A stretch of DNA of 64,000 bases, taken from assembly GCA_016787225.1 (NCBI GenBank), contig JAEUUY010000006.1:124001-188000 (forward strand). The letters are read 5' to 3'. Below, piece after piece: positions 1 to 64,000 of this stretch. A program made the position numbers and the translations under genes. Numbering within the stretch: the stretch's first letter is position 1; every line of letters starts with the position of its first letter. The notes beneath the pieces were generated by a model. It was not told the origin of the DNA. It did not search any database and worked only from the letters and a program-made list of their open reading frames with translations. The DNA is from Chitinophagales bacterium. GTDB lineage: Bacteria; Bacteroidota; Bacteroidia; Chitinophagales; JADJOU01.

Positions 1-2
1 TT

Positions 3-2792
3 TTACTCAATAAAAATTTAACTGTACCACAGTTCGAATCGCTCAGTCTACAAGCAAAGCTTGAAGGAAAAGTACTACCTGAAGAGTTGAATCTTTTTTA
101 CCAAGGCGTTAAATATCCTATGGCAAAAAACGAAAATGATATTTTCGACTTTACTTTAAAAAATATTGAAGCGAGTTCAAAATTTAGATTAGAATCTGCT
201 GGATTTATTTCTGAAGAGTATTCCATAGATATTGTCCCCAGACCGATTATTTCTTCTTTTGAGGTTAATGTTATTCCGCCGAGCTATACGGGCATTAAGC
301 CATTTAACTTGAAAAATACAGGTGATATCCAAGCTCCAGAAGGAAGCACAGCTATATGGAAATTTAAGACTGAACACATAGACCAAATAAGATTAAAGTT
401 TAGAGATAAATGGCTAAACGCAGAGAAATATAGCAACGGCTATGGAATAAAAGCGAGTTTGTTGCATAGCGGCAACTATACCGTCCTAACTCAAAATAAC
501 AACTCATCCATCATAGATTCACAACAGTATAATCTCTCGTTGACAACCGATGCATACCCTACCATCTCGATAAATGAATTTAATGATAGTATCAATGAAA
601 TCAAATATTATGCTGGCGATGTAGCGGATGATTATGGCATCTCTAATCTTTACTTTGTTATCAGTTATAATGGAAAAACTGAAAAGTATCGCATTAGTAT
701 ACCTGCAGGAAGAAACTCTTCATTTCACTTCTCCACACAAAAACTATTTGATAAATATCCTAGAGGAGCTGATATAAACTATTACTTTGAAGTGTATGAC
801 AACGATGGCGTGCACGGACCCAAATCATCACGCAGCTCCACTTTCTCCATCAAAAAGCTTTCTGAAAAAGAATTAGAAAAAGTAGTAGATAATAATGCTA
901 CTCAAATTCGTAATGATATATCGAAGTCACTGCAAGATGCTAAACAATTTCAAAAAGATCTCGAACAAGTCAAGAAGAAAATGCTAGAAAAAGATAAATT
1001 GGATTTCAATGATAAAAAATTAATTGAAGATTTGCTGAAAAAACAAGAAGACCTTCAAAACAAACTGGAGAATAGTAAAGACGATATCAAACGTAATTTT
1101 GATAAGAAAAATGAAATTAACAAACAAGAGCAATCACTATTGGATCAGCAGAAACAATTGGAAGAAATCATTGAACAGATGAAAAATCCCGAGCTCAAAG
1201 ATCTACTTCAAAAACTAAATGAGCTTCTCGAAAAACAAGATAAAAAAGAACTTTTACAAAACATCAATCAGATGGACAATAAATCTGAAAAAATGGAGAA
1301 AAATTTTGACAGATTGCTTCAACTATATAAAAATCTCGACTACAAGCAAAAGCTAAATGACATGATAGATAAACTAGATGTCATGAGCAAAGAACAAGAA
1401 AAGCTGGCTCTAGAGACAGAACAAGAAAAAGACACCAAGGAAAAACAAAAAGGTCTAAACGAAGAAATGAAAGAGACTCAAAAGAAAATGGAAGAGCTAA
1501 ATAAATTAAACAACGAAGTCAATAAAACTGATAAAAAGGAAATGGAGGAGGTAAAGAAAGACCTCGATGAAGCAGCATCTGAACAAGAAGCCGCTGAGAA
1601 AAACATGCAAAATGGTAACCCCAAATCTGGTAGTGAAAAACAAAAGAAAGCTGCAGAAGAAATAAAACAGGCAAAAGAAAAATTAGAAAAACTAAAAAAG
1701 AAGCAGAAGAAAAAGCAAAAAGCAGAAGATGGTAAAATGATGCGTCGGCTTCTTGAGAATGTCATTTATTTATCTTTCGAGCAGGAAAAAATATTAGATA
1801 AGACGAAAACGACACCAAAAGAAAGTCCAAGTTATCTCAAACTCATTCAATCTCAACAAAAATTGAAAGAAGACTTTAAGCTAGTAGAAGACACTCTTTA
1901 TAAAATCGCATCCCGACAGGTAAAAATTCGAAAATTTATTTTCGAAGAAGCTGATAAGATAACGAACAATACTGATCTTTCCATTAAAAGACTCGTAGAC
2001 AGGAGAAGTGATTTAGCTATCTCTAATGAACAATTTGCTATGTCAGCCTACAATCAACTTGGCCTCATGTTAAGTGAGTCACTCAAGAAGATGCAAGAAG
2101 AAGATGAAGATGAAAATAGCCCTGGCTCAGATCAACAGTGCGATAATCCAAAATCAGGCAAAAAGAAGAAGCCAAGCATAAGCCTAGAAAAACTAGGCGA
2201 AATGCAACAACAACTCAATGAGCAAATGGAAAAACTGCAGCAACAGATGAAGGATAAAGGAAAAGATGGTAAATCTCCATCTGGTCAAAAACCAAATGAA
2301 AATGGGCAGAATGGGGCGCAAGGTCAAACATCCAACCAAAAGCAACAAGATGCGAAGGAAGCTGCAGAGTTTGCTAAAATAGCTGCTCAACAACAAGCAA
2401 TTCGAAATCTACTGAAAAAAATGGAAGAACAGGCTAATCAGCCAGATAAATCTGGGAAAAAGCCATTTGGCAATGAGCTCAAAGATGCTATGGACAAAAT
2501 GAATCAAACAGAGAAAGACCTTGTTAATAAACGTTTCTATGACGAAATGATGAAGCGACAACGTGAAATACAAATAAAACTCTTAGAGTCTGCTAAAGCG
2601 GAGCGCGAACAAGATGAGGAAACGCGGCGTGAAAGTGAACGTGCTAAAAATATTAGGCCCGAAATGCCCTTGGAACTCAAACAATATCTAGAAAAGAAGA
2701 AACAAAACGAAACTCAAATACATCGTACACCTGTAGGTCTTACTCCTTACTTCAAAACCCTGAGTGAAAAGTACTACCAATTGATAAAATAG
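3..2792 (+). CDS. DUF4175-like large coiled-coil protein, 5' end outside the window
   Basis: The frame is open from the first bases of the window, so the true start and any N-terminal membrane segments lie upstream; the in-frame TTG at position 87 is not a convincing start. About 929 codons are present. The first ~280 residues look like a beta-rich extracytoplasmic region. Then come several hundred residues that are very rich in Lys, Glu and Gln with heptad-like spacing, i.e. long coiled coils, and a conserved block around residues 580-680 (numbered from position 87) with the motif YLSFEQEKIL. This arrangement matches the Bacteroidota DUF4175 family, usually near 1100 residues. Function is unknown; an envelope role is inferred from the layout. 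It precedes a cell-wall hydrolase on the same strand. Confidence 0.8.
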   Translation, partial: LLNKNLTVPQFESLSLQAKLEGKVLPEELNLFYQGVKYPMAKNENDIFDFTLKNIEASSKFRLESAGFISEEYSIDIVPRPIISSFEVNVIPPSYTGIKPFNLKNTGDIQAPEGSTAIWKFKTEHIDQIRLKFRDKWLNAEKYSNGYGIKASLLHSGNYTVLTQNNNSSIIDSQQYNLSLTTDAYPTISINEFNDSINEIKYYAGDVADDYGISNLYFVISYNGKTEKYRISIPAGRNSSFHFSTQKLFDKYPRGADINYYFEVYDNDGVHGPKSSRSSTFSIKKLSEKELEKVVDNNATQIRNDISKSLQDAKQFQKDLEQVKKKMLEKDKLDFNDKKLIEDLLKKQEDLQNKLENSKDDIKRNFDKKNEINKQEQSLLDQQKQLEEIIEQMKNPELKDLLQKLNELLEKQDKKELLQNINQMDNKSEKMEKNFDRLLQLYKNLDYKQKLNDMIDKLDVMSKEQEKLALETEQEKDTKEKQKGLNEEMKETQKKMEELNKLNNEVNKTDKKEMEEVKKDLDEAASEQEAAEKNMQNGNPKSGSEKQKKAAEEIKQAKEKLEKLKKKQKKKQKAEDGKMMRRLLENVIYLSFEQEKILDKTKTTPKESPSYLKLIQSQQKLKEDFKLVEDTLYKIASRQVKIRKFIFEEADKITNNTDLSIKRLVDRRSDLAISNEQFAMSAYNQLGLMLSESLKKMQEEDEDENSPGSDQQCDNPKSGKKKKPSISLEKLGEMQQQLNEQMEKLQQQMKDKGKDGKSPSGQKPNENGQNGAQGQTSNQKQQDAKEAAEFAKIAAQQQAIRNLLKKMEEQANQPDKSGKKPFGNELKDAMDKMNQTEKDLVNKRFYDEMMKRQREIQIKLLESAKAEREQDEETRRESERAKNIRPEMPLELKQYLEKKKQNETQIHRTPVGLTPYFKTLSEKYYQLIK

Positions 2793-2828
2793 TATTAATT
2801 TTAAATTTGAATGATTTATAACACTATA

Positions 2829-4760
2829 ATGAGATTTCTGTTTTTGTTTATTTTATATTTTTTTTCTAGTCCATCTGCGATAGCACAGAAAAAAATGACT
2901 CCTGAAGAGTATATAAATACCTATTATCAGTTAGCAGTCGACGAAATGAATCTTTATAAAGTCCCAGCCAGTATCACCTTAGCACAAGGATTAATAGAAA
3001 CAGAAAGTGGCAATTCGCTGCTCGCAACTAAGGCGAATAATCATTTCGGTATTAAATGCAAAGCGGAATGGACGGGGCCTACATTTATAAAAGATGATGA
3101 CACTAAAAACGAATGCTTTCGAGCTTATAAAAGTGCCGAAGAGTCTTTTCGTGATCATTCTATTTTTTTACTAAAGCCTCGATATAGCACTCTATTCAGT
3201 TTTGACATGACAGATTACCGCTCTTGGGCTTACGGCCTCAAGCAGGCTGGGTATGCTACCAATCCGAATTATCCTGCCATGTTGATTAAATTCATCGAAG
3301 ATTTCAAGCTTTTTAAATTTGATAACTATGGCCTTGAAAAACCAGCTGCCGCTTTGCCCAAAGCCAATGAAAAAGTAAAACCTCAAATAAGCACAGCAGA
3401 ATTAATCAAGTTAAGAAAAGAGTTGGCTAATAACCTTGACCTTATTATTGTCGATGAAACCTTTGATATTTATAAAGTCGCTGCCAATTCAAAACTCAGT
3501 GTAGTCCAGTTAATAGAGTATAATGATTTAGAAGGAGAGCAAGCAATTCGTTTAGGACAAAATTTCTTTCTCCAGAAAAAAGGGAAAATGAATCTGAAAG
3601 ACAAACACCTTGTTTTGCTCGGAGAAAGTCTTTATGATATTTCTCAAATTTATGGTGTCAGCTTAAAACTGCTAAGGAAATACAATAAGTTGGAAACTTG
3701 GGAACAGCCCAATGTCGGAGAGGTAATATATCTCAGTAAGTTAAGGGATGACTTTATCCAAACTCGACCCTTTTATCAAGTAAGTAAGGAACGATTAGAA
3801 AAAAATCTCTCTCTATTCATTCCAATCACAATTCCTGAAGAAAAACCTATTATCAAAATAGATACTCCTGTTTCTAAATCAACTGAAGAAATAGTATCCA
3901 AAATGGTTCCTGATTTGCCAAAAAGCACTCCCGAGATAATAAAAGTAGATACATCGATAGCAGCCATTCAAGTTTCTGCCAACAAAATCGTAGATACTAT
4001 ACCAACGAAAACAATTACAAGTATTCCCACTGAGACTTTATCCACCACACAAAATAAAGCTTGGATAAACCATCAAGTAAAACCTAAAGAAACAATCTTT
4101 AGAATATCAAAGATATATGACTGCACTGTAAGCGATATATTAAACTGGAATGCCATTACAATAGAACAAGGTTTAAAAATTGGTCAAATACTTCGTATAC
4201 ATACCTTGCATCCTAATGGAATAGTGATTGACGTTCCCAATTCGAATGAAGATATGAATATGGATAGTAAGGTAGCTGGTAAGCCTAAAATGCCTCCTCC
4301 AAAAGTTTCTCCGCAAAAAATCACAGATACGCTCAAAGTTAAATCTGTACCTAAAACTATACCAGCAACCAGAGAAAATCTTAATGCTAAGCCTGCAGTT
4401 GTGCCTAAAACTAGCATACCTGCGATTGTTGATTCGAAATCCGCAAACGAAAATAATGCTAAAACTGAAGGGAATAACGTTCCAATAAAAACGGAATCTC
4501 CATCTGCTATTGCACCTAAACAAATACCTATTAGCAATTCATCCACCGTTGAAGAAATAAAAGAAATACCTAAACAAATACCCCGAGAGCCCCAAAAGCC
4601 GAGAGTCGTGATATTGAAAGCACCACCAGCGAATAACGCATCTACAAAAGTACCAGCAACAAATCTGGATAAAAGCAATATGTCAGATTTATATAAATCT
4701 CTAATGAAAAATACAGAAGCGGATACTTCCATTAAAAGAAGAATTAAAGTCTCTGAATAA
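2829..4760 (+). CDS. Secreted glucosaminidase with LysM repeats
   Basis: Peptidoglycan hydrolase of the glucosaminidase (GH73/FlgJ-like) type. The ATG at 2829 is preferred over 2811 because it begins directly with a clean signal peptide ending in SPSAIAQ. The catalytic domain occupies about residues 22-165 with the motif QGLIETESGNS (likely catalytic Glu) and NHFGIKC. Three LysM-like modules follow at roughly residues 210-250, 260-303 and 415-460, and bind glycan. The ~190-residue C-terminal tail is rich in Pro, Lys, Thr and Ser and looks disordered. The 643-residue length is long for the family because of this tail. It acts in the periplasm or at the cell surface, in wall turnover or daughter-cell separation. 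Confidence 0.88.
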   Translation: MRFLFLFILYFFSSPSAIAQKKMTPEEYINTYYQLAVDEMNLYKVPASITLAQGLIETESGNSLLATKANNHFGIKCKAEWTGPTFIKDDDTKNECFRAYKSAEESFRDHSIFLLKPRYSTLFSFDMTDYRSWAYGLKQAGYATNPNYPAMLIKFIEDFKLFKFDNYGLEKPAAALPKANEKVKPQISTAELIKLRKELANNLDLIIVDETFDIYKVAANSKLSVVQLIEYNDLEGEQAIRLGQNFFLQKKGKMNLKDKHLVLLGESLYDISQIYGVSLKLLRKYNKLETWEQPNVGEVIYLSKLRDDFIQTRPFYQVSKERLEKNLSLFIPITIPEEKPIIKIDTPVSKSTEEIVSKMVPDLPKSTPEIIKVDTSIAAIQVSANKIVDTIPTKTITSIPTETLSTTQNKAWINHQVKPKETIFRISKIYDCTVSDILNWNAITIEQGLKIGQILRIHTLHPNGIVIDVPNSNEDMNMDSKVAGKPKMPPPKVSPQKITDTLKVKSVPKTIPATRENLNAKPAVVPKTSIPAIVDSKSANENNAKTEGNNVPIKTESPSAIAPKQIPISNSSTVEEIKEIPKQIPREPQKPRVVILKAPPANNASTKVPATNLDKSNMSDLYKSLMKNTEADTSIKRRIKVSE

Positions 4761-4774
4761 TCATTTCTTTTATT

Positions 4775-5461
4775 ATGAGTTTAAATAAGCTCCAAAAATT
4801 TGAGGCCTTAAAATCGATGCCCAATGTGTATGAAAATTTTTCGTTTACACAGCCTAATTTAATTCGAAATAATCAAGAAGATAATCCGCGAGGAAAATGG
4901 AAAACACAGCATTTCGGCAATAATAATCCCTTAGTTTTAGAGCTTGCTTGTGGCAAAGGAGAATATTCTGTAGCTTTAGGAGAAATGTTTCCCAATAAAA
5001 ATTTTATTGGGGTAGATATTAAGGGAAATCGAATACATAATGGTGCTAAAATAGCTTTGGGAAAAAATCTCACCAATGTTTGCTTTTTGAGAACACGTAT
5101 CGAGCTACTTCACGAATTCATTAATGGAGAAGAAATAGACGAGGTATGGATTACCTTTCCAGATCCATTTCCTAGCTTTTCAGATAGAGGCAATCGTTTA
5201 ATATCTCCCAAGTTTTTAAATTATTATAAAACTTTATTGAATGGTAAGAAAATAATCTTTCATCTCAAGACAGATAATTTTCCTTTGTTTCGTTATGCTA
5301 CAGGTGTATTGGATGGTCGCAGTGAAAAAATCAATCGCTGTATTGAGAATATTTATGGTGGCGATAAAAAAATAGACGATATCTTACGTGTACAAACCTA
5401 TTATGAACGACTTCATAAGGATCAAGGCAGTCAAATACACTATATTCAGTGGGAAATGTAA
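4775..5461 (+). CDS. trmB: tRNA (guanine-N7-)-methyltransferase
   Basis: Transfers a methyl group from SAM to N7 of G46 in the variable loop of tRNAs. The SAM-binding motif LELACGKGEYS lies near residues 52-62, followed by FIGVDIKGNRI and the family signature WITFPDPFP near residue 125. The 228-residue length is normal for TrmB. It starts with ATG 14 bases after the LysM hydrolase stop and may be cotranscribed with it, although the functions are unrelated. It converges with the next gene, leaving only 12 bases between stop codons. Confidence 0.93.
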   Translation: MSLNKLQKFEALKSMPNVYENFSFTQPNLIRNNQEDNPRGKWKTQHFGNNNPLVLELACGKGEYSVALGEMFPNKNFIGVDIKGNRIHNGAKIALGKNLTNVCFLRTRIELLHEFINGEEIDEVWITFPDPFPSFSDRGNRLISPKFLNYYKTLLNGKKIIFHLKTDNFPLFRYATGVLDGRSEKINRCIENIYGGDKKIDDILRVQTYYERLHKDQGSQIHYIQWEM

Positions 5462-5473
5462 GCTCAATTAAGT

Positions 5474-6901
5474 CTACAAACCAAGAAGTTTATTCAATAA
5501 TGGAATGAGTTTCTCAGGTTGACTTGGTCTAGGTACTCTATTCGAAATTATATTTCCGCTTTTATCTATTAAAATAGATGAAGGTAAGGATTGGATGGCA
5601 TATTTTCTTGCAAAATCTGAATTATATCCGTGTGGAAAAGAGATAGCATGTATTTCTTCAAATAACTTTTGTTCACGAATGGTTTTTCCCCAAGCTTCTT
5701 TACTATCATCTATAGACAAAAATAAGAAAACTAATTCTTGATTATCTTTATACTTAGCGTAAACTTCTTTAATAGCTGTCCATTCGCTCATACTTTGAGG
5801 ATTTGTACTTGACCATACGATTACATAAACTATCTTGCCCAGCAGTTCCCTTGAATTTCTTTTGTTTTCAGAATAATCTTCAAAACTAAAATTTGGCGCA
5901 GGTTGCCCTGTTTCATACTGAGCCAGATTGACCAGTCGCTTCTTCAAACTATTCTTCCTATCAACATCCTCTACTTGTTCTATGTACTTTACAACTTCTT
6001 CTTTTAGATCCGAGGTTCTTCCAAAACTATTAACCCATTCTCCTATAAGATTTTCGATAAGTATACCTCTTACGTAATCTTCTTTTACTAAACCTGCCTC
6101 ACCTATATAGCCTTTAAAGAGCTCTAGATCATCCATGCTATTTTTTAGAATTTTTGACTTATTGTTCACATTTACCTTACCCTTTATGATATTCATTTTG
6201 TTCTCAAAATATAATGGACAAAAATAGTATTCATAAGAATTCGGCATATCTTTATAAAATCCTAAATAGTTCTCCTCGCTGACTACAAAAGAATCCTGAG
6301 AATATCCTAGATATTTGGGATAATAATATTTATATAAATATGAAGCCATTTCGATATAATTTCGCTGATATAAATCTATAAAGTCAGCATCGAGATTAAC
6401 TTCTTCTGTCATAGCATCCCACTCTATTTGTCTTGCTTTCTTTAGCTGGTCCACCTCCTTAAAATAAGACTCGATTCCTTGTTGAGCAGCACTTCGAAAT
6501 AATTGCCGATCACTTTTATTACCTAGGTACGGAGTGGTTTCTAATTGCAACATTGTATTCTCTTGCACTAAGTTTTCATAGAATATAACGAAATTCTGTT
6601 CTTTTGCATTTTCAATCGTCATTTGTATATTGGCTCCTGGCTTTACGAAAAGATTTATCCTTTTCGATTTATAATATAATCTATAAAAGCAGGCGTTAGG
6701 AACAATAATGTTAAATTCAAAATAGCCCTTCTTAGGAGAGGTTTCTATTTTCGAGTCTAAAAGTTTGGAAGCCACAGATGGTGAGAGTATCACAGTACTA
6801 TAGTCGACATCATCAATTACGTTGCCATAAATTCGCACATTCTGCGATTGTAAATAGTTTAAACAAATGGCGATGCTTATGGTTAGGATATATCGTATCA
6901 T
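5474..6901 (-). CDS. TlpA/ResA-like thioredoxin-fold protein lacking the CXXC pair
   Basis: Predicted exported protein with an N-terminal signal (MIRYILTISIAICLNYLQ), a ~300-residue N-terminal region typical of Bacteroidota TlpA-like proteins that carry a DUF4369-type domain, and a C-terminal thioredoxin fold at about residues 340-475. The cis-Pro region is present (QSLPSSILIDKSGNI). Where the redox pair CxxC should follow the first beta strand, the sequence reads VWSSTNPQS, with no cysteine. It is therefore unlikely to be a thiol-disulfide oxidoreductase; a chaperone or binding role is possible but speculative. It stands alone on the minus strand with ~90 bases before the next gene. Confidence 0.75.
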   Translation of the reverse strand: MIRYILTISIAICLNYLQSQNVRIYGNVIDDVDYSTVILSPSVASKLLDSKIETSPKKGYFEFNIIVPNACFYRLYYKSKRINLFVKPGANIQMTIENAKEQNFVIFYENLVQENTMLQLETTPYLGNKSDRQLFRSAAQQGIESYFKEVDQLKKARQIEWDAMTEEVNLDADFIDLYQRNYIEMASYLYKYYYPKYLGYSQDSFVVSEENYLGFYKDMPNSYEYYFCPLYFENKMNIIKGKVNVNNKSKILKNSMDDLELFKGYIGEAGLVKEDYVRGILIENLIGEWVNSFGRTSDLKEEVVKYIEQVEDVDRKNSLKKRLVNLAQYETGQPAPNFSFEDYSENKRNSRELLGKIVYVIVWSSTNPQSMSEWTAIKEVYAKYKDNQELVFLFLSIDDSKEAWGKTIREQKLFEEIHAISFPHGYNSDFARKYAIQSLPSSILIDKSGNIISNRVPRPSQPEKLIPLLNKLLGL

Positions 6902-6992
6902 AGGTTTTCGTCTCTTTCTAAACGGATAAAACTATAAAAAATTTGATGATTACATGGCTAGTTTTTTATCTACTTAACAAACTTCAGTTAAT

Positions 6993-8651
6993 CTATTCTA
7001 CTCGAAACTCATAGTTAATTTTACCTCCAAAGTCTGGATTAAATACTTTCAACAATCTACCTGAGCTGGCGTCATAGATTTTAAAAATACCGGATGTCTT
7101 TTTCATCACGCGGCTAGAATACCAAAAGCTCAACCCATCGCCACATTCATAGTTTTTGTCGTAATCGAAAAGCTCTAAATGATAACAATTTGGAGCTAAA
7201 TGAAAGGTGTCTCTATAAGTTGTATTATTATTGAAATACCTCCTATTAAGAATTGTATCACCTCCTGCATTTCGCAAAACGAGCACATTATTGGAGCTAT
7301 CGTTCGTAGTTGTTATTTCAAAGACTATGTTTGTTGCATGCAAAATAGATGCTTCCCTTCCATTAGATAATAATATATCATTAGTTCTATTCTTGTTTTG
7401 TTTATTCTCTTCAAGAATTAACTTTAGATAAGTAATTGGACGCACCAATGAGAAAGTCAATTGTTCTGAATGATAAGGTAATAGACTAATGTCATAATTG
7501 GCTCTAAATTCTAAACCTTGATTATCTTCACCCACAACTACTATTTTATTCGCTTCCTCTGTTCCTTCATTTCTCACATTGAACCTGACTTCCGAACACG
7601 ACGGATTATACATTCGATAGTTTGGATTTGTGCTTGGAGATACAATATCAACCAGCGATACATCAAAGGAATCTTTGTATCCATAGGTTATGATATGCGA
7701 TTCTACGGAATAGAGCGCATTAATTTTTTTACTTTCAGTCTGTATTTTACCAAAAACAATTTCTATTTCATTGTCTTCATTGCTAGATACATTCGGCAAA
7801 TGCACTTCTATTTCATTCACCTTCTCACCCGGACACCAGTTTGTGCGTGAAAATATCCAAGTGCCAGATTGCGGCTGTATTGGGTTTTTGTCACAATCGG
7901 TTTTCCATAATCGCTTCTCATAAATCTGCTTTCCATTCAGTTTCACATAGAAATATATTGGCGAAAATTCGCCTTCTTGGTCATGTCCAGTAACTATAGT
8001 TCGCAGTTTTGCGTAGTTTTCTCCTTTTCTTAATCTGAACTTAAAAGGCTGAATAACACTATCCATTTGCGCTGAATCATAGTAGCGATAGTTGTCTTGA
8101 AACGCAGGAATAACTCGCACTGGATTGCGCAGCGTATCGCCTTTGATAAGATATAGCGTTACGGTATGTTTAAATCCAAACTTTCCTTTGTCGTCCCAGC
8201 CACCGGTGAGGGCGCTGTAGAAAATAGAATCATTTTTAAGTAAAGGTAAATAGTCCGTGACATCATAAACATAGGGATGTACCCAGGTAGAATCATAGCC
8301 ATATCTACCTTTGCGCATAAACGAGCTATATGGCGTAATGAGTCGCGCTACTTCGATATCCTGAAAGCTCGTATCGTTTAATTTTTTTGAGAAAAAGCCG
8401 CGATAGGTATAGTCCCAAGCACAACAACCATAGGTGGCACACCCCAAATCCACTTGCAGTATAGCTTTGATATAATTTCCTTTTGGAATTTTTTGAGCTA
8501 TCCGATGCCATTCGACTCCACGAAATTGCTGGATATTAGAGTCTTGAAAGAAAATGATTTTGGTCGTGTCTTTTGCAGCTTGTATGGCACAAGAAAAGAA
8601 AGATAGAAAAACTATGAATAATATCTTATCTATATATCCACTTCTTTTCAT
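6993..8651 (-). CDS. PNGase F-like secreted protein (short paralogue)
   Basis: Related to peptide-N-glycosidase F, which cleaves N-glycans from asparagine. The ATG at 8651 is chosen because it sits just behind GGGAGAGAAG and gives a good signal peptide; an in-frame ATG also exists at 8663. Motifs shared with PNGase F are CCAWD (the Asp equivalent to catalytic D60), ARLITPY, DVTDYLPLL, GEFSP (Glu aligned with E206) and RTNWCPG. The position of E118 appears to be Gly (TGGW, with W120 kept). No C-terminal sorting domain is visible; it ends shortly after a repeat shared with the paralogue (FNPDFGGKINYEF). Its start overlaps the end of the upstream paralogue, so the two are probably translationally coupled. 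Activity is not assured. Confidence 0.75.
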   Translation of the reverse strand: MKRSGYIDKILFIVFLSFFSCAIQAAKDTTKIIFFQDSNIQQFRGVEWHRIAQKIPKGNYIKAILQVDLGCATYGCCAWDYTYRGFFSKKLNDTSFQDIEVARLITPYSSFMRKGRYGYDSTWVHPYVYDVTDYLPLLKNDSIFYSALTGGWDDKGKFGFKHTVTLYLIKGDTLRNPVRVIPAFQDNYRYYDSAQMDSVIQPFKFRLRKGENYAKLRTIVTGHDQEGEFSPIYFYVKLNGKQIYEKRLWKTDCDKNPIQPQSGTWIFSRTNWCPGEKVNEIEVHLPNVSSNEDNEIEIVFGKIQTESKKINALYSVESHIITYGYKDSFDVSLVDIVSPSTNPNYRMYNPSCSEVRFNVRNEGTEEANKIVVVGEDNQGLEFRANYDISLLPYHSEQLTFSLVRPITYLKLILEENKQNKNRTNDILLSNGREASILHATNIVFEITTTNDSSNNVLVLRNAGGDTILNRRYFNNNTTYRDTFHLAPNCYHLELFDYDKNYECGDGLSFWYSSRVMKKTSGIFKIYDASSGRLLKVFNPDFGGKINYEFRVE

Positions 8652-10716
8652 CTTCTCTCCCATTGATATTGACTCGAACGATATATGTTCCTTTAGGTAG
8701 ATGACTTAAGTTCAACTCTTCATTCGGTGAAATTCCTGTTTTTTCTCTGTTATAAACTATTTGTCCGTTTAGGTTAAAGACTTTAACTCCCAAAATAGCC
8801 TGCCCCACAGCGGTTGTCTCTATTCTCAGCATACCAGTCGAGGAAGGGTTGGGACTCAAATGCCAAGAAAAATCATCGCTGGCTGCTGCTATTTGAGTTT
8901 TGATAATATCGGGAAATTTAAATGCCCGATAATCATAATTGGATTTAGTTGTATACTCTCCTATTTTGAGATTATTTAAAGTAAACTGGAAGCTAATTTT
9001 TCCACCAAAGTCTGCATTGAAGGTCTTCAAAACAGCATTAGAATTCGCATTGCGTATGGTAAAACTTCCAGAAGATTTTGATAGCTGTTGCGTGGACCAC
9101 CAAAAATTGAGACCATCGCCACATTCTAGTCTATCATCATAGTCCACCAATTCCATTCGATAACAGCCATCAGGCAATGTTATGGTATCCGAATAGGTTT
9201 TATTATCTCCGTTATAAGTTTTAGACATGACTTCTTGGTTCAGTTCGTCATATACCTTCAGCGTATTGACTTTATTATCATTGGTGGTTTTAATTTCAAA
9301 TTTCAATTTCTGTGCTGAAAAAACGGTGGGAATATCAAACTTTGAGGTAATAGTATCATTCCAAACAACCATATTGTCTGTCGTTTTTTGCAATGCTGCG
9401 AAAAATATTGGCGAAGAATAATTGACATTCGTCCATGGAAACGCTGGTAAATTCACAATTTCAGTTTGCTCAGGTCGCAAATTTCCTTTCCATACATATG
9501 TTGTCTTATTATTGCCATCTACCCAGTAATCAATATAGGCTTCCTTCGCTGTCTTAGTTCCTTCATTTCTAATTTTCACAATTGGTCCTTGGCATAATGG
9601 ATTATGCAGAAAATACGTTTTATCCTTGCTCGGTGCTATGACATCTATGATAGAAAGGTCTGACGGACTTTTATTGGTAAAGGTGATAATATTCCCGGCT
9701 ATGGCATAGCTAGCTTGGATGTTAGAGCTTGTCGTTTCCATATTTCGAAATGAAATTTTAATTTCATTGCTATCCGCAAATTTTAAATTTGGGGTCAGGT
9801 CTATTTCAAAATCAATAACCTTTTCTCCAGGGCACCAATTACATCGACTAAAAATCCATGTACCCCCTTGCGGCTGAACATGTGTTTTGTCGCAGTCATT
9901 ACGCCAAAGTCGTTTTGAAAATACTTCTTGTCCATTAATTACCACATAATATTCGATAGGACTAAACTCTCCGTCCTGATTGTGTCCAGTCACAATAGTG
10001 CGAAATTTTGCTTGCTTTTCGTCACTAGATAGCTTAAATTTATATGGCTTGATTACTGTGTCTATTTGTACTTCATTTTTATAACTAACTCCTTTGTAAT
10101 AAGCGTTGATAACCCGCTTGGGAGCATTCGGAATATTCCCTTCTATCAATATCAAATCAGCCGTAAGGTTGAAGCCCTTTTTGCCATCATAGCCACCAGA
10201 CTCGATAACTAGAGCAAAACTATCTTTCATCAAAGGAAGGTAATCAGTGACATCGAAGATATAAGGATGTGTCCAGTTATTAGTAAATCCGTTAGAACCT
10301 GCACGCATATAGGTGCCATAAGGCGTAATGAGGCTTGCCACTTCTACATTACTGGTTTTTCGCGTAATCCATAGAGAGTCTAAAACCACCGTTACAGAAT
10401 TCCATGTTACTGTGTCTTTTTTGCTAAATTTTAAGGTGTCATGTCCTTCCAGTGGCTTGCCGATATAGGCATGAAAGCCATAATCCCATACGCAGCATCC
10501 ATAGCTGGCACAGCCTAACTCTAGAACTAGATAAGCTCGTTTAAAATTTTTATTTGGGTCTAGATAATCTAATTTCTTGTGGTGCCAGCTGCCTTTCCAC
10601 TGCTGAAGGTCATATTTTTTGAAAAAATTGATTTTGGTAGTGTCTCCATCACCTGCCCATAAAGCAGTGCAGAGGAATACAGACACAATTCCAGAAAAAA
10701 TTTTCTTTTCAAACAT
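8626..10716 (-). CDS. PNGase F-like secreted protein with T9SS C-terminal sorting domain
   Basis: 696-residue paralogue of the downstream gene. An N-terminal signal (MFEKKIFSGIVSVFLCTALW) is followed by the PNGase F-like bi-lobed region: CCVWD with the D60-equivalent Asp at residue 78, ASLITPYG, DVTDYLPLM, GEFSP and RCNWCPG. The segment IESGGYDGKKG replaces the region of E118/W120, so the third catalytic residue is uncertain. A middle domain ends in FNADFGGKISFQF, also seen in the paralogue. The last ~80 residues (SPNPSSTGMLRIE ... KGTYIVRV) are a type A sorting domain, so the protein should be exported by the type IX system and attached to or released from the surface. Substrate unknown; a glycopeptide-processing role is inferred. 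Confidence 0.78.
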   Translation of the reverse strand: MFEKKIFSGIVSVFLCTALWAGDGDTTKINFFKKYDLQQWKGSWHHKKLDYLDPNKNFKRAYLVLELGCASYGCCVWDYGFHAYIGKPLEGHDTLKFSKKDTVTWNSVTVVLDSLWITRKTSNVEVASLITPYGTYMRAGSNGFTNNWTHPYIFDVTDYLPLMKDSFALVIESGGYDGKKGFNLTADLILIEGNIPNAPKRVINAYYKGVSYKNEVQIDTVIKPYKFKLSSDEKQAKFRTIVTGHNQDGEFSPIEYYVVINGQEVFSKRLWRNDCDKTHVQPQGGTWIFSRCNWCPGEKVIDFEIDLTPNLKFADSNEIKISFRNMETTSSNIQASYAIAGNIITFTNKSPSDLSIIDVIAPSKDKTYFLHNPLCQGPIVKIRNEGTKTAKEAYIDYWVDGNNKTTYVWKGNLRPEQTEIVNLPAFPWTNVNYSSPIFFAALQKTTDNMVVWNDTITSKFDIPTVFSAQKLKFEIKTTNDNKVNTLKVYDELNQEVMSKTYNGDNKTYSDTITLPDGCYRMELVDYDDRLECGDGLNFWWSTQQLSKSSGSFTIRNANSNAVLKTFNADFGGKISFQFTLNNLKIGEYTTKSNYDYRAFKFPDIIKTQIAAASDDFSWHLSPNPSSTGMLRIETTAVGQAILGVKVFNLNGQIVYNREKTGISPNEELNLSHLPKGTYIVRVNINGREDEKKWIYR

Positions 10717-10726
10717 GTTATTAAAT

Positions 10727-11944
10727 TTAAATAATCTCTAATCGCTTTCCTATCTCCTGATATTTATCCAATATCACATCAAGATGTTCTTTACGATGGC
10801 TAGCCATAAAGCTATTGCGCATCATAGACATGCCTGGAGGGGCGGCAGGTGGCACGAATACATTGACGAATACACCTGCATCATAGAGACCTTTCCATAA
10901 TTCAAATCCCTTGACATCATTGCCAATGATGATAGAGACAATCGCAGTGCGCGATGGAAATACATTATAACCCATACCTATAAGACCTTGTCTTACATAA
11001 TCGGCGTTGTCATTGAGTTGCTTCACGAGCTCAGGCTGCTCTATCAAAATATCCAGTGCTGCAAGCGCCGCTGCTACCGAAGCAGGTGTAGGCGAAGCAC
11101 TAAATATCAACGCCGGAGAATGATGTTTTAAATAATTGATAACACGCTCCTCGCCAGCTACAAAGCCTCCGAGTGAAGCCAATGTTTTAGAAAATGTACA
11201 TACAATCAAATCAACCTCATTGTCCAGTCCAAATTCGCTCGCTGTACCACGTCCACCCTTGCCTATTACACCAAAGGCATGCGCATCGTCCACTAAAAGT
11301 TGCGCACCATGGGCTTTGGCGAGTTCCACTATTTTAGGCAAGTCTGGAATATCGCCGAAGGTAGAAAATACACCATCCGTGACAATAAATTTAGCGACAT
11401 CTTTATCCTTGATCTGATTGAGACGCTTTTCAAGGTCTACCATGTCGTTGTGGTGGTAACGGAGTATTTCAGTGCCAAAAGTTCCTTTGGCTAGCATATT
11501 AGAAGTCTGAATAGAGGCGTGATTATCCTTGTCACTGATAATATAATCGTGTCTTCCTACTAATGGCGCTATAACGCCCTGTCCAGCCTGATAGCCTGTA
11601 CTAAATAAAAGAGCCGCTTCTTTTCCAACAAATTTTGCAAGCTTAGTCTCTAGCTCGTTATGTAAATCTATCGTTCCTGTCAAATATCGAGACCCCGAAC
11701 AGCTTGTACCATATTTATTGATGGCGGCTATGGCAGCTTCTTTCACTTTCGGGTGCGAGGTTAATCCCAAATAATTATTAGACCCAGCCATGACGACCTG
11801 TTTGCCGTTCATATGAACCAAAGGGCCTTCGCTATCTTCTATTGGGTTAAAATAAGGATATATTCCTGCCTTCTTTACTTCATCTGCCCGTGTGAAATTA
11901 TAACACTTCTCAAATAACTTCTTCGTATGCATTGCTTGATTCAT
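10727..11944 (-). CDS. spt: Serine palmitoyltransferase-like alpha-oxoamine synthase
   Basis: PLP-dependent enzyme of the alpha-oxoamine synthase family (SPT, BioF, Kbl, HemA), which condenses an amino acid with an acyl-CoA. The motifs are SNNYLGLTSHP, SGSRYLTGT, DDAHAFGVIG and TFSKTLASLGGFVAG, whose Lys binds PLP. The 405-residue length and N-terminal region closely resemble Bacteroidota sphingolipid-forming SPT. No bioB/bioD or threonine dehydrogenase gene lies nearby, so the SPT assignment is favoured, but a 2-amino-3-ketobutyrate CoA ligase cannot be excluded. It lies 10 bases downstream of no partner gene: the PNGase-like genes follow it in the same direction with a short gap. Confidence 0.78.
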   Translation of the reverse strand: MNQAMHTKKLFEKCYNFTRADEVKKAGIYPYFNPIEDSEGPLVHMNGKQVVMAGSNNYLGLTSHPKVKEAAIAAINKYGTSCSGSRYLTGTIDLHNELETKLAKFVGKEAALLFSTGYQAGQGVIAPLVGRHDYIISDKDNHASIQTSNMLAKGTFGTEILRYHHNDMVDLEKRLNQIKDKDVAKFIVTDGVFSTFGDIPDLPKIVELAKAHGAQLLVDDAHAFGVIGKGGRGTASEFGLDNEVDLIVCTFSKTLASLGGFVAGEERVINYLKHHSPALIFSASPTPASVAAALAALDILIEQPELVKQLNDNADYVRQGLIGMGYNVFPSRTAIVSIIIGNDVKGFELWKGLYDAGVFVNVFVPPAAPPGMSMMRNSFMASHRKEHLDVILDKYQEIGKRLEII

Positions 11945-12224
11945 TGGTTAAAATCGCCTGTAGTTTACAAATATAGTAAATAAACCTAAAGAGACTAAAT
12001 TATTGTAGCTTAGAATTTTTGGGGTTCAAATGGAAATTATGACAGAAAATTCAGGTGTTTATTGGTTATCAATGCCTTAATGTCTTATCAACCATGACTT
12101 AGCGTCAGCAAAAATGACTTATTGGGATGTGGTATAACAGTTGAAAGTTAAAATATTGTATTCACTTGATACCGGTTAATGGTGATGCTAGAAATATTTC
12201 ATTAACAATTAAAATTTAAAAATT

Positions 12225-12662
12225 ATGACACTCTTAAAATGGCAAAACGACAACAAAATGACACCAAGTTTTAACTCCTTTTTCAAAGATTGGTTTGATG
12301 ACAGTTATTTTGATAAAGTAGCAGTTGGTACATCTATACCAGCAGTGAACATCAAAGATAACGAGAAAGATTTTACTGTGAGTATAGCAGCTCCTGGTCT
12401 CAAAAAAGAAGATTTTAAAATAGCGCTTAATCATAATGTGCTGACTATATCTTCAGAGCAGAAATCCGAAAAAGAAGAAAAAGAAGAAGGTAAATTTACT
12501 CGTAGAGAGTATAGCTACAGTTCTTTTTCGCGTTCATTTACTATTCCCGATACGGTAGAGACCGATCAGATCGATGCCAAATACGAAAACGGCGAACTCA
12601 AAATATTGCTTCCGAAAAAGGAAAAAGCAGTAAAGGTAACCAAGGAAATAGCGATTAATTAG
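12225..12662 (+). CDS. hsp20: Hsp20/alpha-crystallin small heat shock protein
   Basis: ATP-independent holding chaperone that keeps denatured proteins from aggregating. The alpha-crystallin domain spans about residues 38-140: PAVNIKDNEKDFTVSIAAPG at its start, GKFTRREYSYSSFSRSFTIP in the middle, and the hallmark YENGELKILLPKKE near the end. The 145-residue length is typical. It is preceded by a 280-base intergenic region and followed by a strong hairpin terminator, so it is probably monocistronic. No CIRCE-type operator was recognised upstream. Confidence 0.93.
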   Translation: MTLLKWQNDNKMTPSFNSFFKDWFDDSYFDKVAVGTSIPAVNIKDNEKDFTVSIAAPGLKKEDFKIALNHNVLTISSEQKSEKEEKEEGKFTRREYSYSSFSRSFTIPDTVETDQIDAKYENGELKILLPKKEKAVKVTKEIAIN

Positions 12663-12676
12663 GCTGATTTCATTAT

Positions 12677-12725
12677 ACCACAAACCTTTCTAGTCATAAA
12701 AGGAGAGGTTTGTGGTTATTTTTTT
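12677..12725 (+). terminator. Rho-independent terminator of hsp20
   Basis: ACCACAAACCT (12677-12687) and AGGTTTGTGGT (12706-12716) form a perfect 11-bp stem around an 18-base loop, followed on the plus strand by TATTTTTTTATA. The minus side has no T tract, so it ends the hsp20 transcript only. The right arm touches the stop codon of the convergent gene. Confidence 0.85.
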
Positions 12726-13981
12726 ATATACTCAGCTATACATCCCATTAGTCGTTCTATTTGGCTAAAATCGTTATAATAGTGCGTTGAAACTCTTATG
12801 GCGTCTAATTTTGCTTCATGAACATGCCTTAAAACAAATGCATCTTTAGTCGATGAAGCGAATTTGAGGAAATCTGGTCCGTTTTTATTCTTGAATTGAA
12901 AGGTAGTCTGCGCACCTCGTGAAACATCTTCTTTAGGTGATAATATTTCAATATGATTTTTAAACTTTTCTAACTCTTCTTGCGTAAAAAGTGATAGTTC
13001 TTTTACTCGCTTTTCGATTCGTTCTATACCTATAGCTTGGTACCAATCAATAGCAGTTTCTGCGGCAGCATATAGGGGAGCACAGAATGTTCCCGTACTA
13101 AATCTTTGAGCCGTTGGAACTAGATCTTCAGATGTCAAGTTATTGGCTGTCATATCGAAATTCGGGACGCTATAAGCCCCCACATTGTGAACCTTGGTCT
13201 GTTCTAATTTCTCTTTTCTGATATAAACAAATCCCAACCCTAATGGCGCTAAAAGCCATTTGTGAAGACAGCCTGCATAGTAATCACAGTCGATTTCTGA
13301 TATATTGAATTTCAACATCCCTAAAGGGTGCGCACCATCTATAATGGAAGTGATATTTAGCCTTCTTGCCTCGGCACACATTTCCTTTACGGGCAAAATT
13401 TGACCTATGGTGCAGGGAATATGCGGAACCGCAATCACTTTTGTTTTAGGGGATATTGCTTTTTTAAAATTGATTAGTGTAGCTTCCGCCGTTTTGCCCA
13501 ACTCAAAGGTCCTTATTTTTATCCCTTCTGTTTTCGCCCGATATAACCAAGCTGTGCAGCCTCCTACATGTTCATGTTTCGTCATCAATACTTCATCTCC
13601 TGCCTTTAGTTCTTGTCCCCAGCATGCTATGTTGATTCCTTCTGTGACATTCTTGGTTATCGCTAATGTGGTATAGTCTGCTCCTACTATTGGTGCTAAT
13701 CGCTTTCTTAAACTTTCTACATCTGATGAATAATACCCCTCATTTGCCACATATTCGAATGCCTCTTCTAAAGCCTTTAATACGGGTATGGGGGTTATTC
13801 CCATAGTGCCATTATTCATATAGGTGCGCTTTTTAAGCACTGGAAATTGTTTCCTTATTTGTTCCCAGTCTTTGGTAGGAAAAGTATTCGCCCTAGTTTT
13901 TAGTTTTATTTCTGCCTCTAATAGGCCAGGCATAGCTGCTGCGCCTAGTCCTAGTGTTGTAATAAACTGTTTGCGATTCAT
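12716..13981 (-). CDS. Exported-type class V aminotransferase (isopenicillin-N-epimerase-like)
   Basis: PLP-dependent aminotransferase class V / cysteine desulfurase superfamily. The PLP lysine is in AGCLHKWLLAPLGLGFVY; other motifs are YMNNGTMGITP at the start of the catalytic domain, TKNVTEGINIA and IIDGAHPLG, whose Asp contacts the PLP pyridine. The N-terminus (MNRKQFITTLGLGAAAMPG) looks like a Tat-type signal with RK in place of RR, suggesting a folded, cofactor-loaded exported enzyme. Relatives include isopenicillin N epimerases, but the substrate cannot be told. Length 421 is normal. Only 40 bases separate its start from the divergent transporter gene. Confidence 0.82.
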   Translation of the reverse strand: MNRKQFITTLGLGAAAMPGLLEAEIKLKTRANTFPTKDWEQIRKQFPVLKKRTYMNNGTMGITPIPVLKALEEAFEYVANEGYYSSDVESLRKRLAPIVGADYTTLAITKNVTEGINIACWGQELKAGDEVLMTKHEHVGGCTAWLYRAKTEGIKIRTFELGKTAEATLINFKKAISPKTKVIAVPHIPCTIGQILPVKEMCAEARRLNITSIIDGAHPLGMLKFNISEIDCDYYAGCLHKWLLAPLGLGFVYIRKEKLEQTKVHNVGAYSVPNFDMTANNLTSEDLVPTAQRFSTGTFCAPLYAAAETAIDWYQAIGIERIEKRVKELSLFTQEELEKFKNHIEILSPKEDVSRGAQTTFQFKNKNGPDFLKFASSTKDAFVLRHVHEAKLDAIRVSTHYYNDFSQIERLMGCIAEYIKK

Positions 13982-14021
13982 AGGTTGGTTTTTTATACTT
14001 TTACAAAATTATAACTCTAGC

Positions 14022-14942
14022 GTGAATCTTCGAATATTTTATCATCCTGTATTTCAAATCCACTTAGCTGTTTTCTTGTGGGGGTTTACCGCTATCCTTG
14101 GAAAATTAATCTCTATGGATACGCTGAGACTAGTTTTTATTCGAATGTTTCTAGCGGCCTTCGGTTTTTTGATATTGCCCATGACAAGAGTTCATTTGAA
14201 AAAACTTACACGCTATCAGTTTATAAAACTCATTGGCATCGGAGCTATTATCTGTTTACATTGGTTATGTTTTTACCAATCTATTAAAGAATATAATTCT
14301 TCATCCATTGCCTTAGTTTGTCTAGGTATAAGTCCTATGTTTGTTATTTGGTTAGAATATGTTGCCAGAATTTCAAAAACCATTTCTCTCCAAAAAATAT
14401 TGATAAGTGTCATCGCTATTGTTGGCATGTGTTTTATTGCTAATGGGAACAAGATTCAAGAATTCAGTCTAGACACTCCCAGTCGCTATGAATGGGCTAT
14501 TTTTTATGGGGTTTTATCAAGTCTATTGGCCTCAGTCTTCACTATAATGAATGGCAAAATGTCGAATGATACCGAACCAGGAGTTTTGTCCTTTATAGAA
14601 ATGCTCTCTGGAGGTTTATGTTTATTTCTATACATATTTTTCTTTTCCAGTTTTGGTTTTCTTCAAAAAATTCCTTCCTCAGATGTTTTTTATATACTAA
14701 TTCTTAGTTTTATCTGCACTAATGTCCCTTTTTTACTTTCTATCTATGCGTTAAAAAAACTGGAGCCTTTCATAATTACGCTAACTGTCAATCTAGAACC
14801 TATATATGGTTTGATTTTCGCTGCCATTTTGTTTCAGGAGCACGAAGGATTTAATTTACAATTTTATACTGGCGTCATTTTGATCTTGTTCTCTGTATTT
14901 TTACCCCTCCTTATTGCAAAATGGAAAAAAGTAAAGAAATAA
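14022..14942 (+). CDS. EamA/DMT-family transporter
   Basis: Inner-membrane drug/metabolite transporter with about ten hydrophobic helices arranged as two EamA repeats. The longer frame reaches back to 13824, but that extension runs antisense through the neighbouring aminotransferase and has no transporter character. The GTG at 14022 begins VNLRIFYHPVFQIHLAV and gives a normal 306-residue protein. Helix 1 contains FLWGFTAILGKL, typical of the family. The substrate is unknown. Its last 22 bases overlap rarA, so the two are probably cotranscribed. Confidence 0.82.
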   Translation: MNLRIFYHPVFQIHLAVFLWGFTAILGKLISMDTLRLVFIRMFLAAFGFLILPMTRVHLKKLTRYQFIKLIGIGAIICLHWLCFYQSIKEYNSSSIALVCLGISPMFVIWLEYVARISKTISLQKILISVIAIVGMCFIANGNKIQEFSLDTPSRYEWAIFYGVLSSLLASVFTIMNGKMSNDTEPGVLSFIEMLSGGLCLFLYIFFFSSFGFLQKIPSSDVFYILILSFICTNVPFLLSIYALKKLEPFIITLTVNLEPIYGLIFAAILFQEHEGFNLQFYTGVILILFSVFLPLLIAKWKKVKK

Positions 14943-16195
14943 TACCACCCTTAGCTGAACGCATGCGTCCGAATAGACTAGAAGACTATATCGGTCAGGA
15001 AAAGCTTATTTCCGAAACAGGTGTACTTAGTGGGTTTTTAAAACAAAAAAATTGTCCCTCACTTATTTTTTGGGGAAATCCTGGCGTGGGAAAAACAACT
15101 CTCGCTTATTTAATATCTCATGAGTTAGAATTGCCATTTTATTCCCTATCAGCGATAAGCGCCGGAGTTAAAGATATAAGAGACGTTATTGATAAAAGTT
15201 ATGAGTTAGGGAAGGTGCTTTTGTTTATTGATGAAATTCATCGCTTCAATAAATCGCAACAAGATTCATTATTAAAAGCAGTAGAAGAAGGTCGAATTTT
15301 ACTAATAGGAGCTACGACAGAAAATCCGTCGTTTGAGGTGAATCGAGCACTTCTGAGTCGTTGTAAAACCTATGTGTTAGAAGAATTGGGTATCGATGCA
15401 TTAAAGGCCATTGCCTTAAACGCCATAACAAGAGATATACTGCTATCACAAAAAGAAATTATCGTAAAAGAATGGGATGCTCTGCTAAGACACTCTGGTG
15501 GTGATGCTAGAAAATTACTAGGTCTTATCGAGCTTATGTTTCAAAGCGCCGATAGTGGGAAGATTATTATTTCCAATGAATTGGTTGAAAGATTAGCACA
15601 GGGCAATAGTGCCAAATACGATAAAAATGGCGAGTTTCATTACGACATCATAAGCGCTTTTATTAAGTCTATGCGTGGTTCTGATCCTAATGCAGCTGTT
15701 TATTGGATGACCCGAATGATCGATGGAGGAGAAGACCCCAAATTTATAGCTCGTCGTATGATTATATTTGCTTCTGAGGATATCGGCATGGCTAATCCTA
15801 ATGCGCTATTACTTGCGAATGCATGTTTCGAAGCAGTGACTAAAATAGGTTACCCGGAATGCAGTATCAATCTTGCACATACTGTTGTATATCTTGCCAC
15901 TTCGATTAAGAGCAATGCATCCTATATGGCTCTGAAGGCTGCACAAAAATTGATAAGAGAAACTGGAGATCTTCCTGTCCCATTGCATCTGAGAAACGCA
16001 CCCTCAAAACTTATGAAAGAACTCGACTATGGAAAGAATTATCAATATGCCCATAACTATGAAGGAAATTTTATTGAGCAAGACTTTCTCCCCGAAAAAA
16101 TCAAGAATGAGGTAATTTATCATCCTAATAAAAATCCTCGTGAAAACGAAATACTGCAATTGCTTAAAAAGTGGTGGCCAAAAAAATATCTATAA
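14921..16195 (+). CDS. rarA: Replication-associated recombination protein A
   Basis: AAA+ ATPase (RarA/MgsA/WRNIP1 family) that acts at stalled replication forks. Walker A is GNPGVGKTT, Walker B LLFIDEIHRFNKSQQD, sensor 1 IGATTENPSFEVNRALLSRC. The C-terminal half has the tetramerisation region (GSDPNAAVYWMTRMI, GYPECSINLAH). The 424-residue length is usual. It begins inside the 3' end of the EamA transporter gene and ends ~40 bases before the exonuclease gene, forming a compact series with other nucleic-acid functions. Confidence 0.94.
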   Translation: MEKSKEIIPPLAERMRPNRLEDYIGQEKLISETGVLSGFLKQKNCPSLIFWGNPGVGKTTLAYLISHELELPFYSLSAISAGVKDIRDVIDKSYELGKVLLFIDEIHRFNKSQQDSLLKAVEEGRILLIGATTENPSFEVNRALLSRCKTYVLEELGIDALKAIALNAITRDILLSQKEIIVKEWDALLRHSGGDARKLLGLIELMFQSADSGKIIISNELVERLAQGNSAKYDKNGEFHYDIISAFIKSMRGSDPNAAVYWMTRMIDGGEDPKFIARRMIIFASEDIGMANPNALLLANACFEAVTKIGYPECSINLAHTVVYLATSIKSNASYMALKAAQKLIRETGDLPVPLHLRNAPSKLMKELDYGKNYQYAHNYEGNFIEQDFLPEKIKNEVIYHPNKNPRENEILQLLKKWWPKKYL

Positions 16196-16237
16196 GCTTG
16201 TATTCGAAATTGCTATTTTTATTCTAAATTGAAAACC

Positions 16238-16939
16238 ATGAAATCGGACAACATACTATTTATAGATATTGAGACTGTATCTCAATATAAAAAATTTGAA
16301 GATGCTCCCATTGAAGTTCGAAAAATTTGGGAGAAAAAATATGAGAAAAATGAATATTTAAATTCCCTTAGCCTAGAAGCTTCCTACGAATCCAAAGCTG
16401 CTATCTTTGCTGAGTATGGTAAAATAATTTGCATCTCTATTGGATACTACAATAAGGCGAGCGATGCTTATCGAATTAAATCATTTGCTGGAGAAAATGA
16501 AAAAATACTGCTGGAAGATTTTAAAACTTTCTGCAATAATTTGAAAAAGAACTATGTGTTCTGCGGCCATAATATCAAAGAATTCGATATCCCATATCTA
16601 TGTCGTAGATTTCTTATCAATAGAATTTCTATACCAAGTCTTCTTGATTTTCAAGATAAGAAACCTTGGGAGGTAGAACTGATTGATACGCTTCAGTTGT
16701 GGAAGTTTGGCGACTATAAAAATTATACTTCCTTAGAAACACTCACTACCATTTTTAATATTCCTACTCCTAAAGCAGATATAGATGGTAGCCAAGTAGG
16801 TCGTGTATATTGGTATGAGAATGATATAAATAGAATCGTCGAGTACTGTCAAAACGATGTAGTGGCGGTTATTCAGCTATTTCGTGCCTTCCACCAACAA
16901 GATTTAATTTCCTCTGATAAAATTCAAATGGTATGTTAG
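16238..16939 (+). CDS. Predicted 3'-5' exonuclease related to the PolB exonuclease domain
   Basis: DEDD-superfamily exonuclease. Motif I is LFIDIETV (Asp and Glu), motif II HNIKEFDIPYLCRRF, and motif III is in IVEYCQNDVVAVIQLFR (Asp). This matches the stand-alone family of predicted 3'-5' exonucleases similar to PolB proofreading domains. The ATG at 16238 is preferred over the TTG at 16229 because the catalytic strand starts only eight residues later. It overlaps the next gene by seven bases. A DNA repair or replication role is inferred from fold and proximity to rarA. Confidence 0.85.
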   Translation: MKSDNILFIDIETVSQYKKFEDAPIEVRKIWEKKYEKNEYLNSLSLEASYESKAAIFAEYGKIICISIGYYNKASDAYRIKSFAGENEKILLEDFKTFCNNLKKNYVFCGHNIKEFDIPYLCRRFLINRISIPSLLDFQDKKPWEVELIDTLQLWKFGDYKNYTSLETLTTIFNIPTPKADIDGSQVGRVYWYENDINRIVEYCQNDVVAVIQLFRAFHQQDLISSDKIQMVC

Positions 16940-17502
16940 CATCTGTATTAGAAAATTCTCGAGCCTTATCATTAAGCGAATATGAAACGATCATTCGCCA
17001 TGTGATTCATGATAAAGATAATAAAGAATATGCCGTGGATATGCATCCATACATAGAAAAGAATAATCAGCTGGGTAGCTATATTCAATCTAATATTACT
17101 ATAAACAAAAAGTTTTTCAATGCCATTCAAAAATCTGTTTTTTCAAGCATTCATCTCATAACCGAGCCTTGGTGTTTAGATGCTTGCATTATTTTGCCAT
17201 TACTGCGAGGCATAACTATAATAAAACCCGATATTGAAATAAAAATATATCCAAGAGATAAAAATGAAGACTTAATGAATCTCTTTCTCACTAATGGTTC
17301 CAAATCTATTCCCATAGTTTTTGCGCTCGATGAGAATCAAACGGAAGTATTTCGCTGGGGGCCTCGCTCTCAAAAGGCAAAAGAAATTTTAGAGCCCATC
17401 AAGGAGGAAAATTATGGTGTAAAATCAAAGGCATTATCTGATTTTTATAAAAGTGAGTTAACTGAAAACATACAATTAGAATGGTTAGATTTAATCAAAT
17501 AA
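16933..17502 (+). CDS. Thioredoxin-like family protein (Thioredoxin_9 type)
   Basis: A 189-residue cytoplasmic protein with no signal peptide. The central strand-helix with the active-site-like motif EPWCLDACIILPLL near residues 79-92 matches the Bacteroidota Thioredoxin_9-type family, in which a WCxDA motif replaces the usual CxxC. Here two cysteines are separated by three residues. The cis-Pro loop is SKSIPIVFALDEN. The function of the family is not established. The ATG overlaps the exonuclease stop by seven bases and the end overlaps the membrane protein gene by 22 bases. Confidence 0.72.
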   Translation: MLASVLENSRALSLSEYETIIRHVIHDKDNKEYAVDMHPYIEKNNQLGSYIQSNITINKKFFNAIQKSVFSSIHLITEPWCLDACIILPLLRGITIIKPDIEIKIYPRDKNEDLMNLFLTNGSKSIPIVFALDENQTEVFRWGPRSQKAKEILEPIKEENYGVKSKALSDFYKSELTENIQLEWLDLIK

Positions 17503-18800
17503 ACCATCGGTTTTCACTAATATGTCTCACATTATGCTATCTCATAATGTTTTATACTGGTTCTTTTTTTTATCCAAAATGGAACAAAGGCGGTAGCGAA
17601 GCAACCTTGTCGTGGGATGTATCAGGTTACTATATGTATTTACCTGCAATTTTTATTTATGGCGATTTAAAAGAGTGTAAATTTCAAACTGAAATAGGTG
17701 AAAAATACTCTCCTACACCCCATTTTGAACAAGCTCGCTTATACAACCATACTACTGGCCGAATTATGCAATATACCTATGGTCAAGCAATTGCCATGGC
17801 TCCATTTTTTTTCTTAGCTCATATCTATAACGTTTGCTCTCAGTTATATCCATCTGATGGCTTTTCCTACCCTTATCAGGTATGCATAGGCTTAGGTATG
17901 TTTTGCTATTCTCTGATAGCGCTATTATTTTTAAGAAAAATCTTATTACAATATTTTAGTGATAAGACAACGGGGATTTTATTAGTTTTTACTCTTGCTG
18001 GCAGCCCTCTTCTCAACTACCTCTCTATTGACCAAGCACAGGCGAATCCATTTTTATTCTTTTTATACACTTTAATCATTTATCTATCTATAAATTTTTA
18101 TGCATCTCCTAGTTTTTACAAATGTATATCCCTTTCTATTTTATGTGGCTTTGCCACTATTATCCGACCGACAGATATCATTTGTATTCTCATCCCCTTA
18201 TTGTGGGGTGTAAATAATCTTACCGACTTTAAACATCGAGTTTCGTTCTGGATTTCAAAAATAAAATGGGTACTTATAGCTATTATTCCCTTCATATTAT
18301 TTGCTGCATTGCAAATGAGCTATTGGCAATATGTTCTTGGAGAATGGGTGGTTTATCCTTATCAGAATCAAGGTTTTTCTTGGCTAAGACCACACTTTTT
18401 TTCATACTTCTTTAGCCCGAAATCTGGTTTTCTCGCATATAGCCCTAGTATGATATTAGCATATATAGGATTGCTATATTATGTTCGTAATGGGAGAGAG
18501 CGATGGACAATTCTTGCCCTCATATTTATTTCTCACTACATTATAGCGGCTTGGGATGGTGTAGACTATGGGTGGTACTCCGGTCGCGCCATGATTCAGT
18601 ATTTTCCTTTATTGGCGTTTCCTTTAGCCACATTAATAGAAAAGTCATTACAAAAAACTTACACTAAAATAGTCTTTGTCTTGTACTTTCTTTTTTCCGT
18701 CTACTTTAATATATGGTGGACCTATCATATTCATAAGGGAAACATTGGAGCTATGAATCTCACAAAAACAGAATATTTACTGAATATAGGGAGATGGTAA
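17481..18800 (+). CDS. Polytopic membrane protein, glycosyltransferase-like
   Basis: 439 residues with roughly ten hydrophobic helices and a conserved-looking periplasmic first loop (LSWDVSGYYMYLPAIFIYGD), the layout of GT-C fold lipid-linked sugar transferases. No catalytic motif could be fixed with confidence, so the function is left open. It begins inside the thioredoxin-like gene and stops three bases before the convergent queA. An alternative later start at an internal Met would remove the first helix and is less likely. Confidence 0.65.
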   Translation: MVRFNQINHRFSLICLTLCYLIMFYTGSFFYPKWNKGGSEATLSWDVSGYYMYLPAIFIYGDLKECKFQTEIGEKYSPTPHFEQARLYNHTTGRIMQYTYGQAIAMAPFFFLAHIYNVCSQLYPSDGFSYPYQVCIGLGMFCYSLIALLFLRKILLQYFSDKTTGILLVFTLAGSPLLNYLSIDQAQANPFLFFLYTLIIYLSINFYASPSFYKCISLSILCGFATIIRPTDIICILIPLLWGVNNLTDFKHRVSFWISKIKWVLIAIIPFILFAALQMSYWQYVLGEWVVYPYQNQGFSWLRPHFFSYFFSPKSGFLAYSPSMILAYIGLLYYVRNGRERWTILALIFISHYIIAAWDGVDYGWYSGRAMIQYFPLLAFPLATLIEKSLQKTYTKIVFVLYFLFSVYFNIWWTYHIHKGNIGAMNLTKTEYLLNIGRW

Positions 18801-18803
18801 TGG

Positions 18804-19865
18804 TTAAAGTATGAGCATGCTATCCCCAAACGAATAAAATTTAAAATCATTTTCCAAAGCTATTTTATATAGGCTTACAAGGTCACTTTTTGCTTTTTTT
18901 TGCTCTAAAAACGCCTGCACCAGAGCCATAAGGCTCGACTTTGGCACATGAAAATTTGTAATTAATATATCCGCTATTTTAAACTGAAAGCCTGGCATGA
19001 TGAAGAGATCGGTGCTAGTTAAAATATTACTGCTATAATCTACGTCTAATAATGATTCTTGTTGAGATTCGAGCGTTCTTATGGCAGTTGTCCCAACGGC
19101 AATTACTGGACGCCTTTTATCTTTAGCTTGTCTTATTTTGACTATAGTGGTTTCTGGGATAGAAATAGGTTCTGTGTGTAGTTTTCTATTTGTAATATTT
19201 TCTTCCGATACCTCAGCAAATGTGCCCATACCCACATGCAAAGTCACTTCTGCTTTTTCTATATTCTTTTTTATCATTTTGTCGAATACTCTCTGTGTAA
19301 AATGCAATGATGCCGTAGGTGCTGCCACAGATTTCATTTCATTAGCATAGATAGTTTGATAACGATTTCTTAGTGTGTTTTCATCCATATCTAATTTGCC
19401 AAGATATTTTGGTGTAGGCGTAGTGCCATATTTTACTAGCAATTCTGGCAATAGCTCAACATTAAATTTTGGTTTTAAATAAAAATACTGTTGATTCTGC
19501 CTCACTATCTCGAATTCGTAATTCTCAAGTATAAGCACTCTGCCTGGAATTACTTTTTTATTTACGATGGTAGCTATTGTCCCATCGGCTTGTATTCCTT
19601 CATTGAGTAAAACTAATCCTTCAACTTTTCCACCCGTGTCCTTTATGAAAAAAACTCTAGCGGGAATGACCCCAGTATTATTCATCACCATCAAACTATT
19701 TTCTGGTAAGTACTCGGTGAGGTTATAAAATTTATCAAAAATCACCTCATCTGTCTTCGTGTTATATACGAATAAGTTTGCCTCATCTCTAGGTTCAGCA
19801 GGATGCCTGCCGATATTAGTTTCATTTATTGGATAGTCAAATTGGCTTAAAGGGTGCTGGTTCAT
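18804..19865 (-). CDS. queA: S-adenosylmethionine:tRNA ribosyltransferase-isomerase
   Basis: Penultimate enzyme of queuosine synthesis; moves the ribosyl part of SAM to 7-aminomethyl-7-deazaguanine in tRNA. Diagnostic motifs: FDYPINETNIGRHPAEPRDE at the N-terminus, SVAAPTASLHFTQ, VTLHVGMGTFAEV, HTEPISIP and ITNFHVPKSSL. The 353-residue length fits. It stands alone on the minus strand, converging with the membrane protein gene and followed upstream by the ECF sigma gene in the same direction. Confidence 0.95.
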   Translation of the reverse strand: MNQHPLSQFDYPINETNIGRHPAEPRDEANLFVYNTKTDEVIFDKFYNLTEYLPENSLMVMNNTGVIPARVFFIKDTGGKVEGLVLLNEGIQADGTIATIVNKKVIPGRVLILENYEFEIVRQNQQYFYLKPKFNVELLPELLVKYGTTPTPKYLGKLDMDENTLRNRYQTIYANEMKSVAAPTASLHFTQRVFDKMIKKNIEKAEVTLHVGMGTFAEVSEENITNRKLHTEPISIPETTIVKIRQAKDKRRPVIAVGTTAIRTLESQQESLLDVDYSSNILTSTDLFIMPGFQFKIADILITNFHVPKSSLMALVQAFLEQKKAKSDLVSLYKIALENDFKFYSFGDSMLIL

Positions 19866-19946
19866 AAATAGCCAAAGCTATTTAAATTAAAAATTGTTAG
19901 TCAAAAAATTGTTTAGGACTACTGCCTATCAATATAATTAATAGCG

Positions 19947-20528
19947 CTACTTCCCTTTCTTAATTAGCTTGCGCAAATTAATTAATGCATAACGCATACG
20001 ACCAAGAGCGGTATTGATATTCGTACCCGTCATATCGGCTATTTCTTTAAAGCTATAATCATAATAATGTCGAAATACTATTATTTCTCGTTGTTCATCG
20101 GGCAATAGTTCAAGGTATTTTGATATATCAATAGATTCTTCATCGCTTATAATCTGATCTTCCTTGTATGATTCCTCAATGGAGACATTATCTAAAATAT
20201 CATACTCTGGATTATCGTTTGCAACGATTTTTTCCTTTTGATTCTTACGAAAGTGATCCATACACAGGTTATGTGCTATACGCATAACCCATGGTATAAA
20301 TTTTCCTTCTTCAGCATACTTTTCCTCTTTAAGCTTATGCAAGACTTTTATAAAGGTATCTTGAAATATATCATCGGCCACCTCGTGGTCTTTAACTATG
20401 ATATAAATGGACGTGTAAACTTTGTCTTTGTGCTTTAAGAAAAGTGCTTCAAAGGCGGTATCATCTCCGCTAATGTATTGGTGGATAAGATCAATATCCT
20501 GCATTGCTACCTTGGTTCTCATACTCAA
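19947..20528 (-). CDS. ECF-type RNA polymerase sigma factor
   Basis: Sigma-70 family group IV. Region 2 covers about residues 15-85 (AFEALFLKHKDKVYTSIYII, DDIFQDTFIKVL, WVMRIAHNLCMDHFRKN); region 4 covers 130-190 (LLPDEQREIIVFRHYYDYSFKEIA with the HTH). An acidic linker rich in Asp, Glu and Ser separates them. No anti-sigma or SusCD partner lies next to it, so its regulon cannot be guessed. The start is ambiguous among MSMRT, MRTKV and MQDID within the first nine residues. Confidence 0.9.
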   Translation of the reverse strand: MSMRTKVAMQDIDLIHQYISGDDTAFEALFLKHKDKVYTSIYIIVKDHEVADDIFQDTFIKVLHKLKEEKYAEEGKFIPWVMRIAHNLCMDHFRKNQKEKIVANDNPEYDILDNVSIEESYKEDQIISDEESIDISKYLELLPDEQREIIVFRHYYDYSFKEIADMTGTNINTALGRMRYALINLRKLIKKGK

Positions 20529-20762
20529 ACGTTTTTTAGAAAGTGAATAAATAATTTTATGAGTAGAGGTTCTAAACCATAGGCAATTTTCTTATTTTAA
20601 ATTTTACAATCACAAAAATAATACAATTTTATGACAATAGGATATATTTTTTTTCGAATTAGTTTAATTTCAAAACGAATATTGTGTTAATTTATTGTAA
20701 TTATTTTCAATCATCCTTAATTTCCTTAGTGAGTTTTTTAAATTAAAATTCAATTTGTTGAA

Positions 20763-20770
20763 TAACTTTG
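20763..20770 (+). promoter_or_regulatory. Bacteroidota -7 box of uvrA
   Basis: TAACTTTG fits the TAnnTTTG consensus of the primary Bacteroidota sigma factor. Because it lies downstream of the most upstream possible uvrA start (20755), it supports the ATG at 20785. No clear TTTG -33 box was found at the right spacing. Confidence 0.5.
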
Positions 20771-20784
20771 TAGTTTTTCATTTT

Positions 20785-23535
20785 ATGCAAGATATTCAGA
20801 TAAAAGGCGCTAAAACACATAACCTCAAAAATATTGATGTTACTATACCGCGTAATAAACTGGTGGTAATAACCGGTGTATCTGGATCTGGGAAATCATC
20901 GCTCACAATAGACACCCTTTATGCTGAGGGTCAAAGAAAATATATCGAAAGCCTCTCAAGTTACGCTCGTCAATTTCTGCAAAGGATGAATAAACCCGAT
21001 GTAGAATACATAAAAGGATTGTGCCCTGCCATAGCGATAGAACAAAAAGTAGCAGGAGCCACAAATCGATCGACCGTAGGTACAATGACTGAAATATATG
21101 ACTACCTCCGACTATTGTATGCACGAATTGGGAAAACCTATTCTCCTAAATCAGGTAAATTAGTTAGTAAAGACGAGGTTTCAGACGTTGTGAATTTTTT
21201 AAAAGAACAAAACCAATCAGAAAAATGGTTTTTGGGATTTGAGATCAAACTAGATAAATCTATAGAACAACAATTAACCGTATTGTTATCAAAGGGTTTT
21301 CAAAGAGTTTATCGCAAAAATTCGTTTGAAAAAATTGAAGATATTTTAGAGACTTTGTCTGATTGGAAAAAAGAAAAAACCATTGTGGTTGTAGTTCAAA
21401 GATTTTCTTTATCGGATGAATCAAACGAAGATTTCTACCAACAACTCGCAGATAGCATTCAATCTTGTTTTGAAGAAACGCATGGGGAATGTATTGTGTT
21501 CAATATTGATCAAAAAATATCTCATCATTTCAATAATCGCTTTGAAGCAGATGGAATCATTTTTGAATTGCCAAGTCCTCAATTCTTTAATTTCAACAAC
21601 TCTTATGGCGCTTGCCAAAATTGCGAAGGAATGGGCAATGTATTGGGCATTGATGAAGATTTAGTCATACCAGATAAAACTCGAACCTTGTTCGAAGAAT
21701 GCGTGACACCATGGAAAGGAGCAAAATCGAAAGAATATCATACTGCCTTCATTAAAAAGGCTGAAGCCAATGGTTTTCCTATTCATAGACCCTATCATTT
21801 ATTGACAAAAAAAGAACTAGAACTATTGTGGGACGGGAATAAGTCCACGAAAGGAATCAATGATTTCTTTAAAATGGTCGAGAGTAATTTATATAAAATT
21901 GAATACAGAATTCTATATTCTCGATATCGAGGCAAGAGCCTATGCAAAGAGTGTTCTGGTCATCGCATTCGTAAAGATGCTTTTAATGTTAAAATTCAAA
22001 ACACACATATTGGAGAGCTGCTGTCCATGTCTATTTGGGAACTGATTGATTTTATAGGGAAACTTAAATTAAGTCCCACCGATACGGAGATATCCAAGAG
22101 AATATTATTTGAAATTGAGTATAGACTAGGTTTTATGAATGATGTCGGCTTAGGATATCTTTCTCTCAATAGACTGGCAAACTCTCTCAGCGGAGGAGAA
22201 TGCCAACGAATCAATTTGACACGCACCCTTGGAAGCAATTTAACGGATTCGATGTATATTCTTGATGAGCCTTCTATTGGCTTGCACCCTCGAGATACTA
22301 AAAGATTAATTACTTTTTTGAGAAAATTGCGCGATTTAAACAACACTGTTATCGTCGTCGAACATGAAGAAGACATTATTCGAGCTAGTGACTATATTAT
22401 TGACATTGGCCCTAAAGCTGGCGTGCATGGAGGAAGCGTGGTTTATCAAGGAGATTTTGATAAATTATCTTCCGATAAAAACAGTTTGACGACTCAATAT
22501 CTCACTCAAATAGAGCAAGTCAGACGAACAGAACATTTTCATGGTTTTAGAAAATATATTGAGATTATCGGTGCTAGTCATCACAATCTAAAAAATATCG
22601 ATGTTAAGATTCCTTTGAATTGCATTACAGTGGTTTCAGGTGTTTCTGGATCAGGAAAAACCACTTTGATTAAAAAGATTCTTTATCCAGCTTTAATGCT
22701 CAAGCTTGGAAATCCTGTATATAAACCCGGTCTTCACAATGAGATAAAAGGGGATATAAAGAGTATAGAACATGTCGAACTTATTGACCAAAATCCACTT
22801 GGGCGCAGCAGCCGAAGCAATCCTGTTACCTATGTCAAAGCTTATGATGCTATTCGAGATTTATTCGCCAATTTGCCTGCATCAAAACTACTTAAACTTG
22901 CGCCTAAAGATTTTTCATTTAATGTAGTAGGCGGTAGATGCGAAAGTTGCAAAGGGGATGGCGTACAAGTCGTATCTATGCAGTTTCTAGCAGATGTAGA
23001 ACTGGTCTGTGATGAATGTAAAGGCAAGCGATTTCAGTCACACGTCTTAGATGTCGTGTATCAAGATAAAAATATTTTTGATGTTCTTGAAATGACCATT
23101 GAAGATGCTGTAAAATTTTTCCACGGTCATAAATCAATCGTAGAAAAAATTAAACCTTTGGAGGAAATAGGTCTTGGCTACTTAAAATTAGGCCAATCAA
23201 GTTCTACCCTTAGTGGCGGTGAGGCACAGCGTGTCAAATTAGCCAGTTATTTAGCTAAGAACACTGGCATGGCCAAGCACATTTTCATCTTTGATGAACC
23301 GACTACAGGTCTGCATTTCTATGATGTTCAGAAACTATTAATCGCTATGGAAAAATTAGTGCGGAATGGACATTCTGTTATCGTCATAGAGCACAATATG
23401 GATATAATTCGCAATGCGGATTATATTATAGATTTAGGCCCAGAAGGTGGGGAAGGTGGAGGATCTTTGATTTTCCAAGGATCGGTTTCTGACCTAAAAA
23501 ATTCTAAATCAAGCCATACCGCACGATTTATCTAA
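20785..23535 (+). CDS. uvrA: Excinuclease ABC subunit A
   Basis: DNA-damage recognition ATPase of nucleotide excision repair. Two ABC modules: Walker [18 protein letters not shown] near residue 33 and [17 protein letters not shown] in the second half; signatures LSGGECQRI and LSGGEAQRV; Walker [16 protein letters not shown] and [15 protein letters not shown]. Zinc-binding CxxC pairs are seen in CQNCEG, CKECSG and in CESCKG/CDECKG. The ATG at 20785 is chosen over 20755 because a -7 box overlaps the earlier start and because homologues begin with the [16 protein letters not shown] block. 916 residues, a normal UvrA. Monocistronic by spacing. Confidence 0.95.
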
Positions 23536-23597
23536 AGTTAAACATTTATTAATCGCTTTTTCCACATTTTTTATTAATTTCGTCTTCTAAAATCTAC

Positions 23598-24518
23598 ATG
23601 AAGAAAGGATTTTTAATTTTATTTTTCGGATTAAGCATAACGCTTTTTAGCCAAACACACGAACTTGGTGGAGGCATAGGTTTTGCCTACTATTTTGGCG
23701 ACCTGAATATTGTTAATCACAACAGGCATCCTTTTACATTTATCACTGAGTCTTTTAATCCCAAAAATTATAAGATGGCTTATTCTTTGAGCTATCGTTA
23801 TAATTTTTTAAATCGATTTAGCCTTGGTGCAAACTTTAATCACCTCTACCTGTCTGGCTACGATTCTGACAATAAATCCAAAGAGATTTATGACGAAGAG
23901 TGGTCAAGGCTTGTTCGCAATTTAAGTTTTCACACTGCTGTTAACTCTTTATCTATAGATGTGCGCTACGAACACTTTAGAACAGAAGATGCCTGGGGCA
24001 CCTCATACAACCGTGAATATAATAGCTGGGTTGTTTCCCCTTATGCCGCAGCAGGTTTGGGTATATTTAGTTTTAACCCCAAAACATGGTATAAGGGTGA
24101 AGAAATAGAATTACAGCCATTAGGGACCGAAGGTCAAGGTATTAAGCCCTATGGTCAAAAATACAGCTTGACTGGACTAATTTTGCCATTATCATTAGGA
24201 ATACGCTTTATCGAACCTGGTAGAGTTTATTCTATTGGCATAGATTTTACTTATACTTATACCTTTACCGACTATCTGGATGATGTCAGCAGTAAGTCTT
24301 ATGTAGATCCTTCGGTGTTTCGAAATAACTATGACCCAAGTAAAGCGGATTTGGTTATCGCATTATCTAACAGAAATCCCGAATCTCGATATCCTGGAGT
24401 AATCGGCAGCCCTGAAGACATCAGAGGCAACCCTTCACAAAGCGATGCCTACCTATCTGGCCAAGTGCGCTTTACCGTTTTCTTAGACGCTTTTCAGCAA
24501 AAGTATTGGAGATTTTAG
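23598..24518 (+). CDS. DUF6089-type outer-membrane protein
   Basis: 306 residues with a signal peptide (MKKGFLILFFGLSITLFSQ) and alternating aromatic beta strands. The N-terminal block HELGGGIGFAYYFGDLN and the later LSYRYNFLNRFSLG are typical of the DUF6089 family of Bacteroidota. A beta-barrel-like outer-membrane location is inferred. Function unknown. It starts 60 bases after uvrA and converges with the NlpC/P60 gene. Confidence 0.75.
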   Translation: MKKGFLILFFGLSITLFSQTHELGGGIGFAYYFGDLNIVNHNRHPFTFITESFNPKNYKMAYSLSYRYNFLNRFSLGANFNHLYLSGYDSDNKSKEIYDEEWSRLVRNLSFHTAVNSLSIDVRYEHFRTEDAWGTSYNREYNSWVVSPYAAAGLGIFSFNPKTWYKGEEIELQPLGTEGQGIKPYGQKYSLTGLILPLSLGIRFIEPGRVYSIGIDFTYTYTFTDYLDDVSSKSYVDPSVFRNNYDPSKADLVIALSNRNPESRYPGVIGSPEDIRGNPSQSDAYLSGQVRFTVFLDAFQQKYWRF

Positions 24519-24530
24519 GAGGACTTTGTC

Positions 24531-25073
24531 TCACGGTTTTCTAATCCTAGCTATAAAAGAGAATCTTTTTTTATAATATTCTTCTTCTAATGAGTTTATT
24601 ATTACTCCTTGGCTCGTACTAGCATGCACAAATTTATTATTTGCCAAATAAATCCCTACATGAGAGATTTTCGAATTTTGATTGATTGAGAAAAAAACTA
24701 AATCGCCTTCTTGTGCCTCTGACTTTTGTATTTTTTTTCCCTGTTCTGCCAGTTTAGCAGAAGGAAAATAATAGGTTTGCGGAAAACGATAAACCTCTCG
24801 CAATAAAGTACAACTAAAATTAGAGCAGTCTACGCCCGATTTTGTCTTTCCTCCAAACTTATATGGTACACCCCTCCATTCCTCAATAAATTCGTATAAA
24901 GCTTCATCATAAACGCTCTGACCTATTATTTTGCTATACTTTTCTAATAGGCTCTTTTTATTTGTACTTGAGGTTTCTCTGGGCGTAGCAGGTTTTGATT
25001 TTTTCTTAAAAATGCTACAAGAGTTCATATAAAGAAGAAAGCAAATACTAAAAAAATAGATAATTCTATTCAT
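24531..25073 (-). CDS. NlpC/P60 family lipoprotein endopeptidase
   Basis: Papain-like peptidase that cuts within or between peptidoglycan stem peptides. The signal ends in a plausible lipobox (LYMNSC), so it should be a lipoprotein. Catalytic Cys is in GVDCSNFSC, catalytic His in SHVGIYLANNKFVHAS with a second His later, preceded by the usual WRGVPYKFGG and GDLVFF motifs. The 180-residue length matches single-domain members. Confidence 0.92.
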   Translation of the reverse strand: MNRIIYFFSICFLLYMNSCSIFKKKSKPATPRETSSTNKKSLLEKYSKIIGQSVYDEALYEFIEEWRGVPYKFGGKTKSGVDCSNFSCTLLREVYRFPQTYYFPSAKLAEQGKKIQKSEAQEGDLVFFSINQNSKISHVGIYLANNKFVHASTSQGVIINSLEEEYYKKRFSFIARIRKP

Positions 25074-25216
25074 ATAGCAAAGCTAAATCAGTATTGATTT
25101 ATAACAAAAGAAATCTAGCAACATACTACTATACTCCTGTCTATATTTTCGTGCAGATATAAATTTTGCTAGAAAAAATCAGAAGCAAATAAAACCGCTA
25201 TTGGTATAAATTGTAT

Positions 25217-25819
25217 TTAACTATAGCTATCTATGATACTATTTAAGAATTCAAATCTCGAAGAATTTAAATTATATATTGATTTTCTTCCTTCTTCTTT
25301 TTTAGAAATAAAATCAAAGGATGCTAAAAGTTTCAAGTTTTGAGATGTGATGGACTGTGATTGACCAGAAAGGTTCGCTAACTCGTTCACACTTGCGGGT
25401 CCATTTCGATCAATAATTTCTAAAAGCGCTAACCTCACTGGATTTAAAAGTAATTTCAGATACTTATACGTTTCAAATATTTTTGAATAAGCATTCTTTA
25501 ATTCAATGGCTTTAAGGTCTTCCTCGTTTCTTAATCGTGCACAAAGAGCTATCATCTTTTCTATCTCTATTCTATTTACTTGATAATACCGTTCTTTCTT
25601 TTTTGCCTTTACCTGCACTAAATCCGCTTTTTTCAATACCGATAATTGTTGACTAACAATAGCTTGATCCATATTGGTGAGTTCCACTATTTTACCTACA
25701 TTTAATGAGCTTTGATTATTAATAAGACTCAATAAATAAAATCGACTAGTGCCGCTGACCGCTCGCAATTTGAGATAAATCAATCTATATTTTTGTAGTC
25801 GTAACGGATCAAATATCAT
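25217..25819 (-). CDS. Double winged-helix ArsR-like regulator
   Basis: 200 residues containing two ArsR-type winged-helix units in one chain: residues about 14-85 (SLNVGKIVELTNMDQAIVSQQLSVL, with YYQVN in the wing) and about 115-195 (PASVNELANLSGQSQSITSQ, KSIYNLNSS). No metal-binding cysteine cluster is apparent, so it is probably not a metal sensor. It overlaps the stop of tsaB by four bases (ATGA type), indicating translational coupling. Its target is unknown. Confidence 0.75.
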   Translation of the reverse strand: MIFDPLRLQKYRLIYLKLRAVSGTSRFYLLSLINNQSSLNVGKIVELTNMDQAIVSQQLSVLKKADLVQVKAKKKERYYQVNRIEIEKMIALCARLRNEEDLKAIELKNAYSKIFETYKYLKLLLNPVRLALLEIIDRNGPASVNELANLSGQSQSITSQNLKLLASFDFISKKEEGRKSIYNLNSSRFEFLNSIIDSYS

Positions 25820-26448
25820 TTTTTAGCAATATAATTATTGACTATATACTCTGGTTCGAAGCTGCGAATATCGACAAAATCTTTGTTATTCCATTTTTCA
25901 AGCACTGCCTTTGTTAAATCTTTTGCGCTTAGCTCTATATCGTTCCCCTTTTCTAAATAATATACCCAAGGGTTTCGCGATAAATATATTTCAGTTTCGA
26001 TGTCGGTGATATGCTTGAAAAGGGTTGATGATAATTGTCTACTTTGATTTAAATGACTATAGAAATAGTTGCCTCTCCGCGCATCCATCAAAACAAAGAT
26101 ATCTGTTACATCGGTGGCTTTAACTTCGTACAAATATTTGACGTAAGCTGTAAGACCGCAAATAGCTATAAGCGGAATATCTAAGGCAAAACACAAGCCC
26201 TTAGAGGTAGATGATCCCACTCTCAGACCTGTAAATGAGCCCGGACCCTGGTTTACCGCAATAGCTGAAAGTTGTTTTATTTCAATTTTTGCCTGAATCA
26301 ACAAGTCTTGTATTACCATATTTATTTTTCTGGCATGGCTGTTTTCGTCTTGCGTTTCCTTGTAATAAGCAAGCGTCTGTTCGGAAAGAACATCTAGCAA
26401 TGAAGCAGACAATCTCTTAGTAGCTGTATCTAAAATAAGAATATACAC
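25816..26448 (-). CDS. tsaB: tRNA threonylcarbamoyladenosine biosynthesis protein TsaB
   Basis: Partner of TsaD in N6-threonylcarbamoyladenosine synthesis on ANN-decoding tRNAs. ASKHA-fold motifs: MYILILDTATKRLSASL at the start and AVNQGPGSFTGLRVG, the family signature. The 210-residue length is normal. The downstream ArsR-like gene overlaps by four bases. The region upstream is divergent to recQ. Confidence 0.93.
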   Translation of the reverse strand: MYILILDTATKRLSASLLDVLSEQTLAYYKETQDENSHARKINMVIQDLLIQAKIEIKQLSAIAVNQGPGSFTGLRVGSSTSKGLCFALDIPLIAICGLTAYVKYLYEVKATDVTDIFVLMDARRGNYFYSHLNQSRQLSSTLFKHITDIETEIYLSRNPWVYYLEKGNDIELSAKDLTKAVLEKWNNKDFVDIRSFEPEYIVNNYIAKK

Positions 26449-26524
26449 GTTGCTATTTTGGTTTACGCAAAATTATTTGTCTGCAAAATAGTGGAATGTT
26501 TTTTCTTGTTTAAACAATAATTTA

Positions 26525-26554
26525 TTTGTGTTTGTTAAAAAAATATTATCTTTA
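26525..26554 (+). promoter_or_regulatory. Candidate recQ promoter
   Basis: TTTG at 26525-26528 and TATCTTTA at 26547-26554 with an 18-base spacer match the Bacteroidota -33/-7 pattern (TTTG and TAnnTTTG) except for the last base. The recQ ATG lies 14 bases beyond. Confidence 0.5.
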
Positions 26555-26567
26555 GAGTCGAAATTTG

Positions 26568-28784
26568 ATGCTCATGGCGCCGAATACCTCTTCTCAAATC
26601 AATCTGTCTGAACTTCTGCAAAAGAATTTCGGCTTCAGCACGTTTAAAGGTGAGCAGGAAAAAATAATTCAATCTATTTTATCTGGTAAAGACACCTTTG
26701 TGCTAATGCCCACGGGTGGCGGCAAATCTCTTTGCTACCAATTGCCGGGCATTATTTCTGAAGGTACAGCGGTCATTATTTCCCCGCTAATAGCCTTGAT
26801 GAAAAATCAAGTAGATCTCGTAAGAAATTATAATGAAAATGAGAATATTGCACACTTCTATAATAGTACGCTCAATGTAGGACAGAAACGCGCTGTAGAA
26901 AAAGAAGTATTAGAAGGCAAAACCAAGCTTCTATATATAGCCCCCGAAACATTGGCTAAACCGGATAATATTGAGTTTCTAAAGTCATTTAAAATCTCGT
27001 TTATAGCTATAGACGAAGCGCACTGTATCTCTGAGTGGGGTCATGATTTCCGACCCGAGTACAGAAAAATAAAAGATGCCATTAAAAAGATTCCTTATTC
27101 TGTTCCTATCATGGCTCTTACTGCTACGGCTACACCTAAGGTTCAGGCAGACATTGTAAAAAATCTCTCCCTTAAAAACCACAATCTTTTCATATCCTCG
27201 TTCAATAGGGCAAATCTCTATTATGAAATTAGATATAAAATCAACGATGACTGGGCTATTAAAAACATAATTCAATTTATAAAAACTCAAGAAGGAAAAA
27301 CAGGTATTATTTATGTTTTAAATAGAAAGTCCGCTGAAAAAATAGCCGAAACCCTTTGCTTAAATGGAATAAAAGCGGCTCCCTACCATGCTGGACTAGA
27401 AGCCAAGCTTAGAGCCAATACCCAAGACCAATTTCTAAATGAAGACATACATGTTATTGTTGCCACTGTAGCGTTCGGTATGGGTATAGATAAACCGGAT
27501 ATACGCTATGTCATTCACTACAATATAGCCAAATCTCTTGAAAACTATTATCAGGAGACAGGTCGAGCGGGTAGAGACGGACTTGAAGGAAACTGTATCG
27601 CTTATTTTAACTATAAGGATATCAATAAGGTAGAAAAAATGTTAAGCGACAAAACAGTCACAGAAAGAGAGCGCGGCATGCTTTTAATCGATGAAACGGT
27701 TGCTTATATAGAATCTGGTGAGTGTCGTCGCAAATTTTTACTCAACTACTTCGGTGAAGAATATAATAGCTCTGCCTGCACAGAAAATAAAATGTGCGAC
27801 AACTGCGCAAAACCAAAAGAAAAAGTTGATGTTACAGATGATATTTCTCTATCTCTCAATATTATCAATTCTTGCATTGAGGCGCACTACCTGCCACATA
27901 TCATGAATATTGCTATGGGAATAAAATCTGATGGTGTTGCCTCATATAAACACGACTTAATGCCATTTTTCGGACAGGGTAAGGATAAAAACGAGCACTA
28001 CTGGACATCGGTTTTAAGGACAACAGTTATTCACGGCTTGGTGTACAGAGAAGTGGAGGAGTATGGAACCCTTAAGCTCACGGACAAAGGTCGAGCCTAT
28101 ATCAAAGAGCCATTTCATATCGAAATCTCACTCAATCATGATTATGAAAGTGAGGGCGATGTCGTCCTAGCGGGCAATAATACTTCGAGCATGGATAAAG
28201 AACTCTATAATATTCTGCTCGATGTGAGAAAGGTGGAGGCTAAAAAAGCCAATAAGCCTCCTTATGTGATTATTCAGGCACCGTCTCTCGAAGAAATGTG
28301 TTTGAAATACCCTATTACAGAAGAAGAGTTTGGGCATATTACAGGAGTCACAAAGGCTATGGCGGCAAAATACGCCAAGTCATTTTGTAGAGTTATACAA
28401 GACTATGTAGAAGAGAACGACATCATTAGACCAGACGATGTCATGGTCAAAACCATTGTCAATAAAAGCAGCGATAAGGTAAAAATCATAGCAGCTATTG
28501 ATAAAAAAATCTCTCTTGAAACTATAGCGAAAGAGTTGGGTTTAAAATTTACAGAATTAGTCAATGAACTTGAATCCATCGTGCTCAATGGCACTAAACT
28601 CAATATAAAATACTATCTGAAAGAGATTTTGGACGATGAGGTTATCGACGAAATGATGGAATTTTTCCAAAAAAATGAAACAGGGGATATCAAAGAATGC
28701 TATGAAAACTTCATAGACGACGATTTACCAGAAGATGATATTCGCTTAGTGAAGTTGCAGTTTATTGGAGAGAATTTGATGTAA
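26568..28784 (+). CDS. recQ: ATP-dependent DNA helicase RecQ
   Basis: Superfamily 2 3'-5' helicase. Motifs in order: Gln motif region FGFSTFKGEQEKII, Walker A MPTGGGKSLCYQLP, DEAH box IDEAHCISEWGHDFRPEY, motif III MALTATATPKVQ, motif VI YYQETGRAGRDG. The RQC zinc site is seen in ECRRKFLLNYFGE, ACTENKMCDNC. A winged-helix and an HRDC domain (residues ~540-620) follow. The ATG at 26568 is preferred over the overlapping TTG at 26565. 738 residues. Only about 100 residues beyond the HRDC domain are of unclear nature, probably another helix-turn-helix module. Confidence 0.95.
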   Translation: MLMAPNTSSQINLSELLQKNFGFSTFKGEQEKIIQSILSGKDTFVLMPTGGGKSLCYQLPGIISEGTAVIISPLIALMKNQVDLVRNYNENENIAHFYNSTLNVGQKRAVEKEVLEGKTKLLYIAPETLAKPDNIEFLKSFKISFIAIDEAHCISEWGHDFRPEYRKIKDAIKKIPYSVPIMALTATATPKVQADIVKNLSLKNHNLFISSFNRANLYYEIRYKINDDWAIKNIIQFIKTQEGKTGIIYVLNRKSAEKIAETLCLNGIKAAPYHAGLEAKLRANTQDQFLNEDIHVIVATVAFGMGIDKPDIRYVIHYNIAKSLENYYQETGRAGRDGLEGNCIAYFNYKDINKVEKMLSDKTVTERERGMLLIDETVAYIESGECRRKFLLNYFGEEYNSSACTENKMCDNCAKPKEKVDVTDDISLSLNIINSCIEAHYLPHIMNIAMGIKSDGVASYKHDLMPFFGQGKDKNEHYWTSVLRTTVIHGLVYREVEEYGTLKLTDKGRAYIKEPFHIEISLNHDYESEGDVVLAGNNTSSMDKELYNILLDVRKVEAKKANKPPYVIIQAPSLEEMCLKYPITEEEFGHITGVTKAMAAKYAKSFCRVIQDYVEENDIIRPDDVMVKTIVNKSSDKVKIIAAIDKKISLETIAKELGLKFTELVNELESIVLNGTKLNIKYYLKEILDDEVIDEMMEFFQKNETGDIKECYENFIDDDLPEDDIRLVKLQFIGENLM

Positions 28785-28990
28785 TAATTGTCTAGAGATA
28801 CACTCAATTTTACTAAACAACTATTACCTCATAATACTGAAAAGAATCTGGCAAAATGGGGGTGATCACAAAATCACTCTTTCTTCAAAATAAAATAATT
28901 GATTTGCCCTTCTTCTATTCGAGCGACTGATTAACATAGGAAACCGCTGCGCTAATTTCTGCGCAATTGGGCTAGTGCTTATTCTTGTTG

Positions 28991-29704
28991 TCATTTTGTA
29001 TCGTCTTGAAGCCAAGGATAAATAAATTTGTTCGATTGTTTTAATGTCCCCACTAAACTGTCTTTGTTCCATTTGAGGTCTTGATATCTGTAAGTTTCAA
29101 AAAGCAAATTGTAAGCTGATTGATGTAACCCAAGTCGTCTTAATGTTTGGAAGTCAATCATGGCAAGTTCTTCAGTTAAATTGTCTGTCCGATACTCTAT
29201 CTGTAAAAGATTTAACAAAGAGTCATTAACTAATTTTTTGTTAGCGTTCATTGACAGTCCAGCAGAACTTAATTTATATTTAAATGCGTAGTTTATGTCT
29301 TTTATAATTTGGTAAACAATGCTGTCGTTTTTTTCTGCTTTCCGTCTTTGCCAAAATTCTCTGTAATATTTTTCTTTTATGTCTTTTTGGTAAAAGGTTT
29401 GTTCTAAACTGTCAAGAAGCTGACGGCCTTTTTTGTTTATATAAATGTCTTGTATAATAAGTGGATTGTTAAAAAGCATGTTATCGGAAATGAGTTTTGA
29501 ATACCCAAATTTTTTAAATGTCTCATGAATTGCTAAAAGGTTTTCTGGTTTTCTAATCCATTTATTTGTTAGCCAGTCACCATTACGTAACTCAAAAAAA
29601 GTCAATTCACTTTCAACATAGTTTTTCCTGTCATCCTTTGTCGAGTTATTGCAACTTGTCAGAAGCAAAAAAAGTACTATTAATGTGTTGAGAGTCTTAC
29701 TCAT
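28991..29704 (-). CDS. Lipoprotein of unknown function
   Basis: The ATG at 29704 gives MSKTLNTLIVLFLLLTSCNN, a clear lipoprotein signal with lipobox LLTSC; an in-frame ATG also exists at 29716. The mature part is about 215 residues, mixed helical and rich in Lys, Asn and Leu. No known domain was recognised. It stands alone between recQ and the divergent TerC gene. Confidence 0.65.
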   Translation of the reverse strand: MSKTLNTLIVLFLLLTSCNNSTKDDRKNYVESELTFFELRNGDWLTNKWIRKPENLLAIHETFKKFGYSKLISDNMLFNNPLIIQDIYINKKGRQLLDSLEQTFYQKDIKEKYYREFWQRRKAEKNDSIVYQIIKDINYAFKYKLSSAGLSMNANKKLVNDSLLNLLQIEYRTDNLTEELAMIDFQTLRRLGLHQSAYNLLFETYRYQDLKWNKDSLVGTLKQSNKFIYPWLQDDTK

Positions 29705-29887
29705 AGCATTACCCATTTTGTCAGTTCGTCTAAAAACTCATTTTACCTCAAAAATAAGCCTATAGGAGTGAATTGCGTTGAATTTTTTGGCTTTATATAT
29801 AGCTTATAAAATCACTATGCTTCACGCATTTAGTTTTTCTATGTTATTTTCGCCTTTTATTCTATCTACCTTTATTCAAATATCTAA

Positions 29888-30727
29888 ATGGACACTTCTC
29901 TTTTCTCGACCGCCTCTTTGATGGCCATTCTTACTTTAACTTTTCTAGAAATCATTCTAGGTATAGACAATATCGTATTTATATCCATAGTCACTGGCAA
30001 GCTGAAAGAAGCCGATAGGCCCAGAGCCCGAAGAATTGGTCTTTTTTTAGCACTTTTTTTTAGAATAATTATGCTTTTTGGGCTGACTTGGATTCTAAAA
30101 CTAAACAACCCCTTTCTTTCTTTTAATAATAATTTCATAGAGGTAGGTATCTCAGGACAGAGCCTTATCGTTTTTTTCGGTGGACTTTTCCTTCTTTACA
30201 AGTCTGTAACCGAAATACATGAAAAAATGGAGGGCGCAGAGCATAGTGCCGGATCATCTGCTTCGTCTGTATCGAAAGCTATTATTCAAATAGCTCTTTT
30301 AAATTTGGTTTTCTCTTTTGATTCTATCTTGACCGCTATTGGTTTGGTGAGTTTGGCTCCACCACCTGTTGGATTCGGCTATGCTACGGGCATGGAGATT
30401 ATGATTATCTCAGTCATCATTTCTATTTTAATTATGCTGAAATTTGCTGGTCCGGTATCAGAATTTGTCAACAATCACCCTACAATTCAGATTCTAGGCT
30501 TATCCTTTCTTATTCTCATAGGAGTCATGCTAGTAGCCGAAGGTGCGCATATGGCTCATTTGAGAATTATGCACTCTATCGCGGTGCATAGCATACCTAA
30601 AGGCTATCTCTACTTTGGTATTATCTTCTCCTTATTCATAGAAATGCTCAATATGCGAATGCGCAAATCGACTGATAAAAAGGTGAAACTGAATGATAGT
30701 GAAATTCAAGATAAGGAGCTATATTAA
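29888..30727 (+). CDS. TerC-family integral membrane protein
   Basis: 279 residues with about seven transmembrane helices. The family motif LEIILGIDNIVFISI occurs in the first helix and its repeat LNLVFSFDSILTAIGL in the second half, each with a membrane-embedded Asp thought to bind metal. Homologues are linked to tellurium resistance or to Mn export. The C-terminal tail is cytoplasmic and basic. No ter operon is nearby. Confidence 0.9.
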   Translation: MDTSLFSTASLMAILTLTFLEIILGIDNIVFISIVTGKLKEADRPRARRIGLFLALFFRIIMLFGLTWILKLNNPFLSFNNNFIEVGISGQSLIVFFGGLFLLYKSVTEIHEKMEGAEHSAGSSASSVSKAIIQIALLNLVFSFDSILTAIGLVSLAPPPVGFGYATGMEIMIISVIISILIMLKFAGPVSEFVNNHPTIQILGLSFLILIGVMLVAEGAHMAHLRIMHSIAVHSIPKGYLYFGIIFSLFIEMLNMRMRKSTDKKVKLNDSEIQDKELY

Positions 30728-30775
30728 ACCCTGTGCCTGCCTTCTTGTCTAAATTTGACATTTGCTATTTAAAAG

Positions 30776-31618
30776 ATGAATAAACTCTTTGGTCTCTTAT
30801 TTATTTTGGGATTAAGCCATACACTATTCGGTCAAAAAAATGATTTCAGCGGCTCCATCATGTATAGTGATAAGAAAAACCTTCCCTGCGAATTGTATTT
30901 ACATATTGACTCTAGCTATCAAGTGTCGGGCAATCTAAGCAGAGAGGTCAATGGAAATATGGTGAACCATCTTATTTCTGGAGATTTTGAACCTAAAGAG
31001 AAAACAATTTATTTGAGGGAATATGCTCGTAATAAATCGGATTGTGCTATTTTTTTTCAGGGCAAAGTATATCATTTGCTGGAAAACATTTACACCATAG
31101 CGGGTATTTTTAAGAGTTTGGATTCTCTGAATTGTCCTTCTGGTCATATCAATGTCATCTGTCGTGATTTTAATTTTAACCTGTATCCTAAGGAGGAGAA
31201 AAAGCCTATCTTGTTATCAGAAAAAGATGAAGAGACGATACTGGCTAATTTGCTTAGCCAAAAAATTAAAAAAGAAGCAAATTTTATTCAAGTTCGGGAA
31301 AATGACAAGGTAGAAATCAACGCTGGTGCAGATACCCTCTATCTAAAAATCTATGACAACCAAAAAGTGGACGGTGATCGAGTTAAAATAGTGTTTAATG
31401 AAACTGTTGTTATAGACAACTATATGCTTACAGACGAACAAGCAGTTTTTAAACTGCTTCCGCAAAAAGGTAAAAATATATTGAAGATTCTCGCTATCAA
31501 TGAGGGTAAAATTGCTCTAAACACTAGCAAAGTTGAATTATACAACCGCCTTATACACGAGTATTATATCAATGTTTTATATAAAAACCAACACACACAA
31601 TATGAGATTAACAATTAA
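30776..31618 (+). CDS. Exported protein of unknown function
   Basis: 280 residues starting with a signal peptide (MNKLFGLLFILGLSHTLFGQ). The N-terminal ~130 residues look beta-rich and may be a lipocalin-like or similar small beta domain; the rest (DKVEINAGADTLYLKIYDNQ) resembles a beta sandwich. No named family was recognised. It overlaps the start of the cytochrome c gene by 17 bases, so the pair is probably cotranscribed. Confidence 0.6.
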   Translation: MNKLFGLLFILGLSHTLFGQKNDFSGSIMYSDKKNLPCELYLHIDSSYQVSGNLSREVNGNMVNHLISGDFEPKEKTIYLREYARNKSDCAIFFQGKVYHLLENIYTIAGIFKSLDSLNCPSGHINVICRDFNFNLYPKEEKKPILLSEKDEETILANLLSQKIKKEANFIQVRENDKVEINAGADTLYLKIYDNQKVDGDRVKIVFNETVVIDNYMLTDEQAVFKLLPQKGKNILKILAINEGKIALNTSKVELYNRLIHEYYINVLYKNQHTQYEINN

Positions 31619-31922
31619 GCTTGTCTTACCTTCTATATTTTCTTTATTGATATTTTCCTGTAAATTAGAAAAAAAAGAAGAGGTTTCTACTAAACCCGAC
31701 GGAAAGACCATATATATGGATCGCTGTACATCCTGCCATGGAATGGATGGAAAATTGGGCTTCGGCGGGGCAAAAGACATAACCTCCTCTAGGAAAACCA
31801 TAGAAGAAATTGTCAATCAAGTAACGAATGGCAAAGGGGCTATGGCGCCGTATAAAAATATCCTATCTACGGAAGAAATTCGGGCGGTATCTGAATATGC
31901 GTTTTCCATGCAAAAAAAATAA
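31602..31922 (+). CDS. Mono-haem c-type cytochrome lipoprotein
   Basis: The start is placed at ATG 31602, which yields a lipoprotein signal with lipobox LLIFSC (Cys20); an upstream frame to 31533 has no signal character. Haem attachment site CTSCH at residues 42-46; likely axial Met in GAMAPYK (Met81). The 106-residue protein belongs to the cytochrome cbb3-subunit-III-like group. It would sit as a small electron carrier on the periplasmic face of a membrane. Confidence 0.85.
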   Translation: MRLTIKLVLPSIFSLLIFSCKLEKKEEVSTKPDGKTIYMDRCTSCHGMDGKLGFGGAKDITSSRKTIEEIVNQVTNGKGAMAPYKNILSTEEIRAVSEYAFSMQKK

Positions 31923-32028
31923 TTTTCCCTTTGTTAAAATTAACTTAATATTGCCTTGCATTCATAAAATGCGGCGGTATCCGAAAAGCCGATGAGTAGG
32001 AAATTTACTTAACCAAAAAAAACAAATT

Positions 32029-32436
32029 ATGAACTATTTTATTCACTGTTTAAAAAACTATGCTAATTTCAAAGGAAGAGCCAGAAGGAAAGAATTCTGG
32101 ATGTTTATACTTTTCTCAATTATTTTTTCAATTGTTTTCTCTATTTTAGATAGTTTACTAGGCACCTCATATAAATTTAGTTACCCTTTAATGGGAAGGG
32201 AAATACCGATGAGTATTGGTTATATGAGCAGCTTTTTTTCTTTGTTCTTACTGGTTCCCAGTATAGCTGTTGGAGTTCGTAGAATCCACGATGTAGGTAA
32301 AACCGGCTGGTTGTATGTTATTTTTTACGGATTAACTGTTTTTTGTTGCATCGGTATTTTTCCATGGATCTATTTTATGGTTAAAGAGGGAGATACTGGC
32401 GAAAATCAATATGGCCCTGACCCTAAAGCATATTAA
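32029..32436 (+). CDS. DUF805 family membrane protein
   Basis: 135 residues with about four hydrophobic helices. Hallmarks of DUF805: YANFKGRARRKEFW at the N-terminus, GVRRIHDVGKTGW before the third helix, and ENQYGPDP at the C-terminus. The function of the family is not known. The 106-base region upstream contains two short hairpins (GCATT/AATGC at 31960 and CGGC/GCCG just after), and a strong terminator follows. Confidence 0.9.
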   Translation: MNYFIHCLKNYANFKGRARRKEFWMFILFSIIFSIVFSILDSLLGTSYKFSYPLMGREIPMSIGYMSSFFSLFLLVPSIAVGVRRIHDVGKTGWLYVIFYGLTVFCCIGIFPWIYFMVKEGDTGENQYGPDPKAY

Positions 32437-32461
32437 AATTACTCCTTTTTATTAATCATTA

Positions 32462-32487
32462 AAATCCCCTATTTTGGGGATTTTTTT
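32462..32487 (+). terminator. Rho-independent terminator after the DUF805 gene
   Basis: AAATCCCC (32462-32469) and GGGGATTT (32476-32483) form a perfect 8-bp stem with a TATTTT loop, continuing into a run of seven T. Confidence 0.9.
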
Positions 32488-32573
32488 GTTGTAACTATAA
32501 CTAGTTGTAACTTTTACCTTGTTTAACCTACTAATTGTAGTGTTTAAATTATTTTTGCCTTAATTATCATTTT

Positions 32574-35183
32574 ATGAATCGTATTTTTTTGCTATTTTTT
32601 TTATTTTTCTCATCGATTATGAACTCTCAAAACGCTAAACTGATTGATCGCGAACTTTTCTTTGGCAATCCCGAAATTTCAGGAAGTCAATTAAGCCCAG
32701 ATGGCAAGTATGTGACCTTTCTCAAAGAATATGAAGGCATTATGAACCTATGGATTAAGAAATTTGATGAGCCTTTTGAAAAAGCGATACCCCTAACCAA
32801 TCAAAAGCGACCTATGTATGGGTATTTTTGGACTGAGGATGCCAAATTTATCCTTTTTGTGCGCGACAACGATGGCGATGAAAATATGAACATATATGCT
32901 ATTGATCCTTATGCAGGGAAATTGCCAGAAGCCAGAAACCTTACCCCTATGAAAGATATAACAGCCAATATACAAATGGTCAGCAAAAAAAGCCCTAATA
33001 TTTTATACGTTGGCATTAATAATAGAGACAAAAAATGGCATGATTTATATAAATTAAATATCGCCAATGGACAGCTCGAGATGATCTATGAAAATAAAGA
33101 GCGCATCACTGACTTCAATTTTGACTGGGACGAAACACTCAGACTTCTGAGCAAAACAGATGAAAAAGGCAATACTGTAACATACAGAATAGATGCAGGA
33201 AATAAGTTAGAAGAAATATACAGCACCAACGTGAAAGAAGGCGCAGCATTTCTTATGTGGAACAAGGACAACACCCAAGTATATCTTGAGACAAATAAAG
33301 GAGATCTGGACTTGTCTGAGCTCTATCTAATGAATCCAAAAACAAAACAACTGACGTTAATAGAAAAAGACCCGAAAGGACAGGTAGACTTTGGTTCACT
33401 ATTTGTCGATGATAATACCAGAGAAATAATTTATACTTCATACACGAATGATAAACGAATTCGATACTGGAAAAATAAAGCCTGGGAAGAAAATCATTCT
33501 TTTTTAGAAACTAAGTTTCCGGGTAGAGAAATTGGCTACGCAAGTTACACCAATGATTATAGCAAAATGCTTATTTCTACCTATGGAGATAAATATGTGC
33601 CGGAGGTATATTATTTTGACACTAAAACTCGTGAGCTCACCTTTCAGTATTGTCCTCGACCGAAATTAAAAGCAATAGAATCTGAATTGGTTGAAATGTT
33701 ACCTATTAGCTATCCTAGTAGTGATGGAACTATTATCAACGGCTATTTATCTTATCCAAAAGGTGGCAAAAAAAATCTGCCTTTGATAGCTTTAATACAT
33801 GGTGGACCCAAGGGCCCAAGAGATAACTGGGGATATAGCGCTGAGGTTCAGTTCCTCTGCAATCGTGGTTTTGCAGTATTTCAGCCCAACTTCCGCGCCA
33901 GCGGTGGCTATGGCAAAAAGTTTCTCAATGCTGGCGACAAGCAGTGGGGCAAACTCATGCAAGATGATATTACCTGGGGCGTAAAACACCTCATAACCAA
34001 TCAAGTGGCCGATCCTAAAAAATTAGTGATTATGGGTGGTAGCTATGGAGGTTATGCTACATTAGCTGGTATTACTTTTACCCCAGATCTTTATGCTTGT
34101 GGCGTCGATATTGTAGGTCCTAGTAATATTTTCACACTTCTAGAGTCTATTCCTCCATACTGGGAAGCCGGCAGAGCAATGCTCTATGAAATGGTAGGCG
34201 ACCCATCTACTGAAGATGGAAAAAAACTTATAAGACAAGCCAGTCCGCTTTTTCATGTAGATAAAATTGTGAAGCCTCTTCTAGTAATCCAAGGAGCAAA
34301 CGACCCTAGAGTTAAACAAGCCGAAGCAGACCAAATCGTAATCGCACTAAGAGATAAGGGTAAAAAAGTTGACTATTTATTGGCCAAGGATGAAGGGCAT
34401 GGTTTTTATAAGCCTCTTAATAGCAAAGCCATGTATGCTGGCATAGAAAAATTTCTATCCGAAGTTATCGGCACACCATATCAAAAAGATATGCCTCAAG
34501 ATGTGGGAGAAAAACTAAAAGAGCTCACGGTTGATGTTTCCAAAGTAAAGTATGAAGTAAAAAAAGATTTAAAAGCCGAGAAAACCCTTCCGCCTATTGT
34601 GAATCCTCTGATTGAAATCAACCTTTCCTATGATGTTTTGCTAGAGGTTCAAGGTCAAAAAATACCTATGACCATGGTTCGATCCATTAAAAAAATAGGT
34701 AATGATTTCGAAGTAGAGGATATATCTAAAAGCCCTATGGGTGAGATGAAAGATAAATCTCTTATCTCCCCAGACTTTAAACTCAAAACCAGAACCATGT
34801 CACAGAATGGTCAAGATGCTACTTTTACCTTTACAGAAAATAGTTGTACTGGTAGTCTTATGGGAAAAACACTTGACATTAAGTGGGATGGTGCTACTAT
34901 TTATGATGGCTCTATTCAAGATTTAATGATAGCGGGGTTGCCACTTGACGACGGATATTCTATCGTATGTAATATGCCCGATATTATGTCTGGTAAAGCT
35001 AAATTAGTTCAGATTAATTGCCTAGGTATGGATAATGGTATGCGCAAAGTGGAGATTATAAATACTGATAACGCTACAGATATTACGACCATGTGGATTG
35101 ACACTAAATATAAACTTGCCAGAAAAATGACCGCCGTGATTCCAGCTATGGGTAATGCTTTGATGACGATAACGATGAAATAA
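32574..35183 (+). CDS. S9 family prolyl-oligopeptidase-like peptidase with C-terminal extension
   Basis: Secreted serine peptidase. Signal peptide at residues 1-18, seven-bladed propeller region about 20-380, alpha/beta-hydrolase domain about 390-640. Catalytic triad by motif: Ser490 in GGSYGG, Asp577 in GANDPRV, His609 in EGHGF. A further ~200 residues (665-869) form a beta-rich domain not normally found in S9 peptidases; it resembles DUF3108-like lipid-binding or beta-barrel domains, but this is only an impression. 869 residues against a usual 620-700. Substrate: probably peptides released in the periplasm. It ends seven bases before dcd. Confidence 0.88.
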
Positions 35184-35190
35184 TCTAAGA

Positions 35191-35712
35191 ATGATTTTAA
35201 GTGGAAAAGAAATAGAAAAAAGAATAGGCAGGGATATCATCATTAAGCCGTATAGCCCTTCCCAACTCAACCCCAATAGTTATAACCTTCGCCTGCATAA
35301 TGAGCTGATGGTTTATGACAACTATGAGTTGGACATGAAAAAAGAAAATAAAGCCACAAAACTCCTTATTCCTGAAGACGGTTTATTGTTAGAACCCAAC
35401 AAACTCTATCTGGGCAGAACCCTTGAATATACCGAAACCAAAGAACACGTACCTATGCTAGAAGGTAGAAGTTCTATTGGTAGATTAGGGATGTTTATTC
35501 ATGTCACTGCCGGTTTTGGCGATGTCGGTTTTTCTGGCTTCTGGACTTTGGAGATATTTGTCATTCAACCTTTGCGAATTTATCCTGGTGTGGAAATTTG
35601 TCAAATTTACTATCATAGTATTGATGGGGAGTATGAACACTATAAAAGCGGCAAATACCAAAACAATAGCGAGATACAGCCAAGTTTGTTGTTTAAGGAT
35701 TTTGAGAGGTAA
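35191..35712 (+). CDS. dcd: dCTP deaminase
   Basis: Trimeric enzyme that converts dCTP to dUTP (or to dUMP in the bifunctional form) for thymidylate synthesis. Motifs: LNPNSYNLRLHNEL, EGRSSIGRLGMF with nucleotide-binding Arg/Ser, HVTAGFGDVGFSGFWTLE with the catalytic Glu, and C-terminal YQNNSEIQPS. 173 residues is a normal length. The transposase remnant begins two bases past its stop, so the element probably inserted directly behind this gene. Confidence 0.88.
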   Translation: MILSGKEIEKRIGRDIIIKPYSPSQLNPNSYNLRLHNELMVYDNYELDMKKENKATKLLIPEDGLLLEPNKLYLGRTLEYTETKEHVPMLEGRSSIGRLGMFIHVTAGFGDVGFSGFWTLEIFVIQPLRIYPGVEICQIYYHSIDGEYEHYKSGKYQNNSEIQPSLLFKDFER

Positions 35713-35713
35713 T

Positions 35714-36569
35714 TCACCTCCTGTGCTGAAGGCATTTCAATCTTGATCTCAAAGTTAAATTGGCGCGTTCTATTCGATTAGTACCATATCGAAGAGTAGA
35801 GTGAAGTTCGGTAGGTAGTGCACTTTTATAAAGATTTAATTTATCTGTATTAATTTTGCGAGCTTTAGACAATACCAAACTATCTGTGACCATGCGTATC
35901 TTAGATAAATTTCTTCGTCCAATACCATATCGAACTATTTTTTTTGATTCTCTTTCATAGGCGAGGACTATCCAATAGAGCCTCTCCTTTCTCTTAATAA
36001 AAATTCTCATACCAATAGCGGTTTTAAATGATCCAACCCATTTTAAAACCTTGCTATGGTAAATGCCGTAGCTGTATTTGTTTAGTGCAATGAGCCATGC
36101 GACATTGGACTATTACTAATACGCTTACGGTATCATTTCATCTACTTCGTAGATGCTATTGCTCAATAGCATAGGGAGGGAGATATTTTCAGAAATTGCA
36201 GATAATCTTCTATAGAAAGTATTCGTAGATATCTTATATTAACCTTATTGAAAGACATTACAAAATATAATGCCGACCTTGAATTTTCTTAGTGAGGAAC
36301 GAACTTAGAAATATTCGGTTCGGTATAAGTAATCTAGCTATATTACGAACACCACAACCCTCCTTAATTAAGGCACATACATTATGACTTAAATAGGGAT
36401 CATAAGCTTTGTAAGTATAAAAATTAAGAAGATACTTACCACAAGATTTACAATAAAACTTTTGCTTGCCAGTTTTCGTTTTTCCGTTTTTAATCAAGCT
36501 TTTACTTGAGCAATACGGACACTTCTGGGTATCAGTCAATCTGATACACGAGGTCATGAGTGTAGCCAT
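35714..36569 (-). pseudogene. Decayed IS1-family transposase (insA/insB remnants)
   Basis: Minus-strand order is an InsA-like zinc-ribbon and HTH segment (36569-36258; CPYCSSKSLIKNG, FYCKSCGKY, LIKEGCGVRNIARLL), then a gap, then an InsB-like DDE catalytic half (about 36100-35714; RKERLYWIVLAYERE, NTDKLNLYKS, GTNRIERANLTLR). InsA homology breaks off after ARLL, as after a frameshift. In the catalytic half the usual first Asp appears replaced (KTAIGMRIF), the second Asp and the Glu remain, and the C-terminus is cut off after RLKCLQHRR. No intact transposase can be read, so the element should be immobile. Confidence 0.8.
36139..36172. repeat. Twin perfect hairpins inside the IS remnant
   Basis: CATCTAC-TTC-GTAGATG (36139-36155) is followed with overlap by ATGCTATTG-CT-CAATAGCAT (36153-36172). 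Both stems are perfect (7 and 9 bp). They lie where the InsA-InsB reading frame is interrupted and may be a small REP-like insertion. Confidence 0.6.
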
Positions 36570-36604
36570 AAATAATAGATTTTAGACATAAAAAAAGCGG
36601 AGAC

Positions 36605-36713
36605 TTATACCAATTATAAAATTTATATAGTCCGAATGGTATTGGTATAATACCGACATACATTGAATTATGACAATCAATATGGGACTATTTACTATGT
36701 ATCGTCGGTATTA
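36605..36713. repeat. Two adjacent palindromic elements sharing a GGACTAT core
   Basis: The first has perfect 10-bp arms TTATACCAAT (36605-36614) and ATTGGTATAA (36641-36650). The second has imperfect arms TAATACCGACATACAT (36648-36663) and ATGTATCGTCGGTATTA (36697-36713). Both carry GGACTAT followed by an A/T-rich segment and a (T/C)GGTAT(A/T)A end, the first in reverse orientation. A third relative lies at 58010-58066. Confidence 0.6.
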
Positions 36714-36719
36714 CCCAGC

Positions 36720-36816
36720 CTCCACCTTATAAAAACGACTGAATCCTACTTTTATTGCTGATTTTCAATCACTTGAAATTACAAAAATAACTTATCAGTC
36801 AATTTGATACATTACC
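36720..36816. repeat. 97-bp cassette-end repeat, copy 1
   Basis: Gapless match to 37711-37807 with 86 of 97 positions identical. It lies three bases beyond the stop of the small minus-strand gene at 36820. Inner arms TTTCAA/TTGAAA and outer arms GACTGA/TCAGTC could fold. All three minus-strand frames hit stops within the first ~25 bases, so it is noncoding. Confidence 0.85.
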
Positions 36817-36819
36817 ATA

Positions 36820-37407
36820 TTATAAGATTCTAATACGATGATTATTATTCAAGTCTAAAAATTTATTACAATCATCATAATATAGTTTAGAATTCTTTTT
36901 AAGTCGTCTATTGTGTTTAAAAAACTCCTTCAAATCTAATTTCTGATAACCTTTTAAGCGATAGTACTTATCCCGAGTAAAATCATAAGCTAGAAAGTAA
37001 AAACCAACATTAAGAAATTCATTGTTTTCGGCTCTTAATGAATCAATAGAATCTTTATATTCTAAAGGGCCTAATTTATTGTCAATTGTATCAATAAATT
37101 CTTTGGTTTTGCTGTCTACTAATAAAAAATATTTTGGTCTAAGATCTATTCGAGTTTTAATGATTACAATATCATTTTTTAAATTTAAACAATCGGAAAA
37201 TTTGTAAATAGTTGTCAGATATTTTGATTCCTTATTGTCAATACCTAAATCCATCATTCGATATAAATCATAAACAATGGTAAACCTAGAATAAAGAGTT
37301 AAACGACCAGTGTCGATTTTTTTATCCCAACCATCCATATATGCAACCTGAGATATTAAGAGAAGTGGGAAAGTATTAAGAAAAGTTAGAATAATCCTTT
37401 TGTACAT
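36820..37407 (-). CDS. Small protein of unknown function, candidate immunity-type gene
   Basis: 195 residues. The N-terminus (MYKRIILTFLNTFPLLLISQ) is a plausible signal peptide; the mature part is rich in Lys, Asp, Tyr and Leu with no recognised domain. It begins one base after the stop of a start-less reading frame (37409-37639) and is followed directly by the 97-bp repeat. This tip-plus-small-gene order is that of polymorphic toxin/immunity modules, but the assignment is inference from context only. Confidence 0.55.
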   Translation of the reverse strand: MYKRIILTFLNTFPLLLISQVAYMDGWDKKIDTGRLTLYSRFTIVYDLYRMMDLGIDNKESKYLTTIYKFSDCLNLKNDIVIIKTRIDLRPKYFLLVDSKTKEFIDTIDNKLGPLEYKDSIDSLRAENNEFLNVGFYFLAYDFTRDKYYRLKGYQKLDLKEFFKHNRRLKKNSKLYYDDCNKFLDLNNNHRIRIL

Positions 37408-37408
37408 A

Positions 37409-37639
37409 TTACTTAGTAATTTTTTTTCTCAAATCAGGATTATTGTATTCTCTTTGTCTTAAATCTGCTAGTTTGCCAGACGGATCATCGGGGCTGTGTC
37501 CATCGTAGGTACTATATTCAATCTTTCTGCCATAAAATTTTGGCAATAAATAATCATAGTATTCATAGAAGCTTCGTATATAATACTCTATATGCCCAAA
37601 CTCATATGCTAGCTTCTCTCCTCTTGCCCCCTCGCTCTG
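37409..37639 (-). pseudogene. Start-less 76-codon reading frame, candidate displaced toxin tip
   Basis: An open frame with normal coding character and no start codon, bounded upstream by a TGA inside a hairpin repeat. It contains EKLAYEFGHIEYYIRSFYEY and YDGHSPDDPSGKLADLRQ and ends one base before the start of the small gene at 37407. The composition (aromatic, charged, a GHSPDDPSGK turn) is that of a folded C-terminal domain. It is read here as the remaining tail of a longer protein, possibly an Rhs-like or other polymorphic toxin. No family could be assigned. Confidence 0.5.
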
Positions 37640-37658
37640 TCAGGTGTTGCCACCTGAC
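37639..37658. repeat. REP-like perfect hairpin
   Basis: GTCAGGTG-TTGC-CACCTGAC on the plus strand, an 8-bp perfect stem whose minus-strand loop is GCAA. It supplies the TGA that ends the reading frame upstream of the 76-codon tip, so it may be what disrupted the gene. Confidence 0.65.
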
Positions 37659-37710
37659 AATACTATAAACAAAATTATAGCAATCAAAATTAAGATTACA
37701 ATATTTTTAT

Positions 37711-37807
37711 CTCCACCCTATAAAAACGACTGAAACTTATTTTTATTTCTGAATTTCAATCAGTTGAAATCTCAAATATAACTTATCAGTCAGTTTGATA
37801 CATTACC
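37711..37807. repeat. 97-bp cassette-end repeat, copy 2
   Basis: Second copy, 991 bp from copy 1, 26 bases past the stop of the small gene at 37834. The inner palindrome is longer here (ATTTCAA-CTGA-TTGAAAT as read on the minus strand), and the outer GACTGA/TCAGTC arms are kept. The differences from copy 1 are scattered substitutions without gaps. Confidence 0.85.
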
Positions 37808-37833
37808 CATTACCCTCGTTTTCTATTCATATT

Positions 37834-38226
37834 TTACTCTCTTCCCATTTCTCGCCAATTCAATGGAGGCAAAGTATCAGGATAAGACAAGCCAAATTTT
37901 TCATAATCCTTATTCGTCAAAATCAACTGATTATTTGACGGGTCTTGTGGGCTGTATACAACTTGGAATGACTTACCAGTATAGTGATTTGTGTTGGCAG
38001 AATTTACAATATATTTTCCTTCATACTTTTCGTTGTTAATAAAAAAGAAGTAATCGAAGTGACCAATACCCTTGCCTCCTCCTTCATACTTTGTGATTTT
38101 AGCCATTGTGAAAATATACTCCTTTAGTAACTTTTTATCCTTATTTCCATAGTATATGTATCCGACTATAAAGAATATTGCAATAATTGCAAAGGGAATT
38201 AATTCATATTTTAAATTTCTTTTCAT
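37834..38226 (-). CDS. Small single-span membrane protein, candidate immunity-type gene
   Basis: The ATG at 38226 is chosen over 38361: it gives MKRNLKYELIPFAIIAIFF, one membrane helix, followed by a ~100-residue soluble domain (HFDYFFFINNEKYEGKYIV, VVYSPQDPSNNQLIL) resembling DUF3592-like beta domains. Its ATG overlaps the TGA of an upstream truncated frame (ATGA), an arrangement typical of coupled toxin/immunity genes. The longer frame to 38361 would use sequence that reads better in another frame. Confidence 0.6.
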   Translation of the reverse strand: MKRNLKYELIPFAIIAIFFIVGYIYYGNKDKKLLKEYIFTMAKITKYEGGGKGIGHFDYFFFINNEKYEGKYIVNSANTNHYTGKSFQVVYSPQDPSNNQLILTNKDYEKFGLSYPDTLPPLNWREMGRE

Positions 38227-38327
38227 CTTTTGAATAATGTATCTGCTGCTTTTGTTACTGCTCCACTTGGTAAATCCCCCGTAAACTGCCCTCCAAAGCC
38301 AACAATTGACCAATCTAGCGCAGACAT
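38223..38327 (-). pseudogene. Truncated 34-residue reading frame, second candidate toxin tip
   Basis: From ATG 38327 the frame encodes SALDWSIVGFGGQFTGDLPS and AVTKAADTLFKR, then TGA at 38225-38223 that overlaps the next ATG. The frame extends eight codons upstream of the ATG before a TAG. It looks like the last part of a longer protein. It is short, so chance cannot be excluded, but the four-base overlap with the next gene and the parallel with the first cassette favour a real remnant. Confidence 0.4.
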
Positions 38328-38418
38328 AAACGAAGAGATGTCTGTGCTTTTCTATCTTCATTCTCTTTAAATTAAGGCACAGAGACCGTCTTTGATAGCT
38401 ATAGGGACTAATCTTCCT

Positions 38419-38919
38419 TTACTTCACCACTTTTGTTACATATTCTTCTAGCTCTCCCCGTTCCTTGATTTTTATATACTTTTCTAAATTCTTGTCCTTC
38501 TCTAGGGCGTTTTTATTGGCATTATAGAAATCTATAGCCGCTTCTATTCCTTTCATATTACCTTGTATTTTATTGTTTTCCTTATACTCTATCGCATATT
38601 TCGTCCAGCCATACATAAATATGACCATGAGTTCTGGATTGGTTTCCATGAAAGTTACTATCTCTGGCTTTATCTCGACGGTTACTGTAGGACTTCCCGT
38701 TATCCATGATATTATAAATCCATGTACAGCCTTCTCTTTTTCTTTATTTGAGTGTATGGGTGTAGCGAATATCCAGTCTATCGCTTTTATGACATCTTCT
38801 TCGTAATCTACATAGTCCTGTTTTTCTTTGAATTCATATTTTTCTGGCAGTTCGAATTCCTGACAAAACAGTTGAATATTTGATAATATGATAAGTGCTG
38901 TATAAATGTATTTTTTCAT
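38419..38919 (-). CDS. Exported protein of unknown function
   Basis: 166 residues with a signal peptide (MKKYIYTALIILSNIQLFCQ) and a helical, Glu/Lys-rich mature part (DWIFATPIHSNKEKEKAV, FMYGWTKYAIEYKENN). No named domain was recognised. It lies upstream of the two cassettes on the same strand and may be another immunity-like or simply a hypothetical gene; no 97-bp repeat follows it. Confidence 0.6.
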   Translation of the reverse strand: MKKYIYTALIILSNIQLFCQEFELPEKYEFKEKQDYVDYEEDVIKAIDWIFATPIHSNKEKEKAVHGFIISWITGSPTVTVEIKPEIVTFMETNPELMVIFMYGWTKYAIEYKENNKIQGNMKGIEAAIDFYNANKNALEKDKNLEKYIKIKERGELEEYVTKVVK

Positions 38920-39048
38920 TGTTGTTATTTTACAATCAAAGATAGCTCTATTTTTATCTTATTGTTATAAATTATCATCAGATTTCACCTTTCCTTTAAT
39001 TTTATTTCAATAATTGTTTTATCTTTACCATTCGATAAAAGTAATTAT

Positions 39049-40620
39049 ATGGAGCGACGATCCTTCTTAAAATTTATTTCCGCCACCACTGCCGTATCCG
39101 CTCTAGACAATAGTTTTGCTGCCGAACTACCTAAACTAAAACACTATCCTAGGCTATCTGAAATAGACTTTGAAGGGATTTCCTTTTCGAATGAAGACAA
39201 TGTCATCTTAACCAAGGAGCTGAAATACGCTGTATTGATTAAATGGCAAGATCCCTTAAATGAAAAGGATAGTTTTGGTTTTAATAATGACTTTATCAAT
39301 TTTGTCCCATTGGCTAAAAATGGCAATGAAGGTATCCTCTGGGTAAACCACGAATCTCCTGATAGATTGATGATCTTAGATAAAATGACTGACACGCCCA
39401 CAAAAGAAGAAGTAGAAAAAGAAATGTATTCTGTGGGTGGTGCCCTTGTTCACATTAAGAAAAATACAAAAACAAATCAATGGGAATACCTAAAAAAGAG
39501 TCCCTACAATAGGCGATTTTCGGCTTTAACCTTAATTCCTTTTGCTAATAACGTGGAAATTTTAGGTAAAAATATCACTATGGGCACCTTAGGCAATTGC
39601 GCTGGTGGAAAGACCCCGTGGAACACTATTTTGACTTGTGAGGAGAATTATGATTTGTTTTATGGTGAAACGGTGCATAAAGATGGCACGACCAGCTTCC
39701 GTAAAAGTGAATTCGGTTGGGAAAATCATTTCGAAAACCCTCCTGAACATTACGGGTGGGTAGTAGAGATAAATCCCATAACAGGAGAGGCAAAAAAACA
39801 TATTAGTATGGGTCGTATGGCTCATGAGTGTGCTACGACGACACGTTCGAAAAATGGTAAGGTCGTAGTTTATACCGGCGATGATACCAATGACGAACAT
39901 TTATATAAGTTCATATCCGATTCTGAAGATAATCTAGACAAAGGAGTTTTATATGTAGCGAATTTAGAAAGAGGCGAGTGGATACCTCTGGACAAAGATC
40001 TTCATATGGAACTGAATAAACACTATTCTTCCCAGATAGAATTATTAATCCAAACTCGTGTCGCAGCTAAAATAGCGAATGCAACTCCTCTCGCCAGACC
40101 CGAAGATATCGAAATTCACCCAGTTTCTAAAGATGTCTTTGTGAGCTTGACCAACAATAAACCCAAGGGAAACTACCACGGATCCATCCTGAAAATTATG
40201 GAAGAAAACGCCGATGCAGGCTCTATGAAATTTAAACACGAATATTTTCTCACAGGAGGAGAAGAAAGTGGCTTCTCTTGCCCAGACAATCTCGCCTTCG
40301 ATGATAAATACAACCTCTGGTTTACCTCCGATATAGCGGCTGGTTCACAAAAGAAGAAACAATATACTGCTTTTAAAAATAATGGCTTGTTTATGGTACC
40401 CGTATCAGGTAAAAATGCTGGGAAAGTCATTCAAATAGCCTCCGCGCCTAATGCCGCAGAGTTTACAGGTCCCTATTTTAGTCCTGATTATAAAACACTT
40501 TTTCTCAGCGTACAGCATCCTGGTGAAACATCAAAAGATAAGGATAATTTTTTAAGCCATTGGCCGATTGGCGGTAATAGTAAGCCCATTCCGGCGGTAA
40601 TTCAGATTTCATTAAAATAA
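39049..40620 (+). CDS. PhoX family (DUF839) protein
   Basis: 523 residues. The N-terminus (ERRSFLKFISATTAVSAL) is a Tat signal with the RRSFLK motif, fitting a folded metalloenzyme. The DUF839/PhoX propeller shows LGNCAGGKTPWNTILTCEEN, YGWVVEINPITG, KHISMGRMAHECA and TGDDTNDEHLYKF, regions that in PhoX bind Ca and Fe. Probable periplasmic phosphatase or related esterase. A TATCTTTA box at 39020-39027 may be its -7 element. It precedes the alkane hydroxylase gene on the same strand, 49 bases away. Confidence 0.85.
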   Translation: MERRSFLKFISATTAVSALDNSFAAELPKLKHYPRLSEIDFEGISFSNEDNVILTKELKYAVLIKWQDPLNEKDSFGFNNDFINFVPLAKNGNEGILWVNHESPDRLMILDKMTDTPTKEEVEKEMYSVGGALVHIKKNTKTNQWEYLKKSPYNRRFSALTLIPFANNVEILGKNITMGTLGNCAGGKTPWNTILTCEENYDLFYGETVHKDGTTSFRKSEFGWENHFENPPEHYGWVVEINPITGEAKKHISMGRMAHECATTTRSKNGKVVVYTGDDTNDEHLYKFISDSEDNLDKGVLYVANLERGEWIPLDKDLHMELNKHYSSQIELLIQTRVAAKIANATPLARPEDIEIHPVSKDVFVSLTNNKPKGNYHGSILKIMEENADAGSMKFKHEYFLTGGEESGFSCPDNLAFDDKYNLWFTSDIAAGSQKKKQYTAFKNNGLFMVPVSGKNAGKVIQIASAPNAAEFTGPYFSPDYKTLFLSVQHPGETSKDKDNFLSHWPIGGNSKPIPAVIQISLK

Positions 40621-40669
40621 AAACAACTCTTAATTCTGGTTTTAATTTGACGTTACAAACTAAATACAC

Positions 40670-41728
40670 TTGACAAAATATAAATATTTATTTAGTTTCT
40701 TTATCCCTGCAATCATTGGATTTTCTTTGTGGTCAAATTCTATATTTGTTTTTACTGCCCTTGTCTTTCTTTTCGGCATAATTCCTTTGTTAGAATTATT
40801 CTCTGTCGCCGATGATTCCAATTTTTCTGTAGAGCAAGAAGTCTCCGAAGGTTCATCTAAATTTTATGATTGGGTGGTTTATTTATTTCTTCCTTGTCAG
40901 TTTACATTAGTTTTTTATTTCCTTTTTACCATTGATAAAACAACAGAAACCTATTTAATCATCGGGAAAATCCTTTCTATGGGACTGGCTTGCGGTATTT
41001 TAGGCATCAATGTCGCGCACGAACTAGGTCATCGAGTTTCTTGGTATGAAAAAGCTATGAGTCAAGCTTTGTTATTGACATCGATGTATATGCATTTCTT
41101 TATTGAGCACAATTATGGTCATCATCAAAATGTGTCGACCGACATGGACCCCGCTTCTGCTAAACGGGGTGAGTCTCTTTATGTCTTTCACCTTCGATCG
41201 ATATTTACTGGTTATATTTCAGCGTGGAAAATTCAAGCTGAACTTCTTAAGCGCAAGGGTGCTATGTTTTTTTCTTTTCAAAACAAAATGATCTGGTTTT
41301 CGCTCATTCAGCTTGGTTTTTTATGTTTTATCTATTTGGTATTTGGCGTTAAAACACTGCTAGCATATTTAGCCGCTGCGTTTATCGGTGTTTTTCTTTT
41401 AGAAACAGTGAACTATATTGAACATTACGGACTTCGAAGAAAACTAAAGCCAAGTGGTCATTATGAAAGAACTATGCCCGCCCACTCTTGGAATTCAAAT
41501 CATCCTATTGGAAGAATTTTGCTATTCGAGCTCTCACGTCATTCTGATCATCATTATATAGCGACACGAAAATATCAAATTTTACGACATTTTGATGATA
41601 GCCCACAAATGCCTACCGGCTATCCTGGCATGATGTTATTAAGCACCATTCCTCCTTTGTGGTTTTTTCTGATTCACAAACGACTCGACACCTATAAAAA
41701 TCAAAAATTTCAATCTTTACTAGGATAG
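40670..41728 (+). CDS. alkB: Alkane 1-monooxygenase (AlkB type)
   Basis: Integral-membrane di-iron hydroxylase. All four histidine boxes are present: HELGHR, EHNYGHH, NYIEHYG and SRHSDHH. About six hydrophobic helices surround them. 352 residues, with TTG at 40670 as start because no ATG occurs before residue ~107, which would remove the first helices. It oxidises the terminal carbon of alkanes or other hydrophobic chains to alcohols using rubredoxin-supplied electrons; no rubredoxin gene is in the window. It is followed directly by an aldehyde dehydrogenase gene. Confidence 0.88.
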   Translation: MTKYKYLFSFFIPAIIGFSLWSNSIFVFTALVFLFGIIPLLELFSVADDSNFSVEQEVSEGSSKFYDWVVYLFLPCQFTLVFYFLFTIDKTTETYLIIGKILSMGLACGILGINVAHELGHRVSWYEKAMSQALLLTSMYMHFFIEHNYGHHQNVSTDMDPASAKRGESLYVFHLRSIFTGYISAWKIQAELLKRKGAMFFSFQNKMIWFSLIQLGFLCFIYLVFGVKTLLAYLAAAFIGVFLLETVNYIEHYGLRRKLKPSGHYERTMPAHSWNSNHPIGRILLFELSRHSDHHYIATRKYQILRHFDDSPQMPTGYPGMMLLSTIPPLWFFLIHKRLDTYKNQKFQSLLG

Positions 41729-41743
41729 TTGTATTTTACAATT

Positions 41744-43114
41744 ATGGAAGAAAAAACACAAAATTCTATTTTTTATGACCAAAAACTGTTTTTCTCCAGT
41801 CAAAAAACTAAAGACATTGACTTTAGAAAGCACCAATTGAAAAAACTAAAGTCCGCCATTTTGGCAAATGAGGATGATATTTATACAAACCTATTTTTAG
41901 ACCTACATAAATCTAAGCAAGAAAGTTTTTTTACAGAGGTTGGATTGGTTTTAAACGAAATTGATTTATTCATTTCCAAACTTAATTCTTGGTCTTCAGA
42001 AAAATCCGTTTTTTCCCCTTTTTATTTATTGCCTTCTCGTAGTTATATCCAATACGACCCTCTTGGTATTTGTCTCATTATTGTTCCATTTAACTATCCC
42101 TTTCAGCTAGCATTTTTACCACTGGTTGCCGCTATTGGTGCAGGAAACTGCGCTACTGTAAAGGGATCCGAACACACCCCTCATACGAATAAAGTTATTC
42201 ATAAGATAATATCTACTTGTTTCGACTCCAACTATGTCTGTTTTATAGAAGGAGATAAAGCTGTCAGTGAGGAACTAGTGAGGCTTCCTTTTGATTTGAT
42301 TTTTTTTACTGGTAGCACTACTGTTGGGAAAAAAGTCATGGCTGCAGCAGCAGAAAATCTAACCCCAGTTATCTTAGAACTGGGAGGAAAAAGTCCTTGT
42401 ATAGTAGATAAAACGGCTAACTTAACTCTAGCAGCTCGACGTATTGCTTGGGGAAAGTTCATCAATGCCGGGCAAACCTGCATTGCGCCCGATTATCTAA
42501 TCGTACACAACGATATTGTTGGTGATTTTCTACCTATTCTTACATCTGAGATTGAAAAGTTTTATACCAATGATAGCGCAGAATCTCCTTTCTATGGCAG
42601 GATTATCAACGATATTGCTTGGGAGAGATTAAAAAGAATGCTAAATGAAAATGAAATTTATTATGGTGGTAAGTCTGATATATCTAACCTGTATATTTCT
42701 CCCACGATTCTATATCCTATTAGTCCTGATAGCCTTTCTATGTCCCAGGAAATTTTCGGCCCTATTTTACCTGTTCTTATCTATGAAAATGATAGGGATC
42801 TTGAATCCCTATATCCCAAAGAAAAGCCTTTATCGCTTTATGTTTTTGGTTCATCTTCTTGGGCTAGAAAAATTTTGGCTCGTTTTCCATCTGGTGGAGC
42901 ATGTGTAAATGATACGGTAATTCATTTTTCAAATAAAAATTTACCCTTTGGTGGTGTTGGTGCCAGCGGTATGGGACATTACCATGGCAAAGCTGGTTTT
43001 CTTGCTTTCTCTCATTCCCGCGGTATTGTGCGATCCTACAATTGGATTGATTTGACTTTTCGATATCCTCCATATAAACTTTTCAACTGGATAAAAGGTG
43101 TTTTCCGTTTTTGA
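41744..43114 (+). CDS. Class 3-type fatty aldehyde dehydrogenase
   Basis: NAD(P)-dependent oxidation of aldehyde to acid. Motifs: FTGSTTVGKKVM for cofactor binding, LELGGKSPCIV with the general base Glu, GQTCIAPDY with the nucleophilic Cys. The C-terminus (FRYPPYKLFNWIKGVF) is the membrane-near tail of class 3 and fatty aldehyde dehydrogenases. The ATG at 41744 is preferred to the TTG at 41729. It starts 15 bases after alkB, so the two probably work in series on long-chain substrates. Confidence 0.88.
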   Translation: MEEKTQNSIFYDQKLFFSSQKTKDIDFRKHQLKKLKSAILANEDDIYTNLFLDLHKSKQESFFTEVGLVLNEIDLFISKLNSWSSEKSVFSPFYLLPSRSYIQYDPLGICLIIVPFNYPFQLAFLPLVAAIGAGNCATVKGSEHTPHTNKVIHKIISTCFDSNYVCFIEGDKAVSEELVRLPFDLIFFTGSTTVGKKVMAAAAENLTPVILELGGKSPCIVDKTANLTLAARRIAWGKFINAGQTCIAPDYLIVHNDIVGDFLPILTSEIEKFYTNDSAESPFYGRIINDIAWERLKRMLNENEIYYGGKSDISNLYISPTILYPISPDSLSMSQEIFGPILPVLIYENDRDLESLYPKEKPLSLYVFGSSSWARKILARFPSGGACVNDTVIHFSNKNLPFGGVGASGMGHYHGKAGFLAFSHSRGIVRSYNWIDLTFRYPPYKLFNWIKGVFRF

Positions 43115-43174
43115 CTATAGCTAATCAATTATTAGCAACATATTATACCTAACCTAATATTTATAATACCTTTT

Positions 43175-43456
43175 TAGAATATCTCAGATGTTTCGCAAAT
43201 GAGCTTAGATGTTGAACTTTGGGGATCGCCCATAACGGAGAAGCCGTAAAAATTGCGACGGAAGAGCGTAAAAATTTCAAGAGGAGGAACGACGAAATTT
43301 GAAATTTTAGCTCAGAGGAAGACAATTTTAGGCTTCGCAGTGTTAGGGCTTGACTTTTTTTGTTACTTTTTTGCCTTGACGCAAAAAAGTAAAGAAAATA
43401 GAATAAACGTAGATGGCATGCTGAGAAAGCATTTGCGAATTAAGTATGATATTCTA
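43175..43456. mobile_element. 282-bp MITE-like element with TIRs and target duplication
   Basis: Ends TAGAATATCTCAGATG (from 43175) and the complement of ...GATATTCTA (to 43456) form 27-bp terminal inverted repeats with 21 matches, including a perfect TTCGCAAATG inner block. Directly outside lie TACCTTTT at 43167-43174 and again at 43457-43464, an 8-bp direct repeat expected of a target duplication. Inside are perfect hairpins AAAATTTCAA/TTGAAATTTT (43271-43308) and TTACTTTTTTGC/GCAAAAAAGTAA (43363-43392). No plausible transposase is encoded, so it would need one in trans. Confidence 0.78.
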
Positions 43457-43476
43457 TACCTTTTAAACTTTTTACG

Positions 43477-43507
43477 TTTAATTTTCTTATTAACAAACCT
43501 ATCTTTG
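43477..43507 (+). promoter_or_regulatory. Candidate anmK promoter
   Basis: TATCTTTG at 43500-43507 is a perfect TAnnTTTG -7 box, with TTTA at 43477-43480 as a near -33 box and a 19-base spacer. The anmK ATG follows after 14 bases, so the leader would be very short. Confidence 0.55.
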
Positions 43508-43521
43508 CACTTCTAATAACT

Positions 43522-44571
43522 ATGCCGCTTTATTATTCTCTAGGTCTTATGTCGGGTTCATCTTTGGATGGTCTTGATATTTGTTATTCTTCTATAGAGG
43601 TGTCAGATGATAAATATTCTTATAAAATTCTCTCTGGGACTACTATACCTTTTTCTTCTTCTCTTTATCTTCAATTAAAAAATTGTCGCGACCTATCAGA
43701 GGAGAATTTAGCTCTTCTTGACCATAATTTTGGTCAATGGATGGGTAAACAATGCAAAGAATTTATAGCGAAAAAGAATATTATAAAACTCGATTTCATA
43801 AGTTCACACGGACATACAGCTTTTCATTTCCCCGATAAAGGTATCACGAAACAAATAGGTTCTGGTCAATCCTTGGCCGTTTCTTCTGGTTATCGCACGA
43901 TTACCAATCTTCGAGAACGCGATGTATCAGCTGGTGGTCAAGGAGCCCCCATTGTTCCAATTTGTGATTTGCTTTTTTTTCCAGAGATAAAATATTGTCT
44001 CAATCTGGGTGGTATTATGAATATTTCCATAAAACAAGAGGAATCTATTATTTCCTCTGATATTGGTGTTTGTAATCAGGTGATTAATTTTTTTGCCGAA
44101 AAGCTTGGTTTCTCTTATGATAAAAACGGCGAGCTAGCTAAAAAAGGTAATATTAATCAGAATTTACGAAACTCGTTGAACCAGGTTTCGTTTTTTCATT
44201 CCCCTTTTCCTAAGAGTTTAGACAATAGTTTTTCACAAGAAATAATTGCTATCTGTGAAAAAAGCAAACTATCTGAATACGATATCCTGAGAACATTTTA
44301 CCAGCATATTGTTGATCAAATTTTATTTTTTATCCCAGACTCTCGCTCTATATTAATTACTGGAGGCGGTGCTCATAACGTCTTTCTTTTAGAATTATTA
44401 AAAGAAAAAGGATTAAACCTCCTATCCATCGATAGTCATCTAATAGATTACAAAGAAGCCTTGGCTATGTCCTTGATCGGTGTTCGATTTTTAGAGAATA
44501 AATTCAACGTTTTGGCTTCTGTGACTGGTGCAAGAGAAAATACAATTTGCGGAAATATTTATAACCCTTAA
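43522..44571 (+). CDS. anmK: Anhydro-N-acetylmuramic acid kinase
   Basis: Phosphorylates and opens 1,6-anhydro-MurNAc during cell-wall recycling. ASKHA-fold motifs: GLMSGSSLDGLD at the N-terminus, SSHGHTAFHFP, GQGAPIVPICD, LNLGGIMNIS, and ITGGGAHNVFLLELL near the end. 349 residues is normal. It begins 65 bases after the MITE-like element and is followed 15 bases later by a YbaB-like gene. Confidence 0.93.
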   Translation: MPLYYSLGLMSGSSLDGLDICYSSIEVSDDKYSYKILSGTTIPFSSSLYLQLKNCRDLSEENLALLDHNFGQWMGKQCKEFIAKKNIIKLDFISSHGHTAFHFPDKGITKQIGSGQSLAVSSGYRTITNLRERDVSAGGQGAPIVPICDLLFFPEIKYCLNLGGIMNISIKQEESIISSDIGVCNQVINFFAEKLGFSYDKNGELAKKGNINQNLRNSLNQVSFFHSPFPKSLDNSFSQEIIAICEKSKLSEYDILRTFYQHIVDQILFFIPDSRSILITGGGAHNVFLLELLKEKGLNLLSIDSHLIDYKEALAMSLIGVRFLENKFNVLASVTGARENTICGNIYNP

Positions 44572-44586
44572 TATAAAATTTTAAAC

Positions 44587-44889
44587 ATGTTTGACATTCT
44601 ATCTAAATTCAGTGAAATCAAAGAAAGAGCTGCTAAGTTGAAAGAAACCGTACAAGAAAAATCTTTCACAATTTCTGATGAAAAACAATTAGTGACTATA
44701 ACCACAAATGGTAAAAAAGATATTACTTCTCTTTCTCTACACGATGATTTTTCTAAATTATCTAAGTCTGACCAAGAAATTATTTTGAAAGAAACCCTTC
44801 AAAAGTCACTAAAAGAATCAGAATCCTTTATTATCAGTGAATTAAAAAAGGTTGTACCTGATATACCAGGAATGAATATTTTCGGTTAA
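44587..44889 (+). CDS. YbaB/EbfC-like nucleoid-associated protein
   Basis: 100 residues. N-terminal helix, central three-strand sheet (FTISDEKQLVTITTNGKKDI) and C-terminal helices match the small YbaB/EbfC DNA-binding family, which is often co-located with recR or dnaX; here it follows anmK. Relatively divergent from the canonical form, so confidence is moderate. Confidence 0.7.
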   Translation: MFDILSKFSEIKERAAKLKETVQEKSFTISDEKQLVTITTNGKKDITSLSLHDDFSKLSKSDQEIILKETLQKSLKESESFIISELKKVVPDIPGMNIFG

Positions 44890-45261
44890 TATGCGTGGAC
44901 AAAATATGGATTTATATAAAGAAATTAACATGGCCTGTTGAGCTTTGAATTTTGTAGTTATTTTTCCCCTATTCTTTGCATTAGTATGTTAACTTTTTTA
45001 TCTCTAACTCACAATTAACGAAATAAAACTTATTCTTATTTATTTAATTCACATTTGTATATAACCTTCTCTTATAATTTAATTATCAATATTTTAATTT
45101 TTAATACTTTGTTGAATAACTTATTTATTTTGTTCCTTATGAAAAAGTCAATAGTTAAAACAAGAAATTATCCATAAATACACACTCCTAATAATAATAC
45201 CTAATTTTTCTTATTTAAAAAAATAAATTATTTTTATTGTATAGCTTGTTAATTTTGTCCA
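44890..45261. other. AT-rich intergenic region
   Basis: 372 bases without a gene, strongly A/T-rich with many TTAA and TTTATT runs. It contains TTATCCATA (45168-45176), one mismatch from the DnaA box TTATCCACA, and TGTATATAA near 45056. It lies about 1.2 kb before two parS-like sites and mnmG. It presumably also holds the promoter for the next gene. An origin role is possible but weakly supported. Confidence 0.4.
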
Positions 45262-46008
45262 ATGAAATTTTTTTTTATCCTTTTCTTCATCGTTATGTCG
45301 AACTCGTTTACTGCTCAGGATTGGTTTACCAATCAATTACAACAGCCACGTGTTGCTTCAGCCAATATGAAAAAATATACAACAATAGAAACATGGTTTA
45401 TAGATAAGAATATAAAATTTCCATCTAATAGAATTTTTTGGAGAGCGTTTAAATGGAATAAAGTGCTTGAGCTATGGGCTTTCTCTGGAGATAGCGGTAA
45501 ATATATAATGATAAAATCGCTACCTATATGTGAAACTATCGGTGACTTAGGTCCTAAGAGAAAGCAAGGAGATTTACAAATACCAGAGGGATTTTATACC
45601 ATTGAAAATTTTAATCCTCAAAGTAAATATCATCTTTCATTAAAAGTTTCTTATCCAAATAAAAGTGATAGCATATTAGGGGCACAGGGTGAATTAGGAG
45701 GAGATATATATATACATGGTGGTTGTGAGACTATTGGTTGCCTACCTATGACAGATGATTTAATTGAATCCATTTATTTAATTAACCTCTATTCGAAATC
45801 TGTCGGTCAAGAAGTTATTCCTATTCATATTTTTCCTACTAAGTTATCAGTAAATAATTTTAATAAAATGAAGAAGGATTATTTTAGTGGTAGACTAGAT
45901 ATTTTAGATTTCTGGACTAATTTAAAGGAGGGATATGACTATTTCGATAGAAAAAGACAGTTGCCTACCATAGAGATAGATGATAGTGGTAAATATTTAT
46001 TTTTCTAG
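45262..46008 (+). CDS. L,D-transpeptidase (YkuD family)
   Basis: Exported enzyme that cross-links or modifies peptidoglycan through L,D bonds. Signal peptide MKFFFILFFIVMSNSFTAQ. The YkuD catalytic motif is YIHGGCETIGCLPM (His and catalytic Cys), with the earlier KRKQGDLQIPEGFY substrate-loop block. 248 residues; the last ~70 lie outside the catalytic domain. It is followed after one base by ybeY. Confidence 0.88.
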   Translation: MKFFFILFFIVMSNSFTAQDWFTNQLQQPRVASANMKKYTTIETWFIDKNIKFPSNRIFWRAFKWNKVLELWAFSGDSGKYIMIKSLPICETIGDLGPKRKQGDLQIPEGFYTIENFNPQSKYHLSLKVSYPNKSDSILGAQGELGGDIYIHGGCETIGCLPMTDDLIESIYLINLYSKSVGQEVIPIHIFPTKLSVNNFNKMKKDYFSGRLDILDFWTNLKEGYDYFDRKRQLPTIEIDDSGKYLFF

Positions 46009-46009
46009 T

Positions 46010-46471
46010 ATGTTAGTTTTTAATTTTATAAAGTCAAAACATAAAAAGCAAGTATTAGAACTGATAAATAAAAGAGATTTATCTAGATATGTAAGGAAAC
46101 GTTGTGGAAATAGAACGGTAAATATATGTTATAATTTTCTTTCTAGTAAAGATCAAATAAAGATGAATAGGGATTTTAAAAATCATAATTACAATACTGA
46201 TATATTAACATTCGATGTATCTAATAATGATTGTGAATTAACTGGAGATGTTTATATCTCTATAAAGCAAGTTAGGAAGAATGCAAAAAGATACCAAGTT
46301 TCTTTAAAAGACGAAATTAATAGGGTTTTAATTCATGGTTTTTTACACCTATCTGGATTTAATGACGAAACAAAAAATGAAAAGAAAGAGATGAGAAAGC
46401 AAGAAGATAAATTTTTGAATTATTTAAAGAAAAGATGTTCCACGTGGAACATGTGCGATAATCATTATTAA
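46010..46471 (+). CDS. ybeY: Endoribonuclease YbeY
   Basis: Metal-dependent RNase for 16S rRNA maturation and ribosome quality control. The zinc motif reads HGFLHLSGFND; the third ligand is Asp rather than His, as is common in Bacteroidota. ILTFDV and GDVYISIKQV are the conserved strands. The ATG at 46010 follows the L,D-transpeptidase stop by one base and is preferred over 45980. The C-terminal residues CSTWNM are encoded by the first parS-like palindrome, so the site and protein end share sequence. Confidence 0.88.
   Translation: MLVFNFIKSKHKKQVLELINKRDLSRYVRKRCGNRTVNICYNFLSSKDQIKMNRDFKNHNYNTDILTFDVSNNDCELTGDVYISIKQVRKNAKRYQVSLKDEINRVLIHGFLHLSGFNDETKNEKKEMRKQEDKFLNYLKKRCSTWNMCDNHY
46436..46451. 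other. parS-like centromere site 1
   Basis: TGTTCCACGTGGAACA, a perfect 16-bp palindrome matching the ParB-binding parS consensus used by many chromosomes. It lies within the 3' end of ybeY. Confidence 0.8.
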
Positions 46472-46482
46472 AGTAAATTAAA

Positions 46483-46498
46483 CGTTCCACGTGGAACA
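46483..46498. other. parS-like centromere site 2
   Basis: CGTTCCACGTGGAACA, identical to site 1 in the central 14 bases (46484-46497) and the last base. It is 47 bp from site 1 centre to centre and lies nine bases before the mnmG start codon. Confidence 0.8.
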
Positions 46499-46507
46499 TA
46501 TAAAAAT

Positions 46508-48367
46508 ATGTTTGATAAATATGATGTCATAGTAGTAGGTGCAGGGCATGCAGGTTGTGAAGCAGCTTATGCAGCAGCTACTATTGGTAAAAAGACCTTA
46601 CTCGTCACAATGAATATGCAAGTCATCGGACAGATGTCTTGTAACCCTGCCATGGGTGGCGTAGCAAAAGGACAAATTGTAAAAGAAATAGATGCTCTAG
46701 GAGGTATGTCTGGAATCATTTCAGATAAATCTATGATTCAATTTCGTATGCTTAATAGAAGTAAGGGACCAGCAATGTGGAGTCCGAGAACTCAAAATGA
46801 TAGAAATCTATTTGCTTCATTATGGCGGTATAGTTTAGAAAACACTCCTAATCTTGATATCTATCAGGAAATGGTTTCTGGACTTATTGTCAAAGGTGAT
46901 AGAGTTTGTGGAGTCAAAACACAATTGGGTATTGAGATAGAATCTCCGTCCGTTGTTCTTACAAACGGAACTTTTTTAAATGGTTTAATTCATATAGGTG
47001 ATAAACAATTTGGTGGTGGTAGAGCTGCTGAATCAAGAGCAACGGGAATTACTGAACAACTCCTTTCTTTAGGCTTTGAAAGTGGTAGAATGAAGACAGG
47101 AACCCCCCCGAGAATTGATGGAAGGAGTTTAGATTATACAAAAATGGAAATTCAGGATGGTGATCCTATTATAGACGGATTTTCTTTTATGAATATAGAA
47201 AAGCCTAAAGAGCAGCGATGTTGCTGGATAACCTACACCAATGATAAAGTCCACGAGGCTCTTAAAGAAGGATTTGATAGAAGTCCTATGTTCAATGGAA
47301 GTATCGAAGGAGTAGGGCCACGATATTGCCCAAGTATCGAAGATAAGATTAATCGCTTTGAGGACAAAGAAAGACACCAGATTTTTGTAGAGCCTGAAGG
47401 CTGGAATACAAATGAAATATATGTAAATGGATTCTCTACATCATTGCCTTATGATGTGCAGTTTAAAGCTTTACGTTTAGTACCAGGATTCGAAAATGCT
47501 AAAATGTATCGGCCGGGATATGCTATAGAGTATGACTATTTTCCTCCTATGCAGTTGGATAATTCTCTTCAGACGAAATTAATCAAGGGTCTTTATTTTG
47601 CAGGACAAATAAATGGAACGACGGGCTATGAGGAAGCAGGTGGTCAAGGACTCATTGCAGGAATAAACGCTACTAGATTTTTAGATGATAGAGAACCTCT
47701 TGTGCTTAAAAGAGATGAGAGTTATATAGGGGTATTAATCGATGACCTGGTTCATAAAGGTACGGATGAGCCTTATCGAATGTTTACCAGTAGAGCCGAG
47801 TATAGAATTTTATTAAGAGGTGACAGTGCGGATCAGCGCTTGACACCGATAGGGAGAGAGCTTGGATTGGCCAGCCAAGAGAGGATAGCAAATTATGAAA
47901 AACGCAAAGAGGAAATAAGTAAATGTATATCTTTATTCGGAGAGATCAAACTCAATCCAGATGAAGTTCGCCCAGTACTCGAAAAAACAAATTCCACGGA
48001 GCTCAAACAGCAAATGCCTCTAGGAATGATTCTCACTCGTCCTGAGCTGGGTATCGAAGATTTTATGGAGATAGAAAAGGTCAAACAAGCTTTTGAAAAG
48101 TTTTCTGCTTCGGCACTAGAATCAGCCGTCATCGAACATAAATATCAGGGTTATATAGCCAAGGAAAAAGACACCGCCCAGAAGTCGCTTAACCTTGAGG
48201 GGCTCATTATTCCAGAGAGTTTTAATTATGAAAAAGTGAATTCACTATCCACGGAGTCTCGTCAGAAATTATCTAAGATAAGACCTAAAACCCTAGGAGC
48301 CGCTAAGCGCATATCCGGAATTAATCCTAGTGATATCGCTATATTGATGGTGCATATTGGGAGATAG
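46508..48367 (+). CDS. mnmG: tRNA uridine-5-carboxymethylaminomethyl modification enzyme MnmG
   Basis: FAD-dependent partner of MnmE in modifying U34 of tRNAs. FAD-binding motif VVVGAGHAGCEAAYAAA near residue 10, the family signature CNPAMGGVAKGQIVKEIDAL, GRMKTGTPPRIDGRS, and GQINGTTGYEEAGGQGL. 619 residues is normal. In many bacteria gidA/mnmG lies near oriC and the par locus; the two parS-like palindromes directly upstream agree with that, though no mnmE, rsmG, parA or parB is in this window. Confidence 0.96.
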   Translation: MFDKYDVIVVGAGHAGCEAAYAAATIGKKTLLVTMNMQVIGQMSCNPAMGGVAKGQIVKEIDALGGMSGIISDKSMIQFRMLNRSKGPAMWSPRTQNDRNLFASLWRYSLENTPNLDIYQEMVSGLIVKGDRVCGVKTQLGIEIESPSVVLTNGTFLNGLIHIGDKQFGGGRAAESRATGITEQLLSLGFESGRMKTGTPPRIDGRSLDYTKMEIQDGDPIIDGFSFMNIEKPKEQRCCWITYTNDKVHEALKEGFDRSPMFNGSIEGVGPRYCPSIEDKINRFEDKERHQIFVEPEGWNTNEIYVNGFSTSLPYDVQFKALRLVPGFENAKMYRPGYAIEYDYFPPMQLDNSLQTKLIKGLYFAGQINGTTGYEEAGGQGLIAGINATRFLDDREPLVLKRDESYIGVLIDDLVHKGTDEPYRMFTSRAEYRILLRGDSADQRLTPIGRELGLASQERIANYEKRKEEISKCISLFGEIKLNPDEVRPVLEKTNSTELKQQMPLGMILTRPELGIEDFMEIEKVKQAFEKFSASALESAVIEHKYQGYIAKEKDTAQKSLNLEGLIIPESFNYEKVNSLSTESRQKLSKIRPKTLGAAKRISGINPSDIAILMVHIGR

Positions 48368-48480
48368 CCTTTCTTGGTTTTAGTTATAAAATACTGATTT
48401 TCAATGTCTGATGAGAGAAAATATTTATTTAAAACTATTTTGATAATTATCTACCTTAGCCACAACATAAATTAGAACCA

Positions 48481-49443
48481 ATGAAACAGATTTTAGACAC
48501 GCCATCCCCGGCGACACTAGAAGATTTAAAGCTTTTATCCGATGATTTAGATCTTAAAATTCCACCCAAAGTATTAGATAAAAATCTCCTTATTGCCACT
48601 TGGAACATTCGTGGTTTTGGAGATATCACTGAAAAGGAGCGCTCTGCTGCCAATGATAGCCCCAAAAGAGATTTTCATTCTTTGCTCTGCATTGCAGAAA
48701 TCATCAAACGATTTGATGTGATAGCCATTCAAGAAATCAAAGGCAATCTGAAATCTCTTAGAGATTTGATGAAGGTTCTAGGTGAACATTGGGCGTTTAT
48801 CATTACGGATGTCAATCGCGGCGATGCAGGCAATGATGAACGCATGGGTTATATTTTCGATATGCGTAGAGTGAAAATGTCTGGCTTGGCATGTGAACTG
48901 GTTGTGCCACAAGAATGGATGAAAATTGCCTCCGAAGATGCGCTGACAGAACAATTCGTGCGCTCACCCTATGGAGTAAGCTTTAAATCAAACCATCAAA
49001 CATTCATATTGGTCACACTGCACATACTCTATGGCAAAGCTTCTAAAGATAGAATCAAGGAGCTGAAAGGCATAGCAAAATGGATGGCAGACTGGGCAAA
49101 AAATGTCAATGTCTTTCACCAAAATTTAATTTGTCTTGGCGATTTTAATATAGAAAAGAGAGGCGATTTATTAAATGATACTTTTATTTCGGAAGGTTTG
49201 TTTATCCCCAAAGAGCTACAAAACGAAACCGTCACACGCTCTATCTTTGATGAAACGAAGTATTATGATCAGATAGCTTGGTTTAATAATGCTAAAAAAG
49301 TTCCCAATCTATCTATGACTTATAAAACGGGAGGCAATTATGATTTTGTAGGCAAGGCCCTCGCCAATCGAAAATTAGCTAAACAAGCACTATCCTTTAT
49401 GATGTCAGACCATTACCCGCTATGGGTGGAGTTTAAGTTGTGA
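48481..49443 (+). CDS. Endonuclease/exonuclease/phosphatase family protein
   Basis: EEP-superfamily metal-dependent phosphoesterase of 320 residues. Motifs: LLIATWNIRGFGD (Asn), FDVIAIQEIKGNLKSL (Glu), LVTLHILYG (His), LICLGDFNIEKRGD (Asp-Asn pair) and the C-terminal MMSDHYPLWVEF (Asp-His pair). No signal peptide is seen. The substrate may be DNA, RNA or a phospholipid and cannot be told from sequence. Encoded ~115 bases after mnmG. Confidence 0.88.
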   Translation: MKQILDTPSPATLEDLKLLSDDLDLKIPPKVLDKNLLIATWNIRGFGDITEKERSAANDSPKRDFHSLLCIAEIIKRFDVIAIQEIKGNLKSLRDLMKVLGEHWAFIITDVNRGDAGNDERMGYIFDMRRVKMSGLACELVVPQEWMKIASEDALTEQFVRSPYGVSFKSNHQTFILVTLHILYGKASKDRIKELKGIAKWMADWAKNVNVFHQNLICLGDFNIEKRGDLLNDTFISEGLFIPKELQNETVTRSIFDETKYYDQIAWFNNAKKVPNLSMTYKTGGNYDFVGKALANRKLAKQALSFMMSDHYPLWVEFKL

Positions 49444-49462
49444 TGAAGATTGTTAATTAGAA

Positions 49463-50158
49463 TTATCCCTTTCCCATCAAACCCTTCACCTCCACTTCAC
49501 TCAGATTTCTCCATTTCCCTATCTTGAGGTTTCCTAGTGCTATGTGCATAATGCGCACACGCTGGAGCTCATAAACGGTATAGCCTAGCTTGGAGCACAT
49601 TTTGCGGATTTGGCGGTTGAGGCCTTGGGTCAGGGTTATTTTGAAGCTATGCTTGGATAGCACTTTAACCTTGCAGGGCTTGACCTTGACGCCATCGATA
49701 TACATGGTGCCAGCACTCATAAGTCGTGCGAAGTCAGGCTGAATGGTTTGCCGGACATAGACGAGATATTCTTTTTCGTGATAGTTTTCTTCCCGCAAGA
49801 TATGATTTACGATATCGCCATCGTCGGTGAGCAAGATAAGTCCGCTGCTATCTTTGTCTAGCCGTCCTATCGGATATATACGATTGGGGTGATTGATAAA
49901 ATCGATAATATTGGTTTTGTCCTTGAGATCGGTGGTGCTGGTTATGCCGATAGGTTTATTAAAAGCGATATAAGTAAATTTCTTTTTTGGCTTAAGGTGC
50001 AGTCCATCCACACGTACCTCGTCGCCGTCATAAACGAGGTCAGATTTCATAGCCAAGCGACCATTGATCATTACCCGACCATCGTCGATCAGCACATCGG
50101 CCTCTCTCCGTGAGCAGTATCCCGACGAACCTATATATTTATTGATGCTGACCGACAT
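49463..50158 (-). CDS. rluF: 23S rRNA pseudouridine synthase RluF-type
   Basis: Isomerises a specific uridine in 23S rRNA (RluF acts on U2604) or tRNA. N-terminal S4 RNA-binding domain (INKYIGSSGYCSRREADVLI), catalytic motif IYPIGRLDKDSSGLILLT with the nucleophilic Asp, then LTQGLNRQIRKMCSKLGY. The 231-residue length and the KEYLVYV / VKPCKVKVL pattern fit RluF better than RsuA. It stands alone and converges with the EEP gene. Confidence 0.9.
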   Translation of the reverse strand: MSVSINKYIGSSGYCSRREADVLIDDGRVMINGRLAMKSDLVYDGDEVRVDGLHLKPKKKFTYIAFNKPIGITSTTDLKDKTNIIDFINHPNRIYPIGRLDKDSSGLILLTDDGDIVNHILREENYHEKEYLVYVRQTIQPDFARLMSAGTMYIDGVKVKPCKVKVLSKHSFKITLTQGLNRQIRKMCSKLGYTVYELQRVRIMHIALGNLKIGKWRNLSEVEVKGLMGKG

Positions 50159-50214
50159 AAGTTCTGCAAAACTAAGGTAGATTAAACAAATAAGGTTTTA
50201 TTTCGCCTCCAAAA

Positions 50215-50290
50215 CGCGAAGGCACAAAGAGCTCCACACCTTAACTCTGTGTAACTCATAGAAAACTCTGTGAATCTCTGTGTATAACAC
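50215..50290. repeat. CTCTGTG-rich intergenic repeat
   Basis: GAAGGCACAAAGAGCTCC is followed by three copies of a CTCTGTG unit (about 50244, 50266 and 50276) with similar flanks (TAACTC, GAATCT, TATAAC). A related AAGGCACAGAGA lies at 38375. Such irregular repeats occur between genes in several Bacteroidota; the function is unknown. Confidence 0.5.
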
Positions 50291-50357
50291 AAAACCTCAC
50301 AGAAAACTAACTCAAATTGTCTCTATTTTTCCTACATTCGCTCTTCAAAATTTTTCA

Positions 50358-52607
50358 GTGGAGTCCAATTATATTTTACACATTTCAAAAGAAATATCCA
50401 TTTCAGAGCGTCAAGTCCAGCAGGTATCATTATTGGTGGACGAAGGCTGCACCATTCCCTTTATCGCACGTTATCGAAAAGAAGCTACAGGCAATCTCGA
50501 CGAGGTGCAAATAGCCGACGTCGTAGAAAAAATCGCCTATTATACCGAGCTAGACAAACGCAAAATCGCCATACTCAAAAGTATCGATGAACAAGGGAAA
50601 CTAACCCCCGAGCTCCAATCCAAAATTGAAGGTTGCATGAACGCCACCATATTGGAGGATATTTATTTGCCTTATAAACCAAAGCGCAAAACACGAGCGA
50701 CAATGGCTATCGAAAAAGGCCTCGAACCCTTGGCAAAAAAGATATATGAACAAGAGAATTTTGACACCGTATCGGAAGCAGAAAAATTTATTAACGAACA
50801 GGTAAAAGATAGCAACGAAGCACTCCAAGGCGCTAGAGACATAATAGCAGAATGGATAACCGAAGATGCGCGCGCCAGAAATATCATACGAAAGCATTTC
50901 GCAGATGGCGCTATTTTGAGTTCCAAAGTTGTTTCCACCAAAAAAGAAACGGAAGAAGCTCAGAAATACCGCGACTATTTCAAATTTGACGAACCGCTGG
51001 CGAAATGTCCATCACATAGATTGCTGGCTATTCGCCGAGCAGAAAAAGAAGGCATATTGGCTATGGATATTAGTATTTCCCCAGAAATAGCCGAAGCTAG
51101 CCTCAAGCATATTTTTATCAAAAACCAAACTCCTGCCGCCGATCATGTGGCTGAGGCTATAGAAGATGGTTATGCCAGATTATTAAAATTGCAAATCGAA
51201 ACAGAATTTAGACTTTCAAGCAAGCAAAAAGCAGATGAAGAAGCCATCAATGTATTCTCCGAAAACCTTCGCCAGTTATTATTGGCGTCACCTCTAGGTC
51301 AGAAAAGAGTAATGGCGATAGACCCGGGATTCCGAACAGGATGCAAGGTTGTGTGTCTCGACAAGTATGGCAGTTTTCTCAAATATGAAACTATATTTCC
51401 CCATGCTCCCCAAAACCAATGGAGCGAAGCCAAAAACATGCTCATGCATCTGGTGGATAAATATGATATTGAAGCCATTGGTTATGGCAATGGCACTGCC
51501 AGCAAAGAAACAGAAGCCTTAGTTCGCAGTATCGATTTTGGTAAAGATGTTTCTATCTTTATGGTCAATGAAAGTGGCGCATCTATTTATTCGGCGAGCG
51601 AAGTAGCGCGCGAAGAATTTCCCAACGAAGATGTGACCGTCCGAGGTTCTATCAGTATAGGTCGTCGATTGCTGGATCCCTTGAGTGAGCTAGTAAAAAT
51701 TGACCCTAAGAGTATCGGCGTAGGTCAGTATCAGCATGATGTCAATCAACCCAAACTCAAGGCTTCCCTAGATGCGGTAGTGGAGAGTTGTGTAAATTTT
51801 GTAGGCGTAGATGTCAATTCTGCTAGTAAACATCTCTTGTCTTATGTGTCAGGATTAACGGCCTCTACTGCCAAGAATATTGTCGAGTATCGAGTATCGA
51901 ATGGTGCATTCAAAACCCGTCAGGAATTGAAAAAAGTGGCCTTGCTTGGAACTAAGGCTTTTGAACAATGTGCAGGATTTTTGAGAATACCGAAAGCGGC
52001 AAACCCTTTGGATAATAGTTCGGTACATCCAGAAAGCTACCATATCGTAGAAAAAATGGCTAAGGATCAAGGCTGTAGTATAGCAGAACTTATTCAAAAT
52101 AAAGAAATAAGAGAGAAAATCAAACCTAGTGCCTATATTTCAGATACAACAGGACTATTTACCTTGAATGATATTTTAAAGGAACTCGAAAAACCAGGTC
52201 GCGACCCTCGTTCGCCTATTGAGGAGTTTCGATTTGCTGACGGAATTTCTACTATTGATGATTTGCGAGAAGGAATGACCCTGCCTGGGATAGTAACCAA
52301 TATCACTAAATTTGGCGCGTTTGTCAATATTGGGGTTAAGCAAGATGGCATGGTGCACATCTCACAGATGAGCCACAATTTCATCTCGGATCCCAATGAG
52401 GTAGTCAAGCTGGGTCAAAAAGTGATGGTGTCGGTAACAGAAGTAGATATCGCTCGCAATCGTGTCTCTCTATCGATGAAAGGTGAAAACCAAAAATCGA
52501 ATTATCAAACTTCAACTAAAACCAATAAGACTGTGCAGAAGAAAAAAGATGAGCCGGTAGATGATTTTCAGGCTAAACTATTAGCATTGAAAAACAAGTT
52601 GAAGTAA
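50358..52607 (+). CDS. tex: Tex-family RNA-binding transcription accessory protein
   Basis: Domains in order: helical N-terminal region with HTH units (SERQVQQVSLLVDEGCTIPF, ARYRKEATGNLDE), YqgF-like domain (VMAIDPGFRTGCKVVCLD), HhH motifs (YVSGLTASTAKNIVEY), and a C-terminal S1 domain (GAFVNIGVKQDGMVHISQMS). The GTG at 50358 is preferred: the frame runs back to 50280 through intergenic repeat sequence, and homologues begin near the ILHISKEISIS block. 749 residues, normal for Tex. Acts in RNA metabolism or transcription fidelity. Confidence 0.92.
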   Translation: MESNYILHISKEISISERQVQQVSLLVDEGCTIPFIARYRKEATGNLDEVQIADVVEKIAYYTELDKRKIAILKSIDEQGKLTPELQSKIEGCMNATILEDIYLPYKPKRKTRATMAIEKGLEPLAKKIYEQENFDTVSEAEKFINEQVKDSNEALQGARDIIAEWITEDARARNIIRKHFADGAILSSKVVSTKKETEEAQKYRDYFKFDEPLAKCPSHRLLAIRRAEKEGILAMDISISPEIAEASLKHIFIKNQTPAADHVAEAIEDGYARLLKLQIETEFRLSSKQKADEEAINVFSENLRQLLLASPLGQKRVMAIDPGFRTGCKVVCLDKYGSFLKYETIFPHAPQNQWSEAKNMLMHLVDKYDIEAIGYGNGTASKETEALVRSIDFGKDVSIFMVNESGASIYSASEVAREEFPNEDVTVRGSISIGRRLLDPLSELVKIDPKSIGVGQYQHDVNQPKLKASLDAVVESCVNFVGVDVNSASKHLLSYVSGLTASTAKNIVEYRVSNGAFKTRQELKKVALLGTKAFEQCAGFLRIPKAANPLDNSSVHPESYHIVEKMAKDQGCSIAELIQNKEIREKIKPSAYISDTTGLFTLNDILKELEKPGRDPRSPIEEFRFADGISTIDDLREGMTLPGIVTNITKFGAFVNIGVKQDGMVHISQMSHNFISDPNEVVKLGQKVMVSVTEVDIARNRVSLSMKGENQKSNYQTSTKTNKTVQKKKDEPVDDFQAKLLALKNKLK

Positions 52608-52709
52608 TTTTTAGAATTCAGTAATTTCAAAGCTAGAAGAACAGAAACAAAAATTTGTTCAAACTTTTAACTTTTAACTTTCAACTTTCAACTACCTTTG
52701 CTAGACGAG

Positions 52710-54230
52710 ATGAAATTTACAATTAAACTCTTTGTCTTTTGTTTTCTGCTCTTGATTTATTCTTGTGCTACCATTGTTATGCCAAGCGGTGGACCGAAAG
52801 ATACCACACCACCAGAAATTATCAAAGCTTTTCCTGAAAATAAGTCAGTTAACTTTTCAGACAATAAAATTGTCCTTCATTTCAATGAGTTCGTTGAGCT
52901 CAATACACCGCAAACAAACATTTCGGTCTCTCCGTATTCCATTATAAAGCCAAAAACGAATGTGATAGGAAAAAAGGTGGTTTTAAACTTTGAAGAAGGG
53001 CTCAAGCAGAATACAACCTACACCATAGATTTTAACAATGCCATTAAGGATTTTAATGAAGGCAACTTAATTTCAAATTATAGATTAACATTTAGTACAG
53101 GACCCAGATTGGATTCGGGAAAACTATTGGTAACTGTAAACGATGCTAAGACAGGCCTGTCTAGTGATATGACCAAGGTATGTTTAGTGAAAAACAAATC
53201 TGATTTTTTTGGTAAAAATTATAAATATGTTGCCAATGCGTCAAATGGCTTGTCAGATTTTTACAGTTTAACTCAAGAGCCATTTTATGTATATGCTTTT
53301 GTGGATTCTAACATGAATATGACTTGGGAAAAAACAGAGGCCATAGGATTTTTAAATGAACCCCACAAGGCGGGAACAAACCATAAAATCAAGCTTTTTC
53401 AGCAAAACCAAAAGAAAACGAATTTCTTTGTAACTCCTATTAGCACAACCGAATACGATATTACAGCAAGTGAAGATATTTTTTTTCCGCAGCTGTTAGA
53501 TTTAGAAAACGAATTGATAAAACTAAGCCCCCGTCATTTTAAGTTAATTGTAAAAACGAGTGTTTCCGCACAATCGCTTAGGATAAGACACGGATTAGAC
53601 AAATATGAAACTTTAGAATTAGCGGCAAATAAACCCAGTAAATATATTGAAAAATTATCAAAAATTGAATCTCGAAGCACGGAGCTAGTTCCAGCGGACA
53701 CCGTAAAAATTCACTTTAATGCACTTATTACCAAAATAGATACCACAAGAATCAAACTAAAATCAAAAGCATTGAATAATAAATCGCAATTTTCTATACA
53801 CAAAAACAAACTTTTAATCTTAGGATTAGATTTAGGTCAAGAATATCAATTAATAATAGATAGCCAAGCGATATATTCTTCCGCTCGATATAATTTACCT
53901 CTAACCCAAACAATAACAACCTTTCCGAAGGAAAAATATTATAAAGAATTAACCATAACCCTAGATCCGAATCTAGCTTCAAATAAAAAAGCTAAATTGT
54001 TTCAGATTATTGATAATGAATGGATACCGATAGCAAAAGAAGCGAAACTGAAACTTAACAATGTATATGGAGATGAATTGAAGTTCGATATTCTTATAGA
54101 CATGAACAACGATGGACTATGGACCACAGGAGACATAGAAAAGGATATACAACCAGAACAGTTGTACCGAGAAACCATTAAGTTGGAACCCAAAAAAACA
54201 GATTATTTGCTAAAAATTACAAGCCCTTAA
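52710..54230 (+). CDS. Big_5 Ig-like domain lipoprotein
   Basis: The ATG at 52710 gives MKFTIKLFVFCFLLLIYSC, a lipoprotein signal with lipobox LIYSC. Next comes a Big_5-type Ig-like domain (SGGPKDTTPPEIIKAFPEN, IVLHFNEFVEL, TYTIDFNNAIKDFNEGN), common in Bacteroidota cell-surface lipoproteins. The rest is beta-rich and not assigned. 506 residues. Location is inferred as outer membrane; function unknown. Followed 19 bases later by the gamma-carbonic anhydrase gene. Confidence 0.82.
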   Translation: MKFTIKLFVFCFLLLIYSCATIVMPSGGPKDTTPPEIIKAFPENKSVNFSDNKIVLHFNEFVELNTPQTNISVSPYSIIKPKTNVIGKKVVLNFEEGLKQNTTYTIDFNNAIKDFNEGNLISNYRLTFSTGPRLDSGKLLVTVNDAKTGLSSDMTKVCLVKNKSDFFGKNYKYVANASNGLSDFYSLTQEPFYVYAFVDSNMNMTWEKTEAIGFLNEPHKAGTNHKIKLFQQNQKKTNFFVTPISTTEYDITASEDIFFPQLLDLENELIKLSPRHFKLIVKTSVSAQSLRIRHGLDKYETLELAANKPSKYIEKLSKIESRSTELVPADTVKIHFNALITKIDTTRIKLKSKALNNKSQFSIHKNKLLILGLDLGQEYQLIIDSQAIYSSARYNLPLTQTITTFPKEKYYKELTITLDPNLASNKKAKLFQIIDNEWIPIAKEAKLKLNNVYGDELKFDILIDMNNDGLWTTGDIEKDIQPEQLYRETIKLEPKKTDYLLKITSP

Positions 54231-54249
54231 CCACAAAAGTTAGAAATAT

Positions 54250-54771
54250 ATGTCCGCTATTATCTTGCCTGTCCAAGGAAAATCGCCAAATATTCCGAAA
54301 TCGTGCTTTATAGCACCCAATTGTACTATAGTGGGCGAGGTGGAAATGGGAGAAGAATGCAGCGTATGGTTTAATGCAATCGTGCGTGGCGATGTGCATT
54401 ATATCAAAATGGGTCATAAAGTCAATGTACAGGATGGAGCCGTCATTCACTGCACCTATCAAAAATGCCCCACAAACATCGGCAATAATGTATCGATAGG
54501 CCATAGAGCTATAGTCCATGGGTGTACCATTCACGATAATGTCTTAATTGGGATGGGGGCTATTGTAATGGATAACGCAATTGTTGAGTCTAATTCTATC
54601 GTTGGTGCAGGATCAGTCGTTACCGAAGGTACTCATATAAAATCTGGCGAAGTGTGGGCGGGTGTTCCGGCAAGAAAAATTAAAGATATCAACGAAGAAT
54701 TACAAAAAGATACTCTAGAAAGAATTTCGAATAATTATGTCATGTACAGCTCTTGGTTTAAAAAAAATTAG
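54250..54771 (+). CDS. Gamma-carbonic-anhydrase family protein
   Basis: 173 residues forming a left-handed beta helix of hexapeptide repeats (IVGEVEMGEECSVWFNAIVR, NIGNNVSIGHRAIVHG, VLIGMGAIVMDNAIVESNSI). The zinc-binding His residues are in VIHCTY and IGHRAIVHGC. Probable CO2 hydration or a related zinc-dependent role; members of this family are often not proven active. Overlap with neighbours is absent. Confidence 0.87.
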   Translation: MSAIILPVQGKSPNIPKSCFIAPNCTIVGEVEMGEECSVWFNAIVRGDVHYIKMGHKVNVQDGAVIHCTYQKCPTNIGNNVSIGHRAIVHGCTIHDNVLIGMGAIVMDNAIVESNSIVGAGSVVTEGTHIKSGEVWAGVPARKIKDINEELQKDTLERISNNYVMYSSWFKKN

Positions 54772-54855
54772 AAGATAGATTTGAGATATTAGAAATTAGA
54801 TAAAAATTTAAAGTGATTTATGTGTCTTAGAGCCTTTGTCGAAAAAATATAGCAA

Positions 54856-55359
54856 ATGGAAGAAAGCGTAGTTTTGGTTAATGAGGAAAATGAAGTTATG
54901 GGATTGATGCCCAAAATAGAAGCACATGAAAAAGGTATGCTTCATAGGGCTATTAGTATTCTTTTATACAATTCCCAGGGCGAAATGCTGATTCAACAGC
55001 GAGCTAAGACTAAATATCATTGGCCTCTGATCTGGTCCAATGCGGTATGTTCACATCCACGAGAAAATGAAAGTTTTCAGGAAGCCGCCGAGAGAAGATT
55101 AAAGGAAGAGCTAAACATAAGATGTTCATTAGAAGAAATATATCGCTTTGTATATAAAGCACAAGATGAACAAACAGGTCTTATCGAACATGAATACGAT
55201 GTAGTATATAAAGGTATCTATGATGGAGATGTTCCATTCAACCCCGATGAGATTGAATCTATTAGATGGATAGCTTTAGACAGTTTGTCCCAAGAGATTG
55301 AAAATGAGCCAGAAAAGTTTAGTTTTTGGTTTAAAGAGATATTGAAAAAATTTGAATAA
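54856..55359 (+). CDS. idi: Isopentenyl-diphosphate delta-isomerase, type 1
   Basis: Interconverts IPP and DMAPP for isoprenoid synthesis. Nudix fold with HRAISILLYNSQGEMLIQQR, the active-site Cys and following motif in WSNAVCSHPRENES, the Nudix-like ERRLKEEL, and the metal-binding HEYDVVY. 167 residues is usual. The following gene overlaps it by eight bases. Confidence 0.93.
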   Translation: MEESVVLVNEENEVMGLMPKIEAHEKGMLHRAISILLYNSQGEMLIQQRAKTKYHWPLIWSNAVCSHPRENESFQEAAERRLKEELNIRCSLEEIYRFVYKAQDEQTGLIEHEYDVVYKGIYDGDVPFNPDEIESIRWIALDSLSQEIENEPEKFSFWFKEILKKFE

Positions 55360-56524
55360 CAAAACAGCGTTTTTTATAAATAATGAAAGAAGAATTAGCA
55401 TTTCCATAGCTATAACCTTGGCTGTTATTGGAGCCCTTACGGCAAAAAATTATCAAAACAACTTTAAAATTTTTCAGGGAGCCTATTTTCATTTCATAGA
55501 AATGCTTCCATTACACAATGCTTATCCTGAGGAATATTTTGATTTTTTATTGTATGGACCTGCATTTTCTCTCATAGTCGCTCCTTTTTCTCAGATTTAT
55601 TTTCATGTCGATAAAGTTTTGTGGGTGGTTTTTAATGGTCTTTTGTATATCTATGCTATGGATAAGATCTTCGATAATAAAAAGGGATTTTATTATTCGT
55701 GGATATTTATTTGCTTCCAGGACATATACATTTCGGGGTTATCTTTTGAAATCACAAATGCCATGGTGGGTATTATTGTTTTGTCATTTATATTCATAGA
55801 GCGGCACCGATTTTTTCATTCCGGGTCTATAGCGGGTTTTTTCTCTACAATAAAACTTTTTCCAGTAGTAACCCTTTTGTTTTTTTCTCAAAAGCCTGAA
55901 AAGAAGTTTATTTTTGGCTTTGTTTTTGGTTTGTTTTTAGCAGTTTTTTTGCCTGCGATTTTCTCAAATCTTGATTATACTTTAAACTCTTATTATGAAT
56001 GGTTTAAGGCACTTCAGCTAAAAGATTCATTGAACTGCCAGTCGAATTCTATGATAGATTATTCCTTGCCAGGATTGTTTAGAAAAAACTTGAACTATAT
56101 AAATTTTTCAACATGGCTTTTTTTACTTTTTGGAATCTTCTCATTATTCCCACTCTTTGTTAAAAACTGGTATTTTAAAAACCTAAAATATGAATTGTTG
56201 GTTCTTGGGATCTTGTCTTGTTTCATTTTTAATAGTAGTTCAGAATCGCCTACAATTATAATTTCGTCAACGGCTGTGGCCCTGTGGTGGAATTTAATAG
56301 AAAAGAAAAAAACGGTTATGAGCTATTTATTTTTAGTATGCTACATGCTTTTTACTGCTATTCCTTCCATAACAGGTTATCCTGAAGAGTTTAAACAGGA
56401 AATACTTCACGCTAGGGGATTTCGAGCTCTAATGCCCGTTCTTTTGTGGTTTTATGTTTTAGCGCAATCATATAGAAAGCAGAAAATTTTCGGCAAATCA
56501 ATACCTCAACTAGTCAACACCTAG
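55352..56524 (+). CDS. DUF2029/GT87-type polytopic membrane protein
   Basis: 390 residues, about nine to ten hydrophobic helices with a first periplasmic loop (YFHFIEMLPLHNAYPEEYFD, LLYGPAFSLIVAPF) typical of DUF2029, the GT87 family of polyprenyl-phosphate-dependent mannosyl- or arabinosyltransferases. The TTG at 55352 starts inside the end of idi. The acceptor is unknown. Confidence 0.75.
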   Translation: MNNKTAFFINNERRISISIAITLAVIGALTAKNYQNNFKIFQGAYFHFIEMLPLHNAYPEEYFDFLLYGPAFSLIVAPFSQIYFHVDKVLWVVFNGLLYIYAMDKIFDNKKGFYYSWIFICFQDIYISGLSFEITNAMVGIIVLSFIFIERHRFFHSGSIAGFFSTIKLFPVVTLLFFSQKPEKKFIFGFVFGLFLAVFLPAIFSNLDYTLNSYYEWFKALQLKDSLNCQSNSMIDYSLPGLFRKNLNYINFSTWLFLLFGIFSLFPLFVKNWYFKNLKYELLVLGILSCFIFNSSSESPTIIISSTAVALWWNLIEKKKTVMSYLFLVCYMLFTAIPSITGYPEEFKQEILHARGFRALMPVLLWFYVLAQSYRKQKIFGKSIPQLVNT

Positions 56525-56580
56525 ACAAATATTCCAATGTAAATAATTCTATTTATCTACAAAATCCTTAATTTCGCCCC

Positions 56581-57921
56581 ATGTTAAAAATCAAACCACA
56601 AAACCCTAAAGGCGTTAGAGACTTTTTGCCCGAGGAAAATCGAAAACGCGAATACATCATTGGTGTCATGAGAAAACACTTTGAGTTATTTGGTTTTCAA
56701 TCAATCTATAATCCGGTATTTGAACGATTAGAAACCCTTCAAGGAAAATATGGCGAGGAAGGGGATAAACTGTTATTCAAAATTTTGAATTCAGGTGAAT
56801 ATCTAGATGAAAAGGGATTAAAAATTTTAGAGACTAAGCCTATTCAGTTTGGAAAGCTTACCCAAGAAATCTCTTCCAAAGGCCTTCGCTATGACCATAC
56901 CGTTCCTCTTGCTCGTTTCGTATCTCAGTATCAGAATGATTTGACTTTTCCATTTAAGCGTTATGTGATAGGTCCTGTTTGGAGGGCGGATAGACCTCAA
57001 AAAGGTCGCTATCAAGAGTTTTTTCAATGCGATGCTGATATCGTCGGCTCCAAAGGACTGGTAGGCGATGTGGAAATGGCCTCTCTGTTCCTAACGGTAT
57101 TTCAAGAACTTAAGCTAAAAGTTGAAATAAGGATAAATAATAGAAAGATATACAATGGAATATGTGAGGAAATTGGTATAGAAGAAAGTAATATAACATT
57201 GGTTTCGACCATTCTCGACAAATGGGATAAAATTGGAGAAGAAAAGGTAAAAGAAGAGTTAGCACAAATCATAGGTGAAGAAAAAACAAACAAGTTATTA
57301 AATATTCTGTCTGTTCAAACTCTTGACGAATTCAATTCAAAATTCAAAATTGAAAATTCAAAATTGACGGAAGGTCTCACCGAGCTCAAATATATTTTCA
57401 CACATGCGCAATCAGAAAACCTAAAATTCGACCTTAAACTACTCAGAGGATTAGACTATTATACTGGTACAGTTCTTGAGGTGGTTTCTGCAGAAATGGC
57501 TTATGGAAGCATCGGTGGTGGCGGTCGCTATGATAATTTAACGGAAATATTTGGTTTGCGAGACATATCGGGAATAGGAATTTCCTTTGGATTAGATAGA
57601 GTTTTTGATGTTATGACCGAACTGAAGAGATTTCCTGAAAATTCTGAAGCAAAAAAGACACTGATACTCAATTTGACAGAGGCAGCGACAAGCCAATATT
57701 TTTCTTTACTAAGCGAAATTCGCGGCGCAGGTAAAATCGTAGATTTATATCCTAGTATAGCTAAAATGGATAAGCAACTCGCTTATGCAGACAAGGCTGG
57801 TTATACCTATGCTATTATTATTGGTGAAAACGAATTTAATAGCAAGCAAGTTACTATTAAGGATCTAGAACAACGCCTTCAGTCGACAGTAAATATCAAT
57901 CAAATACAGACTTATTTATAA
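56581..57921 (+). CDS. hisS: Histidyl-tRNA synthetase
   Basis: Class II aminoacyl-tRNA synthetase. Motif 2 region VWRADRPQKGRYQEFFQCD, histidine-specific motif LRGLDYYTGTVLEV, YGSIGGGGRYDNL, motif 3 GIGISFGLDRVFD, and a C-terminal anticodon-binding domain to residue 446. ATG at 56581, with a TAATTTCG -7-like box 13 bases upstream. Confidence 0.95.
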   Translation: MLKIKPQNPKGVRDFLPEENRKREYIIGVMRKHFELFGFQSIYNPVFERLETLQGKYGEEGDKLLFKILNSGEYLDEKGLKILETKPIQFGKLTQEISSKGLRYDHTVPLARFVSQYQNDLTFPFKRYVIGPVWRADRPQKGRYQEFFQCDADIVGSKGLVGDVEMASLFLTVFQELKLKVEIRINNRKIYNGICEEIGIEESNITLVSTILDKWDKIGEEKVKEELAQIIGEEKTNKLLNILSVQTLDEFNSKFKIENSKLTEGLTELKYIFTHAQSENLKFDLKLLRGLDYYTGTVLEVVSAEMAYGSIGGGGRYDNLTEIFGLRDISGIGISFGLDRVFDVMTELKRFPENSEAKKTLILNLTEAATSQYFSLLSEIRGAGKIVDLYPSIAKMDKQLAYADKAGYTYAIIIGENEFNSKQVTIKDLEQRLQSTVNINQIQTYL

Positions 57922-57953
57922 TCTAATGCCGTTTAGAATTCTGTAATAGTTCT

Positions 57954-57969
57954 CCTGATAGCTATCGGG
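57954..57969. repeat. REP-like palindrome
   Basis: CCTGATAGCTATCGGG, a 16-bp near-perfect palindrome between hisS and the helicase gene. TGATAGCTATAGGGAC at 38393-38408 differs from the matching stretch at 57956-57971 by one base, so it occurs at least twice in part. Confidence 0.6.
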
Positions 57970-58009
57970 ACGCTACGCTCCAATGGACTAAACACAATTC
58001 ACAACGGTA

Positions 58010-58066
58010 TTTACCAATCTATGCATATAAAACACTAGGACTATTTAATATGTAAGATTGGTATAA
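58010..58066. repeat. GGACTAT-core palindromic element, third copy
   Basis: Arms TTTACCAATCT (58010-58020) and AGATTGGTATAA (58055-58066) flank AGGACTATTTAATATGT. The right half closely resembles the element at 36684-36713. Together with the REP-like palindrome it fills most of the 239-base gap between hisS and the helicase gene. Confidence 0.6.
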
Positions 58067-58160
58067 TGTTGGTAAAATCCATCCTAGACTAAATAGAGTT
58101 CAACTATTTTTACAAGTCAAATATTCAAAATTTAGAATTATAAATTCATAATTAATAATA

Positions 58161-60422
58161 GTGCACTATTTAGACGAACTTAACGAAATTCAACGACAGG
58201 CTGTGACGGAGTTTGAAGGCCCCGTAATGATCAATGCAGGACCTGGCTCAGGTAAGACCAGAGTATTGACGTATAGAATCGCCTTTATGATGGAACAAGG
58301 AGTCCAGCCATATAATATATTAGCATTAACCTTTACCAATAAGGCTAGTAAGGAAATGCGGGAGCGAATTGAGAAATTAATAGGTTCAGATGCGCGCAAT
58401 CTTTTTATGGGTACATTTCATAGTGTATTCGCGAGAATACTGAGAACCAAGGCCTCCATGCTAGGCTATACAAATAATTTTAGTATTTATGATTCGGATG
58501 ATACCAAGTCTGTAATCAAGGCTATTGTAAAGGAATTAGGATTGAATGAAGATTTGTACAAAGCTAATTATGTCTATAGTCGAATCTCCAATTTGAAAAA
58601 TAATCTTATCAATTATCGACTCTACGCAACTAGCGAAGACTTGATAGCAGAGGATGTAGAAGCCAATCGCCCACGAATGGGAGATGTGTTTCGACATTAT
58701 TCAGAGAAATGTTTTAAGAATAATGCGATGGATTTCGACGATTTGCAGTTGAAATTCTATGAACTAATTGTTCGTTTCCCAGAAGTGCTCTATGAATTTC
58801 AGCACAAGTTTCAGTTCATAATGGTGGATGAGTTTCAGGATACGAATTTCGCGCAATATTCAATTATCAAAAAGTTGGGGGATGTCTATCAAAATATTTG
58901 TGTTGTAGGAGACGATAGTCAGAGCATTTATGCGTTTCGCGGCGCGAGTATTGACAATATCTTGAGTTTTCAAAAAGACTATTCAGATACCAAAGTTTTT
59001 AAATTGGAACAAAATTATCGAAGCACACAAACCATCGTAGACGCTGCAAACAAGATTATTAAGCACAATCAGCATCAGCTAGAAAAAACAATATGGACAT
59101 CGAATAGCCAAGGAGAAAAAATAAAACTACTTAAAACGTTTTCCGACAATGATGAAGGCAAGCAAATAGTAGATGATATATTTCATCTCTGTATGACCAA
59201 GCAAATTTCCTATGCGGATGTGGCTATTCTCTATCGCACCAACTCTCAATCACGCTCTTTTGAAGAAGCATTGCGTAGAAAAAATATTCCTTATATTATT
59301 TATGGCGGTATTTCGTTTTATCAGCGAAAAGAGGTCAAAGATTTAATAGCATATTTAAAACTCATTGTCAATCCATATGATGAAGAGGCACTAAAACGTG
59401 TTATCAATTATCCATTAAGAGGTATAGGAGACACTAGTTTTCAAAAAATGGTGGTTTATGCCTCTGGTAATAACATGAAGATATGGGATGTCATAGAAAA
59501 TATAAGTGAAAATAAGGTGGTTACAGGTCGCACGGCCGAAGCTATAGAAAAGTTTTATACTATGATTCGAGCGCAACAAGTGCAAAGTGAACGGAACGCG
59601 CATGAAGTAGCTACAGAAATTGCAAAACAATCCGGATTATTAGGAGAACTCTATGCAGATAAGTCAGTAGAAGGCGTGAGTCGATACGAGAATTTACAGG
59701 AGCTATTGAATTCTATAAAAGAATTTGTCGAAAATGATGAAGTAATAGAAAATGAAGAAATGGCAACCGATAAGTCGCTGGGATCATTTTTACAATCCGT
59801 TACCTTACTTACAGATAAAGACACACAGACTGAAGATAAGCCCTCTGTTAAATTGATGACCATCCATGCTTCAAAGGGTCTGGAATTTAAGGCGGTATAT
59901 TTAGTAGGTTTAGAGGAAAATTTATTTCCTTCTCAGCGTTCGAGCTATACCTTAGAGGACTTAGAAGAAGAGCGCAGGCTGTTTTATGTTGCTGTGACAC
60001 GCGCAGAGTCGCATTTAATGCTAAGTTTTGCGACGAGTCGGTATAAATTTGGTCAAATTAACCCAAGTGAACCAAGTCGATTTTTAAAAGAACTTCCCTC
60101 GGAAATAATAGACTTTAAAGGAGCGCCTAACCCTGAACTAGATCAAAATCCATTTGCGAAAAAAACATTGCAATACCAACCTAATTCCTTGGTCAAGACA
60201 ATAAGACAGGTTAATTTAGCATCTGCAGTAGATGCTAAAAACTTCGTAGCAGATAGTCCAGACAAACTCATAGCAGGGATGGAAATTTTACATATTCAAT
60301 TTGGCAACGGAAAAATCACAGAAATTTCAGGAGATGGAGACAAGAAAATAGCCACGATTGATTTCAATGGCAATATAAAGAAGATAATGCTAAAATATGC
60401 AAAAGTACAGATAGTGAGTTGA
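58161..60422 (+). CDS. UvrD/PcrA-type superfamily 1 DNA helicase
   Basis: 3'-5' helicase of nucleotide excision and mismatch repair. Q motif LNEIQRQAV, Walker A AGPGSGKTRVLTYRI, motif Ia LTFTNKASKEM, Walker B FIMVDEFQDTN, motif III GDDSQSIYAFRGA, motif IV EQNYRST, motif V MTIHASKGLEF, motif VI RRLFYVAVTRAE. 753 residues with a GTG start at 58161; the first strand begins within five residues, so no better start is seen. It could be called uvrD or pcrA. Confidence 0.93.
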   Translation: MHYLDELNEIQRQAVTEFEGPVMINAGPGSGKTRVLTYRIAFMMEQGVQPYNILALTFTNKASKEMRERIEKLIGSDARNLFMGTFHSVFARILRTKASMLGYTNNFSIYDSDDTKSVIKAIVKELGLNEDLYKANYVYSRISNLKNNLINYRLYATSEDLIAEDVEANRPRMGDVFRHYSEKCFKNNAMDFDDLQLKFYELIVRFPEVLYEFQHKFQFIMVDEFQDTNFAQYSIIKKLGDVYQNICVVGDDSQSIYAFRGASIDNILSFQKDYSDTKVFKLEQNYRSTQTIVDAANKIIKHNQHQLEKTIWTSNSQGEKIKLLKTFSDNDEGKQIVDDIFHLCMTKQISYADVAILYRTNSQSRSFEEALRRKNIPYIIYGGISFYQRKEVKDLIAYLKLIVNPYDEEALKRVINYPLRGIGDTSFQKMVVYASGNNMKIWDVIENISENKVVTGRTAEAIEKFYTMIRAQQVQSERNAHEVATEIAKQSGLLGELYADKSVEGVSRYENLQELLNSIKEFVENDEVIENEEMATDKSLGSFLQSVTLLTDKDTQTEDKPSVKLMTIHASKGLEFKAVYLVGLEENLFPSQRSSYTLEDLEEERRLFYVAVTRAESHLMLSFATSRYKFGQINPSEPSRFLKELPSEIIDFKGAPNPELDQNPFAKKTLQYQPNSLVKTIRQVNLASAVDAKNFVADSPDKLIAGMEILHIQFGNGKITEISGDGDKKIATIDFNGNIKKIMLKYAKVQIVS

Positions 60423-60504
60423 CTTTAGTAATTAACAGTCATTCGTGACGCAGCGTAGAGTAGTTCAGGAATCTAAGTAAAACTAAGTTTAAATAATACA
60501 AACA

Positions 60505-61176
60505 ATGGAAAAGAATTGGAGTGAAGTTAAAGCAGAATCATCATGGTTGATGTTCAAGATCATGAGCGAATTTGTGGAAGGATTTGAGAAAATGCCCAAG
60601 ATAGGGCCTTGCATCTCTATCTTTGGGAGTGCACGTACTAAGCCTGATGAACCCTATTATGAGAAGGCGGAGCGAATGGCCATGAAATTAGTTCACGAGG
60701 GATTTGGCATTATTACAGGAGGAGGGCCGGGGATTATGGAGGCTGCAAATAAAGGCGCTCAGGCCGCTGGAGGAAAATCGGTAGGTCTCAATATAGTTTT
60801 ACCGCATGAGCAGAAACCCAACGAATATATTGATATCGATAAGTCATTTGATTATAATTTCTTTTTTGTACGTAAGGTTATGTTTGTAAAATACGCACAA
60901 GCGTTTATCATTTTTCCAGGGGGATTTGGCACTATGGATGAATTGTTTGAAGTACTGACCTTAGTGCAAACTAATAAAATTGATAAAATACCAATTGTTT
61001 TATACGGAAGTGACTTTTGGGGTGGCTTAAAAGAATGGATTATTCAAACCATGAAAGAGTTTCAATATATATCCGATGGAGATGAAAACTTTCTAGAAAT
61101 TGTCGATACTACCGATGAGGCGATGGCAGTAGTACGAAAGTTTTATGCGCACGAAAGTTTAAGACCGAATTTCTAG
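60505..61176 (+). CDS. LOG family protein (Rossmann-fold nucleotide-processing)
   Basis: 223 residues. FGSARTKPDEPYYEKA at the N-terminus, GGGPGIMEAANKGA and PGGFGTMDELFEVLTLVQ, the LOG-family signatures. Members act as nucleoside-5'-monophosphate phosphoribohydrolases (cytokinin activation in plants, purine-nucleotide salvage in bacteria). The last 18 bases overlap the convergent GSCFA gene. Confidence 0.88.
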   Translation: MEKNWSEVKAESSWLMFKIMSEFVEGFEKMPKIGPCISIFGSARTKPDEPYYEKAERMAMKLVHEGFGIITGGGPGIMEAANKGAQAAGGKSVGLNIVLPHEQKPNEYIDIDKSFDYNFFFVRKVMFVKYAQAFIIFPGGFGTMDELFEVLTLVQTNKIDKIPIVLYGSDFWGGLKEWIIQTMKEFQYISDGDENFLEIVDTTDEAMAVVRKFYAHESLRPNF

Positions 61177-62190
61177 ATTTTTTAATTCATTCTCAAAGTA
61201 TTCTTGTTCTTTTGTAAAATTTATATGAGGATTAGACTTCATATATTCAAATATTTTAGCTATATAGGATTTTAAAAAATTTATGTGTTCTACTGTGCCG
61301 CCATGTTTTGCTCTATGATTCATTGCAAGGTGTAGTTGATGAAATTTGTCCATATCTTCGTATGAATTTGAATCTATACATAAGTTTTTAAAATAGTCAA
61401 ATACAATATTAGTTGCCAAGTAGTTTGGGTGAGCAAAATCTATGTCAAAAAATCGGTAGTCTCTTAATACATCTATTACAATTTCATAGGAAGGGAAATA
61501 ATAGATTTCAGGGTGTTTTTGGGTAATTAGATTAATCGCTTCTATCAATCGTGCCTTGCTGCGATTATTTTCTATCACACCATCTCTTAAATGTCTTACT
61601 GGACTTATAGTTAATGTCAGCTTAATGCCTGGATTAATTTTTAGCAATAAGTCATATATATTTTCTAGGCTTTTTAAAATATCGTTTATTGGTAACAAAG
61701 TTTTTCGAAAATCATTCTGTGGTGCTTTGTGACAATTGGCTACCCAAATATTCTCATCGTTATGAAAATATGAGAAGGCACTTCCTAAAGTAATAATTAC
61801 ATGTTGTGCTTGAGATAAGAAGGTTTCACTTTTAATAATTGAATTATTAATACTCTTCAGCGCGGTTTGAGCAGATAAATTAGAAAAATTGGTGTGATGA
61901 TTCCAACTGCCATATAGATCATGATAAAGAAAAAGGTCTTCCAAGCGGTATTTTTTTTTGTTGTAAATTTCTGAAAAACATCGTTCAATAGACAAAATGT
62001 CAAATAAAATGCCATATGGATTCGACATAACAGAGAATTTCCGCTGGGACAATAAAGCAAAAATGTTTTCAGAAAAACAAGATCCTATAAGGAAAATAGA
62101 GTCTTTTAAACCAATCTTATGCGTTGAATGTGAAAAGTTTGGGTCAAGGTATAACTTAAAATTAGACACTGTGCAATTTATTTTATACAA
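61159..62190 (-). CDS. GSCFA domain protein
   Basis: 343 residues of the GSCFA family, an SGNH-hydrolase-like esterase family. The signature IGSCFSENI appears near residue 32; further conserved blocks are NPYGILFDI, VIITLGSAFSYF, LTISPVRHLRDG and FAHPNYLA, the last carrying a His in the usual catalytic place. It may act on a cell-envelope acyl group. Its 3' end overlaps the LOG gene on the opposite strand by 18 bases. Confidence 0.87.
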   Translation of the reverse strand: MYKINCTVSNFKLYLDPNFSHSTHKIGLKDSIFLIGSCFSENIFALLSQRKFSVMSNPYGILFDILSIERCFSEIYNKKKYRLEDLFLYHDLYGSWNHHTNFSNLSAQTALKSINNSIIKSETFLSQAQHVIITLGSAFSYFHNDENIWVANCHKAPQNDFRKTLLPINDILKSLENIYDLLLKINPGIKLTLTISPVRHLRDGVIENNRSKARLIEAINLITQKHPEIYYFPSYEIVIDVLRDYRFFDIDFAHPNYLATNIVFDYFKNLCIDSNSYEDMDKFHQLHLAMNHRAKHGGTVEHINFLKSYIAKIFEYMKSNPHINFTKEQEYFENELKNLEIRS

Positions 62191-62205
62191 TATTAATAAA
62201 TTCTA

Positions 62206-62213
62206 TATCTTTG
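62206..62213 (+). promoter_or_regulatory. Bacteroidota -7 box of the outer-membrane barrel gene
   Basis: TATCTTTG is a perfect TAnnTTTG box 40 bases before the start codon. The -33 region is only T-rich, with no clear TTTG. Confidence 0.55.
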
Positions 62214-62252
62214 CCATAGTTCTAAAATCTTAAAATTCTAAAATCTAAATTT

Positions 62253-62954
62253 ATGAATAAACTATTAAAATTGTCTATGGTTGCTGGTTTTGCAGCATAT
62301 TCTATCTTTGTCCAGGCTCAAGACAATCCCACATCTTTGAAGAACATATCAGATAAGGATGCTGTGTCGGTAACTAAGAAACTGAATATGCGCATATATG
62401 GTGGCCCTTCTATGGATTTTATGTACGAAGGTGAACACTCTGTAATGAAAGGTGGTCGATTCGGCATGAATGGAGGCTTCGAGGTTAATAAAACTTTTTC
62501 GAAAAGAGCGTATGGTATTATAGGCATTGGAATCACATCTGGAGGCTTTGAAAGATGGATAAATGATGATCCTTCTGTTAAAAGTAAAACTTCCTTTGAT
62601 CAAATAACGGCATTAGAGGTTCCAATAGGGTTAGGTTTTAATTTAGGAAAAGAGTCTCCAAGAGGGTTTTTTACAAACTTCACCTTAATCAATAGCGTTA
62701 CATTAAGATCGGAGTCAAACTTCACCATTGTCCCTTTTGGAAGTTTCGCTGCTAGTTCTAATCAAGTGAACAATACCTTTGACAATTTTAACTTAGGCGC
62801 TAGAGCAGAATTTGGTATCAAAACTAAGTTTGAAGGAAATAGCTATGCTGCCTTCAGTTTAGCACCAAGAGCGATGTTTTACAATAGATTCTCAACTAAT
62901 ACTAAGCAATTTACAGGCCTAAGCATAGCAGCACTTATGAGCTTCTACTTTTAA
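62253..62954 (+). CDS. PorT-like outer-membrane beta-barrel protein
   Basis: 233 residues with a signal peptide ending near VQAQ. Alternating amphipathic strands (RIYGGPSMDFMYEGE, GMNGGFEVNKTFSKRAYG, VPIGLGFNLG, ALMSFYF at the C-terminus ending in Phe) fit the PorT/OmpW-like barrels of Bacteroidota. Function unknown. It has its own -7 box and a strong terminator, so it is probably monocistronic and well expressed. Confidence 0.75.
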   Translation: MNKLLKLSMVAGFAAYSIFVQAQDNPTSLKNISDKDAVSVTKKLNMRIYGGPSMDFMYEGEHSVMKGGRFGMNGGFEVNKTFSKRAYGIIGIGITSGGFERWINDDPSVKSKTSFDQITALEVPIGLGFNLGKESPRGFFTNFTLINSVTLRSESNFTIVPFGSFAASSNQVNNTFDNFNLGARAEFGIKTKFEGNSYAAFSLAPRAMFYNRFSTNTKQFTGLSIAALMSFYF

Positions 62955-62977
62955 TTAATTATAACATTAAATTATAG

Positions 62978-63005
62978 AGTCGGCTTTTTGGCCGACTTTT
63001 TTTTT
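62978..63005 (+). terminator. Rho-independent terminator
   Basis: AGTCGGC (62978-62984) and GCCGACT (62991-62997) form a perfect 7-bp stem with loop TTTTTG and a run of nine T. Confidence 0.92.
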
Positions 63006-63025
63006 CATTAGTCAAAATTTCTACA

Positions 63026-64000
63026 GTGAAGAGACCACTAGCTTTAGCATCCGATTTTTTTCAAGAAAGGCGAAATCAGTTTTTAAAAAACCTAAAACCA
63101 AACTCAATTGCTATCTTTCATTCAGGAGATATCTTTCATAAATCTGCAGACGCTAATTTTTCTTTTTTTCAAAACCCAGATACGTTTTATCTATCTGGCA
63201 TAGACCAGGAAGAAACCATTTTAGTTTTATTTCCAGATGCACCTAACCCCTTATGGAAAGAGGTGTTGTTTATACGTGAAACGAGCGAATATATCAAAGT
63301 TTGGGAAGGATTTAAATATACTTTAGAAGAAGCTAAGACTATCTCGGGTATTGCGAATGTCAATTGGAATAAGAGTGCTGATAGTTTGCTTAAAACAATG
63401 ATGCATTATGCAGAGCACATCTATGTAAACCTGAATGAGCACGATAGAGCAAGTTATGATGGAGATTATATGGATTTGCGAAAGTTGAGAGGTATTCAAC
63501 GAGATTTTCCAGCACATAAATATGAGCGAAGTGCTCCTATTCTGGGTAGATTGCGAATGGCAAAAACCAAGGAAGAAATAGATGTCATGCAAAAAGCGGC
63601 GGATATTACCACAGAGACATTTGTAAAACTTTTAAAAGAAATAAAGAATTTCAAATCGGAACACGAAGTGGAGGCGTTTATTTTGTATGAGTTTCATAAG
63701 AATCAGGCGATTCAAGCATACAATGCCATTATTGCTGGTGGTCAGAACTCATGCATTTTACATTATAATGACAACAATAGGCCATTAATCAAAGGAGAAA
63801 TATTGTTGATGGATTTTGGTTGTTCGTATTCAAACTATGCTTCAGATTTATCTAGAACGATTCCTATAGGAGGCAAGTTTTCTGCACGTCAAAAACAAAT
63901 TTACAATGCTACCCTAGATGTTTTTAAGGCTGCCAAAGAAATCGCAAACACTAGCCTTAGCCTCATGGAATGGAATAATGAAGGCAAGAAAATAATGGAG
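63026..64000 (+). CDS. pepP: Xaa-Pro aminopeptidase, 3' end outside the window
   Basis: 325 codons are open to the end of the window. M24B metallopeptidase: the N-terminal creatinase-like domain spans about residues 1-175 (SIAIFHSGD, NPDTFYLSGID), and the pita-bread catalytic domain begins at RMAKTKEEIDVMQKAADIT. Two metal-binding Asp are visible in LLMDFGCSY and ASDLSRTIP; the His and Glu ligands lie beyond the window. Earlier HYNDNN is also conserved. The GTG at 63026 is the only reasonable start, as no ATG occurs near the N-terminus. It removes N-terminal residues preceding proline. Confidence 0.9.
   Translation, partial: MKRPLALASDFFQERRNQFLKNLKPNSIAIFHSGDIFHKSADANFSFFQNPDTFYLSGIDQEETILVLFPDAPNPLWKEVLFIRETSEYIKVWEGFKYTLEEAKTISGIANVNWNKSADSLLKTMMHYAEHIYVNLNEHDRASYDGDYMDLRKLRGIQRDFPAHKYERSAPILGRLRMAKTKEEIDVMQKAADITTETFVKLLKEIKNFKSEHEVEAFILYEFHKNQAIQAYNAIIAGGQNSCILHYNDNNRPLIKGEILLMDFGCSYSNYASDLSRTIPIGGKFSARQKQIYNATLDVFKAAKEIANTSLSLMEWNNEGKKIME

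Follow-up and report, generated by a model that had tools for sequence, protein, structure and literature searches.

How did a short stretch of inverted repeats and hairpins come to lie between an aldehyde dehydrogenase gene and anmK, a cell-wall-recycling gene, and what does its interior represent? In the first-pass annotation of the window, i.e., the whole stretch of 64,000 nucleotides analyzed here, the stretch was described as a 282-bp MITE-like element with terminal inverted repeats (TIRs), long perfect hairpins, and a target duplication. Comparison with related genomes bears out the element, with TIR arms matching at 21 of 27 positions, flanking TACCTTTT copies, empty sites in three congeners, and sister copies elsewhere. 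Yet, the annotation missed the main point, as the interior of the element is a phylum-wide covarying hairpin repeat.

An insertion upstream of anmK

The element proper is exactly 282 bp (positions 43175-43456 of the window), and the features of the locus are as follows:

41729-43114, + strand: left neighbor, aldehyde dehydrogenase gene (Aldedh; Pfam PF00171, E 1e-73)
43167-43174, no strand: left target-site duplication TACCTTTT, whose exact copy at 43457-43464 likewise abuts the inverted ends
43175-43201, + strand: left TIR, TAGAATATC-N8-TTCGCAAATG, with the same arm at G001:C35 (TAGGATATCTTATTTAATTCGCAAA)
43226-43353, + strand: long hairpin in the center (CGCCCAT...AGGGCTTG), interrupted by two internal loops, GC-GTAA-AAA / TTT-TA-GC (RNAalifold and pair counts, 8 copies)
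43354-43401, + strand: second hairpin, CTTTTTTTGTTACTTTTTTG...CAAAAAAGTAAAG, better conserved across Bacteroidota than any other part (retained in 18 diverse copies)
43430-43456, - strand: right TIR, with the same arm at G001:C35 and G001:C105
43457-43464, no strand: right target-site duplication TACCTTTT, a copy of the left 8-mer
43522-44571, + strand: right neighbor, anmK, anhydro-N-acetylmuramic acid kinase (Pfam PF03702, E 8.9e-54)

The two TIR arms of 27 nt (78% complementary) consist of a perfect outermost block, TAGAATATC (9/9), and a perfect inner block, TTCGCAAATG (10/10), separated by eight mostly unmatched bases, and the ends can be written as TAGAATATC...TTCGCAAA. When the flanking 120-base stretches were shuffled, none of 200 shuffles matched the observed score of duplication and inverted ends. 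The duplication had alternatively been counted as 9 bp, but this variant is not preferred over 8 bp, since the right TIR ends with the A that precedes the right copy and both sister copies have 8 bp.

The aldehyde dehydrogenase gene and anmK are adjacent without the element in three congeneric genomes (G001, G002, and G003), all with the gene order retained. The gap before anmK spans 407 bp in the window's genome (G000), while it is 86 bp in G001 and ~6 bp in G002 and G003. In G001, the nearest relative (AnmK protein 73% identical), the intergenic sequence is unalignable to that of the window, leaving a pre-insertion site with a single TACCTTTT unreadable. The window element is a real insertion, and the finding is the reverse of a region shared by all relatives at one position with no copies elsewhere.

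Pfam searches confirm both neighboring genes, and the element lies, as first proposed, between the aldehyde dehydrogenase gene and the anmK promoter, as a -7-like box (TATCTTTG, 43500-43507) is found outside the element, which is located upstream of it. No -7-like box was found inside the element, and a search for terminator-like sites gave none. The likeliest effect on the host would be a shielding of anmK from read-through of the aldehyde dehydrogenase gene. The spacing of ~6 bp in G002 and G003 suggests that the two genes form an operon. The order aldehyde dehydrogenase - anmK - ybaB (41729-44889) is retained in four genomes of the genus. Finally, the view that the element holds no credible gene still stands, since the sole open reading frame over it (43253-43516, + strand, 87 aa) has no Pfam match. 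This reading frame crosses the hairpin core and then runs out of the element, and wherever such reading frames cover core copies in Bacteroidota genomes, they are probably annotated as spurious hypothetical proteins.

A small family in one genus

Further copies were sought with a covariance model of the core built from eight copies of the window's genus (R1), revealing ten core copies across five genomes of the genus, with a single copy in the window's genome. The copies are mostly found at unrelated loci, while G002:C99 and G003:C24 have common flanks and thus represent one ancestral locus. Two copies in G001 (C35 and C105) have the same arms, beginning 51 bp before the core, and each is flanked by its own perfect 8-bp duplication (ATATTTTA at G001:C35 and TAAATTTT at G001:C105). 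Clear ends together with a duplication are present at only three of the ~9 distinct genus loci, and elsewhere the core has no recognizable ends. As most loci of the genus display the core in this form, it may move or persist without this MITE shell. Around another core copy (G001:C106, L026:1138-2492), a different repeat, CCGCATAAGATTTTCTAACTCGCTTTGCTCGCAGAAATCTAGCGCGG, has many occurrences and looks like another hairpin repeat of the genus.

A search for the TIR pattern, allowing up to three mismatches, gave only two cases in which an inverted pair encloses a core, the window element and G001:C35. Among 199 genomes of the order, the pattern exceeds chance only in this genus and is at chance level elsewhere, and no inverted pair was found at insertion-sequence distance. 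The window's genome has no further copy of the TIR pattern, and the element is a single copy there; weak BLAST matches to the element ends (L003-L011) were mostly single matches inside genes and were rejected.

A search of the genus for a mobilizing transposase gene with the same TIRs found none in the five draft genomes, with the caveat that insertion sequences may be lost from draft assemblies. As potential partners, five DDE_Tnp_1 loci were considered in the genus and have other ends or none, and the IS1595 fragments and copies of G001 end in ...GCGGACTCTCATAAA, unlike the element. TIR searches for autonomous partners in more distant genomes (G060 and G016/G104) returned nothing but additional copies of the MITEs or cores and, at contig ends, larger repeats. 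In G104 (L135-L140), a near-identical flank of ~60 bp plus the element start recurs at many contig ends, indicating that a larger core-containing repeat breaks the assembly there. With a single copy and no partner found in its genome, the window element is probably stranded and immobile there now.

The window element thus displays TIRs, a target-site duplication, and a short length without a transposase gene, is polymorphic in its insertion (no element between the two genes in G001, G002, and G003), and has the same ends as two copies in G001, for a total of three with the single one in G000. The target duplication, inverted ends, empty orthologous sites, and copies elsewhere, two of them with the same ends, argue that the element is very probably a MITE, i.e., a non-autonomous DNA transposon, from a small family that this analysis detected only in one Saprospirales genus. 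Among prokaryotic MITEs, QMITE2 of Coxiella burnetii has inverted ends of 23-29 bp and direct repeats of 7-9 bp (PMC10969869), and the window element resembles it in size class, inverted ends, direct repeats, a structured AT-rich interior, intergenic location, and lack of a gene. Unlike QMITE2, no parent insertion sequence was found for the window element, and its interior is common to a phylum-wide repeat in elements with other ends. By description rather than sequence, the element may also be likened to BrickBuilt of Porphyromonas gingivalis (PMC4596501) and the MITE of Cardinium (PMC9769881), both short, non-autonomous, and from the same phylum. While the Cardinium MITE is derived from IS982, with the known IS982 parent still present (PMC9769881), no parent was found for the window element. 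REP palindromes, including GTAG- and CGTC-tagged palindromes, are likewise intergenic, multi-copy, and hairpin-forming. REPs measure 20-40 bp (PMC3733652), and an identity with REP/RAYT palindromes was rejected for the window element of 282 bp with inverted ends and an 8-bp duplication.

The hairpin core within and beyond the genus

The central ~170 nt of the element comprise the long hairpin and a CTTGACTTTTTTTGTTACTTTTTTG hairpin. The folding energy of the whole element has a z-score of -4.2 as DNA and -5.4 as RNA and, both ways, beats all 200 dinucleotide shuffles. The hairpins are long, as the first-pass annotation stated, but not perfect, as the 21-nt arms of the second hairpin (43354-43374/43381-43401) are 86% complementary and the central hairpin has internal loops. 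In other lineages, the internal loop reads GC-GTTAAG-AAA / TTT-TA-GC by eye.

Across the eight copies, 96.2% of the paired cells are standard pairs, and both sides have changed in 22 of the 46 core pairs, compared to a mean of 11.6 in shuffled alignments, with none of 500 shuffles as high; these figures count sequences, not independent events. As a control, sliding the partners by 1-3 columns made the number of pairs changed on both sides fall to 1-8. For example, a stem segment that is GCC/GGC in the window aligns with TTC/GAA in G003:C10 and GGC/GCC in G004:C3. Judged from these alignments, the base pairing of the core is maintained by compensatory change.

Although R1 was trained on the window's genus only, it matches 48 of 120 genomes of the order (E up to 0.01). 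A second profile from 18 diverse cores (R2), with base pairs only in the last hairpin and matches that therefore rest mainly on sequence, matches 53 of 198 complete Bacteroidota genomes (E up to 1e-4), i.e., about a quarter of the sampled high-quality genomes. When GTDB genomes were searched for an exact pattern, the matches fell on five contigs, all from Bacteroidota. The core resembles Rfam candidate structured RNAs of Bacteroidetes, e.g., Flavo-1 (PMC2864571), in being a covarying structure of Bacteroidota found by comparison. Unlike these candidates, it matches no Rfam model above gathering score: no family matches the core in the window or in the loci of twelve relatives, and miRNA-type matches far below the gathering scores were rejected as chance. 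Papers on MITEs, REPs, stem-loop families, and structured RNAs of Bacteroidetes in the open-licence literature do not describe the core repeat, leaving room for an earlier description elsewhere. The plasmid collection gave no match to the window element, and the core of G208 has no match in the plasmid or phage collections, while the core of G038 has one weak match to a Haliscomenobacter plasmid.

Beyond the genus, the core is carried by elements with other ends. The element of G060 spans about 360-390 bp and has CATTGTTGTCCGG ends, with exact 9-bp duplications at six copies (e.g., ATTTCTTAT and ATTTCATGT), while that of G016 spans about 370-385 bp and has CAGAGATGGTCAAT ends, with exact 10-bp duplications at three copies. 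The copies of G086 have ends AGGGATATTCAG and no clear duplication, and those of G032 and G038 have only the core in common. The differing duplication lengths of 8, 9, and 10 bp point to different transposases. In addition, G208 has an intergenic core-type tandem array (L158:7933-9119; 333-bp units, 3.6 copies, 95% match). Core-type tandem arrays are also seen between housekeeping genes in other Bacteroidota (L159, L160, L161, and L162), that of L160 in a surface-polysaccharide locus. A cassette-array reading of the tandem cores of G208 and G182 was rejected, as the one array inspected has its units in ordinary intergenic DNA flanked by housekeeping genes.

Mismatched pairs were used to ask which strand folds. 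If palindromy was kept in the duplex only, G-C and A-T pairs should decay equally to G-T and A-C, so G-U and A-C were counted on the core strand (the CTTGACTTTTTT strand), each pair and type once. The G-U to A-C counts are 6:1 in the window's genus, 7:1 in G038, 3:0 in G032, and 9:8 in G016/G104. G086, with the core on the opposite strand, has about 4:2 inside the core, and G060 was excluded since most of its counted pairs fall outside the core. Pooled, the counts come to about 29:12. The excess of G-U over A-C in three of the lineages examined suggests folding of one strand, either as RNA or as single-stranded DNA, but falls short of proof, as the events are few and related and a strand mutation bias may contribute.

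How the element and its core may have spread

In the proposed mechanism, a transposase supplied in trans from elsewhere, likely of the DDE type given the duplication and inverted ends, would have cut the target with an 8-base stagger. Joining of the 27-bp inverted ends to the cut target would then have produced the TACCTTTT duplication between the aldehyde dehydrogenase gene and anmK, upstream of the promoter-like box of anmK. Between the ends, the element carries the two-hairpin core of ~170 nt as a member of the Bacteroidota-wide repeat, and the pairing of the core is probably kept for the folding of one strand, either in a transcript or in single-stranded DNA. Candidate roles of the core include an RNA or a hairpin that may aid persistence, protection, or recognition of the element.

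Alternatively, mobility or function could reside in the core itself, as a structured repeat present across the phylum that spreads by its own route (e.g., as a folded single strand) and has been captured by different MITEs. This possibility, to which we give the smaller share of belief, would account for cores with other ends and duplication lengths (9 bp in G060, 10 bp in G016), bare copies in G032 and G038, tandem 333-bp arrays, and the many genus copies without clear ends. Yet, ends and duplications fully explain the insertion in the window and the two sister copies, the copies without ends may simply be decayed, and neither a duplication nor an enzyme for core-only movement was found.

A degraded IS1-family element is also present in the window (35714-36569, - strand), with separate fragments of an IS1 transposase (PF03400) and an InsA zinc ribbon (PF03811) and no clear ends. 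IS1 family elements generate 8-9-bp duplications, so the window element could be a deletion derivative of an IS1-type element mobilized by IS1 transposase. However, this origin is very unlikely, as the remnant (35.7-36.6 kb) shows no matching ends, its only inverted repeat being internal (25 nt, 72%) and offering no recognizable ends to compare, and G000 has no further copy of the TIR pattern. While strong covarying hairpins upstream of anmK might also be taken for a structured regulatory RNA, i.e., a leader or terminator of anmK or the aldehyde dehydrogenase gene merely resembling a MITE, this is hardly credible for a structure that is missing at the same place in three congeners with gene order retained, adjoins unrelated sequence in its other genus copies, has no Rfam match and no terminator-like site, and lies upstream of the anmK -7-like box.

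With the MITE reading preferred, the element itself is of an ordinary kind, though from an undescribed family, and the Bacteroidota-wide structured core is the part worth following. Speculatively, the core could be a Bacteroidota-wide structured module not described before, kept by selection on the fold of a single strand (RNA or single-stranded DNA); such a module would travel in MITEs with unrelated ends and target duplications of different lengths and would also multiply alone in intergenic tandem arrays. With its repeated internal loops, the core is a testable target for studies of transcription, protein binding, and single-strand folding, and the presence of one core in MITEs with different ends raises the issue of how a passenger structure might move from one transposon family to another. 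If the core is indeed an independent structured module, it would be more than the filler of one MITE and would add a new type to the structured elements that move or travel as passengers.
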